A stretch of 35,080 bases of DNA from a virus. The stretch is taken from the IMG/VR virus record IMGVR_UViG_3300045910_000122, positions 1 through 35,080 of that record. One strand, 5' to 3'. A program made the position numbers and the translations under genes. Shown one piece after another: positions 1 through 35,080 of this stretch (positions are counted from its first letter, which is position 1; every line of letters starts with the position of its first letter). The notes below the pieces were generated by a model. The model had not been told where the DNA came from and searched no databases. It worked only from the letters and a program-made list of their open reading frames with translations.

Positions 1-479
1 TCATAAGGCCACGCGTTGCGAACGTCGTCTATGTGCAGCGAGGCGCCGGGGGTTAGTTCGGCGTCTGCGGCCTGCCATTTGCGGGGTTTCGTCTGGAGTC
101 GGCAGACCTTCTCCGAAAACCCGTCACGTTCGGCCTTCTCATATGCGGCGTTCCCGTAGACCTTCCCGCTGTCGGCTGTCCAGGGTGCATTCCCGTCGAT
201 TCCCCAATCCCGGATGTAGTGACCGGGGGCGGGGTACACGTTGCGGGGGTTCTCTCCGTGGGTTTCGTCGCCCATCCGGGCGGCGATCCGGCGGAGGGTG
301 ACGGTGCCGGGGGTCCGTTTCACAACCTCGAAATATTCGGTGTTGGTCTGGTCGTATCCCCACGACGTGTGGTAGAGGTCGCCGGGTTGGGGGTCCGCGG
401 CGATCGCCTTTTCGGTGCGGGGGAGCCCGGGAAGCGGGATTGCTTCATGTCGGCCTCGTTTGATCGTGTCCAGGCTCAT
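1..479 (-). CDS. Conserved phage protein, 'SWGYDQTN' type, cut by left edge
   Basis: The first 158 residues of a leftward gene that runs off the window. The start ATG overlaps the stop of the upstream 28-aa membrane peptide by 4 nt (ATGA), so the two are probably translationally coupled. The hallmark is YHTSWGYDQTN followed by EYFEVVKRT (about residues 37-55), then a basic strand TVTLRRI. I recall this motif from unassigned proteins of many actinophages and plasmids, where no biochemical role is established. No catalytic motif, signal peptide or membrane segment is visible. It belongs to a separate transcription unit beyond the 563-1018 gap. Sure about being a gene; function unknown. Confidence 0.75.
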   Translation of the reverse strand, partial: MSLDTIKRGRHEAIPLPGLPRTEKAIAADPQPGDLYHTSWGYDQTNTEYFEVVKRTPGTVTLRRIAARMGDETHGENPRNVYPAPGHYIRDWGIDGNAPWTADSGKVYGNAAYEKAERDGFSEKVCRLQTKPRKWQAADAELTPGASLHIDDVRNAWPY

Positions 480-562
480 ATTTGGCCGGCCAGGGTCAGG
501 ACCAGGGCCGCTATCGCGAGGGCGAAGAGGGCCGGGGCTACGAGTAGGGCTGTGCCTCTCAT
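476..562 (-). CDS. 28-aa single-span membrane peptide
   Basis: A tiny gene beginning MRGTALLVAPALFALAIAAL and ending TLAGQI: almost entirely one hydrophobic helix after a single Arg. It has a textbook ribosome site (AGGAGG, 5 nt before ATG) and its TGA overlaps the ATG of the next gene, which together argue that it is translated. It is the first gene after the promoter at 623-652. Several other genes of this type (27-32 aa, one helix) occur in the window. Function unknown; it could be a host-membrane effector or simply a translation-coupling leader. Confidence 0.55.
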   Translation of the reverse strand: MRGTALLVAPALFALAIAALVLTLAGQI

Positions 563-622
563 TTGTGCCTCCTAAAGCACTCCGCCGGTATGACTCGGCG
601 GGTCGGTATTTCCGACGGGGCC

Positions 623-652
623 ATTATGGGCATGGAACCCGACGGTTTACAA
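623..652 (-). promoter_or_regulatory. Putative leftward promoter
   Basis: On the minus strand TTGTAA (652-647), an 18-nt spacer and CATAAT (628-623). The -10 box is one base from TATAAT. It lies about 60 nt upstream of the AGGAGG and ATG of the 28-aa membrane peptide and is the only good candidate for the unit running off the left edge. Confidence 0.4.
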
Positions 653-832
653 GACCCTTTTTTCGATTTCTTTTGCGGGCCTTATATGAGGTCACGCGAG
701 GACCGGCCGGGGGTTTCCGCCCGTTCTGCAACGTCATCGAACGTCAGAGCCCTACTTGACATAACGAATGGGCGGGCAGGTAACCGGGAGGGTTGGCCCT
801 ATATGAAGTACCCCCCGTAGCCACCCCTCCCT

Positions 833-870
833 CAAAAGGGCTCCCGTAACCCCCAATCGGGGCAGGGGAG
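833..870 (-). terminator. Possible terminator of the early operon
   Basis: Hairpin with outer arms CTCCC/GGGAG (841-845 with 866-870) and inner arms CCCC/GGGG around AATC. Reading leftward it is followed by CCCTTTT, a short T run (834-837). It lies about 150 nt downstream of the last early gene. The weak T run keeps confidence low. Confidence 0.35.
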
Positions 871-1018
871 AGAATGCTCGAGGCGGCTACGGCAGGGTTG
901 GGGGGGTGGGGTCATACACGACCGACCCGACCGGGATCCTCCGAAGAGGGGTCTAGGAATGGGTTGCGGCCGTACCCACCCCCCCAAGATTTAAAAACTA
1001 GCGGCCTTCGGATTGAAC

Positions 1019-1252
1019 CTAACCCGCCTTGATCTGGTGACGTTCCGGCAGCCCGAGGTCGACCAGTTGGCGGGCTCGGACCCAAAGGCAGGAGGGGCTG
1101 TGGTTGATGGTGTGGGCGGAGGACAGGTCCCACGCTCCGCAGAACAGGCACTCGTCGTCTAATCCTTCGTGGGAGTGTGTGATCGGGTCGACCCCGGCCA
1201 ACTCTTTGACCACGGCTTCAAGGTCCTCTCGGCGGATCCTGGTGGCTCTCAT
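1019..1252 (-). CDS. Small Cys/His protein, last gene of early operon
   Basis: 77 aa starting MRATRIRREDLEAVVKELAG. An N-terminal helical segment is followed by ECLFCGAW, then His residues and SCLWVRARQL, a CxxC...H...C arrangement that probably binds zinc. Similar small C-x2-C...H...C-W-x-RA proteins are frequent in actinophage early regions, without known function. It is the last member of the leftward chain and the only one with a clear gap (about 30 nt) from its upstream neighbour. That gap contains a possible 8-codon reading frame from a GTG that is part of a duplicated element. Confidence 0.65.
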   Translation of the reverse strand: MRATRIRREDLEAVVKELAGVDPITHSHEGLDDECLFCGAWDLSSAHTINHSPSCLWVRARQLVDLGLPERHQIKAG

Positions 1253-1281
1253 GCGCTGCTAGGCCCCTTCTATGACGGTTC

Positions 1282-1530
1282 TCACCCGGACACCCCAACC
1301 GGGTTCAGTTCGCAATCTTGCTTCGCCAAATGAAGGGCTACCCCTCTCCAACAGATGCCGTGTTCAGGGCCAGACGACCCATGCGCGTAGCACCAGAAGG
1401 CAGCGGTGACAGATTGGAGTTCGCAGGGTTCTCGCCGTTCGATCCCGGTAGCGCACCAGATTTCACCGTTTGGGATCAGGCTCGCATTGCGACCATGACG
1501 GAGACAACGCCACTCGTTGCGATAACTCAT
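1282..1530 (-). CDS. Small Cys-rich early protein
   Basis: 82 aa starting MSYRNEWRCLRHGRNASL. Six Cys and several His are spread through it (RCLRHG, IWCATG, PCELQS, FWCYAHG, GICWRG, DCELN), suggesting metal binding or disulfides, but I recognise no named family. The start overlaps the previous stop (ATGA) and is preceded by the strong cassette AAGGAGGACACCAAAAC, which recurs upstream of other genes here. The C-terminus GVSG plus the following bases is duplicated at the end of the gene at 1864-2106. Function unknown. Confidence 0.65.
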   Translation of the reverse strand: MSYRNEWRCLRHGRNASLIPNGEIWCATGIERREPCELQSVTAAFWCYAHGSSGPEHGICWRGVALHLAKQDCELNPVGVSG

Positions 1531-1820
1531 GTTTTGGTGTCCTCCTTGTGAGCAGCCTCCAACATTCGTGAATAAATGCAGGACCGGCCACAGTTAGAGT
1601 CGGAGTGGGTCTGCTGGTCGTGGACGAGGAGCATGTGTCGAACATGGGCAGCCTGGGCCTGGACCAGTTCCGCCTCCGAATAGGATGGATGCATGGTCGC
1701 CGGGTGTAAGGCGCTCTTGGCCCATCCACAAACGCAGGTGAGATCCCACCCGTCGAACCGAGCAGACTTGTAGGCGAGGCGGTGTTCGGTGAAGGCGACT
1801 TTGAGTCCTGGCGCGCTCAT
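1527..1820 (-). CDS. Small early protein with Cys/His motif
   Basis: 97 aa starting MSAPGLKVAFTEHRLAY. It contains LTCVCGWAK followed by HPATMHP and AHVRHMLLVH, a CxC...H...H set compatible with a zinc site. The start was chosen because AAAGGAA lies upstream and because the ATG overlaps the stop of a 16-codon frame. The last residues LEAAHKEDTKT are encoded by the ribosome-binding cassette of the next gene and recur at the ends of three other small genes nearby. No family recognised. Confidence 0.65.
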   Translation of the reverse strand: MSAPGLKVAFTEHRLAYKSARFDGWDLTCVCGWAKSALHPATMHPSYSEAELVQAQAAHVRHMLLVHDQQTHSDSNCGRSCIYSRMLEAAHKEDTKT

Positions 1821-1867
1821 TCGGGGGTTTCCTTTCCGAAGTCCACCAGGTCTATGACGGTTCTCAC
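1817..1867 (-). CDS. Possible 16-aa micro-ORF
   Basis: GTG-initiated frame encoding MRTVIDLVDFGKETPE. Its GTGA overlaps the stop of the 80-aa gene and its TGA overlaps the ATG of the 97-aa gene, so it closes the only hole in the overlap chain. Its first codons lie in a 32-bp element repeated at 1269-1300 with two differences. It may serve as a coupling leader rather than a functional protein. Confidence 0.35.
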   Translation of the reverse strand: MRTVIDLVDFGKETPE

Positions 1868-2106
1868 CCTGACACCCCATCCCTAACTAGAGACAACACC
1901 CGAGATGAATAGATGCCGGGTTTGGGGTCGATCAGATCCGCGGCTGAATACCACTCCAAGTTTCCGAACAGGGCAGTGGCGTTTTCGTCTATGCCCGCCA
2001 TAACAGTCTTGGCGACTTCCCAGGGGGCGGCGTGTCCTCGTAGCGGCAGGAGGATGCGGATTTCGATTCGCTTCTCGTCGTTGGGGAAATACGGGTCGTC
2101 GCTCAT
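1864..2106 (-). CDS. Hypothetical small early protein
   Basis: 80 aa starting MSDDPYFPNDEKRIEIRILL. The predicted pattern is a beta strand (RIEIRILLPL), a helix (PWEVAKTVMAGIDENATALF) and a second strand region with EWYSAADLI; no cysteines and no catalytic motif. ATGA overlap with the upstream gene, and the same AAGGAGGACACCAAAAC start cassette as the gene at 1282-1530. Its end (GVSG) shares the duplicated 32-bp element. No family recognised. Confidence 0.65.
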   Translation of the reverse strand: MSDDPYFPNDEKRIEIRILLPLRGHAAPWEVAKTVMAGIDENATALFGNLEWYSAADLIDPKPGIYSSRVLSLVRDGVSG

Positions 2107-2267
2107 GTTTTGGTGTCCTCCTTGTCCCCCACAAATGAAATGATGATCTGATCGTCAGGAGTTGGCTCATGCGGGCCTTCGTGACCGTCAGGCAACATAC
2201 AGGTGTGACCCGGCGTGCCTGTCTCCCACTCCGCATCATCGAAGTCGAACCAACATTTAACTCTCAT
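2103..2267 (-). CDS. 54-aa acidic early protein
   Basis: Starts MRVKCWFDFDDAEWETG and ends GDKEDTKT. Acidic, with a cluster of His residues (GHTCMLPDGHEGPHE) that could bind a metal. Start and stop both overlap neighbours by 4 nt and the start follows AAGGAGGACACCAG, which makes translation likely despite the short length. Its last codons are supplied by the start cassette of the next gene. Function unknown. Confidence 0.6.
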   Translation of the reverse strand: MRVKCWFDFDDAEWETGTPGHTCMLPDGHEGPHEPTPDDQIIISFVGDKEDTKT

Positions 2268-2404
2268 CTGGTGTCCTCCTTGTGGGCAGCCCGGTAGTGG
2301 AAGCGGAACCAGCGGGCATCGGTGAACTCACGGCCACAGGCAGGGCATTCCAACCAGCGACCAAAGGGCCACCATCCGTAATGAATAATCGGCGGGGCAA
2401 TCAT
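2264..2404 (-). CDS. 46-aa single C2H2-type zinc-finger protein
   Basis: The protein has a Trp-rich start (HYGWWPFGRWLE) and then CPACGREFTDARWFRFHYRAAH. The spacing is C-x2-C-x12-H-x4-H, within the classical C2H2 range, with an aromatic residue four after the second Cys. It may bind nucleic acid or protein. ATGA overlaps at both ends and a ribosome cassette (AAGGAGGACC) before the ATG support translation. Ends AAHKEDTR, part of the repeated cassette. The zinc-finger call is from spacing alone. Confidence 0.6.
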   Translation of the reverse strand: MIAPPIIHYGWWPFGRWLECPACGREFTDARWFRFHYRAAHKEDTR

Positions 2405-2646
2405 CGGTCCTCCTTGTGGGCAGCCTCCAAAGCAGCACGCGCCATTTGGCGGTCTGCTTCGAGAACGCCATCGTTAGCACTGAACGCAATCTCAACCATC
2501 GCTTTAGCTGCGGCTTCTACTTGCTGTGGAGTGGGGAACTCAGACCAAGCACAAGCAGCGTTTCCGATCAGATCGAGTTGGTCGTCGGTCAGATTGCGCC
2601 AGCCATTAGGTAGCCAGTCCAACGCTTCTTTGAGTTGGTCGCTCAT
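2401..2646 (-). CDS. Hypothetical helical early protein
   Basis: 81 aa starting MSDQLKEALDWLPNGWRNL and ending ALEAAHKEDR. It is predicted almost wholly helical (DDQLDLIGNAACAW; PTPQQVEAAAKAMVEIAF; EADRQMARAALEAA). The segment PTPQQVEAAAKAM...ALEAA resembles a short module seen in other phage proteins of unknown role. ATGA overlaps on both sides. No catalytic motif. Confidence 0.65.
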   Translation of the reverse strand: MSDQLKEALDWLPNGWRNLTDDQLDLIGNAACAWSEFPTPQQVEAAAKAMVEIAFSANDGVLEADRQMARAALEAAHKEDR

Positions 2647-2876
2647 TCGGTGTCTCCTATCCGTACCACCAGATAACGACCAGACTCCACATATCGGTTG
2701 GTCATCCCGAGCGGATCAATTTCTAACTCCACACCCTGGTCGAGTAGGTCGGCGTAAGCCCTAGCCGCCTCCGCTAGCTTCTTCAATGTTCGGGGAGCAG
2801 TAGTGGCGAGTCCGTCCAGTTCACCGAACACGTCGTCGTACCAGGCAAGCGCCAATCGGATTTCAGTAGGGCTCAT
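2643..2876 (-). CDS. Hypothetical early protein
   Basis: 77 aa starting MSPTEIRLALAWYDDVFGEL. Helical first half (LKKLAEAARAYADLLDQG) and a C-terminal strand pair (RYVESGRYLVVRIGDTE). No motif recognised. ATGA overlap with the HNH gene upstream and with the next gene downstream. Confidence 0.65.
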   Translation of the reverse strand: MSPTEIRLALAWYDDVFGELDGLATTAPRTLKKLAEAARAYADLLDQGVELEIDPLGMTNRYVESGRYLVVRIGDTE

Positions 2877-3190
2877 GGGGTTACCCCACCATCCCCGACC
2901 GACGCCACCGTTTTCAACATCAACGCAATCTCACGTTTCACATTCGAGCTGCCGTCCCGACCGTCGAAAATGTCGTGGTGGAACGAGCAGAGGGTCACGC
3001 AGTTCTCGGGGCGGTTCGCATACTTTGAGCCTCCCATGCCGCGATGAACTAGGTGGGCGAGCTGGAGACCACCGTCGATCAAGGCCAGGGACCTCGGCCC
3101 ACTACACCCCGGCCAGACACACCGGTAGTGGTCCCGAATGAAGACCTCTTCACGGAGGGCGTACAACTCCTTCTTGGTGCTCTTAGGCAT
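2873..3190 (-). CDS. HNH endonuclease
   Basis: 105 aa, a single HNH (beta-beta-alpha-metal) domain. Visible are zinc-knuckle Cys residues C24 and C29 (CVWPGC) and C68 (LCSFHH), the catalytic-strand LAHLVHRG (H46, H49), N63 and H71. HNH nucleases cut or nick DNA with a divalent metal. In phages, stand-alone copies beside the terminase assist packaging, while others are homing or host-directed nucleases. Here it sits in the early operon far from any terminase, so a recombination, replication or host-attack role is more likely, by inference. The start overlaps the preceding stop by 8 nt. Confidence 0.85.
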   Translation of the reverse strand: MPKSTKKELYALREEVFIRDHYRCVWPGCSGPRSLALIDGGLQLAHLVHRGMGGSKYANRPENCVTLCSFHHDIFDGRDGSSNVKREIALMLKTVASVGDGGVTP

Positions 3191-3779
3191 CAGCCACCAA
3201 CGAGAGGCCAGGGCCGCTCTCGGACGATTCTGATGCCCTCTCACTCAACGGGAGAGCGCAGAAGCAGCACACTTTCGCATTCACCGGCTGGCGGACGTTC
3301 CGACCCGAGCAGGCGGACCGGCCGCAGCGGGGCCGGGGATCCTTCCCCCCGTCCTCATGGGGGTCCAACATCCGGTCCAACTTCACCCGGGCGCCAACGA
3401 TGACGGCGACGGCAGCACCCAACGCCCCCTCATCCCGTTTCACCGAAGCCGAGTAGCCGGGTCTCGCAATGTGGTCGCCGAGGACGACTATCCCGTCGGA
3501 TTGACCATGCCCCCTCGAGCGTGCGGTCACCGCGATCTGAGAACCTTTCAATGGGTGGGCGCGGTCGGCGAGTTCGGCAAGGTTCTCGAGCAGCCGCCGC
3601 ACATCAGGAAACCGGGCGAGTAGTCCCTCGAAGGGGGAGCCCTGAGTGGATTGGAGGCGGGCGATCTCATGCTGCAAAACGGTCAGGTGGTGGTGGTCGG
3701 TGCATACGGTCTGGCCGGCGCGGGCGGGTCGGGAGCAGCCGTCGAGGACGCAAGTGGCGGTGGGGTTGCGTCTAACCAT
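3183..3779 (-). CDS. Cys/His-rich hypothetical protein
   Basis: 198 aa starting MVRRNPTATCVLDGCSRPAR. An N-terminal CVLDGC...VCTDHHH cluster resembles a small zinc finger common in actinophage early proteins, and a second cysteine group lies near the end (PRCGRSACSGR...VCCFCALPL). The middle is helical (LQHEIARLQ; PDVRRLLENLAELADRA). Two ATGs 6 nt apart are possible starts; the second (3779) is preferred because GAGAGG lies 6 nt ahead of it. It overlaps the 32-aa membrane peptide. A DNA-binding or adaptor role is possible; none is proven. Confidence 0.65.
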   Translation of the reverse strand: MVRRNPTATCVLDGCSRPARAGQTVCTDHHHLTVLQHEIARLQSTQGSPFEGLLARFPDVRRLLENLAELADRAHPLKGSQIAVTARSRGHGQSDGIVVLGDHIARPGYSASVKRDEGALGAAVAVIVGARVKLDRMLDPHEDGGKDPRPRCGRSACSGRNVRQPVNAKVCCFCALPLSERASESSESGPGLSLVADA

Positions 3780-3870
3780 CCTCATCCTCTCGGAAGGGTC
3801 TGGTCGCCCACCATGCGCCGATTAGGAACCCGACGTTGAGTCCGGCCCACGTCCACAGCACCGTTCTCAC
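3772..3870 (-). CDS. 32-aa single-span membrane peptide
   Basis: GTG start; reads MRTVLWTWAGLNVGFLIGAW and ends WATRPFREDEDG. One membrane helix with a charged C-terminal tail. GTGA overlap with the secreted-protein gene upstream and an 8-14 nt overlap with the gene downstream place it firmly in the chain. The start bases GGTGAGAAC match the duplicated micro-ORF element at 1269/1851. Could modulate the membrane or assist the secreted protein; unknown. Confidence 0.5.
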   Translation of the reverse strand: MRTVLWTWAGLNVGFLIGAWWATRPFREDEDG

Positions 3871-4280
3871 CAGGCGCCGAGTCGGAGGCGGATCGCGGGG
3901 TCCCACCATCCCCACAGTTCCTCAAGGTCGACAACCACCGGTGGCAGCTCCCAGGATTCCCCGCCTTCGACGATCGGGGTCCGGTCCAGGGTGACTAGTC
4001 CATCCCCACAGACCGACGCCCCAACGACGTCGGGGGTGAGGTCGACGGAGACGACGCCTTCCATCGTGTCGGTGTCGGGGGATTCGCCGTAGTGGACGAG
4101 GAGGAAGTGGCCTTCGATCGCGGTGCGGATCCCATCGACCACGTTGGTCGGATGCCATAGGGGCGACAGGTAGCCGCCGTCGAGTTCGACCCATTCGACG
4201 TTTGCCTCCACGCAGTCGGATGCGGCGGCGGTGAGGGGGAGGGCGAGGATGATGGTGAGGGCGAGCGCGGCTCGTCTCAT
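3867..4280 (-). CDS. Predicted secreted protein of unknown function
   Basis: 137 aa with a clear Sec signal peptide: MRR, a hydrophobic core ALALTIILALPL, then TAAAS-DC near residues 18-23. A lipobox is not convincing, so export or periplasm/wall localisation is more likely than lipidation. The mature part is acidic and beta-rich (EWVELDGGYL; GHFLLVHYGES; VVSVDLTPDVVG) and ends in a Trp-rich segment (LEELWGWWDP). Two Cys (DCVEA, SVCGDG) could form a disulfide. A phage early gene for an exported protein suggests superinfection exclusion or envelope modification, by inference. Confidence 0.65.
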   Translation of the reverse strand: MRRAALALTIILALPLTAAASDCVEANVEWVELDGGYLSPLWHPTNVVDGIRTAIEGHFLLVHYGESPDTDTMEGVVSVDLTPDVVGASVCGDGLVTLDRTPIVEGGESWELPPVVVDLEELWGWWDPAIRLRLGAW

Positions 4281-4909
4281 TGGGAGGTTCCTTCGGTGAT
4301 GAGTCGGCAGACCGCGGCGGTCTCGTCGAGGGTGGGGATCCCCAGTGCTTCTTGGATCCAGGTCAGTCGGCTGAGGGTCGGGTCTTCCAGTCGGGCCCGC
4401 CAGTCTCCATTCAGCGACAGGGGGGGGTCCGGGTCGAATGTGACGGTGGGGGGTGCCGACCCCACCATGCCGGCCGAGGGACTCGTCGTCGAGGTTTCAA
4501 CCCGCGCAGTACGTGGGCGGCGGGTGACGTCGGTGCCGCCTCTCGCTTTCCGTCGGGCGAGCGACTCTTTCGACAGGATCGCCTTGCAGGGTTTGCAGTA
4601 CTGGTTGCGGCCGTCCTTCTTGGCGGTGTCGATGCCGAAGTCGTCGATCGACTTGGCCAGCCGGCATCGGATGCAGGTCTTGGCGACATTCTCGGTCACA
4701 GGTTCCTCCTCGGGGATCTCGATGTCGGCGGGGTCGTCGTGGGTTCGCATCCCGTCGAGGCGGCGGATCTGAGCGGATGCTGCCTCGCGGGTGGAGGGGT
4801 AACCCCAGGTGGTGAACGCCTTCCCGGCGCTGTTGAAGACGACGGTCGACAGCTGGCGGATCCGTTCGATCTGTTCCATCGACGGCCGTTGAGTGGCGAG
4901 GGTCGTCAC
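4277..4909 (-). CDS. Zinc-ribbon hypothetical protein
   Basis: 210 aa from a GTG whose GTGA overlaps the previous stop; an ATG at 4924 in frame is the alternative. The centre has TCIRCRLAKSIDDFG...NQYCKPCKA, a CxxC-x(n)-CxxC treble-clef or zinc-ribbon unit of the kind common in phage proteins and in the N-terminal part of some HNH proteins, but without HNH catalytic residues. An N-terminal helical domain (MEQIERIRQL) and a low-complexity Thr/Ser linker flank it. Probably nucleic-acid binding; role unknown. Confidence 0.65.
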   Translation of the reverse strand: MTTLATQRPSMEQIERIRQLSTVVFNSAGKAFTTWGYPSTREAASAQIRRLDGMRTHDDPADIEIPEEEPVTENVAKTCIRCRLAKSIDDFGIDTAKKDGRNQYCKPCKAILSKESLARRKARGGTDVTRRPRTARVETSTTSPSAGMVGSAPPTVTFDPDPPLSLNGDWRARLEDPTLSRLTWIQEALGIPTLDETAAVCRLITEGTSQ

Positions 4910-5142
4910 CTTCGGCCCACCCATTCAGGGCAGGGTCCGATCCGATGGTCGCGGCATGGCCGGCCGCAGAGCGTGCAGCGGATCACGCCTAGGCCAGCGA
5001 ACTCCCGGTCTCCGTAGGTGTCGACTGCCCGGGCCCGGAGTTGGGCTTCCACCCGGGACAGACCGCCGATCGGTTCACGCATGCCCGCCGGGCGGGGCCT
5101 GGTTGTGACGAACCTGCCGTGCCGGTCTCGTACTGCGGTCAT
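4906..5142 (-). CDS. Small zinc-binding protein, paralogue of the 8040-8336 gene
   Basis: 78 aa starting MTAVRDRHGRFVTTRPRP. The C-terminal half TYGDREFAGLGVIRCTLCGR followed by PCRDHRIGPCPEWVG matches, nearly position for position, the end of the 98-aa protein at 8040-8336 (TYGD..F.G.GI..C.LC.RP.RDH....PCP..VG). The C-x2-C...H...C pattern probably binds zinc. ATGA overlaps at both ends. Two divergent copies in one operon imply duplication and maintained use. Function unknown. Confidence 0.7.
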   Translation of the reverse strand: MTAVRDRHGRFVTTRPRPAGMREPIGGLSRVEAQLRARAVDTYGDREFAGLGVIRCTLCGRPCRDHRIGPCPEWVGRR

Positions 5143-5399
5143 GCCGGCTCCTCGAGGGGGACCGATGCGAGCTGGTTGAGGATGTCTTGGCGGCGTCCGC
5201 GCCAGAGGATGAAGCAGTAGTGGCAGGGTTCTCGGGTGAGGACGGCCTCGGTTTCGGGGATCTCATCGGCGTGGTCGAGGGCCAGGATCGAGCAGGCTGT
5301 CCAGGTGCCGTGGTGCCACTGGTGGTATCCGCCGGCTCGGTGGTAGGAGCCGCGGGGCCGTCTGGGGCTGACGTAGACCTTTGCGAGTGGTTCGCTCAT
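5139..5399 (-). CDS. Hypothetical early protein next to Fic
   Basis: 86 aa starting MSEPLAKVYVSPRRPRGSYH. Basic and aromatic at the N-terminus (GGYHQWHHGTWTACS), with REPCHYCFILWRGRRQDIL later. The CxxC could pair with the upstream His cluster to bind a metal. It overlaps the end of the Fic gene by ATGA, so it is co-translated with it; an antitoxin or partner role can be imagined but nothing in the sequence shows it. Confidence 0.6.
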   Translation of the reverse strand: MSEPLAKVYVSPRRPRGSYHRAGGYHQWHHGTWTACSILALDHADEIPETEAVLTREPCHYCFILWRGRRQDILNQLASVPLEEPA

Positions 5400-5893
5400 G
5401 CGGGCCTCGGCGGGTATTGGAGGCGTGGTGATCCCCAGAAGTCGGGGGGGAATTCGAGGGTGTGTGGGGTGAGGCTGCCTCGATGCCAGTTCCAGAGGAT
5501 GTTGCCGGTGCGTCCGTTGCCGTCTCGGAACGGGTGGATCTCTTCGAAGCGGAAGTACCAGTCGTCGGAGCTGGTGTGGGGCCAGTCGGCGATGAGGAGG
5601 TCCATCATGGAGGGGACGTCCTGGTGGGGTGGTTTGATCGAGTCGCCGACTCGGACGTTGGTTCCGCGCCAGTTGTCGGCGGTGTTGTGGCGGGGTTCGA
5701 CGATCGCTCCGACCAGCTGGATCGACTGGACGGTGGGCCCTGGGTCTTCGGGGAGGGAGGCGAGGGTCCAGGCGTGGGCCCAGCCTTCGACCATCCATGA
5801 GACAGACCGTTCTCCGGAGCGTTGCTTTTCGCATTCGATCGAAGCCCAGGTGGTCACCGACTTCACCGCGCGGCGCAAACCCAGGCCGATCAC
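5396..5893 (-). CDS. Fic-domain protein, class II-like
   Basis: 165 aa. Core Fic motif HPFRDGNGRTGN at residues 120-131 (consensus HxFx[D/E]GNGRxxR), preceded by the usual target-clamp region WRGTNVRVGDSIKPPHQDVP. An inhibitory-helix motif SWMVEG (S-x3-E-G, residues 32-37) lies N-terminal, as in class II Fic proteins that block their own active site. Fic enzymes move AMP (or other phosphate groups) onto Ser/Thr/Tyr of target proteins. Here the last Arg of the motif, which normally contacts ATP phosphates and the inhibitory Glu, is Asn, so activity or chemistry may differ. The start is GTG with a weak ribosome site, 9 nt after the previous stop. Confidence 0.85.
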   Translation of the reverse strand: MIGLGLRRAVKSVTTWASIECEKQRSGERSVSWMVEGWAHAWTLASLPEDPGPTVQSIQLVGAIVEPRHNTADNWRGTNVRVGDSIKPPHQDVPSMMDLLIADWPHTSSDDWYFRFEEIHPFRDGNGRTGNILWNWHRGSLTPHTLEFPPDFWGSPRLQYPPRPA

Positions 5894-5902
5894 GTCGATC
5901 GC

Positions 5903-5977
5903 TCATGGGGTGACCTCGAGTTCGATTCCGATGTCGCCAGTCTCAGCCGGCCACGGGCCTTTGTCGGCGACGGTCAT
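5903..5977 (-). CDS. 24-aa peptide, shrunken copy of the 98-aa gene at 7298-7594
   Basis: Begins MTVADKGPWPAETGDIGIEL and ends EVTP. The 98-aa protein at 7298-7594 begins MTVA and ends with GPWPNAAGDIGIERE, so this looks like that gene with its middle deleted; the DNA also matches at both ends. ATGA overlap with the upstream stop. It may be a relic or a minimal peptide kept for coupling to the Fic gene 9 nt downstream. Confidence 0.45.
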   Translation of the reverse strand: MTVADKGPWPAETGDIGIELEVTP

Positions 5978-6399
5978 GAGGCGGCCGCCTTGACCCGGTG
6001 GGGGCAGTAGACGCAGTAGCCGGTGTCGTTGAACACGTGTTTGCAGGTGGTGAGGCCGCCCTGCTCGCCGCAGAGGACGCAGGTGAGGTGTCGGTCCTCG
6101 TCGAAGGGGGAGGGGTCGGCCCACCGGTGTTCGACGCAGGGGATCGCCTCGAGGCCGTCGATGCCGGCGGCGAGACGCAGCCGAGCCACGTCCGCGGTCG
6201 CCTTCAAAAGTTGGGAGGGTTTGGGAGCGAAGGCGTTGCCGAACCGATACCACTCGTTGAGGGCCTGCATCAGAGCGCCGGCGGAGAAAGGTGCGAAGTC
6301 CTCATAGAGCGACGGGAACGCTGACGGCACCCACGCCTTTTGGAATCCCCATCGGGCTTCCATCCAAGAGACGGCGCGCTCGAGGTCGGTGGGACTCAC
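5974..6399 (-). CDS. Replication-linked hypothetical protein with zinc ribbon
   Basis: 141 aa from a GTG that overlaps the upstream stop (GTGA). The N-terminal helical domain (ERAVSWMEARWGF; ALNEWYRFGNAFAPKPSQLL) has the small-helix plus 'FAPxPS' look of phage proteins found beside replisome-organiser genes, some of which load helicases. The C-terminus holds CVLCGEQGG...TCKHVFNDTGYCVYC, a four-Cys zinc ribbon. It lies directly after the replisome-organiser-like gene. A helicase-loading role is inference from position only. Confidence 0.6.
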   Translation of the reverse strand: MSPTDLERAVSWMEARWGFQKAWVPSAFPSLYEDFAPFSAGALMQALNEWYRFGNAFAPKPSQLLKATADVARLRLAAGIDGLEAIPCVEHRWADPSPFDEDRHLTCVLCGEQGGLTTCKHVFNDTGYCVYCPHRVKAAAS

Positions 6400-7298
6400 G
6401 CCGGTAACCCCTTCTGGGCGGTCATGTCAGCGGCGAGCTGCGCCCGGGCGTCACGGCGAGCGTTCTCCTGGAATTCGTCGACGCTTCGCTTGTCGATGTC
6501 GAACCCACCGCGCAGATCCCCGAGATTTCGGATGATTCCCGCAAGTCCGGGGCGGGCCTCTCCCCGCCAGCGGACAACCGCCTTCTCAACGAGGGGTTGG
6601 AGTTGGTCCGGTCGAACTCGGGCCTTCCGAAGTTGTTTGATCTCCCTGTTGCGCCGGTCCTTCTCAGGATCGGTTTCTGGGATCCCCCAAATCGCACACG
6701 CCGCATCCCAAAGCCCATCGACTCGGTGGTGCTGTTTGCCGGTGGTCGGATCCACCCAAACTTCGAGTCCGGTCTCAAGGTCCGATTTCGCTTCGTCGAA
6801 CACCGCCGACACCTCGACCGTAGGGAGAGGTTCTCTTATGGGGTGGGGCGGGACGCGCGCGCCCGCGTGAGGAGGGTTCGCGGACTCAGGCCAAGACTCC
6901 TGTGTGGAGTCCGGCCAGGTGTCCATCGGGGAGTCCACCGCGGACACCCCTCCGTTGCCCTTGCTACTCCGCTGATTTCGTTTCTGGTCGGCCCACTTTC
7001 CACGACGCTCCTGGACCTGCTGTTTCGACTCTTGATAGTCGGAGAAATCGTGGATAATCCATCCGTTTTCTGACTGAAACCAGAGCGAATTCGCGACCAA
7101 TTCCGCCGCGATTCCCGCGCGAAACCGAGCTGACTTCGTCGGAAGGCAGAGGGCAACGGCCGCCTGCGTGATCTTCCCATCAGTGAGGTTCGCCACCGAC
7201 CAGTTGAGCGCGGTGACAAACAATCGGAACCCGGCGTCGGAGAGCCCGATGACTTTCGGGTTGGTGTGAAAGCCGTCGTCGAGTCGAGTCCACGGCAT
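6396..7298 (-). CDS. Replisome-organiser-like protein
   Basis: 300 aa. The N-terminal domain begins MPWTRLDDGFHTNPKVIGLS and continues DAGFRLFVTALNWSVANLTDG, a winged-helix pattern typical of phage replication-initiation or replisome-organiser proteins (DnaD-related), which bind the origin and recruit helicase. A Ser/Pro-rich linker (about residues 110-165) follows, then a helical C-terminal domain (DGLWDAACAIWG; RNREIKQLRKARV). No ATPase motif. The start overlaps the previous stop as TGATG. It is the best candidate for replication initiation in the window; a specific origin inside it was not identified. Confidence 0.65.
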   Translation of the reverse strand: MPWTRLDDGFHTNPKVIGLSDAGFRLFVTALNWSVANLTDGKITQAAVALCLPTKSARFRAGIAAELVANSLWFQSENGWIIHDFSDYQESKQQVQERRGKWADQKRNQRSSKGNGGVSAVDSPMDTWPDSTQESWPESANPPHAGARVPPHPIREPLPTVEVSAVFDEAKSDLETGLEVWVDPTTGKQHHRVDGLWDAACAIWGIPETDPEKDRRNREIKQLRKARVRPDQLQPLVEKAVVRWRGEARPGLAGIIRNLGDLRGGFDIDKRSVDEFQENARRDARAQLAADMTAQKGLPA

Positions 7299-7594
7299 CA
7301 GCCGATCACCATTTCTCGCTCGATACCGATGTCGCCGGCCGCGTTCGGCCAGGGACCGGTGAGTCTCCAGTCGGGGGGAACCTGTTGCCAGTTGACCGCC
7401 CCACGCAGTTTCAGCTTCCGCTGCAACCGCTCCGGCCGAAGGTGGGGGAAGGCAGCAACCGACGCTGAACGGGCGTCCAGGCCGAGTTCGTCGATGTGGT
7501 TAAGTCCGTTAGGGCCGGCGGAGACGCAGACCTCGGCGTCGTCCCATTTGTCTGGGAGGACTTCGAGCAGTTCCCGGAGTTCGGCGACGGTCAT
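7298..7594 (-). CDS. Small conserved phage protein (MTVAELRELL type)
   Basis: 98 aa starting MTVAELRELLEVLPDKWDDA, then EVCVSAG and an HLRPERLQRKLKL region. Short proteins that open with 'T(V)AELxxxLxxLPxDxxV' followed by a strand are very common in phage genomes; their function is not known. The last 15 residues recur in the 24-aa peptide at 5903-5977. ATGA overlap upstream and TGATG overlap downstream with the replisome-organiser gene. Confidence 0.65.
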   Translation of the reverse strand: MTVAELRELLEVLPDKWDDAEVCVSAGPNGLNHIDELGLDARSASVAAFPHLRPERLQRKLKLRGAVNWQQVPPDWRLTGPWPNAAGDIGIEREMVIG

Positions 7595-8043
7595 GCGTCC
7601 CCCTTCGACACGATGGTCCAGCCGGCATGGTCCAAGTCGTCGAGCAGGAATTTGACGATGTCGGGGTCGTCGGGGTTGATATCGACAAACCATTTGGTGA
7701 GGAAGTCGCCGAGAGGGTCCGTGGTGTCGACCATTTCCCAAGTGAGACCGGCAGCAGCGACGGCGCCGATCAGGAACCAAGACATGTCCACTTGGCTAGG
7801 TAGAGAGTCCCCGGCGCCAGTGTCGGATCCCCAGGCCAGCTCAAGGGCCGTGAGAGCCGTCACGATCACCCGGGAGCGACGTTGGGCGCTGTGCCGGTCG
7901 TCGGGGAGCACCCGGACCATTCGGCCGTCAGGAAACGAAACCAGGTAGGCGGTCTCGTTGTTGCTGTTCCGCTCCGGCACCATCAGATACGGTCCGAACG
8001 CTTTGGTGTATTCGGTGCGTTTCTCCGCCTGCCACTGAGTCAT
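7591..8043 (-). CDS. Hypothetical early protein
   Basis: 150 aa starting MTQWQAEKRTEYTKAFGPYL. A basic N-terminal third (LVSFPDGRMVRVLPDDRHS) is followed by a hydrophobic helix (MSWFLIGAVAAAGLTWEMV) and an acidic end (DINPDDPDIVKFLLDDLDHA). The hydrophobic stretch is short and bordered by acidic residues, so a membrane span is uncertain. ATGA overlaps at both ends. No family recognised. Confidence 0.6.
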   Translation of the reverse strand: MTQWQAEKRTEYTKAFGPYLMVPERNSNNETAYLVSFPDGRMVRVLPDDRHSAQRRSRVIVTALTALELAWGSDTGAGDSLPSQVDMSWFLIGAVAAAGLTWEMVDTTDPLGDFLTKWFVDINPDDPDIVKFLLDDLDHAGWTIVSKGDA

Positions 8044-8336
8044 CGGATTGCTCCGACAAACGGGCAGGGTGCAGCGAGGGGATGGTCCCGGTAAGGGCGG
8101 TCGCATAGCCGGCATTTGAGGATGCCTGTACCGGGGAAATGAGAGTCGCCGTAAGTCGTCTGATTACGCGCTTCGATCATCCGCGTCCGCATCCGTTCCC
8201 GGTTGTTCACGGGCACACAGGAGAGGCAGGTGACTTGCCGTTGGTCGGTGGTCATTCGTTCGGGGCCGACTTCCCGACCACAAGCGGTCATCGGAAACGG
8301 AAAGTCGCCGCGCAGGTGGAGGGCCCGGGCCGTCAT
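8040..8336 (-). CDS. Two-module small zinc-binding protein
   Basis: 98 aa. Module one (residues about 1-45): HLRGDFPFPMTACGRE...QVTCLSC, a Cys-rich unit often seen in actinophage early proteins. Module two (about 55-98): TYGDSHFPGTGILKCRLCDR then RDHPLAAPCPFVG, shared with the 78-aa protein at 4906-5142. Both modules probably bind zinc. ATGA overlaps with the nuclease gene upstream and the 150-aa gene downstream. Function unknown; nucleic-acid contact is possible. Confidence 0.65.
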   Translation of the reverse strand: MTARALHLRGDFPFPMTACGREVGPERMTTDQRQVTCLSCVPVNNRERMRTRMIEARNQTTYGDSHFPGTGILKCRLCDRPYRDHPLAAPCPFVGAIR

Positions 8337-8635
8337 TTGAGGACCGCCTGCACATGCGGCCAGTCGGAGGGGCGGACCACAAAATGCGAGGACAGGTTGT
8401 AGGACCATTCTCTTTGGGCGGCGGTCACCTTGCCTTTCTCTGATTTGACCTCAAAGAACAGGACCGACTCGCCCCTCCCAAGCACTAGGTCGGGGAATCC
8501 GGGATCCCCGGCGATACACTGCCGGTAGTCCCCGCGGTCATGGTGGACAAGCCAACCTCGAGCGTGGGCCAAATCCACAATCATCGCTTGGAATTGAGCC
8601 TCAGACAGTTGGAGGCGGGTCTCAGAGGCTTTCAC
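8333..8635 (-). CDS. VRR-NUC family nuclease
   Basis: 100 aa from a GTG overlapping the preceding stop. The compact PD-(D/E)xK fold of VRR-NUC nucleases is visible: an early Glu (SEAQFQAMIVDLA), GDPGFPDLVLG with D49, FFEVKSEKG with E62 and K64, and the following AAQREW. Family members are Holliday-junction or flap-type structure-specific nucleases; the stand-alone phage form is small like this one. Position two genes after the Rad52-like protein suggests that it resolves recombination or replication intermediates of phage DNA. Confidence 0.85.
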   Translation of the reverse strand: MKASETRLQLSEAQFQAMIVDLAHARGWLVHHDRGDYRQCIAGDPGFPDLVLGRGESVLFFEVKSEKGKVTAAQREWSYNLSSHFVVRPSDWPHVQAVLK

Positions 8636-8718
8636 GTCGCCCTCACAATGAAGAGCACGACGAAGACGGCGAGCAGGCCGAGAGCAACCCAACGGGCGGT
8701 CCTGGTCGGATCACTCAA
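8632..8718 (-). CDS. 28-aa single-span membrane peptide
   Basis: TTG start 8 nt after AGGAGG; reads MSDPTRTARWVALGLLAVFV and ends VLFIVRAT. It overlaps the Rad52-like stop (TTGA) and its own stop overlaps the GTG of the nuclease gene (GTGA). One hydrophobic helix with Arg at both sides. Too short for an enzyme; it may link translation of its neighbours or sit in the membrane. Others of similar size occur in this window. Confidence 0.5.
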   Translation of the reverse strand: MSDPTRTARWVALGLLAVFVVLFIVRAT

Positions 8719-9959
8719 AACGGCGCCTCCTGGGTCTTCTCGTATTCGGAGACCGCAGCACCGACAACGATCTGCGCTTCGCCAGCGGTCATGTTCTGAG
8801 CGATCGCCCGCAGGTCGTCGTCGGTCAGTTGGTCGACCACGACCTCTTGAGGGACCCCTTCCACCTCGTCGGTGATACCCAACGCTTCGGCGGGGTCGAA
8901 GAGGCCTTGCGTTAGAGCAGCGACGAGGCCTGGTTTGCCCAGGGTTTTCGCCACTTCCGGCGACACGTTGCAGGTCTTGGAAATCTCGTCGAGAACCCAC
9001 GCCCAATAGTTGCCCCGGCCACCCACTTCGACGGACCGCAATCCGTCTTGGTAGCCGTTCTCGTTCAGCCATTCGGTCGCTGAGTTCTCCCACGACTCGT
9101 GCCATCCGGCCCACGAATACGTCTTGCCGTTGTATTCGCGGGGTCCACCACAGGCGTCACCCCTCCGGGAGCACCGCCAGTACGGCTTCTTGGACTGGTG
9201 TTCCACCGCAACCAGTTCACCGTTGACGGCCAAGCAGGCGGGGCAATGCGGCTCGTCGGCCGACGTCGGAACAGCCGGGGACGGTCGATTCCCTTCAACG
9301 AAGTCGGGACTCAGATCTTCGGTGTCCTGCGTAAAGAAGTGAGACGCGGCGGTGCCGGTCAACGCGGCAGCGATCTTGGCCCGCTTCACCGCCATTTTGA
9401 GGATGGTGTTGACCAGCTCGAAGTCGAATTTGGTGGGGACCTCGGAGGGAAGATCGGCCGTGAACCCGCATTTGGCCTTGCACACGAAGGCGGCGCCGCC
9501 TCGACTGTCGTTTCTGTTGTCCCAGACGCCGGACTCGCACTTCGGGCAGAAACGGTGCTGGTATCGGGACTCCTTTGAGTTCGCTTCACCCAACCCTTCG
9601 GCGATGATGCGGCCCGACTCGTCGCGAGCGATCCCCTTCACCTGATAGCGAAAAAAGGCGTTCTGCCAGTCCTCAACCTTGTCGACGACTTCGACCTCGA
9701 ATGAGTAGTTGAAAAGGCGGAACAGGATTTCGGATCCCGGCTGGAACAGGGTCGGTTTCTTAGTGCCGGGGATGACCCCGTAGTCCACTTCCACTTTCAT
9801 CACCGAAGCCATCACCTGAGAAATGGCGTCCATCCGTTGAGCGAGGCCATCGACGAGGGTTTCTGTGGAGACCTGGCCTAGCGGCTGGAGCGGAGCGACG
9901 GGTTGGACCGCGGGCAGGGTGTCCACGTCCTCAACTTCGATGATCGACTCGGAGGTCAT
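8715..9959 (-). CDS. Putative Rad52-like single-strand annealing protein with two zinc ribbons
   Basis: 414 aa. The N-terminal core contains VMKVEVDYGVIPGTKKPTLF and PGSEILFRLF (residues about 53-84), a signature of a widespread phage protein group, and NTILKMAVKRAKIAAALTGT followed by ASHFFTQD (about 185-211), the helix typical of Rad52/Erf-type annealing proteins. A zinc ribbon is inserted (CPKC at 138-141 with C160 and C164) and a second follows (CPAC at 239-242 with C263 and C270). Annealing proteins pair complementary single strands for phage recombination. The assignment rests on recalled motifs; the VRR-NUC nuclease nearby agrees with it. Confidence 0.65.
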   Translation of the reverse strand: MTSESIIEVEDVDTLPAVQPVAPLQPLGQVSTETLVDGLAQRMDAISQVMASVMKVEVDYGVIPGTKKPTLFQPGSEILFRLFNYSFEVEVVDKVEDWQNAFFRYQVKGIARDESGRIIAEGLGEANSKESRYQHRFCPKCESGVWDNRNDSRGGAAFVCKAKCGFTADLPSEVPTKFDFELVNTILKMAVKRAKIAAALTGTAASHFFTQDTEDLSPDFVEGNRPSPAVPTSADEPHCPACLAVNGELVAVEHQSKKPYWRCSRRGDACGGPREYNGKTYSWAGWHESWENSATEWLNENGYQDGLRSVEVGGRGNYWAWVLDEISKTCNVSPEVAKTLGKPGLVAALTQGLFDPAEALGITDEVEGVPQEVVVDQLTDDDLRAIAQNMTAGEAQIVVGAAVSEYEKTQEAPF

Positions 9960-10156
9960 GGTTCGACCCCGCCTTGCAGATCCGCCCTAATGTCCTGCAC
10001 CCGGACCAGGGCCACTTCTAAGTTCTTATTGATTCGGACCGACCCGTCGTTGTCGGACGCGAAAATTGCCAGGTCGCACAGAACCAGGACCGCCTCCCCC
10101 AAGAGACCGACCTTTTGGACAAGGGCGGCGGCCAACTCGAATTCCTCACTGGTCAT
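9956..10156 (-). CDS. Hypothetical small helical protein
   Basis: 66 aa starting MTSEEFELAAALVQKVGLLG. Two helices (EEFELAAALVQKVGLLGEAVLVL and NLEVALVRVQDIRADLQ), no Cys. ATGA overlaps with the genes on both sides, directly before the annealing-protein gene. Could be a small partner of it; no evidence beyond position. Confidence 0.6.
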   Translation of the reverse strand: MTSEEFELAAALVQKVGLLGEAVLVLCDLAIFASDNDGSVRINKNLEVALVRVQDIRADLQGGVEP

Positions 10157-10506
10157 TCGGGCGAGTCACCTGTCTCGTCGGTCTCGGCCTCACCGTCGCC
10201 CTCACCATCGAGGGGGAGAGGCAGGCGGCCTTCCCGCTCGTCCTCGAGACGGCGGAGGAATTCGGTGACGTCATCGCCGAGCTGGCCGGTCGCTTCCGCC
10301 ATCGACTCCGCCTTGACCGTGTGAGTCCTCACCAGAACCCCGTTCTGAGTCTTAAACGAGATGCCGGTGACTTCACCGATGACGGTGATCGCGACCCGCT
10401 CACCGCGGAGCAGAGCCCGATCAGCCCAACCGGAGCCGGTCACCTTGATCGTTGCGGCGCCGGGACGCTCGCCGTCGACGTCGCCTAATAGTTCTTTGTC
10501 ACTCAC
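10153..10506 (-). CDS. Hypothetical beta-rich protein with acidic tail
   Basis: 117 aa from a GTG overlapping the previous stop by 8 nt. Strands such as GERVAITVIGEVTGISFKT and VLVRTHTVKAESM give an OB- or barrel-like pattern, and the end is strongly acidic (DGEGDGEAETDETGDSPE). An acidic tail after a beta domain is reminiscent of single-strand-binding proteins, but the core is short and lacks clear aromatic base-stacking residues, so SSB is only a possibility. It lies in the recombination part of the operon. Confidence 0.6.
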   Translation of the reverse strand: MSDKELLGDVDGERPGAATIKVTGSGWADRALLRGERVAITVIGEVTGISFKTQNGVLVRTHTVKAESMAEATGQLGDDVTEFLRRLEDEREGRLPLPLDGEGDGEAETDETGDSPE

Positions 10507-10984
10507 CGCGGGCCTCCTTCTTGGCCTTGTTCTGTTCGAGCACTTCGACAGGCACCGCGACTGCGGTCATGTCAGGCTTGAAGACGTCCCGCTTTTCGAA
10601 AAATGTGGAGCGCACCGCGGGTGGGAGAGACCCGAATTTGACGTTGTTCGGGTTCAGGACCGCGGGGATCATCAGAGGGTTTTGGGCGAGCCAGGACAAG
10701 AACCCGTCGGTGTCGATGCACTTCTCAGACGTGGACTTCTTGGAGGCGAAGATCAGGTAGCCGTCAACCTCGACGGAACGGTTGGAATCTGAGAACCGAC
10801 GCACCCACTCGTCCGCGGCCAGCTTGACGGCCTGGTTGACCGCGGTCTGATAGGCGGTAGCCGACAGCCAGAGGCGGGCGACATCCTCATCGGTGAGGTC
10901 TTCCCCGACCACGTCATCCCAGAACAGGGTCGTGGTCTCGTTGCGGAGCCGGTCGACCCGGTCGGCGAGTTCACGGCCGGTCAA
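10499..10984 (-). CDS. Hypothetical early protein
   Basis: 161 aa starting (TTG) MTGRELADRVDRLRNETTTL; TTGA overlaps the stop of the upstream gene. Helical N-terminus (DEDVARLWLSATAYQTAVN), a strand segment (SVEVDGYLIFASKK) and a basic C-terminus (LEQNKAKKEARGE). No motif recognised. It and the next two genes precede the annealing protein, so a role in DNA metabolism is plausible. Confidence 0.6.
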   Translation of the reverse strand: MTGRELADRVDRLRNETTTLFWDDVVGEDLTDEDVARLWLSATAYQTAVNQAVKLAADEWVRRFSDSNRSVEVDGYLIFASKKSTSEKCIDTDGFLSWLAQNPLMIPAVLNPNNVKFGSLPPAVRSTFFEKRDVFKPDMTAVAVPVEVLEQNKAKKEARGE

Positions 10985-11199
10985 TGGAGGATCCCCGGGT
11001 CCATGCCCCTCGCCTGCGGCTTCGACAGCAAATCCTCAACCGCTCGAGAGATCGGGTCGTCGACACCGAGCCGGGTGAAACCACGACCCGAGCAGACTCC
11101 GCAGGGTTGGACCCGACGGACGTGGAACCCGAACGTGACCGCGGTCTCACCGGTCCCGCCACACGTCGAACAGGCTCGGATATGAGTCGTGGTTTTCAC
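10981..11199 (-). CDS. DnaJ-type zinc-finger small protein
   Basis: 72 aa from GTG. Contains CSTCGGTGE and CGVCSGRGF, two CxxCxGxG-like repeats as in the DnaJ cysteine-rich domain; the two halves together can bind one zinc. Many phage and actinobacterial small proteins use this module alone. GTGA overlap upstream and TTGA overlap downstream. Not a chaperone by itself (no J domain); role unknown. Confidence 0.65.
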   Translation of the reverse strand: MKTTTHIRACSTCGGTGETAVTFGFHVRRVQPCGVCSGRGFTRLGVDDPISRAVEDLLSKPQARGMDPGILH

Positions 11200-11333
11200 C
11201 AGAGCACCAGCCTGAACCCGTCATCGACCTTCCACTGACGGTCGCAATGACCGCAGAGCAGTACCCAGTTCATGTCCCCCGACACGCCAAGAACGGTGAC
11301 GTCGTCGTGAGCGCAGAAAGGGCAGCGATCCAT
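11196..11333 (-). CDS. 45-aa zinc-ribbon protein
   Basis: Reads MDRCPFCAHDDVTVLGV, then LLCGHCDRQWKVDD. CPFC...CGHC is a clean four-Cys zinc ribbon, as in transcription-factor or rubredoxin-like knuckles. The start shares its A with the previous stop (TGATG) and the stop overlaps the next GTG. Probably nucleic-acid or protein binding; function unknown. Confidence 0.65.
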   Translation of the reverse strand: MDRCPFCAHDDVTVLGVSGDMNWVLLCGHCDRQWKVDDGFRLVLW

Positions 11334-11662
11334 CAGGCCCTCCAGACGAGGAACCGGCCACCCGACCAATGCTCCCGCAGTACCGGGTCCCCATCGGCAT
11401 CGACGACGAGGTCGATATAGCCCTTGCGCTCCAGGGTCCGGCAGCGGGTCGGGACCTTGTTCCACAGCGGGTCGCCCGGGTTGTATCCGCCGCACACGGC
11501 GATCTGGATTTCCCGGTTCGACATCCCCCCCGGCCCACCAACAACGATCGCACCGAGTACGAGTTCGAGCTGGCCCTTCACCTTCGCCTTCACCCGTTCC
11601 GCAGCTTCCCGGGACGAATCAGGGTCGTCGGAGTGAGTTGGGACGAGGGAGAGTTGGGTCAC
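11333..11662 (-). CDS. Winged-helix-like DNA-binding protein
   Basis: 109 aa from a GTG that overlaps the stop of the 27-aa peptide. After a polar N-terminus come helices (ERVKAKVKGQLELVLGAI), then MSNREIQIAVCG and VPTRCRTLERKGYIDLV, the helix-turn-helix and following wing of small phage winged-helix proteins, ending HWSGGRFLVW. Likely binds DNA, perhaps as an early regulator; target unknown. Confidence 0.55.
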   Translation of the reverse strand: MTQLSLVPTHSDDPDSSREAAERVKAKVKGQLELVLGAIVVGGPGGMSNREIQIAVCGGYNPGDPLWNKVPTRCRTLERKGYIDLVVDADGDPVLREHWSGGRFLVWRA

Positions 11663-11742
11663 AGGATGCTCCCGTCGAGGTAGGCACCGGCGATGAGGCA
11701 AAGGGCGATGACCCACAGCCAGCGGGGTCGGAGTTCTCTCAT
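11659..11742 (-). CDS. 27-aa single-span membrane peptide
   Basis: Reads MRELRPRWLWVIALCLIAGA and ends YLDGSIL. ATGA overlap with the preceding 64-aa frame and GTGA overlap with the winged-helix gene. One helix with a basic N-terminus. No strong ribosome site, so translation by re-initiation would be needed. Confidence 0.4.
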   Translation of the reverse strand: MRELRPRWLWVIALCLIAGAYLDGSIL

Positions 11743-11933
11743 GGGACCCGGCTCAAATATCCCAGGGGACGGTTCGCGGGCTTCCCCAGAAGGCCGTCAC
11801 CCCCATCCCCTGAGATCCGGCCCGTTTGTCCGCCGGAAGGGTGGTGGGCGACGCCGGGGGGCGCTTGGGGAGGCGCAGACGGAAAAGCCAGTATCCGTCG
11901 TAAACGTCGCCCACCACTACTCAGAAACCTCAT
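11739..11933 (-). CDS. Possible 64-aa basic protein
   Basis: Starts MRFLSSGGRRLRRILAFPSA and is rich in Pro, Gly and Arg, without a recognisable fold. Evidence for coding is its exact 4-nt overlaps at both ends (ATGA with the LPVTG gene stop, ATGA with the 27-aa gene). Against it, the composition looks random and the frame contains a 13-bp inverted repeat (11841-11853 with 11905-11917), which would fit a regulatory spacer as well. Confidence 0.35.
   Translation of the reverse strand: MRFLSSGGRRLRRILAFPSAPPQAPPGVAHHPSGGQTGRISGDGGDGLLGKPANRPLGYLSRVP
11841..11917. repeat. 13-bp perfect inverted repeat, 51-nt spacer
   Basis: GTGGTGGGCGACG (11841-11853) and CGTCGCCCACCAC (11905-11917) are exact reverse complements. 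They lie within the doubtful 64-aa frame downstream of the wall-protein gene. The arms could form an RNA stem or be two half-sites for a DNA-binding protein. Confidence 0.6.
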
Positions 11934-12433
11934 CGGGTGGCTTCCTTCACCGCGATGCCGCCCAGGATCAGGAGGCAGGCGCCGGCGAAGATCAGGGTGT
12001 CGGTTTCGACCCGGTCCGACCCGGTCACGGGGAGAGTTGAACCGGGGTCAGTAGTTGTCGTGTCCCCGGAACCGGGGTCCGCCGTCGTCGTTATCAGGCT
12101 GGTGGACGTTGACGAGGGTCTTGAAGTGGACGTGGTCGGCGTTGAGGTCGTGGTGGACGGTTCCGACGTCGAAGAAGTCCCGGCAGCACTCGTCGTCGTA
12201 GAAGGGAGGGTGACGGTCGTGGTCGTGGCCTCCACCGTCGACGTCGTCTGGATGATCGTGGTGGTAGTGCTCTCGGGGAGAGTCGTCGTGGTCGACGTGG
12301 TGGTGGTGACGCACTTGTAGCCTCCGTAGGTGCAGTAGCCGGACGCGTTCGACGGCAAAGCGAAGATGAGGACCAGCGCCGCGACGATGGCGAGGATGAG
12401 GATTCCGATGAGGGTCCGGCGGTAGGCGGTCAC
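11930..12433 (-). CDS. Thr-rich LPVTG cell-wall-anchored protein
   Basis: 167 aa from GTG. N-terminal export signal (basic MTAYRR, hydrophobic residues 7-25), a short Cys pair (YCTYGGYKC, 33-41), then about 90 residues dominated by Thr/Ser, and a C-terminal sorting signal: LPVTG at 134-138, a hydrophobic helix (about 147-162) and a positive tail (KEATR). This is the layout of sortase substrates, cleaved between T and G and joined to peptidoglycan. The Thr-rich stalk is probably extended and may be glycosylated. Being second in the early operon beside the lysogeny switch, it may alter the host surface, for example to block superinfection; that is inference. Confidence 0.8.
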   Translation of the reverse strand: MTAYRRTLIGILILAIVAALVLIFALPSNASGYCTYGGYKCVTTTTSTTTTLPESTTTTIIQTTSTVEATTTTVTLPSTTTSAAGTSSTSEPSTTTSTPTTSTSRPSSTSTSLITTTADPGSGDTTTTDPGSTLPVTGSDRVETDTLIFAGACLLILGGIAVKEATR

Positions 12434-12612
12434 GGCGCAGGGGTCTCGCTTTCTGGTTTGGTCGTGGCGGGTTTGAGGCCGAGACGGTCAAGATGGAAAT
12501 AGACCCTCTGTGTGGAAATGCCGAGAAGGACTGAGATTTCTCGGGGGGAGAGCCCCTTGTGGGTGAAGTCCCGAACCTTGCGGCGACTCTCCGACAACTG
12601 CTCCGTGGTCAT
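12430..12612 (-). CDS. Small helix-turn-helix regulator, first early gene
   Basis: 60 aa starting MTTEQLSESRRKVRDFTHKG; the segment GLSPREISVLLGISTQRVYF (residues 20-39) is a good helix-turn-helix of the LuxR/sigma-region-4 or MarR-like small type. It is the first gene of the leftward early operon, 33 nt from the -10 box, with an imperfect palindrome between promoter and ATG. It may be a Cro-like or early-operon regulator. GTGA overlap with the wall-protein gene. Confidence 0.65.
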   Translation of the reverse strand: MTTEQLSESRRKVRDFTHKGLSPREISVLLGISTQRVYFHLDRLGLKPATTKPESETPAP

Positions 12613-12615
12613 GTC

Positions 12616-12629
12616 TCTAGGTCCCTAGA
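12616..12629. promoter_or_regulatory. Palindrome in early leader
   Basis: TCTAGG-TC-CCTAGA: perfect 6-bp arms just upstream of the first early ATG. A likely operator or RNA element controlling the HTH gene. Confidence 0.4.
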
Positions 12630-12632
12630 TAG

Positions 12633-12659
12633 CGAGTGAACGGGACACTACCTCACTCG
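12633..12659. promoter_or_regulatory. Operator-like dyad over the early -10 box
   Basis: CGAGTGA (12633-12639) and TCACTCG (12653-12659) are exact reverse complements separated by 13 nt. The dyad covers the -10 box of the leftward promoter, the classical place for repressor binding. The candidate ligand is the XRE-like protein at 12719 or the HTH protein at 12430. Confidence 0.45.
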
Positions 12660-12674
12660 TCAAGGGGTTGTCAA
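12645..12674 (-). promoter_or_regulatory. Early leftward promoter
   Basis: Minus strand TTGACA (12674-12669), 18-nt spacer, TAGTGT (12650-12645). Perfect -35 and a TANNNT-type actinobacterial -10. Drives the early chain starting at 12612. Its -35 overlaps the -35 of the rightward promoter, so the two compete for polymerase. Confidence 0.6.
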
Positions 12675-12696
12675 CTACTCTCGGGGGGTGTAGTTT
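12668..12696 (+). promoter_or_regulatory. Rightward lysogeny promoter
   Basis: TTGTCA (12668-12673), 17-nt spacer, TAGTTT (12691-12696), 22 nt before the ATG at 12719, which follows AAGGAGG. Drives the XRE-like gene and the integrase. Shares its -35 bases with the divergent early promoter. Confidence 0.55.
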
Positions 12697-12718
12697 TTCG
12701 GGTGACAAGGAGGCGGGA

Positions 12719-13033
12719 ATGACGACAACGCAGACGACCCCGTTTCATCGGGTGCTGCGTGAAACCCGGGGGTCCAGACCGAAAGCCGTTGCAGCTCGGA
12801 TGCTCGAGGTCGAATGGATGACCTACGACATGTGGGAGAAGGGGGCGTGGGTTCCCGGCGACGACTATGCGGAACGGCTCGCCGAGTTCACGGGCTCACC
12901 GATCGAAACGGTGGTGTGGATGCTCTACCTGGCGAGACTCGCCCGGAAGCGCGAAAATTCGGGTTTCCGCGGACGGTTCGCCTTCCCCAAAGTAGGTCCG
13001 CGGACCCAATCTGACCCTCTCGCCGTCGCCTAG
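12719..13033 (+). CDS. XRE/Cro-like regulator, putative repressor
   Basis: 104 aa; start chosen for the AAGGAGG just upstream. Residues about 20-60 fit a lambda-repressor-like helix-turn-helix: KAVAARMLEVEW, then MWEKGAWVPGDDYAERLAEF, where WEKGxxxP matches the WExGxxxP hallmark. The end (GFRGRFAFPKVGPRTQ) is basic and unstructured-looking. With the integrase it forms the rightward unit opposite the early operon, so a phage repressor or an integration-control (excise-like) factor are the two options. No C-terminal cleavage domain is present, so a LexA-type self-cleaving repressor is excluded. Confidence 0.65.
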   Translation: MTTTQTTPFHRVLRETRGSRPKAVAARMLEVEWMTYDMWEKGAWVPGDDYAERLAEFTGSPIETVVWMLYLARLARKRENSGFRGRFAFPKVGPRTQSDPLAVA

Positions 13034-13047
13034 CTTTCCCCCGCAAT

Positions 13048-13845
13048 GTGAGCCGGTACGCCGAATGGCTGCTCGCTCAGGGGTTGGACCCGTCGACCGT
13101 CACCATTTATGAGGGGAAACTGGTCCGAGCTGAGGCGATAGCCACCGAACAATCTTGGGATCTGCGGTACATGACCGCCACCCAACTCGGATGTCTCGCC
13201 GCCCGCTTCCCCTACTCGTCGTCAACCCAGACGATCCTCCGGTCCGCACTCACCCACTATTGGGCGATGTGCGGAGTCGACAATCCGGCCCGGGCGATCC
13301 GCTCCCCGAAACCTCCCCCCTTCCGGTATCGGGGTCTCGAACCGGATGAGTCCGCCCGCCTCGTCTCGGCGTCGAAGGGTTGGTGGCCCCACGGCACCGC
13401 GGTCCTCTTGGGCCTCTACCTTGCGTTGCGCCGACGTGAGATTGCAACGCTGCGGTGGGAGCAGTTCGAGGATGGTTGGGTCACAATCATGGGTAAAGGG
13501 TCACGGACCCGCCACCTTCCCGTCCACCAGTGTCTACGAGAGGTCCTAGAACCCCGTGAGAGCGTCGGATACCTGTTCCCCGGTCGTGGCGCCCACCCTT
13601 GCGTCCATTGTGGGACTGTGCGGACCTGGGTCGGCCTCGTCTCCGTCACCGCCGGTCTCGGCTACCTGTCTCCCCACCAGCTCCGACATACCTGTCTGGC
13701 TGAAATGCATGAGCAGACCGGAGACCTGCGAATCACCCAGTATTTCGCCGGCCACGCCGACCCCTCCACCACCGCCCGCTACACCCGAGCCACCAAACGG
13801 GCGTTGGTCGCCGCCGTCGACACCCTCTACCGGCCCGCCGCATGA
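13048..13845 (+). CDS. int: Tyrosine recombinase (integrase)
   Basis: 265 aa from GTG. N-terminal SAM-like core-binding domain (MSRYAEWLLAQGLDPSTVTI, to about residue 85) and a catalytic domain with the full set: R128 (LALRRREIATL), K150 (MGKGSRTR), H210 and R213 (PHQLRHT), H236 (GHADPS) and nucleophile Y245 (ARYTRA). An HPCVHCG Cys pair (185-188) is an unusual small insertion. It lacks the extra N-terminal arm-binding domain of lambda-type integrases, so it may act with simple sites like Xer or mycobacteriophage short integrases. It marks the phage as temperate. No attP core could be recognised. Overlaps the next gene (ATGA). Confidence 0.93.
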   Translation: MSRYAEWLLAQGLDPSTVTIYEGKLVRAEAIATEQSWDLRYMTATQLGCLAARFPYSSSTQTILRSALTHYWAMCGVDNPARAIRSPKPPPFRYRGLEPDESARLVSASKGWWPHGTAVLLGLYLALRRREIATLRWEQFEDGWVTIMGKGSRTRHLPVHQCLREVLEPRESVGYLFPGRGAHPCVHCGTVRTWVGLVSVTAGLGYLSPHQLRHTCLAEMHEQTGDLRITQYFAGHADPSTTARYTRATKRALVAAVDTLYRPAA

Positions 13846-14012
13846 GTAGGTTCCCCCGGATGGCAGCGGCCGGCTGGATAGCCGCACTCGTCCTGTTCGT
13901 CTGGGTGTTCCTGCAAAGTGTCGACACCGGCCAGGTCCTCTCCTGGCTGGTCCTCGCCGCATGGCTGTTCGGGTTCGGACTGTGGGCTATCAGACGGTGG
14001 TGGCCCCGATAA
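13842..14012 (+). CDS. 56-aa two-span membrane protein
   Basis: Starts MSRFPRMAAAGWIAALVLFV; two hydrophobic helices (about 8-23 and 30-50) and a basic end (RRWWPR). ATGA overlap with the integrase stop, so it is co-expressed with lysogeny genes. Candidate superinfection-exclusion or host-membrane protein by position; a holin is less likely given its operon. Confidence 0.6.
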   Translation: MSRFPRMAAAGWIAALVLFVWVFLQSVDTGQVLSWLVLAAWLFGFGLWAIRRWWPR

Positions 14013-14047
14013 ACGAGAAAAGCCCCCACCCGAAAGGGTGGAGGCTT
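14013..14047 (-). terminator. Terminator of the late operon
   Basis: On the minus strand AAGCCtCCACCC-TTTC-GGGTGGGGGCTT followed by TTCTCG. The stem of about 11 bp (14021-14031 with 14036-14047) has one mismatch and a four-base loop. It sits 25 nt beyond the last late gene and between converging units, so it may work in both directions, though the T run favours leftward transcripts. Confidence 0.7.
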
Positions 14048-14071
14048 GGATCTCGGTGTCGTACCGTCAGA

Positions 14072-14341
14072 TCATGCTTCGTGGGCGCCTACCTGCACCG
14101 GGAGTATCCCCCGCTCATCAGGAAGGACGGGGGTCACCCTTCTGATTATCACGATCGCCGCGCCTAACCATCCGACGGCGATGGTCGTCCATTCGGCTAC
14201 GGTCGCGTCGAGACTGTCGGGGAGTACCGCCACTATTTCCTCAGAGAAAATGGCGATGAACGTCGACGCGGCTACCAGCCATGTTGGTGCCGCTTTCAGG
14301 ATGACGACTATCCGCCGCCACACGTTTTTCAGTCCTTCCAT
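14072..14341 (-). CDS. Putative holin (two-span)
   Basis: 89 aa from an ATG preceded by GGTAGGAG. Two membrane helices (PTWLVAASTFIAIFSEEIVA and WTTIAVGWLGAAIVIIRRV), a basic N-terminus and a polar C-terminus, located two genes after the endolysin. This fits a class II holin, which forms the membrane lesions that release or activate the endolysin. An in-frame ATG at 14407 overlapping the previous stop (TGATG) is an alternative, longer start. It is the last late gene. Confidence 0.7.
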   Translation of the reverse strand: MEGLKNVWRRIVVILKAAPTWLVAASTFIAIFSEEIVAVLPDSLDATVAEWTTIAVGWLGAAIVIIRRVTPVLPDERGILPVQVGAHEA

Positions 14342-14406
14342 GCTCCTACCCTTCTTTGCTGGTTCGATGAAATGCGGGGAGAAGAGAAGACGGAGAATCC
14401 GGCCCA

Positions 14407-14826
14407 TCAGGGGACAGGGGGTCGGTCTCCGAACGTGGCGATGAGTTGGGCGGCGAGCCCGCCGAGAGCGCCGATGATCGCCACCCACACCGGCCAGGGC
14501 AGTTTCACTTTGATCCCGCCGTTGCCGAGCGCTTCTTTGATCTCGTTGACCGCGTCGACGAGGCCGTCGTTGCGGGTGGGCGGCTGGCCGAACGGCTGTT
14601 TGACCAGCGGACCTTCGAGGACGTCGATGATCTGGTTGACGTTGTCCTCGAGGTTCTGGTGGACATGGTTGAGCGGGGCGAGGTTGGCGTGTATCCCCTC
14701 AGCTTTCGCAAGCTCGGCGACGAGGGTGGAGTCGATTCGGGCGATACCTTCGATCGCCGTTTCGACAAGGGGGTAGAGGTCGGCGGCCTCCTTATCGTTG
14801 TTCCGCCGGCGGGGAGGCTCGGTCAT
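14407..14826 (-). CDS. Membrane-anchored lysis-module protein
   Basis: 139 aa starting MTEPPRRRNNDKEAADLYPL. A long helical, probably coiled-coil part (ETAIEGIARIDSTLVAEL; LNHVHQNLEDNVNQIIDVLE) precedes one membrane helix near the end (WPVWVAIIGALGGLAAQLIA). The layout of coiled coil plus C-terminal span, directly between endolysin and holin, suggests a second holin, antiholin or spanin-like partner. ATGA overlap with the endolysin gene. Confidence 0.6.
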   Translation of the reverse strand: MTEPPRRRNNDKEAADLYPLVETAIEGIARIDSTLVAELAKAEGIHANLAPLNHVHQNLEDNVNQIIDVLEGPLVKQPFGQPPTRNDGLVDAVNEIKEALGNGGIKVKLPWPVWVAIIGALGGLAAQLIATFGDRPPVP

Positions 14827-15776
14827 ACCGTGTGCAATTTGTCGAGACGTTGGTGGGCGGCGGCAGCGTTGGCTCGGGCGGTAGCGTCGATAGCGGACGC
14901 TCGTTTTGCGTCGACCGCGTCGTCGAGGGCCTGCCACATGGTCGCCACGACTTCCTCGCCCTTCTGCCCGACGGGAGATCCGGTGAACCCTCCCAAATGG
15001 GTTTTCACCGCGGCGACGGTCGGGTCGTCGTAGACCGCGGTGAGTGCGAGTTTCAACCCGTAGCCCTTGTTGAGTTTGATCTGGAGCAGACGGACGTCCT
15101 CGCGGGTTTCACCTTTCTTCAATGGGAGCATGTCGAAGTCCTCCTGTGGGTTGAGCATGGCGTAGGTGTCGGCCCGGATTTCGGGCATTGGGTTGGCGTT
15201 GCCGTTCCATCGGGGGTCGCCCTTGCGGACCGTCCACTCCCGGTGGCCGATGACCCTGGTCCGGGGATCCCAATTCATTTGGCGGCAGATCGCAACATTC
15301 GACCGGATGAGAGCTTCGCGTTGGACCGGAACGATCGGGTCTCCGTTGCCCAGGTGCTGAACTTCGATGTCGATGAACCAGGCGTTGCCCAACCTCGCCG
15401 GGTTGGGACCGCCGGGGACGAGAGGGTCGAGGCTCTTGTAGGTGTCGGACGGGTCGGGGAGCACCCGGTCGGCCTCCACCGCGTTGAGGACTAATCGGTC
15501 GCCGTAACCCGAATCGAACGCCCACCCCGCATTCAGGCAGACCACCACCCCGTCGGGTCGGATCGTCAGATTGCATTTCGACTGGAGCGCCACGTTCGAG
15601 TAGTAAGGCTTGTTGGGGTAGTTAGGGATCACCTTCGAGCCGGCGGTGTGGTGGTCTATTAAGGCAACGGGGGTGAACTGGGTTTCCGGTTTCATGGTCC
15701 GGGTCTCCCAACCGGTGTGTTCCTCCACGGTGCAGCCTTCTGCGCGGAGGGCGACGGCGAGCCAGTCAAGAAGCAT
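14823..15776 (-). CDS. Endolysin: N-acetylmuramoyl-L-alanine amidase
   Basis: 317 aa. Amidase_2 (PGRP-like) domain at about residues 30-200, with zinc ligands in IDHHTAGS (H42/H43), GHREWTVRKGDPRW (H178, D187), and the helper Glu in FIDIEVQ (E138). A peptidoglycan-binding-like segment follows (LKKGETREDVRLLQIKLNKG, about 212-258), then an Ala-rich helical tail. The enzyme cuts the bond between muramic acid and the stem peptide for host lysis. No signal peptide, so it needs the holin. The ATG overlaps the preceding stop by 11 nt and follows GGAGG. Confidence 0.88.
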   Translation of the reverse strand: MLLDWLAVALRAEGCTVEEHTGWETRTMKPETQFTPVALIDHHTAGSKVIPNYPNKPYYSNVALQSKCNLTIRPDGVVVCLNAGWAFDSGYGDRLVLNAVEADRVLPDPSDTYKSLDPLVPGGPNPARLGNAWFIDIEVQHLGNGDPIVPVQREALIRSNVAICRQMNWDPRTRVIGHREWTVRKGDPRWNGNANPMPEIRADTYAMLNPQEDFDMLPLKKGETREDVRLLQIKLNKGYGLKLALTAVYDDPTVAAVKTHLGGFTGSPVGQKGEEVVATMWQALDDAVDAKRASAIDATARANAAAAHQRLDKLHTV

Positions 15777-16017
15777 CAGGGACCTCCACGGTGAGTTGCA
15801 GCGACCCGTCAGGCTGTGGGGTGAGTCGGATGGTCCGACCCGCCGCCTTCTCCCATTGGTCAGGAGTGAACGTCCTGGCCCGATTCCGGCCCATAAGGGC
15901 GGTGACCACCTGCCCCATCTGTCGGTTGAGAGCCGCCTGATTCGCCCTGAGAGCCGCCGTTTCGAGGATCAGCGCCTCGTATGCTTCACGGATGGTTGGT
16001 TCGCCTAGATCGGCCAT
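15766..16017 (-). CDS. Small structural or lysis-linked protein
   Basis: 83 aa with AGGAGG five nt before ATG. Helical first half (IREAYEALILETAALRANQAA) that could form a coiled coil, then a short strand region (RTIRLTPQPDGSLQLTVEV). It lies between fibre and endolysin. Could be a fibre chaperone or trimerisation unit; no family recognised. Confidence 0.6.
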   Translation of the reverse strand: MADLGEPTIREAYEALILETAALRANQAALNRQMGQVVTALMGRNRARTFTPDQWEKAAGRTIRLTPQPDGSLQLTVEVPDAS

Positions 16018-16025
16018 GACGCCTC

Positions 16026-17111
16026 CTATGCGGTCCGGTATGCCGTGGCTATGAGCACCACGTCGTCGGTGGTCACGTCGCTGTCGGTGGTGTTGAGGGT
16101 GAGCACCACTGACGCGGTTCGGTTGCCGGTGGCGGAGAGTCCGGTGAAGTAGCCGATCCCCGAGACAATGTGGTTCTGTTGGGTGACATTGCCGACAGCA
16201 ATCACCTGCGTCCATACTTGACCAGCCACCGCGGATGAGTCGAACTGCGGCTCGAGGGTGAGGGAGCGGTTGTTGGCCGACACGGATTGGAGGTCGAACG
16301 TCGTTTCGATTTCAACCTCATAGCCATCCCAGTTCGCGGGGATGGGGACGGTGACCGATACGGTGCGGGCGGCGGTTCCGTGGTCGGTGACGGTCGTGTT
16401 CCTAGTGCGGGCCTTCACCTGAATCCCAGTGACCACCGCGTTGAAACGGACAGTTCCCACCGATTCGATGTCTGTTCCCGCAGCGGCGCTGCTTAGGGTG
16501 AGAATGTCATCGGAGACAACGTGCAGGGCTTGGCCGGTGCCAGCGAGGGTGCGGAGGAATAGTTGGCTCCCACCACTGAGATAGGCGAGTTCGGCCTGGT
16601 CAACATCCGCCGAGTCGATGAAGGTGAGTGCAGGACCCACGTTGGATAGGGCGATTCGATCTGTTCCTACTGGTGCGGTGAGGAAAGATCCACCCGCGTC
16701 GAGGATGACGTTGCCCCCGACGAAAATGTTGCCCATGAACTGTGCGGCGCCCACCGAACTGTCCAAGTAGAAGCCGACGGTGGCGGTAGCGTCGAAGGTG
16801 GCGAGGTTGGCAGGGTCGGCACCATCCCAATTCCCTGAGACGATGTCACCCCGGACGGTGACAGTGTTGAACTCGGCTGACCCGTCCCCGAAGATCGCCC
16901 ATCCCGACGTCCCCGCAACGTAGTTCTCGGAGCGGATGATCCCCGCCGCACCGCCGCCAATCACGATCTCCTGAGCGGTGATCGTCCCGGCGATCAGCTT
17001 GTCGACGGTCATCGTCCCAAAGACGATCTCCCCTTCAATATCCGACGAGTCGTGGGTGTGGGGGAGGACCGCACCCGAATCCCGGCCGCCCAACGTGTCC
17101 CGGAACGTCAC
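16026..17111 (-). CDS. Tail fibre / host-recognition protein
   Basis: 361 aa from a GTG overlapping the previous stop (GTGA). Begins with HTHDSSDIEGEIVFGTMTVD, then repeated short strands (TSGWAIFGDGSAEFNTVTV; GNIFVGGNVILDAGG) typical of fibre shafts and phage tail proteins, and a C-terminal beta domain (VVTGIQVKARTRNTT to VVLIATAYRTA). Such proteins form trimers on the tail and contact the host surface. The C-terminal domain, which usually decides specificity, shows no recognised carbohydrate-binding motif. Confidence 0.7.
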   Translation of the reverse strand: MTFRDTLGGRDSGAVLPHTHDSSDIEGEIVFGTMTVDKLIAGTITAQEIVIGGGAAGIIRSENYVAGTSGWAIFGDGSAEFNTVTVRGDIVSGNWDGADPANLATFDATATVGFYLDSSVGAAQFMGNIFVGGNVILDAGGSFLTAPVGTDRIALSNVGPALTFIDSADVDQAELAYLSGGSQLFLRTLAGTGQALHVVSDDILTLSSAAAGTDIESVGTVRFNAVVTGIQVKARTRNTTVTDHGTAARTVSVTVPIPANWDGYEVEIETTFDLQSVSANNRSLTLEPQFDSSAVAGQVWTQVIAVGNVTQQNHIVSGIGYFTGLSATGNRTASVVLTLNTTDSDVTTDDVVLIATAYRTA

Positions 17112-18985
17112 TGGCGTTGCCCGCGGACGACGACCTCGCAGTAAACCTCAGGGGAACCCCGCTCCGGGATGGATTGGATCGGGGTGGAAACCGCTTTGAT
17201 CTGACCTTTCACAACCTCATCAGGCCGGAGAATCGTGATGGTCGCGGCCCGGCCTACAAGGTCGGTCAACGCCTCATGCACCGCGTCCCCCCTGCCTTTG
17301 ATCCGTTGGGCTCGCCGACCCGGCCTCTCGAGCTGATCCGAAATGTTGACGGGCAGGATGTAATCCGTCTCCGTCGGCAGCGGAAGACCGCGGATCTCGA
17401 AGGCCATCCCCTCCGGGGTCGCCGTCAACCCACCGTTCGGGGTGAGCGTGACCTTGAGGGTGGCGTACCGGCCTTGCACGTTGACGATCGCCGCCTCGTC
17501 GCCGGCGCCGGGGGAACCGTTGGTGGCGGTCACGATCGTCGTCCATGAACTGTGGGCAGAGTTGGTGAGTGCGGCGGGGTCTGTCGAGTAGGCGAGGTCG
17601 ATCTGGGTGGAGGCGGGCATGGTGTGGGTTTGGAGTCGAGCACCCACCCAAACCTTCTTTGCGGCGTTGTAGAAGTCGGCGAGCGATGAAATCAGATACC
17701 CGGTGGTGGCGTAGGTGGTGTTCTCCCGCCACAGGGCCGACCCGAAAACGTTGGCGAACATCCGGTCGTCAAACACGGCGAGACCTTCCACCCGTCCCGA
17801 CGCCCCCAAGATCAGGTCCCGGCTGATGCCGCCCGTCGCCAGGTGGTATCTCCACAAATGGGTTTCGGAGCCGTCTTCGATCACCGCGGTCCACACCGCT
17901 TCTCGAGTGGCGATGATCCGTTTCGGGGACCGGTCCCGGGTTTCAGTCCCGTCCCCCCAGGTCCTTATCACCTGGGCTTCCCGGAGTCGGAGGCCGATGA
18001 GGACCGCCCGCCAGAACCGGCCGATCTGCCCACCCCCAGTTGTCGCCTCGGAAGTTCCGATGAAGACGAGGCCGCGGGAGTAGCCCAACGCGGTCGGTAC
18101 TTCCCCTTCCAGAAGGGTCTGCCCTTTCAGGACCAGATCGCCGTCCTGTTCAACGAAGGCGTAGACGTAGCCGTCGGAGGCGGCGGCGAGGATTGCGGCG
18201 CCGGCGTCGACCACGTCATTCCAGATTTGACCGGAGGCGAGGGTGTAGAGAAGGACCGAGTTGCCGACCACCCCCGCCCGAGCCTCGTAAAGCGCGGCGC
18301 CGGTGGAGGCGATGATCCGGCCTTTCGCCGACCAGAGACGGGTCGCGACCAGATCCGACCACGACGACCACGCTCCGCCTGAGCTTCGCTGGCGGATAGT
18401 CGACCGCGCGGCATAGAGCAGGTCCCCCAATGCTGCGAGGTCCAGAATGTCGCCGGTCCCCCCCGGAGCCTCTTGGGTCCAGGTTGGGGCTCCGGCGGTC
18501 GGGTTGGCGGTCCGGTCGACCTGGACGTCGTCAGCGATGACCCCGTAGAGGACGGTTCCCAACCGGACGAGAGGCATTCGGGTGTTCGACGCGTCCCACG
18601 ACCGCAGCGACGAGGCCGAATGCAGGAGTTTGTACCGTTCGGGTTGGCCGCCCCGCGGAGGGGACACGTCGACATTTCTGGAGTCCCAGTAGCGGGACCG
18701 ATCCCGTTCGGTGCCGTCGGCGCGGTGGGCTCGGTCCAACCCTTCCCCACCCGAATAGGAGGACCGGGAGAACGTGTCGCCCGATTCGGGCCGCATGTCT
18801 TCGGGGTTCTCGGCGACTCGGGGAGCCTCATCAGCGGGTTCGACGGTGCGGAATCCCATCGTCCGGCCCGGACCCACCGCCAAAGCCAGGTAGAGGCTTT
18901 CGGGGTTGGTCGGCCCGTATTCGATCAACGCCTGGTAGCCGAGCGATTCGGGACGAGTCACATTGCTCTTAGTCGGAAGCGGCAA
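17108..18985 (-). CDS. Large beta-propeller-like tail (nozzle) protein
   Basis: 625 aa, TTG start preceded by GGGGAG. The first 100 residues are polar; from about 120 to 430 there are repeated units of about 40 residues with hydrophobic strand, Gly/Asp turn and aromatic (LGTVLYGVIADD; LGDLLYAARS; TRLWSAKGRIIAST; SDGYVYAFVEQD; YSRGLVFIGTSE; TREAVWTAVIED), the rhythm of a beta-propeller. A beta-sandwich C-terminus follows. In short-tailed phages such as P22, T7 and SU10 the tail nozzle is propeller-shaped, so this is the nozzle candidate. Inference from pattern and position after the adaptor gene. Confidence 0.6.
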   Translation of the reverse strand: MPLPTKSNVTRPESLGYQALIEYGPTNPESLYLALAVGPGRTMGFRTVEPADEAPRVAENPEDMRPESGDTFSRSSYSGGEGLDRAHRADGTERDRSRYWDSRNVDVSPPRGGQPERYKLLHSASSLRSWDASNTRMPLVRLGTVLYGVIADDVQVDRTANPTAGAPTWTQEAPGGTGDILDLAALGDLLYAARSTIRQRSSGGAWSSWSDLVATRLWSAKGRIIASTGAALYEARAGVVGNSVLLYTLASGQIWNDVVDAGAAILAAASDGYVYAFVEQDGDLVLKGQTLLEGEVPTALGYSRGLVFIGTSEATTGGGQIGRFWRAVLIGLRLREAQVIRTWGDGTETRDRSPKRIIATREAVWTAVIEDGSETHLWRYHLATGGISRDLILGASGRVEGLAVFDDRMFANVFGSALWRENTTYATTGYLISSLADFYNAAKKVWVGARLQTHTMPASTQIDLAYSTDPAALTNSAHSSWTTIVTATNGSPGAGDEAAIVNVQGRYATLKVTLTPNGGLTATPEGMAFEIRGLPLPTETDYILPVNISDQLERPGRRAQRIKGRGDAVHEALTDLVGRAATITILRPDEVVKGQIKAVSTPIQSIPERGSPEVYCEVVVRGQRQ

Positions 18986-18997
18986 AGTGGTCTCCCC

Positions 18998-19909
18998 TCA
19001 GATGAGTTGTTCGATGACGACCTGAGTTTGATGGCGAGCCTCGAGGCCGTCCCGTAAGGGCCGCAGCAAATACTCCTGGTACTGCAAGAGGCTGTTGCGG
19101 AGGTTGGCGCCAGCACCGACGCCGAACCCTTCTGATTGGAGGGCGTTGGTGATGAATTCGACGGTCGCCCGGTCAATATCCTCTTTGGCGAGGACTTGTG
19201 CGACGGCGCCGACGACGATGGCTTTCACCCATCCCTCTTCCACGTTCAGGTCGTCGGCCAGGTCGTCAGCTTCGGACGTGGGTCGGATGGTGGACGCCCG
19301 GTATTTGACGTGGAGAGGTTCACCCGACCCGGCGGCGAGCCACTGGATCGCCTTCCCCGACGTGAACAGCGGGTAGTCGGTGAGCAGTTCCCACCCGCCG
19401 GTCAACGCCCACCGGTTCCCGTCGAAGACCCTCACTTCCAAGATTTCCTCGCAGGATTCGGGGAGTTCGACCGGACCGGGCGACGTGTACGTTTCCTCAG
19501 TCCGCGCCGTCCACAGTTGGGGCCAGAGAGCTTCGATATTGTCCGCTATCGCCTCGAACACTGTCTTACGGGGGAAATCAGGGGCCAGGTAGATCAGGTC
19601 AGTCGCAATATGGGCGACCGCACCCGAGTCGTACATGTTCCGTCTTACCGTCAACGACGTGGGTGGGGATCCGGTGACCGCCTCAATCAGCATCAGCTCC
19701 CCGCCGGTGGTGGCAGAGACGACTTCGATCAGGTTCCCCACCGCGATCGCATCCTGCTCCTCAGGAGACAGGAGGGTCGCCGAAACGGGGAGAGTCGTCG
19801 AGACGGTGTTGATACCCCCCGTATCAACTTTGAACCTGGTGGGCTGCTCGTCAGGAGGTAGAAGAAAGTCTCGGTAGCACCGTTCGATGACCCCGGCGAT
19901 GGTGGTCAC
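18998..19909 (-). CDS. Head-tail adaptor candidate
   Basis: 303 aa from GTG. Starts MTTIAGVIERCYRDFLLPPD; beta segment (TLPVSATLLSPEEQDAIAVG), then FEAIADNIEALWPQLW and a helical end (EEGWVKAIVVGAVAQVLAKE). Helix-rich proteins of this size between capsid and nozzle genes are typical adaptors (tubular protein A / connector role) that join the portal to the short tail. No enzymatic motif. Assignment is by gene order and secondary-structure feel, not by a recognised signature. Confidence 0.55.
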   Translation of the reverse strand: MTTIAGVIERCYRDFLLPPDEQPTRFKVDTGGINTVSTTLPVSATLLSPEEQDAIAVGNLIEVVSATTGGELMLIEAVTGSPPTSLTVRRNMYDSGAVAHIATDLIYLAPDFPRKTVFEAIADNIEALWPQLWTARTEETYTSPGPVELPESCEEILEVRVFDGNRWALTGGWELLTDYPLFTSGKAIQWLAAGSGEPLHVKYRASTIRPTSEADDLADDLNVEEGWVKAIVVGAVAQVLAKEDIDRATVEFITNALQSEGFGVGAGANLRNSLLQYQEYLLRPLRDGLEARHQTQVVIEQLI

Positions 19910-19912
19910 AGA

Positions 19913-20140
19913 TCAACTCAGGACGACGTCGGGTTCGGCCGTCGGGCTGGCGTCGGCGGTCGGAACGTAGCCGTCGGGCTCCTTCTCAAAGGAGGCTTCC
20001 CCGGACCGTTCCACCCCGTCCGCGGTGATAGCCAGAACCTCGCCGGCTTGAATCCCGTACACGCCCCTCGACGTTTCGACTTCGGCGTACTTCTCGTAGG
20101 GGCCGTAGCTTTCGCCTTCCGGCTTTTTCTTTGCTGCCAT
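19913..20140 (-). CDS. Small structural-region protein
   Basis: 75 aa with AGGAGG before ATG. Lys-rich start (MAAKKKPEGESYGPYEKYAE), a short SH3-like strand set (GVYGIQAGEVLAITADG) and an acidic, Pro/Ala-rich end. It could be a minor head component. No family recognised. Confidence 0.6.
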   Translation of the reverse strand: MAAKKKPEGESYGPYEKYAEVETSRGVYGIQAGEVLAITADGVERSGEASFEKEPDGYVPTADASPTAEPDVVLS

Positions 20141-20149
20141 AGTTTCCTC

Positions 20150-20521
20150 CTAGTCGGTGCAGATGATCGCTATGACCTGTGGGCCTGCGGTCTGCGTGAC
20201 CGGCGCCCCTGACGTGCCGGACCGCACCTTGATCTGGGTGACACCCTGGAGCGGTTGGCGTTGCGCGTCGAGCAGGCCGATGTACCGGGATGCTCCGGCT
20301 TGGACGGTCAGTTCGGTGTCGGTGCCGGATTCGTGGACGTTGAAGAAGTTGGCTCCGCCGTCGTAGGACGCTTGGAAGGTGAGGTCGGCGGCGACCCATC
20401 CCGTCCCGATCACGAACGCGACCGGCGACAAGCCTTCTAATTGGACGGCCGCGGACAGGTTTCCCTCGTCGGCGATGGACGCCAACCTGGTCGACCGGAC
20501 CAGACCATGTCTAAGACTCAT
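20150..20521 (-). CDS. Head decoration-like beta protein
   Basis: 123 aa; AAAGGAGG before ATG. Contains WVAADLTFQASYDGGANFFN and TQIKVRSGTSGAPVTQTAG, a pattern I know from small beta-sandwich proteins encoded beside capsid genes in many phages (annotated as structural or head fibre). Likely decorates the capsid or forms part of the connector. ATG 64 nt after the previous stop; own strong ribosome site, consistent with high expression. Confidence 0.6.
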   Translation of the reverse strand: MSLRHGLVRSTRLASIADEGNLSAAVQLEGLSPVAFVIGTGWVAADLTFQASYDGGANFFNVHESGTDTELTVQAGASRYIGLLDAQRQPLQGVTQIKVRSGTSGAPVTQTAGPQVIAIICTD

Positions 20522-20585
20522 TGTCCTCCTTTAGACCATTGGGAGGGGGAGTGTCGGCCCCCCCTCCCTTCATGGTCCTCGTTGC

Positions 20586-20957
20586 TCAGACGTTGTCCGT
20601 CGCCGCGGTGAACGCGACCTCGGACCATTCGGTCCCGGCGAACACCAGGAGCAGCGAACCTCCAGGCGCGATCGCCCGGGTGGCCGCCGCCAGGTTGATG
20701 TTGGCGTCGTCGACGGTGATCGTGTTCGTCGCCGGCACATGCAGGAGAAGCAAATCCCCTGGCCGCGCCGGTGTCTTGCACACGATCGAGTCGAGTTGGT
20801 CCGCCGTCGAGGACTCGGGGAGCGGATTTACCACGGCCGAGTTGCCCGTGATCGTCAGCACCCCCGTCGCGATGATCGGAGATTCGATCCCACCGGGGAA
20901 CCTGCGCCTGATTTCGGGTTTGACCCCGATCATGTTTCGGAAGTTGAAACCTGCCAT
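20586..20957 (-). CDS. Second small beta-rich capsid-linked protein
   Basis: 123 aa starting MAGFNFRNMIGVKPEIRRRF; AGGAGG ahead of ATG. Strands such as GVLTITGNSAVVNPL, LLLLHVPATNTITVDD and SLLLVFAGTEWSEVAF indicate a beta-barrel. It directly follows the major capsid gene, the usual site of decoration (cement) proteins. The N-terminal arm could anchor it to the capsid. Confidence 0.6.
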   Translation of the reverse strand: MAGFNFRNMIGVKPEIRRRFPGGIESPIIATGVLTITGNSAVVNPLPESSTADQLDSIVCKTPARPGDLLLLHVPATNTITVDDANINLAAATRAIAPGGSLLLVFAGTEWSEVAFTAATDNV

Positions 20958-20971
20958 GTGTCAACCTCCTA

Positions 20972-21901
20972 TCAGGATGTGGTGAGTCCGGTGATTTCCC
21001 CATGCATCGTCTGAGGCCCGTACTGGAGTCCCCATTCGCCGTAGAGCTGGCTGTTCTCCGCGGCTCCCGTCTTGGCAAGAGGCTCCAGGAACAGTTCACC
21101 CTTCCCGGGGATGGGCATACATACCGGCTTGATGAAGGCGAAGTCGAAGATTCCGACTGTGCTCGCCACCATGTGCCGGTTGATGACCACTCCCAGTTCG
21201 CCGAACGGAGTGACGATCGTGCGGATGTTGACACCGCCGACGCTGCGGGATTCCGGCTGGAACCCGTAGGCGTCGTTGACCCGCTGGATTTGAAGTGCTC
21301 CACCCATGAGCACCGGCCGGATGAACCGGGCTCGGTTGGAGTGCATCAGCCTCAACAGGGCGTCCAAATGGTCTTTGGACATGTCCGTCGTACCGGCGGG
21401 GACCACGTTGGTCGTCACCGCGGTTTGGATACCGCGGGTCCGGCGGGACGTGGCGTTGTCGGTGGGGTTCTGGAAGGTGCCGGACAAGAAACTGAGTTCC
21501 ATGTCCTCCGCGCAACGGTCCAACTTCAACGACTGTTGGAGTTCGATTTCGTTGTCGACCGGCTGGTCGCCCAGGACCGGGGTTGCGGTCGCTCCGAGTT
21601 GACCGATACCGGCCAGCTTCGAGTAGGCGATTTTCACGCCGTACTGGAAGATTTGGACGGTGTTCATCACTTCGGCGCGGTCGCGCTCCTCGTAGACGGG
21701 GTCGGCCCCCTCCAGAATGTCCGGTTGGGCGGCTGCCGCATTGTCTGTGGTCTGCCAGGTGAAGTTCCTGGAATCCACAAGCCTGACCCCGTTCGCCGCG
21801 GCGAGGTTCTTGAACGGCGTGTCCTGTGGGACCAGCCGGAACAACTCACCTACGAAGTTGGGCAGGTTGTGGGAGTGACCTAGACCCGATACTGCTGCCA
21901 T
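20972..21901 (-). CDS. Major capsid protein (SU10-type HK97 fold)
   Basis: 309 aa. The opening HNLPNFVGELFRLVPQDTPF, then RNFTWQTTDNAAAAQP, EGADPVYEERDRAEVMNTVQ and IFQYGVKIAYSKLAGIG match the SU10-type major capsid family. Later segments (HLDALLRLMHSNR; GVNIRTIVTPFGELGVVINR) are also typical. It forms the icosahedral shell through the HK97 fold. Preceded by a scaffold-like gene and followed by decoration-like genes. No separate prohead protease was recognised. Starts at an ATG with GAGGTAGGA upstream. Confidence 0.88.
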   Translation of the reverse strand: MAAVSGLGHSHNLPNFVGELFRLVPQDTPFKNLAAANGVRLVDSRNFTWQTTDNAAAAQPDILEGADPVYEERDRAEVMNTVQIFQYGVKIAYSKLAGIGQLGATATPVLGDQPVDNEIELQQSLKLDRCAEDMELSFLSGTFQNPTDNATSRRTRGIQTAVTTNVVPAGTTDMSKDHLDALLRLMHSNRARFIRPVLMGGALQIQRVNDAYGFQPESRSVGGVNIRTIVTPFGELGVVINRHMVASTVGIFDFAFIKPVCMPIPGKGELFLEPLAKTGAAENSQLYGEWGLQYGPQTMHGEITGLTTS

Positions 21902-21921
21902 TGGTTTCCTACCTCAGTTGG

Positions 21922-22380
21922 TCAGCCGGTGTTGTAGAGCTTCCCGAGTTTCAAACCGACCGCCCGGTTCCAATCACCGTCGTTCTCGGCTTGAACGATC
22001 TGCCCGTCAACATCCTCCGGCTCGTCGGAAGACGACTGGGTCTGAATCTGGTGAGACTGGGCGGCCGCCGTGACCGTGGCGGCTTCCGTCGAAGACAACG
22101 GCTTCTCCGGTTTCCAACCAAACTCGGCTTCCGCGTACTCGAGGATTCTCCCCGGGTCCGTCTCAACCTCACCAGCTTTGAGAGCGATACTGAGCGCCTT
22201 GCCCTTGTCAGTCGTCGGGTCGAACCCGGCGTCTCGGATGCTCTTGTCGATGCGGAGCGGCCGCAGTTCGGCCAGTTCCTGTTCCTGCGCCTCGTTCTGA
22301 GCGCGCAGCTTCTCGAAGTTGAGTTCCTTATCGGACTTGGTCTCGGTTTCGGTCTCGTTCAATTCAGTGGTCTCCGACAC
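21922..22380 (-). CDS. Scaffold-like protein
   Basis: 152 aa from GTG with AGGAGG 7 nt ahead. Acidic and mostly helical: MSETTELNETETETKSDKEL, a coiled coil (NFEKLRAQNEAQEQELAELR), then a GWKPEKPL hinge and a polar tail. It lies directly before the capsid gene and has the size and charge of phage scaffolding proteins that guide shell assembly and then leave. First gene after the promoter at 22607-22636. Confidence 0.75.
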   Translation of the reverse strand: MSETTELNETETETKSDKELNFEKLRAQNEAQEQELAELRPLRIDKSIRDAGFDPTTDKGKALSIALKAGEVETDPGRILEYAEAEFGWKPEKPLSSTEAATVTAAAQSHQIQTQSSSDEPEDVDGQIVQAENDGDWNRAVGLKLGKLYNTG

Positions 22381-22698
22381 GTCATTTCCTCCTGCTCACG
22401 CCCTCATGCGTTACGTCTGGTCGGGCGCGCCAGACGAGGGACACGTTCTGAGTAGAAAGTCCACGGTGGGTGGATGAGTGCTGCCGTCAGGTGTCCAATG
22501 ACACGGCAAACACCAGGGGGACCGATTACGAGGCCCGGTTGTGTCGGCTACGAACCGACGGCCTATATGGAGGGTCTAACGCGCACCCTTCCAAGACGTA
22601 GCCTCGAACCTACGCGAAAGCCGCGCGTTATGTCAAGTACCTCGGAAGGGTGTTGGTTGCATGTACTCCGGGGGAGTTTGCATGGTGACCACCCCCTT
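22381..22698. other. Structured leader of the capsid operon (318 nt)
   Basis: No gene seen. It contains the leftward promoter at 22607-22636, a long stem (CACCCTTCC at 22584-22592 with GGAAGGGTG at 22643-22651) that encloses it, a hairpin GTCGG-CTACGAA-CCGAC (22543-22559) and arms CGTAG/CTACG around 22597-22614. The leader of about 220 nt between promoter and the scaffold GTG is unusually long. I tried to fold it as a tRNA and could not. It may control late-gene expression. Confidence 0.5.
22607..22636 (-). promoter_or_regulatory. Promoter of the scaffold-capsid genes
   Basis: Minus strand TTGACA (22636-22631), 18-nt spacer, TAGGTT (22612-22607), a perfect -35 and a TANNNT -10. The surrounding TACTTGACATAACG is identical to a plus-strand sequence at 753-766. 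It gives the capsid genes their own transcript. Confidence 0.55.
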
Positions 22699-23982
22699 TC
22701 AGATCGCGCGGAGTCCGGTCACGCCCAGTTCGTTGTTCATGGCGAGCCCGCCGGTCTGGTCAGTGAAGAGTGACTGTTCCGATGCGAGCAACCTGCGAAT
22801 ACGGGAGGTTTGGGCGGCCCCTCCGAATACGGCGGCGTCGGCGAATTCCTCGAGGTCGAAGGTGGAGTCGGGGTCCCGGAACCGTCGGGCCATTTCGTCG
22901 AGGGACGGGAGGCGGCCTTCGGCTTCTGAGAAGAACCCGCGGGCGGCGCCCTGGTCGATACCGGCGGCGGCCAACCTCTCGGCGAACGGGTCGGCCACGT
23001 CGAAACCTCGCGCTAGTCCCTCCCCGCCGATCTGCGCTACCGCAATCCGACGTGAGAGGATGCCGGCGGCGACGTCGGAGTCGAGGATCGAGGCGAAGAT
23101 CGCCTGGTCGCTCATGTCGATGCCCCAACGCTCGGCGTAATACTGGCGGACCTCGGGGATGTTCGCCACCAGTCCCTCATAGGTGGCGCCCAGTTCGGCG
23201 GCGACCTCCTGGGGGGATTTCTCCCCTTCGATCCAACGGGTGTACCACGACGAGAACTGGGACGGGTTGAGCCCGTAGCCGGCGAGAAGGTTGCTGTAAG
23301 CCTCTTTGCTGGAGGCGTATTCGGCTTCGCTCATGCGGAGGGTGCCGTCCGGCCGGCGGATCCCCGGGTAGTACGTCTCGTAGAGGTCGTCCTGACGCAG
23401 CTCGGCCAACGCAAGGTTTGCGTCCCCCGACGACGCCCAGAGGGAGGCGAATTTGGAGGCGAGCGGCCCCGGCAGCCACGGATACAACGCAGCGACCCGC
23501 GCCGCATAGTCGATGGTGTCGACCGGCGGAGGTGGCGGGGGAGGAGTGTTCGGTGGGGGAGGCGGAGGCGGTGGTTGGGTCGGTGGGACCACGGGGGGGA
23601 GCGGGGGAGTGCCGGTGGTGCCGCCAGGTTGGACCGCGAAGGTGTTGATCGTCGCCCTTACTTCCGAAAGGGTGCGCTGGCCGGAGAGGACTTCTTGGGT
23701 GATCCGGGCGAGGCGTTGCTGTTCGGTTTCGGGCGGGTACTGGGTGGCTATCGTCGCTCCCCGCGCCGTGAAATAGCCTCTGATGACGTTCTGGAGCCAC
23801 TGTTCAGGGGTTTGACCCGCCGCATTCGCCTGGTATGCGATCAGGTCGTCGCGGAGGTCGGTCCAGGTGCGGCCGGCGGTTATTTCCCCGGCGATCCGGG
23901 TCAGGGTCGCCTCGGACGGCACTTTCAACCCGAGCAGGCGGTAGACGTTGGCGACCGACGTGGTGGTCACCGGAGCGGCCAT
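22699..23982 (-). CDS. Candidate ejection/internal virion protein with polyproline linker
   Basis: 427 aa; AAAGGGGGAG before ATG. Three parts: a helical N-domain (about 1-115) with two related units ending DLRDDLIAY and LSEVRATINTF; a Pro linker with runs of eight and seven prolines (137-153); and a helical C-domain with YYPGIRRPDGTLRMSEAEYA and YGLNPSQFSSWYTRWIEGEK, a motif I recall from virion-associated proteins of other actinophages. No enzyme motif. Position between portal and capsid, beside other large helical proteins, suggests an internal or ejected protein. The Pro runs should need EF-P for translation. Confidence 0.55.
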   Translation of the reverse strand: MAAPVTTTSVANVYRLLGLKVPSEATLTRIAGEITAGRTWTDLRDDLIAYQANAAGQTPEQWLQNVIRGYFTARGATIATQYPPETEQQRLARITQEVLSGQRTLSEVRATINTFAVQPGGTTGTPPLPPVVPPTQPPPPPPPPNTPPPPPPPVDTIDYAARVAALYPWLPGPLASKFASLWASSGDANLALAELRQDDLYETYYPGIRRPDGTLRMSEAEYASSKEAYSNLLAGYGLNPSQFSSWYTRWIEGEKSPQEVAAELGATYEGLVANIPEVRQYYAERWGIDMSDQAIFASILDSDVAAGILSRRIAVAQIGGEGLARGFDVADPFAERLAAAGIDQGAARGFFSEAEGRLPSLDEMARRFRDPDSTFDLEEFADAAVFGGAAQTSRIRRLLASEQSLFTDQTGGLAMNNELGVTGLRAI

Positions 23983-24011
23983 TGACGACTCCCCCTTTCA
24001 GGCTTTACGAT
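23982..24011 (+). promoter_or_regulatory. Promoter for the tRNA genes
   Basis: TTGACG (23982-23987), 18-nt spacer, TACGAT (24006-24011; TANNNT). It points rightward to the tRNA genes starting at 24071, against the late transcripts, and overlaps the start of the 427-aa gene. Confidence 0.5.
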
Positions 24012-24070
24012 GATGAGCAAGTGACCACTGGATGCGACCACCGATCGAGTAGCCCTTCCAATTGATTCTT

Positions 24071-24153
24071 GGAAGGTGCTGCTCAGCGGTGGGCAACTGG
24101 TCCTGAAAACCAGGGTGGCGTGACAGCCAGGGGTTCGACTCCTCCACCTTCCT
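24071..24153 (+). tRNA. tRNA-Ser (anticodon TGA), slightly degenerate
   Basis: Perfect 7-bp acceptor stem (GGAAGGT with ACCTTCC), D-arm TGC/GCA with an AGCGG loop, anticodon stem CTGGT/ACCAG around CCTGAAA, a long class II variable arm (GGC/GCC) and T-arm GGGG-TTCGACT-CCTC. The anticodon TGA reads UCA serine codons. Oddities: base 33 is C instead of the near-universal T, position 8 is not T, and one T-stem pair is broken. It may be a decaying gene. CCA is not encoded. Confidence 0.65.
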
Positions 24154-24277
24154 CGCATGGCGGGGCGTTTGCCGGAAGCGGCCAAACCGGCGGCGCGGCC
24201 GATGCCAGCGGGACCAATGAGGTTCGGTCTATCCCTCGGTCCTGCTCGGAGGCTCAAATCCTTCCCCCCGCCATTCT

Positions 24278-24360
24278 GGAGGGTTGACCGAGTGGCAAGG
24301 TGCCCGGTTGCTAACCGGCGGCAGGCGACAGCTTCCCAGGTTCGATTCCTGGCCCCTCCG
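24278..24360 (+). tRNA. tRNA-Ser (anticodon GCT)
   Basis: Acceptor GGAGGGT with CCCCTCC (six of seven pairs) and discriminator G73 as in serine tRNAs, D-arm ACC/GGT with GAGTGG, anticodon loop TTGCTAA with T33 and A37, a long class II variable arm (about 15 nt) and a perfect T-arm CCAGG-TTCGATT-CCTGG. Reads AGC/AGU serine codons. On the strand opposite the surrounding late genes. CCA not encoded. Confidence 0.88.
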
Positions 24361-24361
24361 C

Positions 24362-25507
24362 TCATCGGATAGCCGGGTCCGACCGGCGGACCCCCTCACC
24401 GAACGCCGAACCCACATCGGACAGGAGACGGCCGACCACGGTGGCGTTCCCCTGTTTCACCCCCTCATCCCGGAGCAGATGTTCGGCGGTGGCTAGATCG
24501 TTGGTTCTGAGGATCCGCATGAACAGGTCGGAGGTTTCGTCGGGGGTTTGACCCCATTGCTGTTGGAACACTCCCCGCCACGGCGCCGCAACATCCTCAT
24601 AGGTCAGGTTGGCGTCATCCCCATAAATCCTCGACGTGCCACGTTGGATGTTGATATGGGTCTGGAACTGTCTACGCAGCATATCGTCCAAAGCCTGTTC
24701 AGCGTCGGGATCCTCACGCAGACGCGAAGCCCATTGCGTGTAGAAGTCCGCCGAATAGGTGTTGGCGAGGCCCGGGCCTAACCATTCGGCCACCTTCGCT
24801 TTGACGTCGTCCTCTCGGGCTCGGGTGGTGTCCAACCCGGTCCTCATCGCCCTCAACGCGGGGTCGAGGGCGCCGGTCAGGTTGGGGTCGGCGAGCATCC
24901 GTATCTGGTTGGTGGCGTAGGTGTTGGTCCACACTCCGGTCGTCAAGCGGTCGGCCACCAGTCCGACCAACTGTGCTGAGGCGTTGTTGATGCCGGCTTG
25001 GGCGAATAGGTCCGCCACCTGAATCCGGTTGTCGGCGATCAGAGCGTTCGCGGTGGCGGGGTCGGAGGCGTTGAGTGAGAGCCATTGGCGTTCGCCTTCG
25101 GTGTGGGTCCGCCACCATTCCGTCCCCTGCAATTCCGCCTCGCTGATGCCGCGGCCTTCTTCGGCGGCTCCAACCCAGATGGCGAGGACTTCGGGGTCGG
25201 CGAGCCACGGTTTCACCTTGACCTCGGTCTCATAGTTCGACATGACCTGGTCGACGGGATCCTCAGTCGTGTTCAGGAGTTCCCTCGAGTTGCCCATGTT
25301 CTGAGCACCCGTCTGCGCCACCTGAGCCCAGGTCAGGGTCCGGTCCGGTTTCTTGATTCCCAGGGCGGTGACATCGTCTGCGGACCCGACCGTCCAGAAC
25401 AGATAGACGGGAGGGTTGGTGTTGGGGATGGCCCTTACTAGGAGGTAGGAGCCGCCCACCTTCCAGACCTCCAAATTGGGTGGCACCTGATTCAGATTTT
25501 GGGTCAT
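24362..25507 (-). CDS. Candidate ejection/internal virion protein
   Basis: 381 aa starting MTQNLNQVPPNLEVWKVGGS; a small beta N-domain (YLLVRAIPNTNPPVYLFWTV) is followed by a long helical body (EVLAIWVGAAEEGRGISEAE; QALDDMLRRQFQTHINIQRG). The start shares bases with the preceding stop (TGATG). No enzymatic signature. It belongs to the block of large helical proteins between portal and capsid, and is inferred to be packaged in the head or injected with DNA. Confidence 0.5.
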   Translation of the reverse strand: MTQNLNQVPPNLEVWKVGGSYLLVRAIPNTNPPVYLFWTVGSADDVTALGIKKPDRTLTWAQVAQTGAQNMGNSRELLNTTEDPVDQVMSNYETEVKVKPWLADPEVLAIWVGAAEEGRGISEAELQGTEWWRTHTEGERQWLSLNASDPATANALIADNRIQVADLFAQAGINNASAQLVGLVADRLTTGVWTNTYATNQIRMLADPNLTGALDPALRAMRTGLDTTRAREDDVKAKVAEWLGPGLANTYSADFYTQWASRLREDPDAEQALDDMLRRQFQTHINIQRGTSRIYGDDANLTYEDVAAPWRGVFQQQWGQTPDETSDLFMRILRTNDLATAEHLLRDEGVKQGNATVVGRLLSDVGSAFGEGVRRSDPAIR

Positions 25508-26295
25508 CAGGACACCCCTATCGCCGGACGTAGCGGTTCGGTCGTTTCGGGACGCTCAGACGATTCTGGGGGCGCTCCACTCACTGTGGGAGCTGGTGGT
25601 GGAATCGTTTTGCCCTTGTAGTAGTTCTGGGCGATCCACCCCAGGTCGTAGGAGACGTGAAGGTGGGCGGACGGGTCGGTGCCTTCCGGTCCGCCATGAG
25701 ATTCGCTGCGCCACCGGATGAACGAGACGTAGGGCTGTGTGATGAGGAAGTCGTGGAGGGCGTCGAGTTCTTCGACGGTCCCGAAAAAGTCGGTGGCCCC
25801 ACCCGAATAATGGTCCGAATTCGCTGATCTTCCTCCGGGCGCGGCGTCGCCTTTCTGGGGGGCGCGCAAGTGGCCGGCGGAGCCGTGGGCGGACACTCCG
25901 AACTGGTCCTCGAGTTGGGGAGCGATCGCCACTGAGAAGTCCCGTCTCGCTTGGTAGAGCGGGTTGTTGCGGTTCTGGTAGTTGTTGGGGGCTTCCCCAC
26001 CCCGAAACCAGTCCATCCCCTTCCCCGGTTTCCCAGGTCCCGACGCTGCGCTCATCCCTGAAAAGTCGGTGGTCGGGTCGTCGGGGTTGACGGTCGGGTC
26101 GAACCAGTCGTAGTTCCCCTCCGGCATGAAATCAGGGTCAACCGAACCCTCGAAGGGGTCGTCGGCGCCGGGGAGCAGATCGTTGACGTTGACCCGCTGC
26201 CCGCCGGCGTCCCGGTTCGCCTTCCTCTCCAGAACCGCGGTCAGCAAAGACCGGAGAGGGGTCGGCTCTTGAGTCTGTTGTTCAAAGGGTCTCAT
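25507..26295 (-). CDS. Virion M15-like peptidase
   Basis: 262 aa. After a disordered Pro/Asp-rich part (1-115) comes a domain with SDHYSGGATDF (H162, D169) and AHLHVSYD (H211, H213). This SxHxxGxAxDF ... HxH arrangement is the zinc site of M15 peptidases (VanY/L-Ala-D-Glu type), which cut stem peptides of peptidoglycan. The set sits in the ejection block, so the enzyme probably opens the wall during DNA entry rather than at lysis, where the amidase acts. ATGA and TGATG overlaps with its neighbours. Confidence 0.7.
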   Translation of the reverse strand: MRPFEQQTQEPTPLRSLLTAVLERKANRDAGGQRVNVNDLLPGADDPFEGSVDPDFMPEGNYDWFDPTVNPDDPTTDFSGMSAASGPGKPGKGMDWFRGGEAPNNYQNRNNPLYQARRDFSVAIAPQLEDQFGVSAHGSAGHLRAPQKGDAAPGGRSANSDHYSGGATDFFGTVEELDALHDFLITQPYVSFIRWRSESHGGPEGTDPSAHLHVSYDLGWIAQNYYKGKTIPPPAPTVSGAPPESSERPETTEPLRPAIGVS

Positions 26296-27779
26296 CCGAT
26301 CAGGTGTCCCATCGTCGCGAGAGATTGGAAAACGTTGGCCTGGTTCTCAGCCACCAGCGGTTGTGACTCCCGGAAGGCGATTTCAGGGCCGTACCGCTTG
26401 TCGAATTCCTCTTGGAAGCGGGCGACGGGGTCGACCTCGGTGAACGTGCCTGGAGACGGTGCAACCCCGGTCTCTTCGATGGCGACCGCAGTATTGAATT
26501 TCGCTTCCGCGGCGCGGACCTCCTGGCGATATTGGGCTTCGGCGTCCGCACCCAACCGTCCCGCCCACTCCGCCAATTCGGAGCGGGTCGGGTCACGGCC
26601 GAGTTCGTTGCGGAACCCGTTTTTGACGGACTGGTTGAGGGCGGCCGGGTCGGGTTTGATGAACGGGTCCGCCTGGAACACTTTGGCCGCATCCCTCAAC
26701 CTGCGGGCCTCTTTGATGGATTCGGGGAGGTTGGCGGCCATGTTGAATAGGACCTCGTCGATGGTCTTCCCCGAGTTGTTCGCCATCCCCATCGTCGACA
26801 GGATCGCCTGGTATTCGACGTCGGTGAGGATCCCCGGCCAATACTCGCCCGGTTCCATCAGCCCCGCGTCAACAAGTCTCTTTTGCAGTTTCTCGGTGTC
26901 TTCGGGGGAAAGTCCTGAGAAGTTGAACTGGTCGCCCTCGAAGTATCGGGGTCCCCGCTCCTGGTCGACCCATGCTCGAGGGTCCGCCTCTCCGAACATC
27001 GAATCGGGTCGGCGTTCGGCTCGGGTGACGGTGTAGCCGGCGGGGACGCCGATCGGTCCGGCGGCGGTCTCCCAGGCAACAATCTGGTCTTGTAGGAAGT
27101 CTTCGACGGTGAGCGGGGTTCCCGGTTCGAGAGGAACCCCCTGACTTTCGAGGGTCTGGTTCGCTTTGATCTGGGTGGCGGCCTGGGCGACGATCTGGTC
27201 GACGATCCCCGGGTCCAACCCGGCGGCGGCTGCGGCGGATTCTGCCCTCCGGCGCAGCGACGGGCTGATAGTGGAACCGGCTGCGGGGGGGCGGGTTCGC
27301 CTAGCCCTATCCGCAGCCAACACCTGCCCGCGGCCGGTGAGGGGGGCGCCCTCCGGCGGGGTTTCGGTTCCGGTGACCCGCTGTTGGAGTTCTTGCGCCC
27401 GACTCAGATAGGTTTCGCCGCCGGGTTGGACCCGGTCGTAGAAGGCGTCGATCTTCTTCGACGCTGTTGATACCGCACCCGATATTGCGTCGGTGGTGGC
27501 GGTCCAAATCTTCGACCAGTCGGTCCCCGCCTGAGCGATCCCCGTCGTCAGCCGATCCAGAATGTCTCCGGCGTCGGCAAGGACGGCTTGGAGGCGGCGT
27601 GCCTCAGGTGTGACCGACCCCGCCGCCCCTGAAACCACACCACTTACCAGAGATTTCTCTTCACGGTCGAGGACGTCGATCGCCTCAGCCAGCTTCTCGG
27701 GGTCGACCTGTTCGATTGGTAGGCCCAAAGCCTCGTCGATATAGGCTTTGGCTTGTTCGAGAGTCATCTTCTTAGCCAT
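26292..27779 (-). CDS. Candidate ejection/internal virion protein
   Basis: 495 aa starting MAKKMTLEQAKAYIDEALGL. Helical throughout, with Ala/Glu-rich stretches. A middle motif LSPEDTEKLQKRLVDAGLME, PGEYWPG and YQAILSTMGMANNSGKTIDE resembles a peptidoglycan-binding-like or repeat module seen in structural proteins of other phages, but no catalytic residues are evident. Start overlaps the stop of the giant gene (TGATG). Inferred to be packaged with the 1598-aa protein. Confidence 0.5.
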   Translation of the reverse strand: MAKKMTLEQAKAYIDEALGLPIEQVDPEKLAEAIDVLDREEKSLVSGVVSGAAGSVTPEARRLQAVLADAGDILDRLTTGIAQAGTDWSKIWTATTDAISGAVSTASKKIDAFYDRVQPGGETYLSRAQELQQRVTGTETPPEGAPLTGRGQVLAADRARRTRPPAAGSTISPSLRRRAESAAAAAGLDPGIVDQIVAQAATQIKANQTLESQGVPLEPGTPLTVEDFLQDQIVAWETAAGPIGVPAGYTVTRAERRPDSMFGEADPRAWVDQERGPRYFEGDQFNFSGLSPEDTEKLQKRLVDAGLMEPGEYWPGILTDVEYQAILSTMGMANNSGKTIDEVLFNMAANLPESIKEARRLRDAAKVFQADPFIKPDPAALNQSVKNGFRNELGRDPTRSELAEWAGRLGADAEAQYRQEVRAAEAKFNTAVAIEETGVAPSPGTFTEVDPVARFQEEFDKRYGPEIAFRESQPLVAENQANVFQSLATMGHLIG

Positions 27780-30700
27780 CAGACCCCCTCATCCTCAGCC
27801 AGTTCACGTTCAAAAACTCCGGTCCACACCCGCGCAAAGTCAGGGTGTTGGGCGATGATTTCCCGGGCCGCCGACCTCAACAACGCTCGGATCGGTGCGG
27901 CGGATTTCGCCTGCTGGTAGCGGCGGACATTCCCCGGCAGTTGGGTGACCAACTGTTCGGCGACGGTGATAGCGGACAGGTATTTGATGATCCCCCGCCC
28001 CGCATCCGTCTGAGCCAGTTCAGGGTTGTTGACGGCGTCGCGGAGTTCGGTGATGGTCTGCTCGGCGGTCGGATGCTGTTCGGCGATCCGCTGTGAAACC
28101 CACCCGTCGAACCCGGGGTATTCGGCGGCGATCTGAGTGCGGACCTGCGCCAACCAGATTCCGGTGACCGGACCCGGCCGGCCGGCGGCGATCTTCTTCG
28201 CCTGCTCCCACTGGACCCGACCCAGAAAGTCGTTGGCAAGGGCGAGCTGTTCGGCAGGGGTCGTCGCCTCGCGTGCGCCGGTCTCGAATGCCCGGAGATA
28301 GGCGGTGTAGTCGAACGCTCCGGCGGCGGGTTCAGGGGCGAAGTAGCCGATACTCAACGGGAAGTCGCGTTCGGCTTCGGCATGGGCTCGCAACCAAGAG
28401 TCGCCCTGCTCGGTGACCGGTCGTTCGAGGACGGATTCGGATTTGCCGATGACCGCGAGGACGTTGTCGACACCGTAGCGGGTGACCCACTCGTTGAAGG
28501 CGGCGGTCCTGTCCCCCCCATACTCCTCGGTGAGCCGGCGCAGATCGTCGGAGAGCACTTTGACGGGGATGATGTTGCCCTGGACGTCCTTTGTGTTCCA
28601 CTGGAGGGAGGGGCCGGTGGGGACGGTTGATTGGGCGATACCCCGGATGAAGTAAAGGATTTTCGCCTTCGACGTCGCCGCGTCCAAGAGCTTCTGTTGG
28701 CCCTCCGCGGTGGTCAACGAGTATTTGCCGGTGGCGGCGAGGGCGCGCATGACGTCGGTGACGGTGTTGGCGAACTGACGGTGGTTCTTGTCAGGTTGGG
28801 AGAACACTTCCCGCAGTTTTTCGGCCCACGACGGGAGCACCGCTGCGATCGGGCTTTCGGAATCTCCAAACGGGAGGATGACATTTCTCAGATCATCCCA
28901 TTTGGGAGTGTTGGGAATCAGGTGGGAGGCGGGGATTTGGACGGCGGGACCGAACCCGGGGATGGCGGTCGCCGCCACAATGTTCAACCCCGACACGTTC
29001 CCCACGAAGTTGACGCCGGCACCACCCTCACCCAACCCGAGCATTTTCGAGGCGAGTGACCCGCCCGGATAGGTGAACACTTCCTGGCCGGTCTGAGGGT
29101 CGACGTGGAAAAACCCTTCCCCCGTCCCCTGAGACGTTTCCGGCTTCCCCAAGACTGACGGACCTCGAGCCCCTTCGAGGGCCTGTTGGAACCTGCGGAT
29201 GGTCGAAGGGTTCTGACGGAGGATGCGGGTCCAGGCGGTGACAATCTCCTTCCACGCCTCACCGAACGGGAAGACCAGACGCATCATGTCGAAAAACTGG
29301 GACCGCTTCTGGAGGTCGTAGAGCAGGGTTTTCGTTTCGGAGAGGGCGAAGGATTTGGCGAGGGCGTCGACGTCGTCGAGGGAGTGCAATCGGGTGCCTT
29401 CACCTTTGAGCATTTGGGAGGCCATGTCGGTGAGGATCTTGTCGCCGACGTTGGCCTCTCGAGCAGCCCGGATGATCGCCTCTTGGGTGGCCCGATCCGC
29501 GGAGCTGATGAGTTCTGAGCCTCGCTGCCAATACTTCTGGCGGAATGTCGGAGACCGGGAGAGGTAGTTGGTGGGCCGGGACATCAGAGCGCCGAATAGG
29601 TGTTCCACGAAGGCGTCCAATCTGTCCCCGGTCCTCTTGGTCGCACCCAGGCGGCGGACCGATTCGGGGGCTTTCACAAAGTTGGGGGCGGCATGGTCGT
29701 ATTCGGATTCGAGGATGCCGGCGAGTTTGGATCCGCCCCGGTCACCGCGCAGATTCACTTCTCCGAGTCGGCCTTTGGCGACGAGTTCGACGAGGTCGGG
29801 GTCCCCGCCGGTCATCCGCTCCAGCCGGTCAAACATGTTCTGTTTCAGATAGCCGTCCGCGGCCCGACGGTCGGTGAGCAACGCCTCGCGGCCTTCCATC
29901 TTGCCGAGTTGTTTCCGCCATTTCTGGCCGGTTCCCGACCAGAACCATTCGGACACATCATCGAAGGTGGACAAGGGAGCCTCATCCGCAACATCGGCGA
30001 GTTCGTCGAAGGCGTCGTCAAGGGTGTAGAACTTGGGATTGGGAGACTTGCCGGCCGCCTGTGCTCGACGTAGATACTCGTCCTGAGCCCTCATGATTTC
30101 TTTGAACATGGGACTGTCAATTTCGTCGGGTCCGAGGACTGTCCCGTCGGCCAGTAGCACCTTTCGATTGCCGGCGGCGTCGAGACCGACCTGATCGACG
30201 TCGGCGGCGTTGAACTGGCGCCCTCCGGGAGTAGTCCACTCGACCGATGTGGCCTTCCCGTTGATGGTGACCGTCCGGGTTCCGGCTGCGGATTTGCCGC
30301 CGGACCGACCGATCGACCGCAAATCCCCTTCGGAGAGACCTCCGGCGACCCGTCGCATGACCGGGTCGTTCGCCTCATGGGAGAGTTCAGCCACCCACCC
30401 CGGGTAGAACCCCTCGTCGCCGTGACGGGCCTTCACATACCGTCCGGTCAGGATCTCCCCAGGCAACCCCCGGTGGCCTGCCGAACCGCGGGAGAGGGCG
30501 GACTGGTGTTCGACCACGTCATCCCACGCTTCGCCGAGCATGGTCTGGGTGCCTTTCGGATCTATGAGCTTCTTGGCGCCTTCGGCGACTCGTTTGCCGA
30601 GGCGGGATTGGGGGTCGACGGAGAGCTGCCATGCGATCGCCGAGGCGGGATGGTTGAACAACGAGTCGTAGCCGGAGGCGGCGACCCGGACCTGCTCTTC

Positions 30701-32575
30701 ACCGACCACACGGACCGTGTAGGCGCCTCTTAGGAGTTGGAGGGGCTTCCAAATCTGGGTCATCACCGCGTCTGCGAAGTCCACGCTCCCCTTCCACAAC
30801 CCTGAGTCGTAGACCCCCTGGAGTTGTTTCACGATCGGTGTCACCCGGCGGATGTCCCGGGCGTCGGGCAAATGAATCACGTCGTCGATGAGTTCGGAAA
30901 TCAGGCCGGGGGTGGGGCGGACGTCGATCATGGTCCCCTCCACGTCGATCCGTAGAGGGGCGAGGGTGTCGACGTTGCGGCCCATATCGTCGAAGTCGTA
31001 GGCGGTCAGGTCGTCGGAGAGCCGCTGGTGGGAGGCGGTCAGTTTCCGGGCTCGGGCGGGGGAGACCCCCCACTCTTTCACCAACGCGCCTTCCGCACCG
31101 GAGAGGACCCCGTGGGGTCCGAGCACCGCGTTGTACATGCCGACTTGGTCGCCCGCTTCGACCCGTGAGAGTTGTTCGATGTAGGAGGCCCGAGTCGCTT
31201 CGGGGATTTGGGCGTTGACCATCCACAAGTCGAGTTCGCGGGCGGCGCCGTCGGGGTCGTGAATGCTGATCTTGTTGGCCGGCATGTCCTCACCCAACCG
31301 GCCGATCCGCCCCAGGAAGTCCAGTCGGGTGTTGTCGGCCAACTGGGTTTTCGCATCCGAGCCCATCAGCGTGCCGAAATGGTTTTTGGGTCCGGCGATC
31401 GTCTTGGTGACGAACCGGGCGGACGGCCGCTCCCTGACCACCAGGCCGAGAGTGTCGGCGAGGATGTCGAAGGTTTCGGTGTCGTCGGTGGTCGCCGCCA
31501 ACCGTCTCGCCAGGTTGAGGCCGCCTTGTCCGGGTTGGCCGATCGCCTTCCACGCCCGGTACACGTCCCGATTCTCCGTCAACGCTCGGACGGTGCGTTG
31601 GCCGGCGGGGGAGGTCAGGAAATGGTTGACACCCTGCTCCACCGACACCGTCTTACGGACCCCAGGGATGGCGCCGATCGCTTGGAAGGATTGGGCCGCC
31701 TTGTTCGACTTCCCCACCCCCATCAGAGCGGCGGCGGCAGGGTCTAAGACGATGTTCTGCTCGAAGTCGGCGAGGCCCGAGACGGTCTGGTAGGCGAAGG
31801 AGCCGGGTTCGGTCACCATCCGGGCCATGATCCGGCCCGGGGTGACGAACTGGCCGTCGAGCTGCAACCGGTATTTGGCGGCTTCCCGTTCGGCGTAAAC
31901 CTCCCCGCCGGGTAGGAACCCTTCGCCGAGACCGGCCGGTTTCCCCTCTAGAAGATTGGATATGGCGATGGACCCGCCGGAGCGGGCCGCCTTCTCAGTG
32001 AAGTTCGTCCAGAAATCGGATATGAGTTTGACGGGGTCGGCGAGTTCTTCGGCGATGTCGCCGGCGTAGGCGGCGTAGGTTCCCGGGTTCGCCAACTGGA
32101 GGATATTCCCCGCTCCGGCGAACGGGAGTTCAGCTTTGGAGGGTTCCGACTCGTCGAACAATGCTTGTCCTGCGCTCGAGAGGAGGGCTTGGATCTCCTC
32201 AAAGGGGAGAGACAGGATGGTGAACCCGGTGCGGACGACGGGTTTGGCCCAGGAGGTTGCGGTGTTCCACAGGGTCTCATACCAGGCGTCGGGGACTTCC
32301 TCGGCGGGGTTGGTGAAATCTCCGTCTTCTGCCGCCTGACGTGCCGCCTGATCGGCGATGGATTGGACTTGGGGGAGGTCGGCGGGGAGTCCGGCTTGGA
32401 CGAAGGATTGGATGAGGGTCGGATCCATTGAGGGGTAGGCGTCGGCGTAGGAGGCGGCCAACTGGCCCATTTGGGGGGTCAACGTGGCGGCCCTGCCGAG
32501 GATGCGGGTGCGGCGTTGGGCGACCTCGTCGAGCAGCAACGACTCTTCGCTCACCGCCATGAACGGTCTAGTCAT
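27779..32575 (-). CDS. 1598-aa giant virion protein, probable ejection protein
   Basis: The largest gene in the window. It is helix-rich overall, with amphipathic and weakly hydrophobic stretches (VRTGFTILSLPFEEIQALLS; NIVAATAIPGFGPAVQIPAS) but no clear membrane span, nucleotide-binding, transglycosylase or polymerase motif that I can recognise. A C-terminal part has FPLSIGYFAPEPAAGAFDYT, a YFAPE-type motif I associate with large uncharacterised actinophage proteins. Size and position between portal and capsid parallel internal core or ejection proteins of short-tailed phages (T7 gp16 is about 1300 aa). Starts ATG, overlapping the upstream gene by 8 nt. Confidence 0.6.
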   Translation of the reverse strand: MTRPFMAVSEESLLLDEVAQRRTRILGRAATLTPQMGQLAASYADAYPSMDPTLIQSFVQAGLPADLPQVQSIADQAARQAAEDGDFTNPAEEVPDAWYETLWNTATSWAKPVVRTGFTILSLPFEEIQALLSSAGQALFDESEPSKAELPFAGAGNILQLANPGTYAAYAGDIAEELADPVKLISDFWTNFTEKAARSGGSIAISNLLEGKPAGLGEGFLPGGEVYAEREAAKYRLQLDGQFVTPGRIMARMVTEPGSFAYQTVSGLADFEQNIVLDPAAAALMGVGKSNKAAQSFQAIGAIPGVRKTVSVEQGVNHFLTSPAGQRTVRALTENRDVYRAWKAIGQPGQGGLNLARRLAATTDDTETFDILADTLGLVVRERPSARFVTKTIAGPKNHFGTLMGSDAKTQLADNTRLDFLGRIGRLGEDMPANKISIHDPDGAARELDLWMVNAQIPEATRASYIEQLSRVEAGDQVGMYNAVLGPHGVLSGAEGALVKEWGVSPARARKLTASHQRLSDDLTAYDFDDMGRNVDTLAPLRIDVEGTMIDVRPTPGLISELIDDVIHLPDARDIRRVTPIVKQLQGVYDSGLWKGSVDFADAVMTQIWKPLQLLRGAYTVRVVGEEQVRVAASGYDSLFNHPASAIAWQLSVDPQSRLGKRVAEGAKKLIDPKGTQTMLGEAWDDVVEHQSALSRGSAGHRGLPGEILTGRYVKARHGDEGFYPGWVAELSHEANDPVMRRVAGGLSEGDLRSIGRSGGKSAAGTRTVTINGKATSVEWTTPGGRQFNAADVDQVGLDAAGNRKVLLADGTVLGPDEIDSPMFKEIMRAQDEYLRRAQAAGKSPNPKFYTLDDAFDELADVADEAPLSTFDDVSEWFWSGTGQKWRKQLGKMEGREALLTDRRAADGYLKQNMFDRLERMTGGDPDLVELVAKGRLGEVNLRGDRGGSKLAGILESEYDHAAPNFVKAPESVRRLGATKRTGDRLDAFVEHLFGALMSRPTNYLSRSPTFRQKYWQRGSELISSADRATQEAIIRAAREANVGDKILTDMASQMLKGEGTRLHSLDDVDALAKSFALSETKTLLYDLQKRSQFFDMMRLVFPFGEAWKEIVTAWTRILRQNPSTIRRFQQALEGARGPSVLGKPETSQGTGEGFFHVDPQTGQEVFTYPGGSLASKMLGLGEGGAGVNFVGNVSGLNIVAATAIPGFGPAVQIPASHLIPNTPKWDDLRNVILPFGDSESPIAAVLPSWAEKLREVFSQPDKNHRQFANTVTDVMRALAATGKYSLTTAEGQQKLLDAATSKAKILYFIRGIAQSTVPTGPSLQWNTKDVQGNIIPVKVLSDDLRRLTEEYGGDRTAAFNEWVTRYGVDNVLAVIGKSESVLERPVTEQGDSWLRAHAEAERDFPLSIGYFAPEPAAGAFDYTAYLRAFETGAREATTPAEQLALANDFLGRVQWEQAKKIAAGRPGPVTGIWLAQVRTQIAAEYPGFDGWVSQRIAEQHPTAEQTITELRDAVNNPELAQTDAGRGIIKYLSAITVAEQLVTQLPGNVRRYQQAKSAAPIRALLRSAAREIIAQHPDFARVWTGVFERELAEDEGV

Positions 32576-32828
32576 CGGCGTCCTCGACGCGGAAGTCGTC
32601 GTTGAGGAACCGCCAAGCCATCCCCTTACAAGTGGTGTAGGAGCTGGCGTGGAAGGTGTGGAGGCTGGTCCTCCCGTCCAAATGTTCGCCCTCCATCAGT
32701 AGAAGGACAGCACCGAGCGCGGCCGGTTCGTCGTTGTCGGTCCCCTGGAAGGCGTCGCCGCCGAAATGTTCGAGATAGAGAGCGCGGATCTTCTCAGCGA
32801 ATTCGAGACGTGTGGCCTCGTCAGCCAC
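32568..32828 (-). CDS. Small head-region protein
   Basis: 86 aa from GTG, overlapping the basic 40-aa gene by 8 nt. MADEATRLEFAEKIRALYLE is an amphipathic helix; acidic overall, ending DDFRVEDADD, with one Cys. No family recognised. Between portal and giant virion gene, so probably a minor structural or assembly factor. Confidence 0.6.
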   Translation of the reverse strand: MADEATRLEFAEKIRALYLEHFGGDAFQGTDNDEPAALGAVLLLMEGEHLDGRTSLHTFHASSYTTCKGMAWRFLNDDFRVEDADD

Positions 32829-32943
32829 GTCGCCGCTTCCGCGCCCTATACCCCTTATAGGCCCGGGCCGCCGACTTCCGGGATTTGTAGCGGGCTTTCC
32901 CCGACCCGATCCGGTAGGACCGCCCCACTTTACGCACTGGCAT
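32821..32943 (-). CDS. 40-aa very basic protein
   Basis: Reads MPVRKVGRSYRIGSGKARYK, then SRKSAARAYKGYRARKRRRG: almost half of its residues are Lys or Arg, with none acidic. GGAAAGG lies 7 nt before ATG. Overlaps 14 nt with the upstream gene and 8 nt with the downstream gene. Such composition suits condensing or neutralising DNA inside the capsid, or binding nucleic acid during packaging; this is inference. Confidence 0.6.
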   Translation of the reverse strand: MPVRKVGRSYRIGSGKARYKSRKSAARAYKGYRARKRRRG

Positions 32944-33283
32944 TGTTGAACCTTTCCATCATCCTCTTAGTACCGGGCGACGGGTAGAGAGTGTTGAGCA
33001 GACGGAGCAGTTCGGCGGGGTCTTCGGGAAGCATCCCCGGGTTCGGAGGTCCCGCCCCGAGCGCGGCGCCCGCGGTCAAAGGTTCGTCGGGACGTGCGGT
33101 GGGACCGAAAATGTCGGGTCTCGGCATGTCCGGCGGTGGGGGAGCCTGCGCGCCTCCAGCCATCCCGACCGGGCCGGCGGGGAGGGGGACCGCCTGCTGT
33201 GCGGCCTGCAACGCCTGACGCTGCCCCTGGGGGCCGCCAGTCGGCAAAAGTATCGGTTGGGTGCCTGGACGGTTACGTCCCAT
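32930..33283 (-). CDS. Low-complexity Pro/Ala/Gln-rich structural-region protein
   Basis: 117 aa starting MGRNRPGTQPILLPTGGPQG. Gln/Ala (QRQALQAAQQAV) and Pro-rich (APPPPDMPRPD) stretches, ending with a short helix (PAELLRLLNTLYPS; KRMMERFNNASA). Resembles the flexible tails or small scaffolding factors encoded just after portals, but no family is recognised. Confidence 0.6.
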   Translation of the reverse strand: MGRNRPGTQPILLPTGGPQGQRQALQAAQQAVPLPAGPVGMAGGAQAPPPPDMPRPDIFGPTARPDEPLTAGAALGAGPPNPGMLPEDPAELLRLLNTLYPSPGTKRMMERFNNASA

Positions 33284-33305
33284 GAATCCTCGCTCTCAGG
33301 AGCAT

Positions 33306-33515
33306 TCAGCGGCCTCTCCGCTGAACCCTGATGTTCTCCTTGCGTCGCACCGACTTCTGGTGGCGGTAACAGGTGGTCCCCTGGTTGTAGACCGACAGTT
33401 TCTCCCCACACTCACAGAACCGGTCCTCTTCGATGCGAGCCCGGGGGCGGGCGCCGCGGCTAAGGCCCAGGCCCCGATGTGACACCCGGTATCCGGTGTA
33501 GCGGGCGAGGCTCAT
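33306..33515 (-). CDS. Small zinc-ribbon, basic protein
   Basis: 69 aa, ATGA overlap with the portal stop. Basic N-terminus (YTGYRVSHRGLGLSRGARPR) followed by CECGEKLSVYNQGTTCYRHQ, a CxC...C...H zinc knuckle, and a basic end (KSVRRKENIRVQRRGR). Zinc knuckle plus strong charge suggests nucleic-acid contact. Why it lies between portal and head genes is unclear. Confidence 0.6.
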   Translation of the reverse strand: MSLARYTGYRVSHRGLGLSRGARPRARIEEDRFCECGEKLSVYNQGTTCYRHQKSVRRKENIRVQRRGR

Positions 33516-35080
33516 ACCTGCGCCACGGTCTGCACGCCACCTTCGGTCCGGCCCCTCGACGGGAGTCGGGAGAGGACGGTGGTGATGTCGGGAGGTCCCC
33601 CACCCGGGCCGGACAGGCCGGCAAGCGGGTCGGCGGTCAGCATGGCTTCCTCTTCGGGGGAGGTTTGGGGTTCGGCGGGGGTGTAGAACTTCTGCATCGC
33701 CGTCTTGAATTCGCCTTTGGGCAAGAATTCGATGAGGGCCATGACCGCCCGGTCCGCCTGCGCCGGATCCGGGCTCTGAGTCCTCGCCATCAGTCCTTGC
33801 ATCAACGCTTCGCGGGCGTCGTCGGAGTCGATCTGCTCGTTGATTTCGGTCAGGTTCTCGAGGCCGTGGATTTCCTCTTGCATCCCCCGACGGGAAATGA
33901 TCTTCGCCGATTTGAGTTGGAGGCCGGCGACGATCTTGGAGGATTCGTCGAACCCGGCCATCACCCCGTAATGCCGCCGTGTCCGGTAATCGCCTTTGAT
34001 ATGAGTGTTGGGCTTGTATTCCTCGGCGTAGGCGATCCCCTTACGGGTGCCGACAAGCGGTTTGCTCCTATCACCGGAAACCTTCTCATCCCATTCCAGC
34101 CGCTTCGCATCCAAATCCTGTAGGGCGGCTTCGAGGACGACGTGGTATTCGCCGACCTCGTTGTTCACCGACGTTTGCAGCTCCTCAATACCCGCACCGG
34201 TCGCCCAACTAGTAGGACTCTGGGCGTCGTCCTGGATCGGGTAGCCGGCGACGACCCTGAAATGTCTTTCTATCCGGTTGATCTGCTCGAAAAGCTGGTA
34301 GGGCAAATTCGCTACGGGCCGGTTGACGGTGGTGCCGGGGGGGAACACGTTGACCGCGTTGCGGCCCCTCCGGTACTGGCCGCCCAACGGCTTATCCCCG
34401 ACAATATCGGTAGGGGACATGACCGCGTCTTGCATGGCGATGATGGAGAGGACGTTGATTTTCGCCATTGCAGCCATCAGCCCGAACGTGTGGTCGTACT
34501 GGCCTAACAACTGGTCGAAGGAGAACCGTTTGGGAATGACGAACGCCGGTCCCGACTCGAGAGGGTTGGGGGTGTAGTCGACCCGCTTCCCAATGTCGGG
34601 CAACAGGGTGTGGGTGCCGTCCGAATCGTAGAATTCGACGACGGACATCCCCTGACCCTGCGGGCTGGACCATTGCCCTTCGCCGAGGACGAACCCGCCG
34701 GACCATCCCCGGGCGTGACCCTGCGACCACGACTCCACCACCGACGCATATTTGGGGAAGAGGGTCTTGGCTTGTTTGGCGGTGATGCGCCGCCACACGG
34801 CCAGCTCGTCGGGTTTCTGTTCCACCCCCCACGCTGAGGGGTAACAGTCGTAGGGGTCCCGCAACGCGGCGTGCGGGTAGGGGACCCCATCAGCGGAGAG
34901 GCGGGTTTCGATGATCCAGGCGGCGAACCCGTAGCCGGGAAGCCAGCGGCCCACCTGGTAGAGCTGCATCGGCATCCGGTCCTCGCTGTCGTAGGAAGCG
35001 ACGACCCGCTCCTTGCGTTCGGCCCGTTTCGCGGCGGGGTCCCCACCTTTGAGGGGGGCGTCGACCCGGACGTCGGGGTA
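33512..35080 (-). CDS. Portal protein, N-terminus beyond right edge
   Basis: 522 residues visible and the frame is open to the edge, so the true start is outside. Recognisable portal-like features are the early wing/clip region (GRWLPGYGFAAWIIETRLSA; DPYDCYPSAWG), the stem with GLMAAMAKINVLSIIAMQDA, and the helical crown (YQLFEQINRIERHFRVVAGY; TSWATGAGIEELQTSVNNEV). A Pro-rich end follows. The portal forms the ring through which DNA is packaged and ejected. Terminase is expected just upstream, beyond the window. Confidence 0.75.
   Translation of the reverse strand, partial: YPDVRVDAPLKGGDPAAKRAERKERVVASYDSEDRMPMQLYQVGRWLPGYGFAAWIIETRLSADGVPYPHAALRDPYDCYPSAWGVEQKPDELAVWRRITAKQAKTLFPKYASVVESWSQGHARGWSGGFVLGEGQWSSPQGQGMSVVEFYDSDGTHTLLPDIGKRVDYTPNPLESGPAFVIPKRFSFDQLLGQYDHTFGLMAAMAKINVLSIIAMQDAVMSPTDIVGDKPLGGQYRRGRNAVNVFPPGTTVNRPVANLPYQLFEQINRIERHFRVVAGYPIQDDAQSPTSWATGAGIEELQTSVNNEVGEYHVVLEAALQDLDAKRLEWDEKVSGDRSKPLVGTRKGIAYAEEYKPNTHIKGDYRTRRHYGVMAGFDESSKIVAGLQLKSAKIISRRGMQEEIHGLENLTEINEQIDSDDAREALMQGLMARTQSPDPAQADRAVMALIEFLPKGEFKTAMQKFYTPAEPQTSPEEEAMLTADPLAGLSGPGGGPPDITTVLSRLPSRGRTEGGVQTVAQV

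Follow-up and report, generated by a model that had tools for sequence, protein, structure and literature searches.

A putative sortase-anchored Thr/Ser-rich protein from the early operon of a temperate actinophage

A short gene beside the lysogeny switch of a virus record raises the question of whether a temperate phage supplies its host's sortase with a protein of its own, and at what stage and to what end it would do so. The gene, here called the LPxTG gene after the motif near the end of its product, lies in IMG/VR virus record IMGVR_UViG_3300045910_000122, of which the whole 35,080 nucleotides were analysed (the window; Table 1) and which has no end repeats. The phage is temperate and appears, by its capsid relatives, to be actinobacterial: its capsid protein is 41% identical to those of the Mycobacterium phages Mendokysei and Bernal13 and 31–44% identical to those of prophages, nearly all in Actinomycetota, and the 42 bacterial genome loci with relatives likewise come nearly all from this phylum. 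A search for a host through the integrase found none in genome contigs. The same virus was also recovered, with identical sequence, from a second sample (IMG/VR 3300045978_000063), in a contig that ends before the LPxTG gene.

Table 1 Features of the LPxTG gene, its product and its surroundings, in window positions unless another locus is named.
Feature	Position	Strand	Remarks
Replication initiation protein	6396..7298	-	Same strand, farther along the early gene block
LPxTG protein gene	11930..12433	-	167 aa; GTG start at 12433, stop 11932-11930
Short tail KEATR	11933..11947	-	Net charge about +1; direct reading
C-terminal hydrophobic helix	11948..11998	-	Residues ~146-162; hydropathy and predicted helix
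LPVTG sortase-type motif	12020..12034	-	Residues 134-138
Thr/Ser-rich stalk, ~90 residues	12035..12307	-	Residues 43-133
Cys-flanked head YCTYGGYKC	12311..12337	-	Residues 33-41; direct reading
N-terminal hydrophobic export signal or anchor	12356..12415	-	Residues ~7-26; hydropathy and predicted helix
First operon gene, 60-aa HTH protein	12430..12612	-	Overlaps start of LPxTG gene
Likely operon promoter TTGACA-18-TAGTGT	12645..12674	-	32 nt before HTH ATG; direct reading
Divergent HTH gene, probable repressor	12668..13033	+	Weak HTH_31 match; likely start ATG 12719
Tyrosine integrase	13048..13845	+	Beside divergent HTH gene
ORF of 88 aa in related locus L018	L018:19692-19958	-	Ends LPYTG-helix-K...; Cys-rich start; beside endolysin

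The sequence-only reading had assigned the interval 11930–12433 to this gene, and the interval proved correct, with the ORF on the minus strand. Comparison of all six frames over 12433–11930 revealed that the LPxTG frame alone runs without a stop, and its codon score, calculated from the usage of the phage's other genes, was the only positive one (+16.7; other frames, -6 to -99). A chance frame opposite other coding DNA, a reading suggested by plus-strand ORFs of 115–138 aa in the same stretch, is nearly excluded by these two results, by the overlap of the ORF with the HTH gene of the operon and by the coherent membrane-protein architecture of its product. The LPxTG gene is a genuine gene, and since phage genes flank it on both sides, host contamination is no concern. 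Its Thr codons comprise 21 ACG vs 20 ACC, compared with 79 vs 300 in the rest of the phage; this lean toward ACG would suit a stalk expanded through triplet repeats or acquired from elsewhere.

The gene had also been described as the second of the early operon, and this description holds: it follows the gene of the 60-aa HTH protein and adjoins the divergent HTH/integrase region. The two genes overlap by GTGA, the TGA of the former lying across the GTG of the latter, and direct reading found no evident Shine-Dalgarno sequence for the LPxTG gene, so that its translation is probably coupled to that of the HTH gene. The operon promoter candidate, which was not listed by a consensus promoter scan, has inverted repeats (AACTAC/GTAGTT and GAGTGA/TCACTC) on or beside it; neither that scan nor direct reading found a separate promoter for the LPxTG gene. 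Downstream of the LPxTG gene, the minus strand carries genes of a resolvase-like nuclease, the replication initiator and HNH/endonuclease VII-like proteins. Because the operon leads into replication genes, it is taken to be the early operon, presumably silent in the lysogen. Directly 3' of the LPxTG gene lies a 13-bp perfect inverted repeat (GTGGTGGGCGACG / CGTCGCCCACCAC, 51 nt apart, window 11841–11917) that occurs only once in the window; folding of this 3' region was no more stable than that of its shuffles.

This arrangement bears on the time at which the protein would be made. Coating of the lysogen, which the sequence-only reading had suggested, is now less likely, because an operon that runs into replication genes should be shut off there unless the LPxTG gene has its own promoter. 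The same evidence weighs on a second possibility, that the product is a lysogenic-conversion adhesin made in the lysogen from its own promoter and, like SasX, alters host attachment or aggregation. There are precedents for such a protein in SasX on phiSPbeta (PMC10232760, PMC8655729) and in phiD12-like prophages (PMC6546898), and a Thr/Ser stalk suits a displayed head; against it stand the position of the gene in an operon leading to replication genes, its GTGA overlap with the first gene, the negative promoter searches, and a head that spans only about 10 residues and lacks an adhesive domain. We regard this adhesin role as improbable.

The LPxTG protein can be written as VTAYRRTLIGILILAIVAALVLIFALPSNASGYCTYGGYKCV-(Thr/Ser stalk)-GSTLPVTGSDRVETDTLIFAGACLLILGGIAVKEATR. 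Kyte-Doolittle peaks reach 3.3 in the N-terminal hydrophobic stretch and 2.0 in the C-terminal one. The former is preceded by RR and followed by the small residues SNASG, and is predicted from hydropathy to be an export signal; at about 20 residues it is long for a cleaved signal and may therefore be an uncleaved anchor. Residues 31–146 include 46 T and 20 S. AlphaFold without an alignment gave exactly two helices (3–25 and 140–166) with disorder between them, at a mean pLDDT of 53, so that the model serves as a topology hint only. The order of parts claimed earlier was thus largely borne out by hydropathy and direct reading (export segment, Thr/Ser stalk, LPVTG and helix), except that the tail is only weakly positive, its K and R being set against one E. 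An enzyme would not fit into so small a head. The stalk may be a target of O-mannosylation, a modification carried out by actinobacteria and required in the host for infection by phage phiC31 (PMC5982138).

Among the features of a sortase substrate, the protein has an export segment (by hydropathy), the LPVTG motif and a hydrophobic helix after the motif. Its C-terminus matched neither TIGR01167 nor PF00746, and the best scores, of about 9 bits, were to different sorting-signal models with cut-offs of 27–32; such curated models are a detection aid and do not define a sortase substrate. The placement of the motif was compared with chance in 400,000 shuffles of residues 31–146 that kept composition, and 0.1% of these placed LPxTG no more than 14 residues from the helix. 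Loci totalling 1.27 Mb, both related and unrelated, were surveyed in all six frames; of their 8,297 ORFs (minimum length 50 aa), only two distinct ones combined LPxTG, a hydrophobic stretch at the C-terminus and a short tail, namely the LPxTG gene and the 88-aa ORF of L018. In the related phage and prophage loci, ORFs of 70 aa or longer yielded no further case in which Thr+Ser above 30% went with a strongly hydrophobic terminus. A pattern search for a T-stalk with LPxTG matched 10 viral contigs, none of the 10 with a C-terminal sorting signal; since the pattern was rare in bacterial genomes too (1/119), the viral search says little about rarity.

These results also bear on a simpler reading, in which the product is a two-helix membrane-tethered protein with its Thr/Ser loop outside, uncut by sortase, and LPVTG is fortuitous in a stretch that contains T, P, G and L. 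The long N-terminal hydrophobic stretch together with the C-terminal helix, the silence of the curated models, the weak charge of the tail and the lack of homologues all suit such a protein; the closeness of LPxTG to the helix, a 0.1% event by shuffling, and the presence of the combination in just one other ORF among the 8,297 do not. We consider it possible, if somewhat unlikely, and the stalk would be displayed outside whether the protein is anchored or membrane-tethered.

Whether a sortase would be at hand was approached through the host group. Of 80 Actinomycetota genomes sampled, 68 encode a sortase that scores above the Pfam cut-off. Many actinobacteria of soil and water, however, use class E sortases, for which LAXTG is the preferred motif (PMC5148588), so host identity matters for anchoring through LPVTG.

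No homologue of the LPxTG protein appeared in any collection searched, and a pattern search found no relative of its head. Matches to the whole protein, to the N-terminal 51 residues and to the motif CxYGGYxC were attributable to chance, T-rich matches in 15 Actinomycetota genomes to composition only, and a PADLOC match to PD-T4-6 was judged to be low-complexity. Nor was an LPxTG gene found at the same locus in related phages: it is missing from the switch regions of L002 and L019. L002 resembles the phage in its integrase (68–69%) and in the same layout of an HTH gene divergent from an HTH–integrase pair, and its HTH protein at the matching place shares 36% identity across 42 aa with the 60-aa HTH protein; the second slot after it holds a 67-aa soluble ORF instead of the LPxTG gene. 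In L019 (capsid 69%, integrase 39%) the second slot holds a 73-aa ORF with hydrophobic stretches (L022:17019–17240, minus strand) that overlaps the end of the switch-proximal HTH gene. The absence of the LPxTG gene from both switches indicates that it is accessory. L018 (capsid 70%) does not have this switch, so absence of the gene there says nothing. In the late region of the phage, a 1,598-aa ORF (window 27779–32575, minus strand) takes up about one seventh of the record and has counterparts in L018 and L019 (30–69%), and a tRNA-Ser (GCT) lies on the plus strand (window 24278–24361) inside the minus-strand late gene block.

The LPYTG ORF of L018 is unrelated to the LPxTG gene. It scored 14.9 bits against TIGR01167 (cut-off 15.9), its LPYTG is well placed and GGAAGG precedes its ATG. 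Because it lacks an export signal, overlaps a likely gene in antisense at its end and gave no relatives, it is a weak parallel only.

Taking these lines together, we lean slightly toward the LPxTG protein being an accessory (moron) sortase substrate that is displayed early in infection. The order of parts, rare by shuffling and among the ORFs surveyed, counts for sortase anchoring, and the coding frame, HTH overlap, operon setting, actinobacterial relatives and frequency of sortases count for the moron sortase-substrate reading, as does the L018 ORF with LPYTG and helix near the TIGR01167 cut-off. Counting against anchoring are the silent curated models and weak tail charge, the LAXTG preference of the class E sortases that the host may use, and the lack of homologues that would show selection on LPVTG; anchoring may also be slow relative to the lytic cycle. 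In the proposed scheme, the second gene of the early operon would yield a protein exported via Sec by its N-terminal hydrophobic segment and held by its C-terminal helix, until the host sortase, most likely, cuts LPVT/G and joins it to peptidoglycan, so that, early in infection, a flexible Thr/Ser stalk would present the small Cys-flanked head.

As a first guess at its purpose, the protein would mask the cell against further phage adsorption. Such superinfection blocking is conjecture; the simplest idea fitting the early timing is a fringe on the cell surface that would conceal receptors or trap virions, and superinfection-exclusion functions often sit among small early genes. A broader version, in which actinophages of this capsid lineage place unrelated, fast-changing small proteins into the wall via the host sortase and thereby shut out competitors, would have as its cases the LPxTG gene and perhaps the L018 ORF; we think it quite improbable, and if true it would amount to phage-run remodelling of the cell surface. 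Actinophage proteins acting at the wall exterior are poorly known, and a sortase-dependent early protein, if real, would be a simple route by which a phage changes its host's surface.

The earlier statement that reports of phage-encoded sortase substrates are rare holds for actinophages within the literature searched, where incomplete coverage makes the absence of actinophage-borne LPXTG proteins weak evidence, and has to be qualified by the prophage precedents of staphylococci and group B streptococci. Exported proteins with Thr-rich stalks are common in Actinomycetota, and together with sortase substrates of these bacteria they share stalk composition and sorting-signal layout with the LPxTG protein; the T-rich exported proteins have folded domains and no LPxTG, whereas the LPxTG protein has only its ten-residue Cys head. 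CwpV of Clostridioides difficile is not known to be a sortase LPXTG protein. It is described as a wall protein giving phage resistance (PMC4737114), and this protection by a surface protein is the function guessed for the LPxTG protein; CwpV is bacterial and not phage-encoded. The closest likenesses, drawn by description, are to Firmicute prophages. SasX/SesI of staphylococcal phiSPbeta-like prophages is also a phage-borne LPXTG wall protein for the host sortase, and SasX promotes aggregation and colonisation (PMC10232760, PMC8655729); an NCBIfam scan of the LPxTG protein named no SasX family. The phiD12-like prophages of Streptococcus agalactiae (group B) carry a hypothetical LPXTG protein, proposed to be an adhesin (PMC6546898), again in a Firmicute host. 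The LPxTG gene is new in sequence, and examples of its kind already exist in Firmicute prophages; in contrast to the lysogen-expressed aggregation and colonisation factor SasX/SesI, it belongs to the early operon of an actinophage, and this placement is the interesting part.
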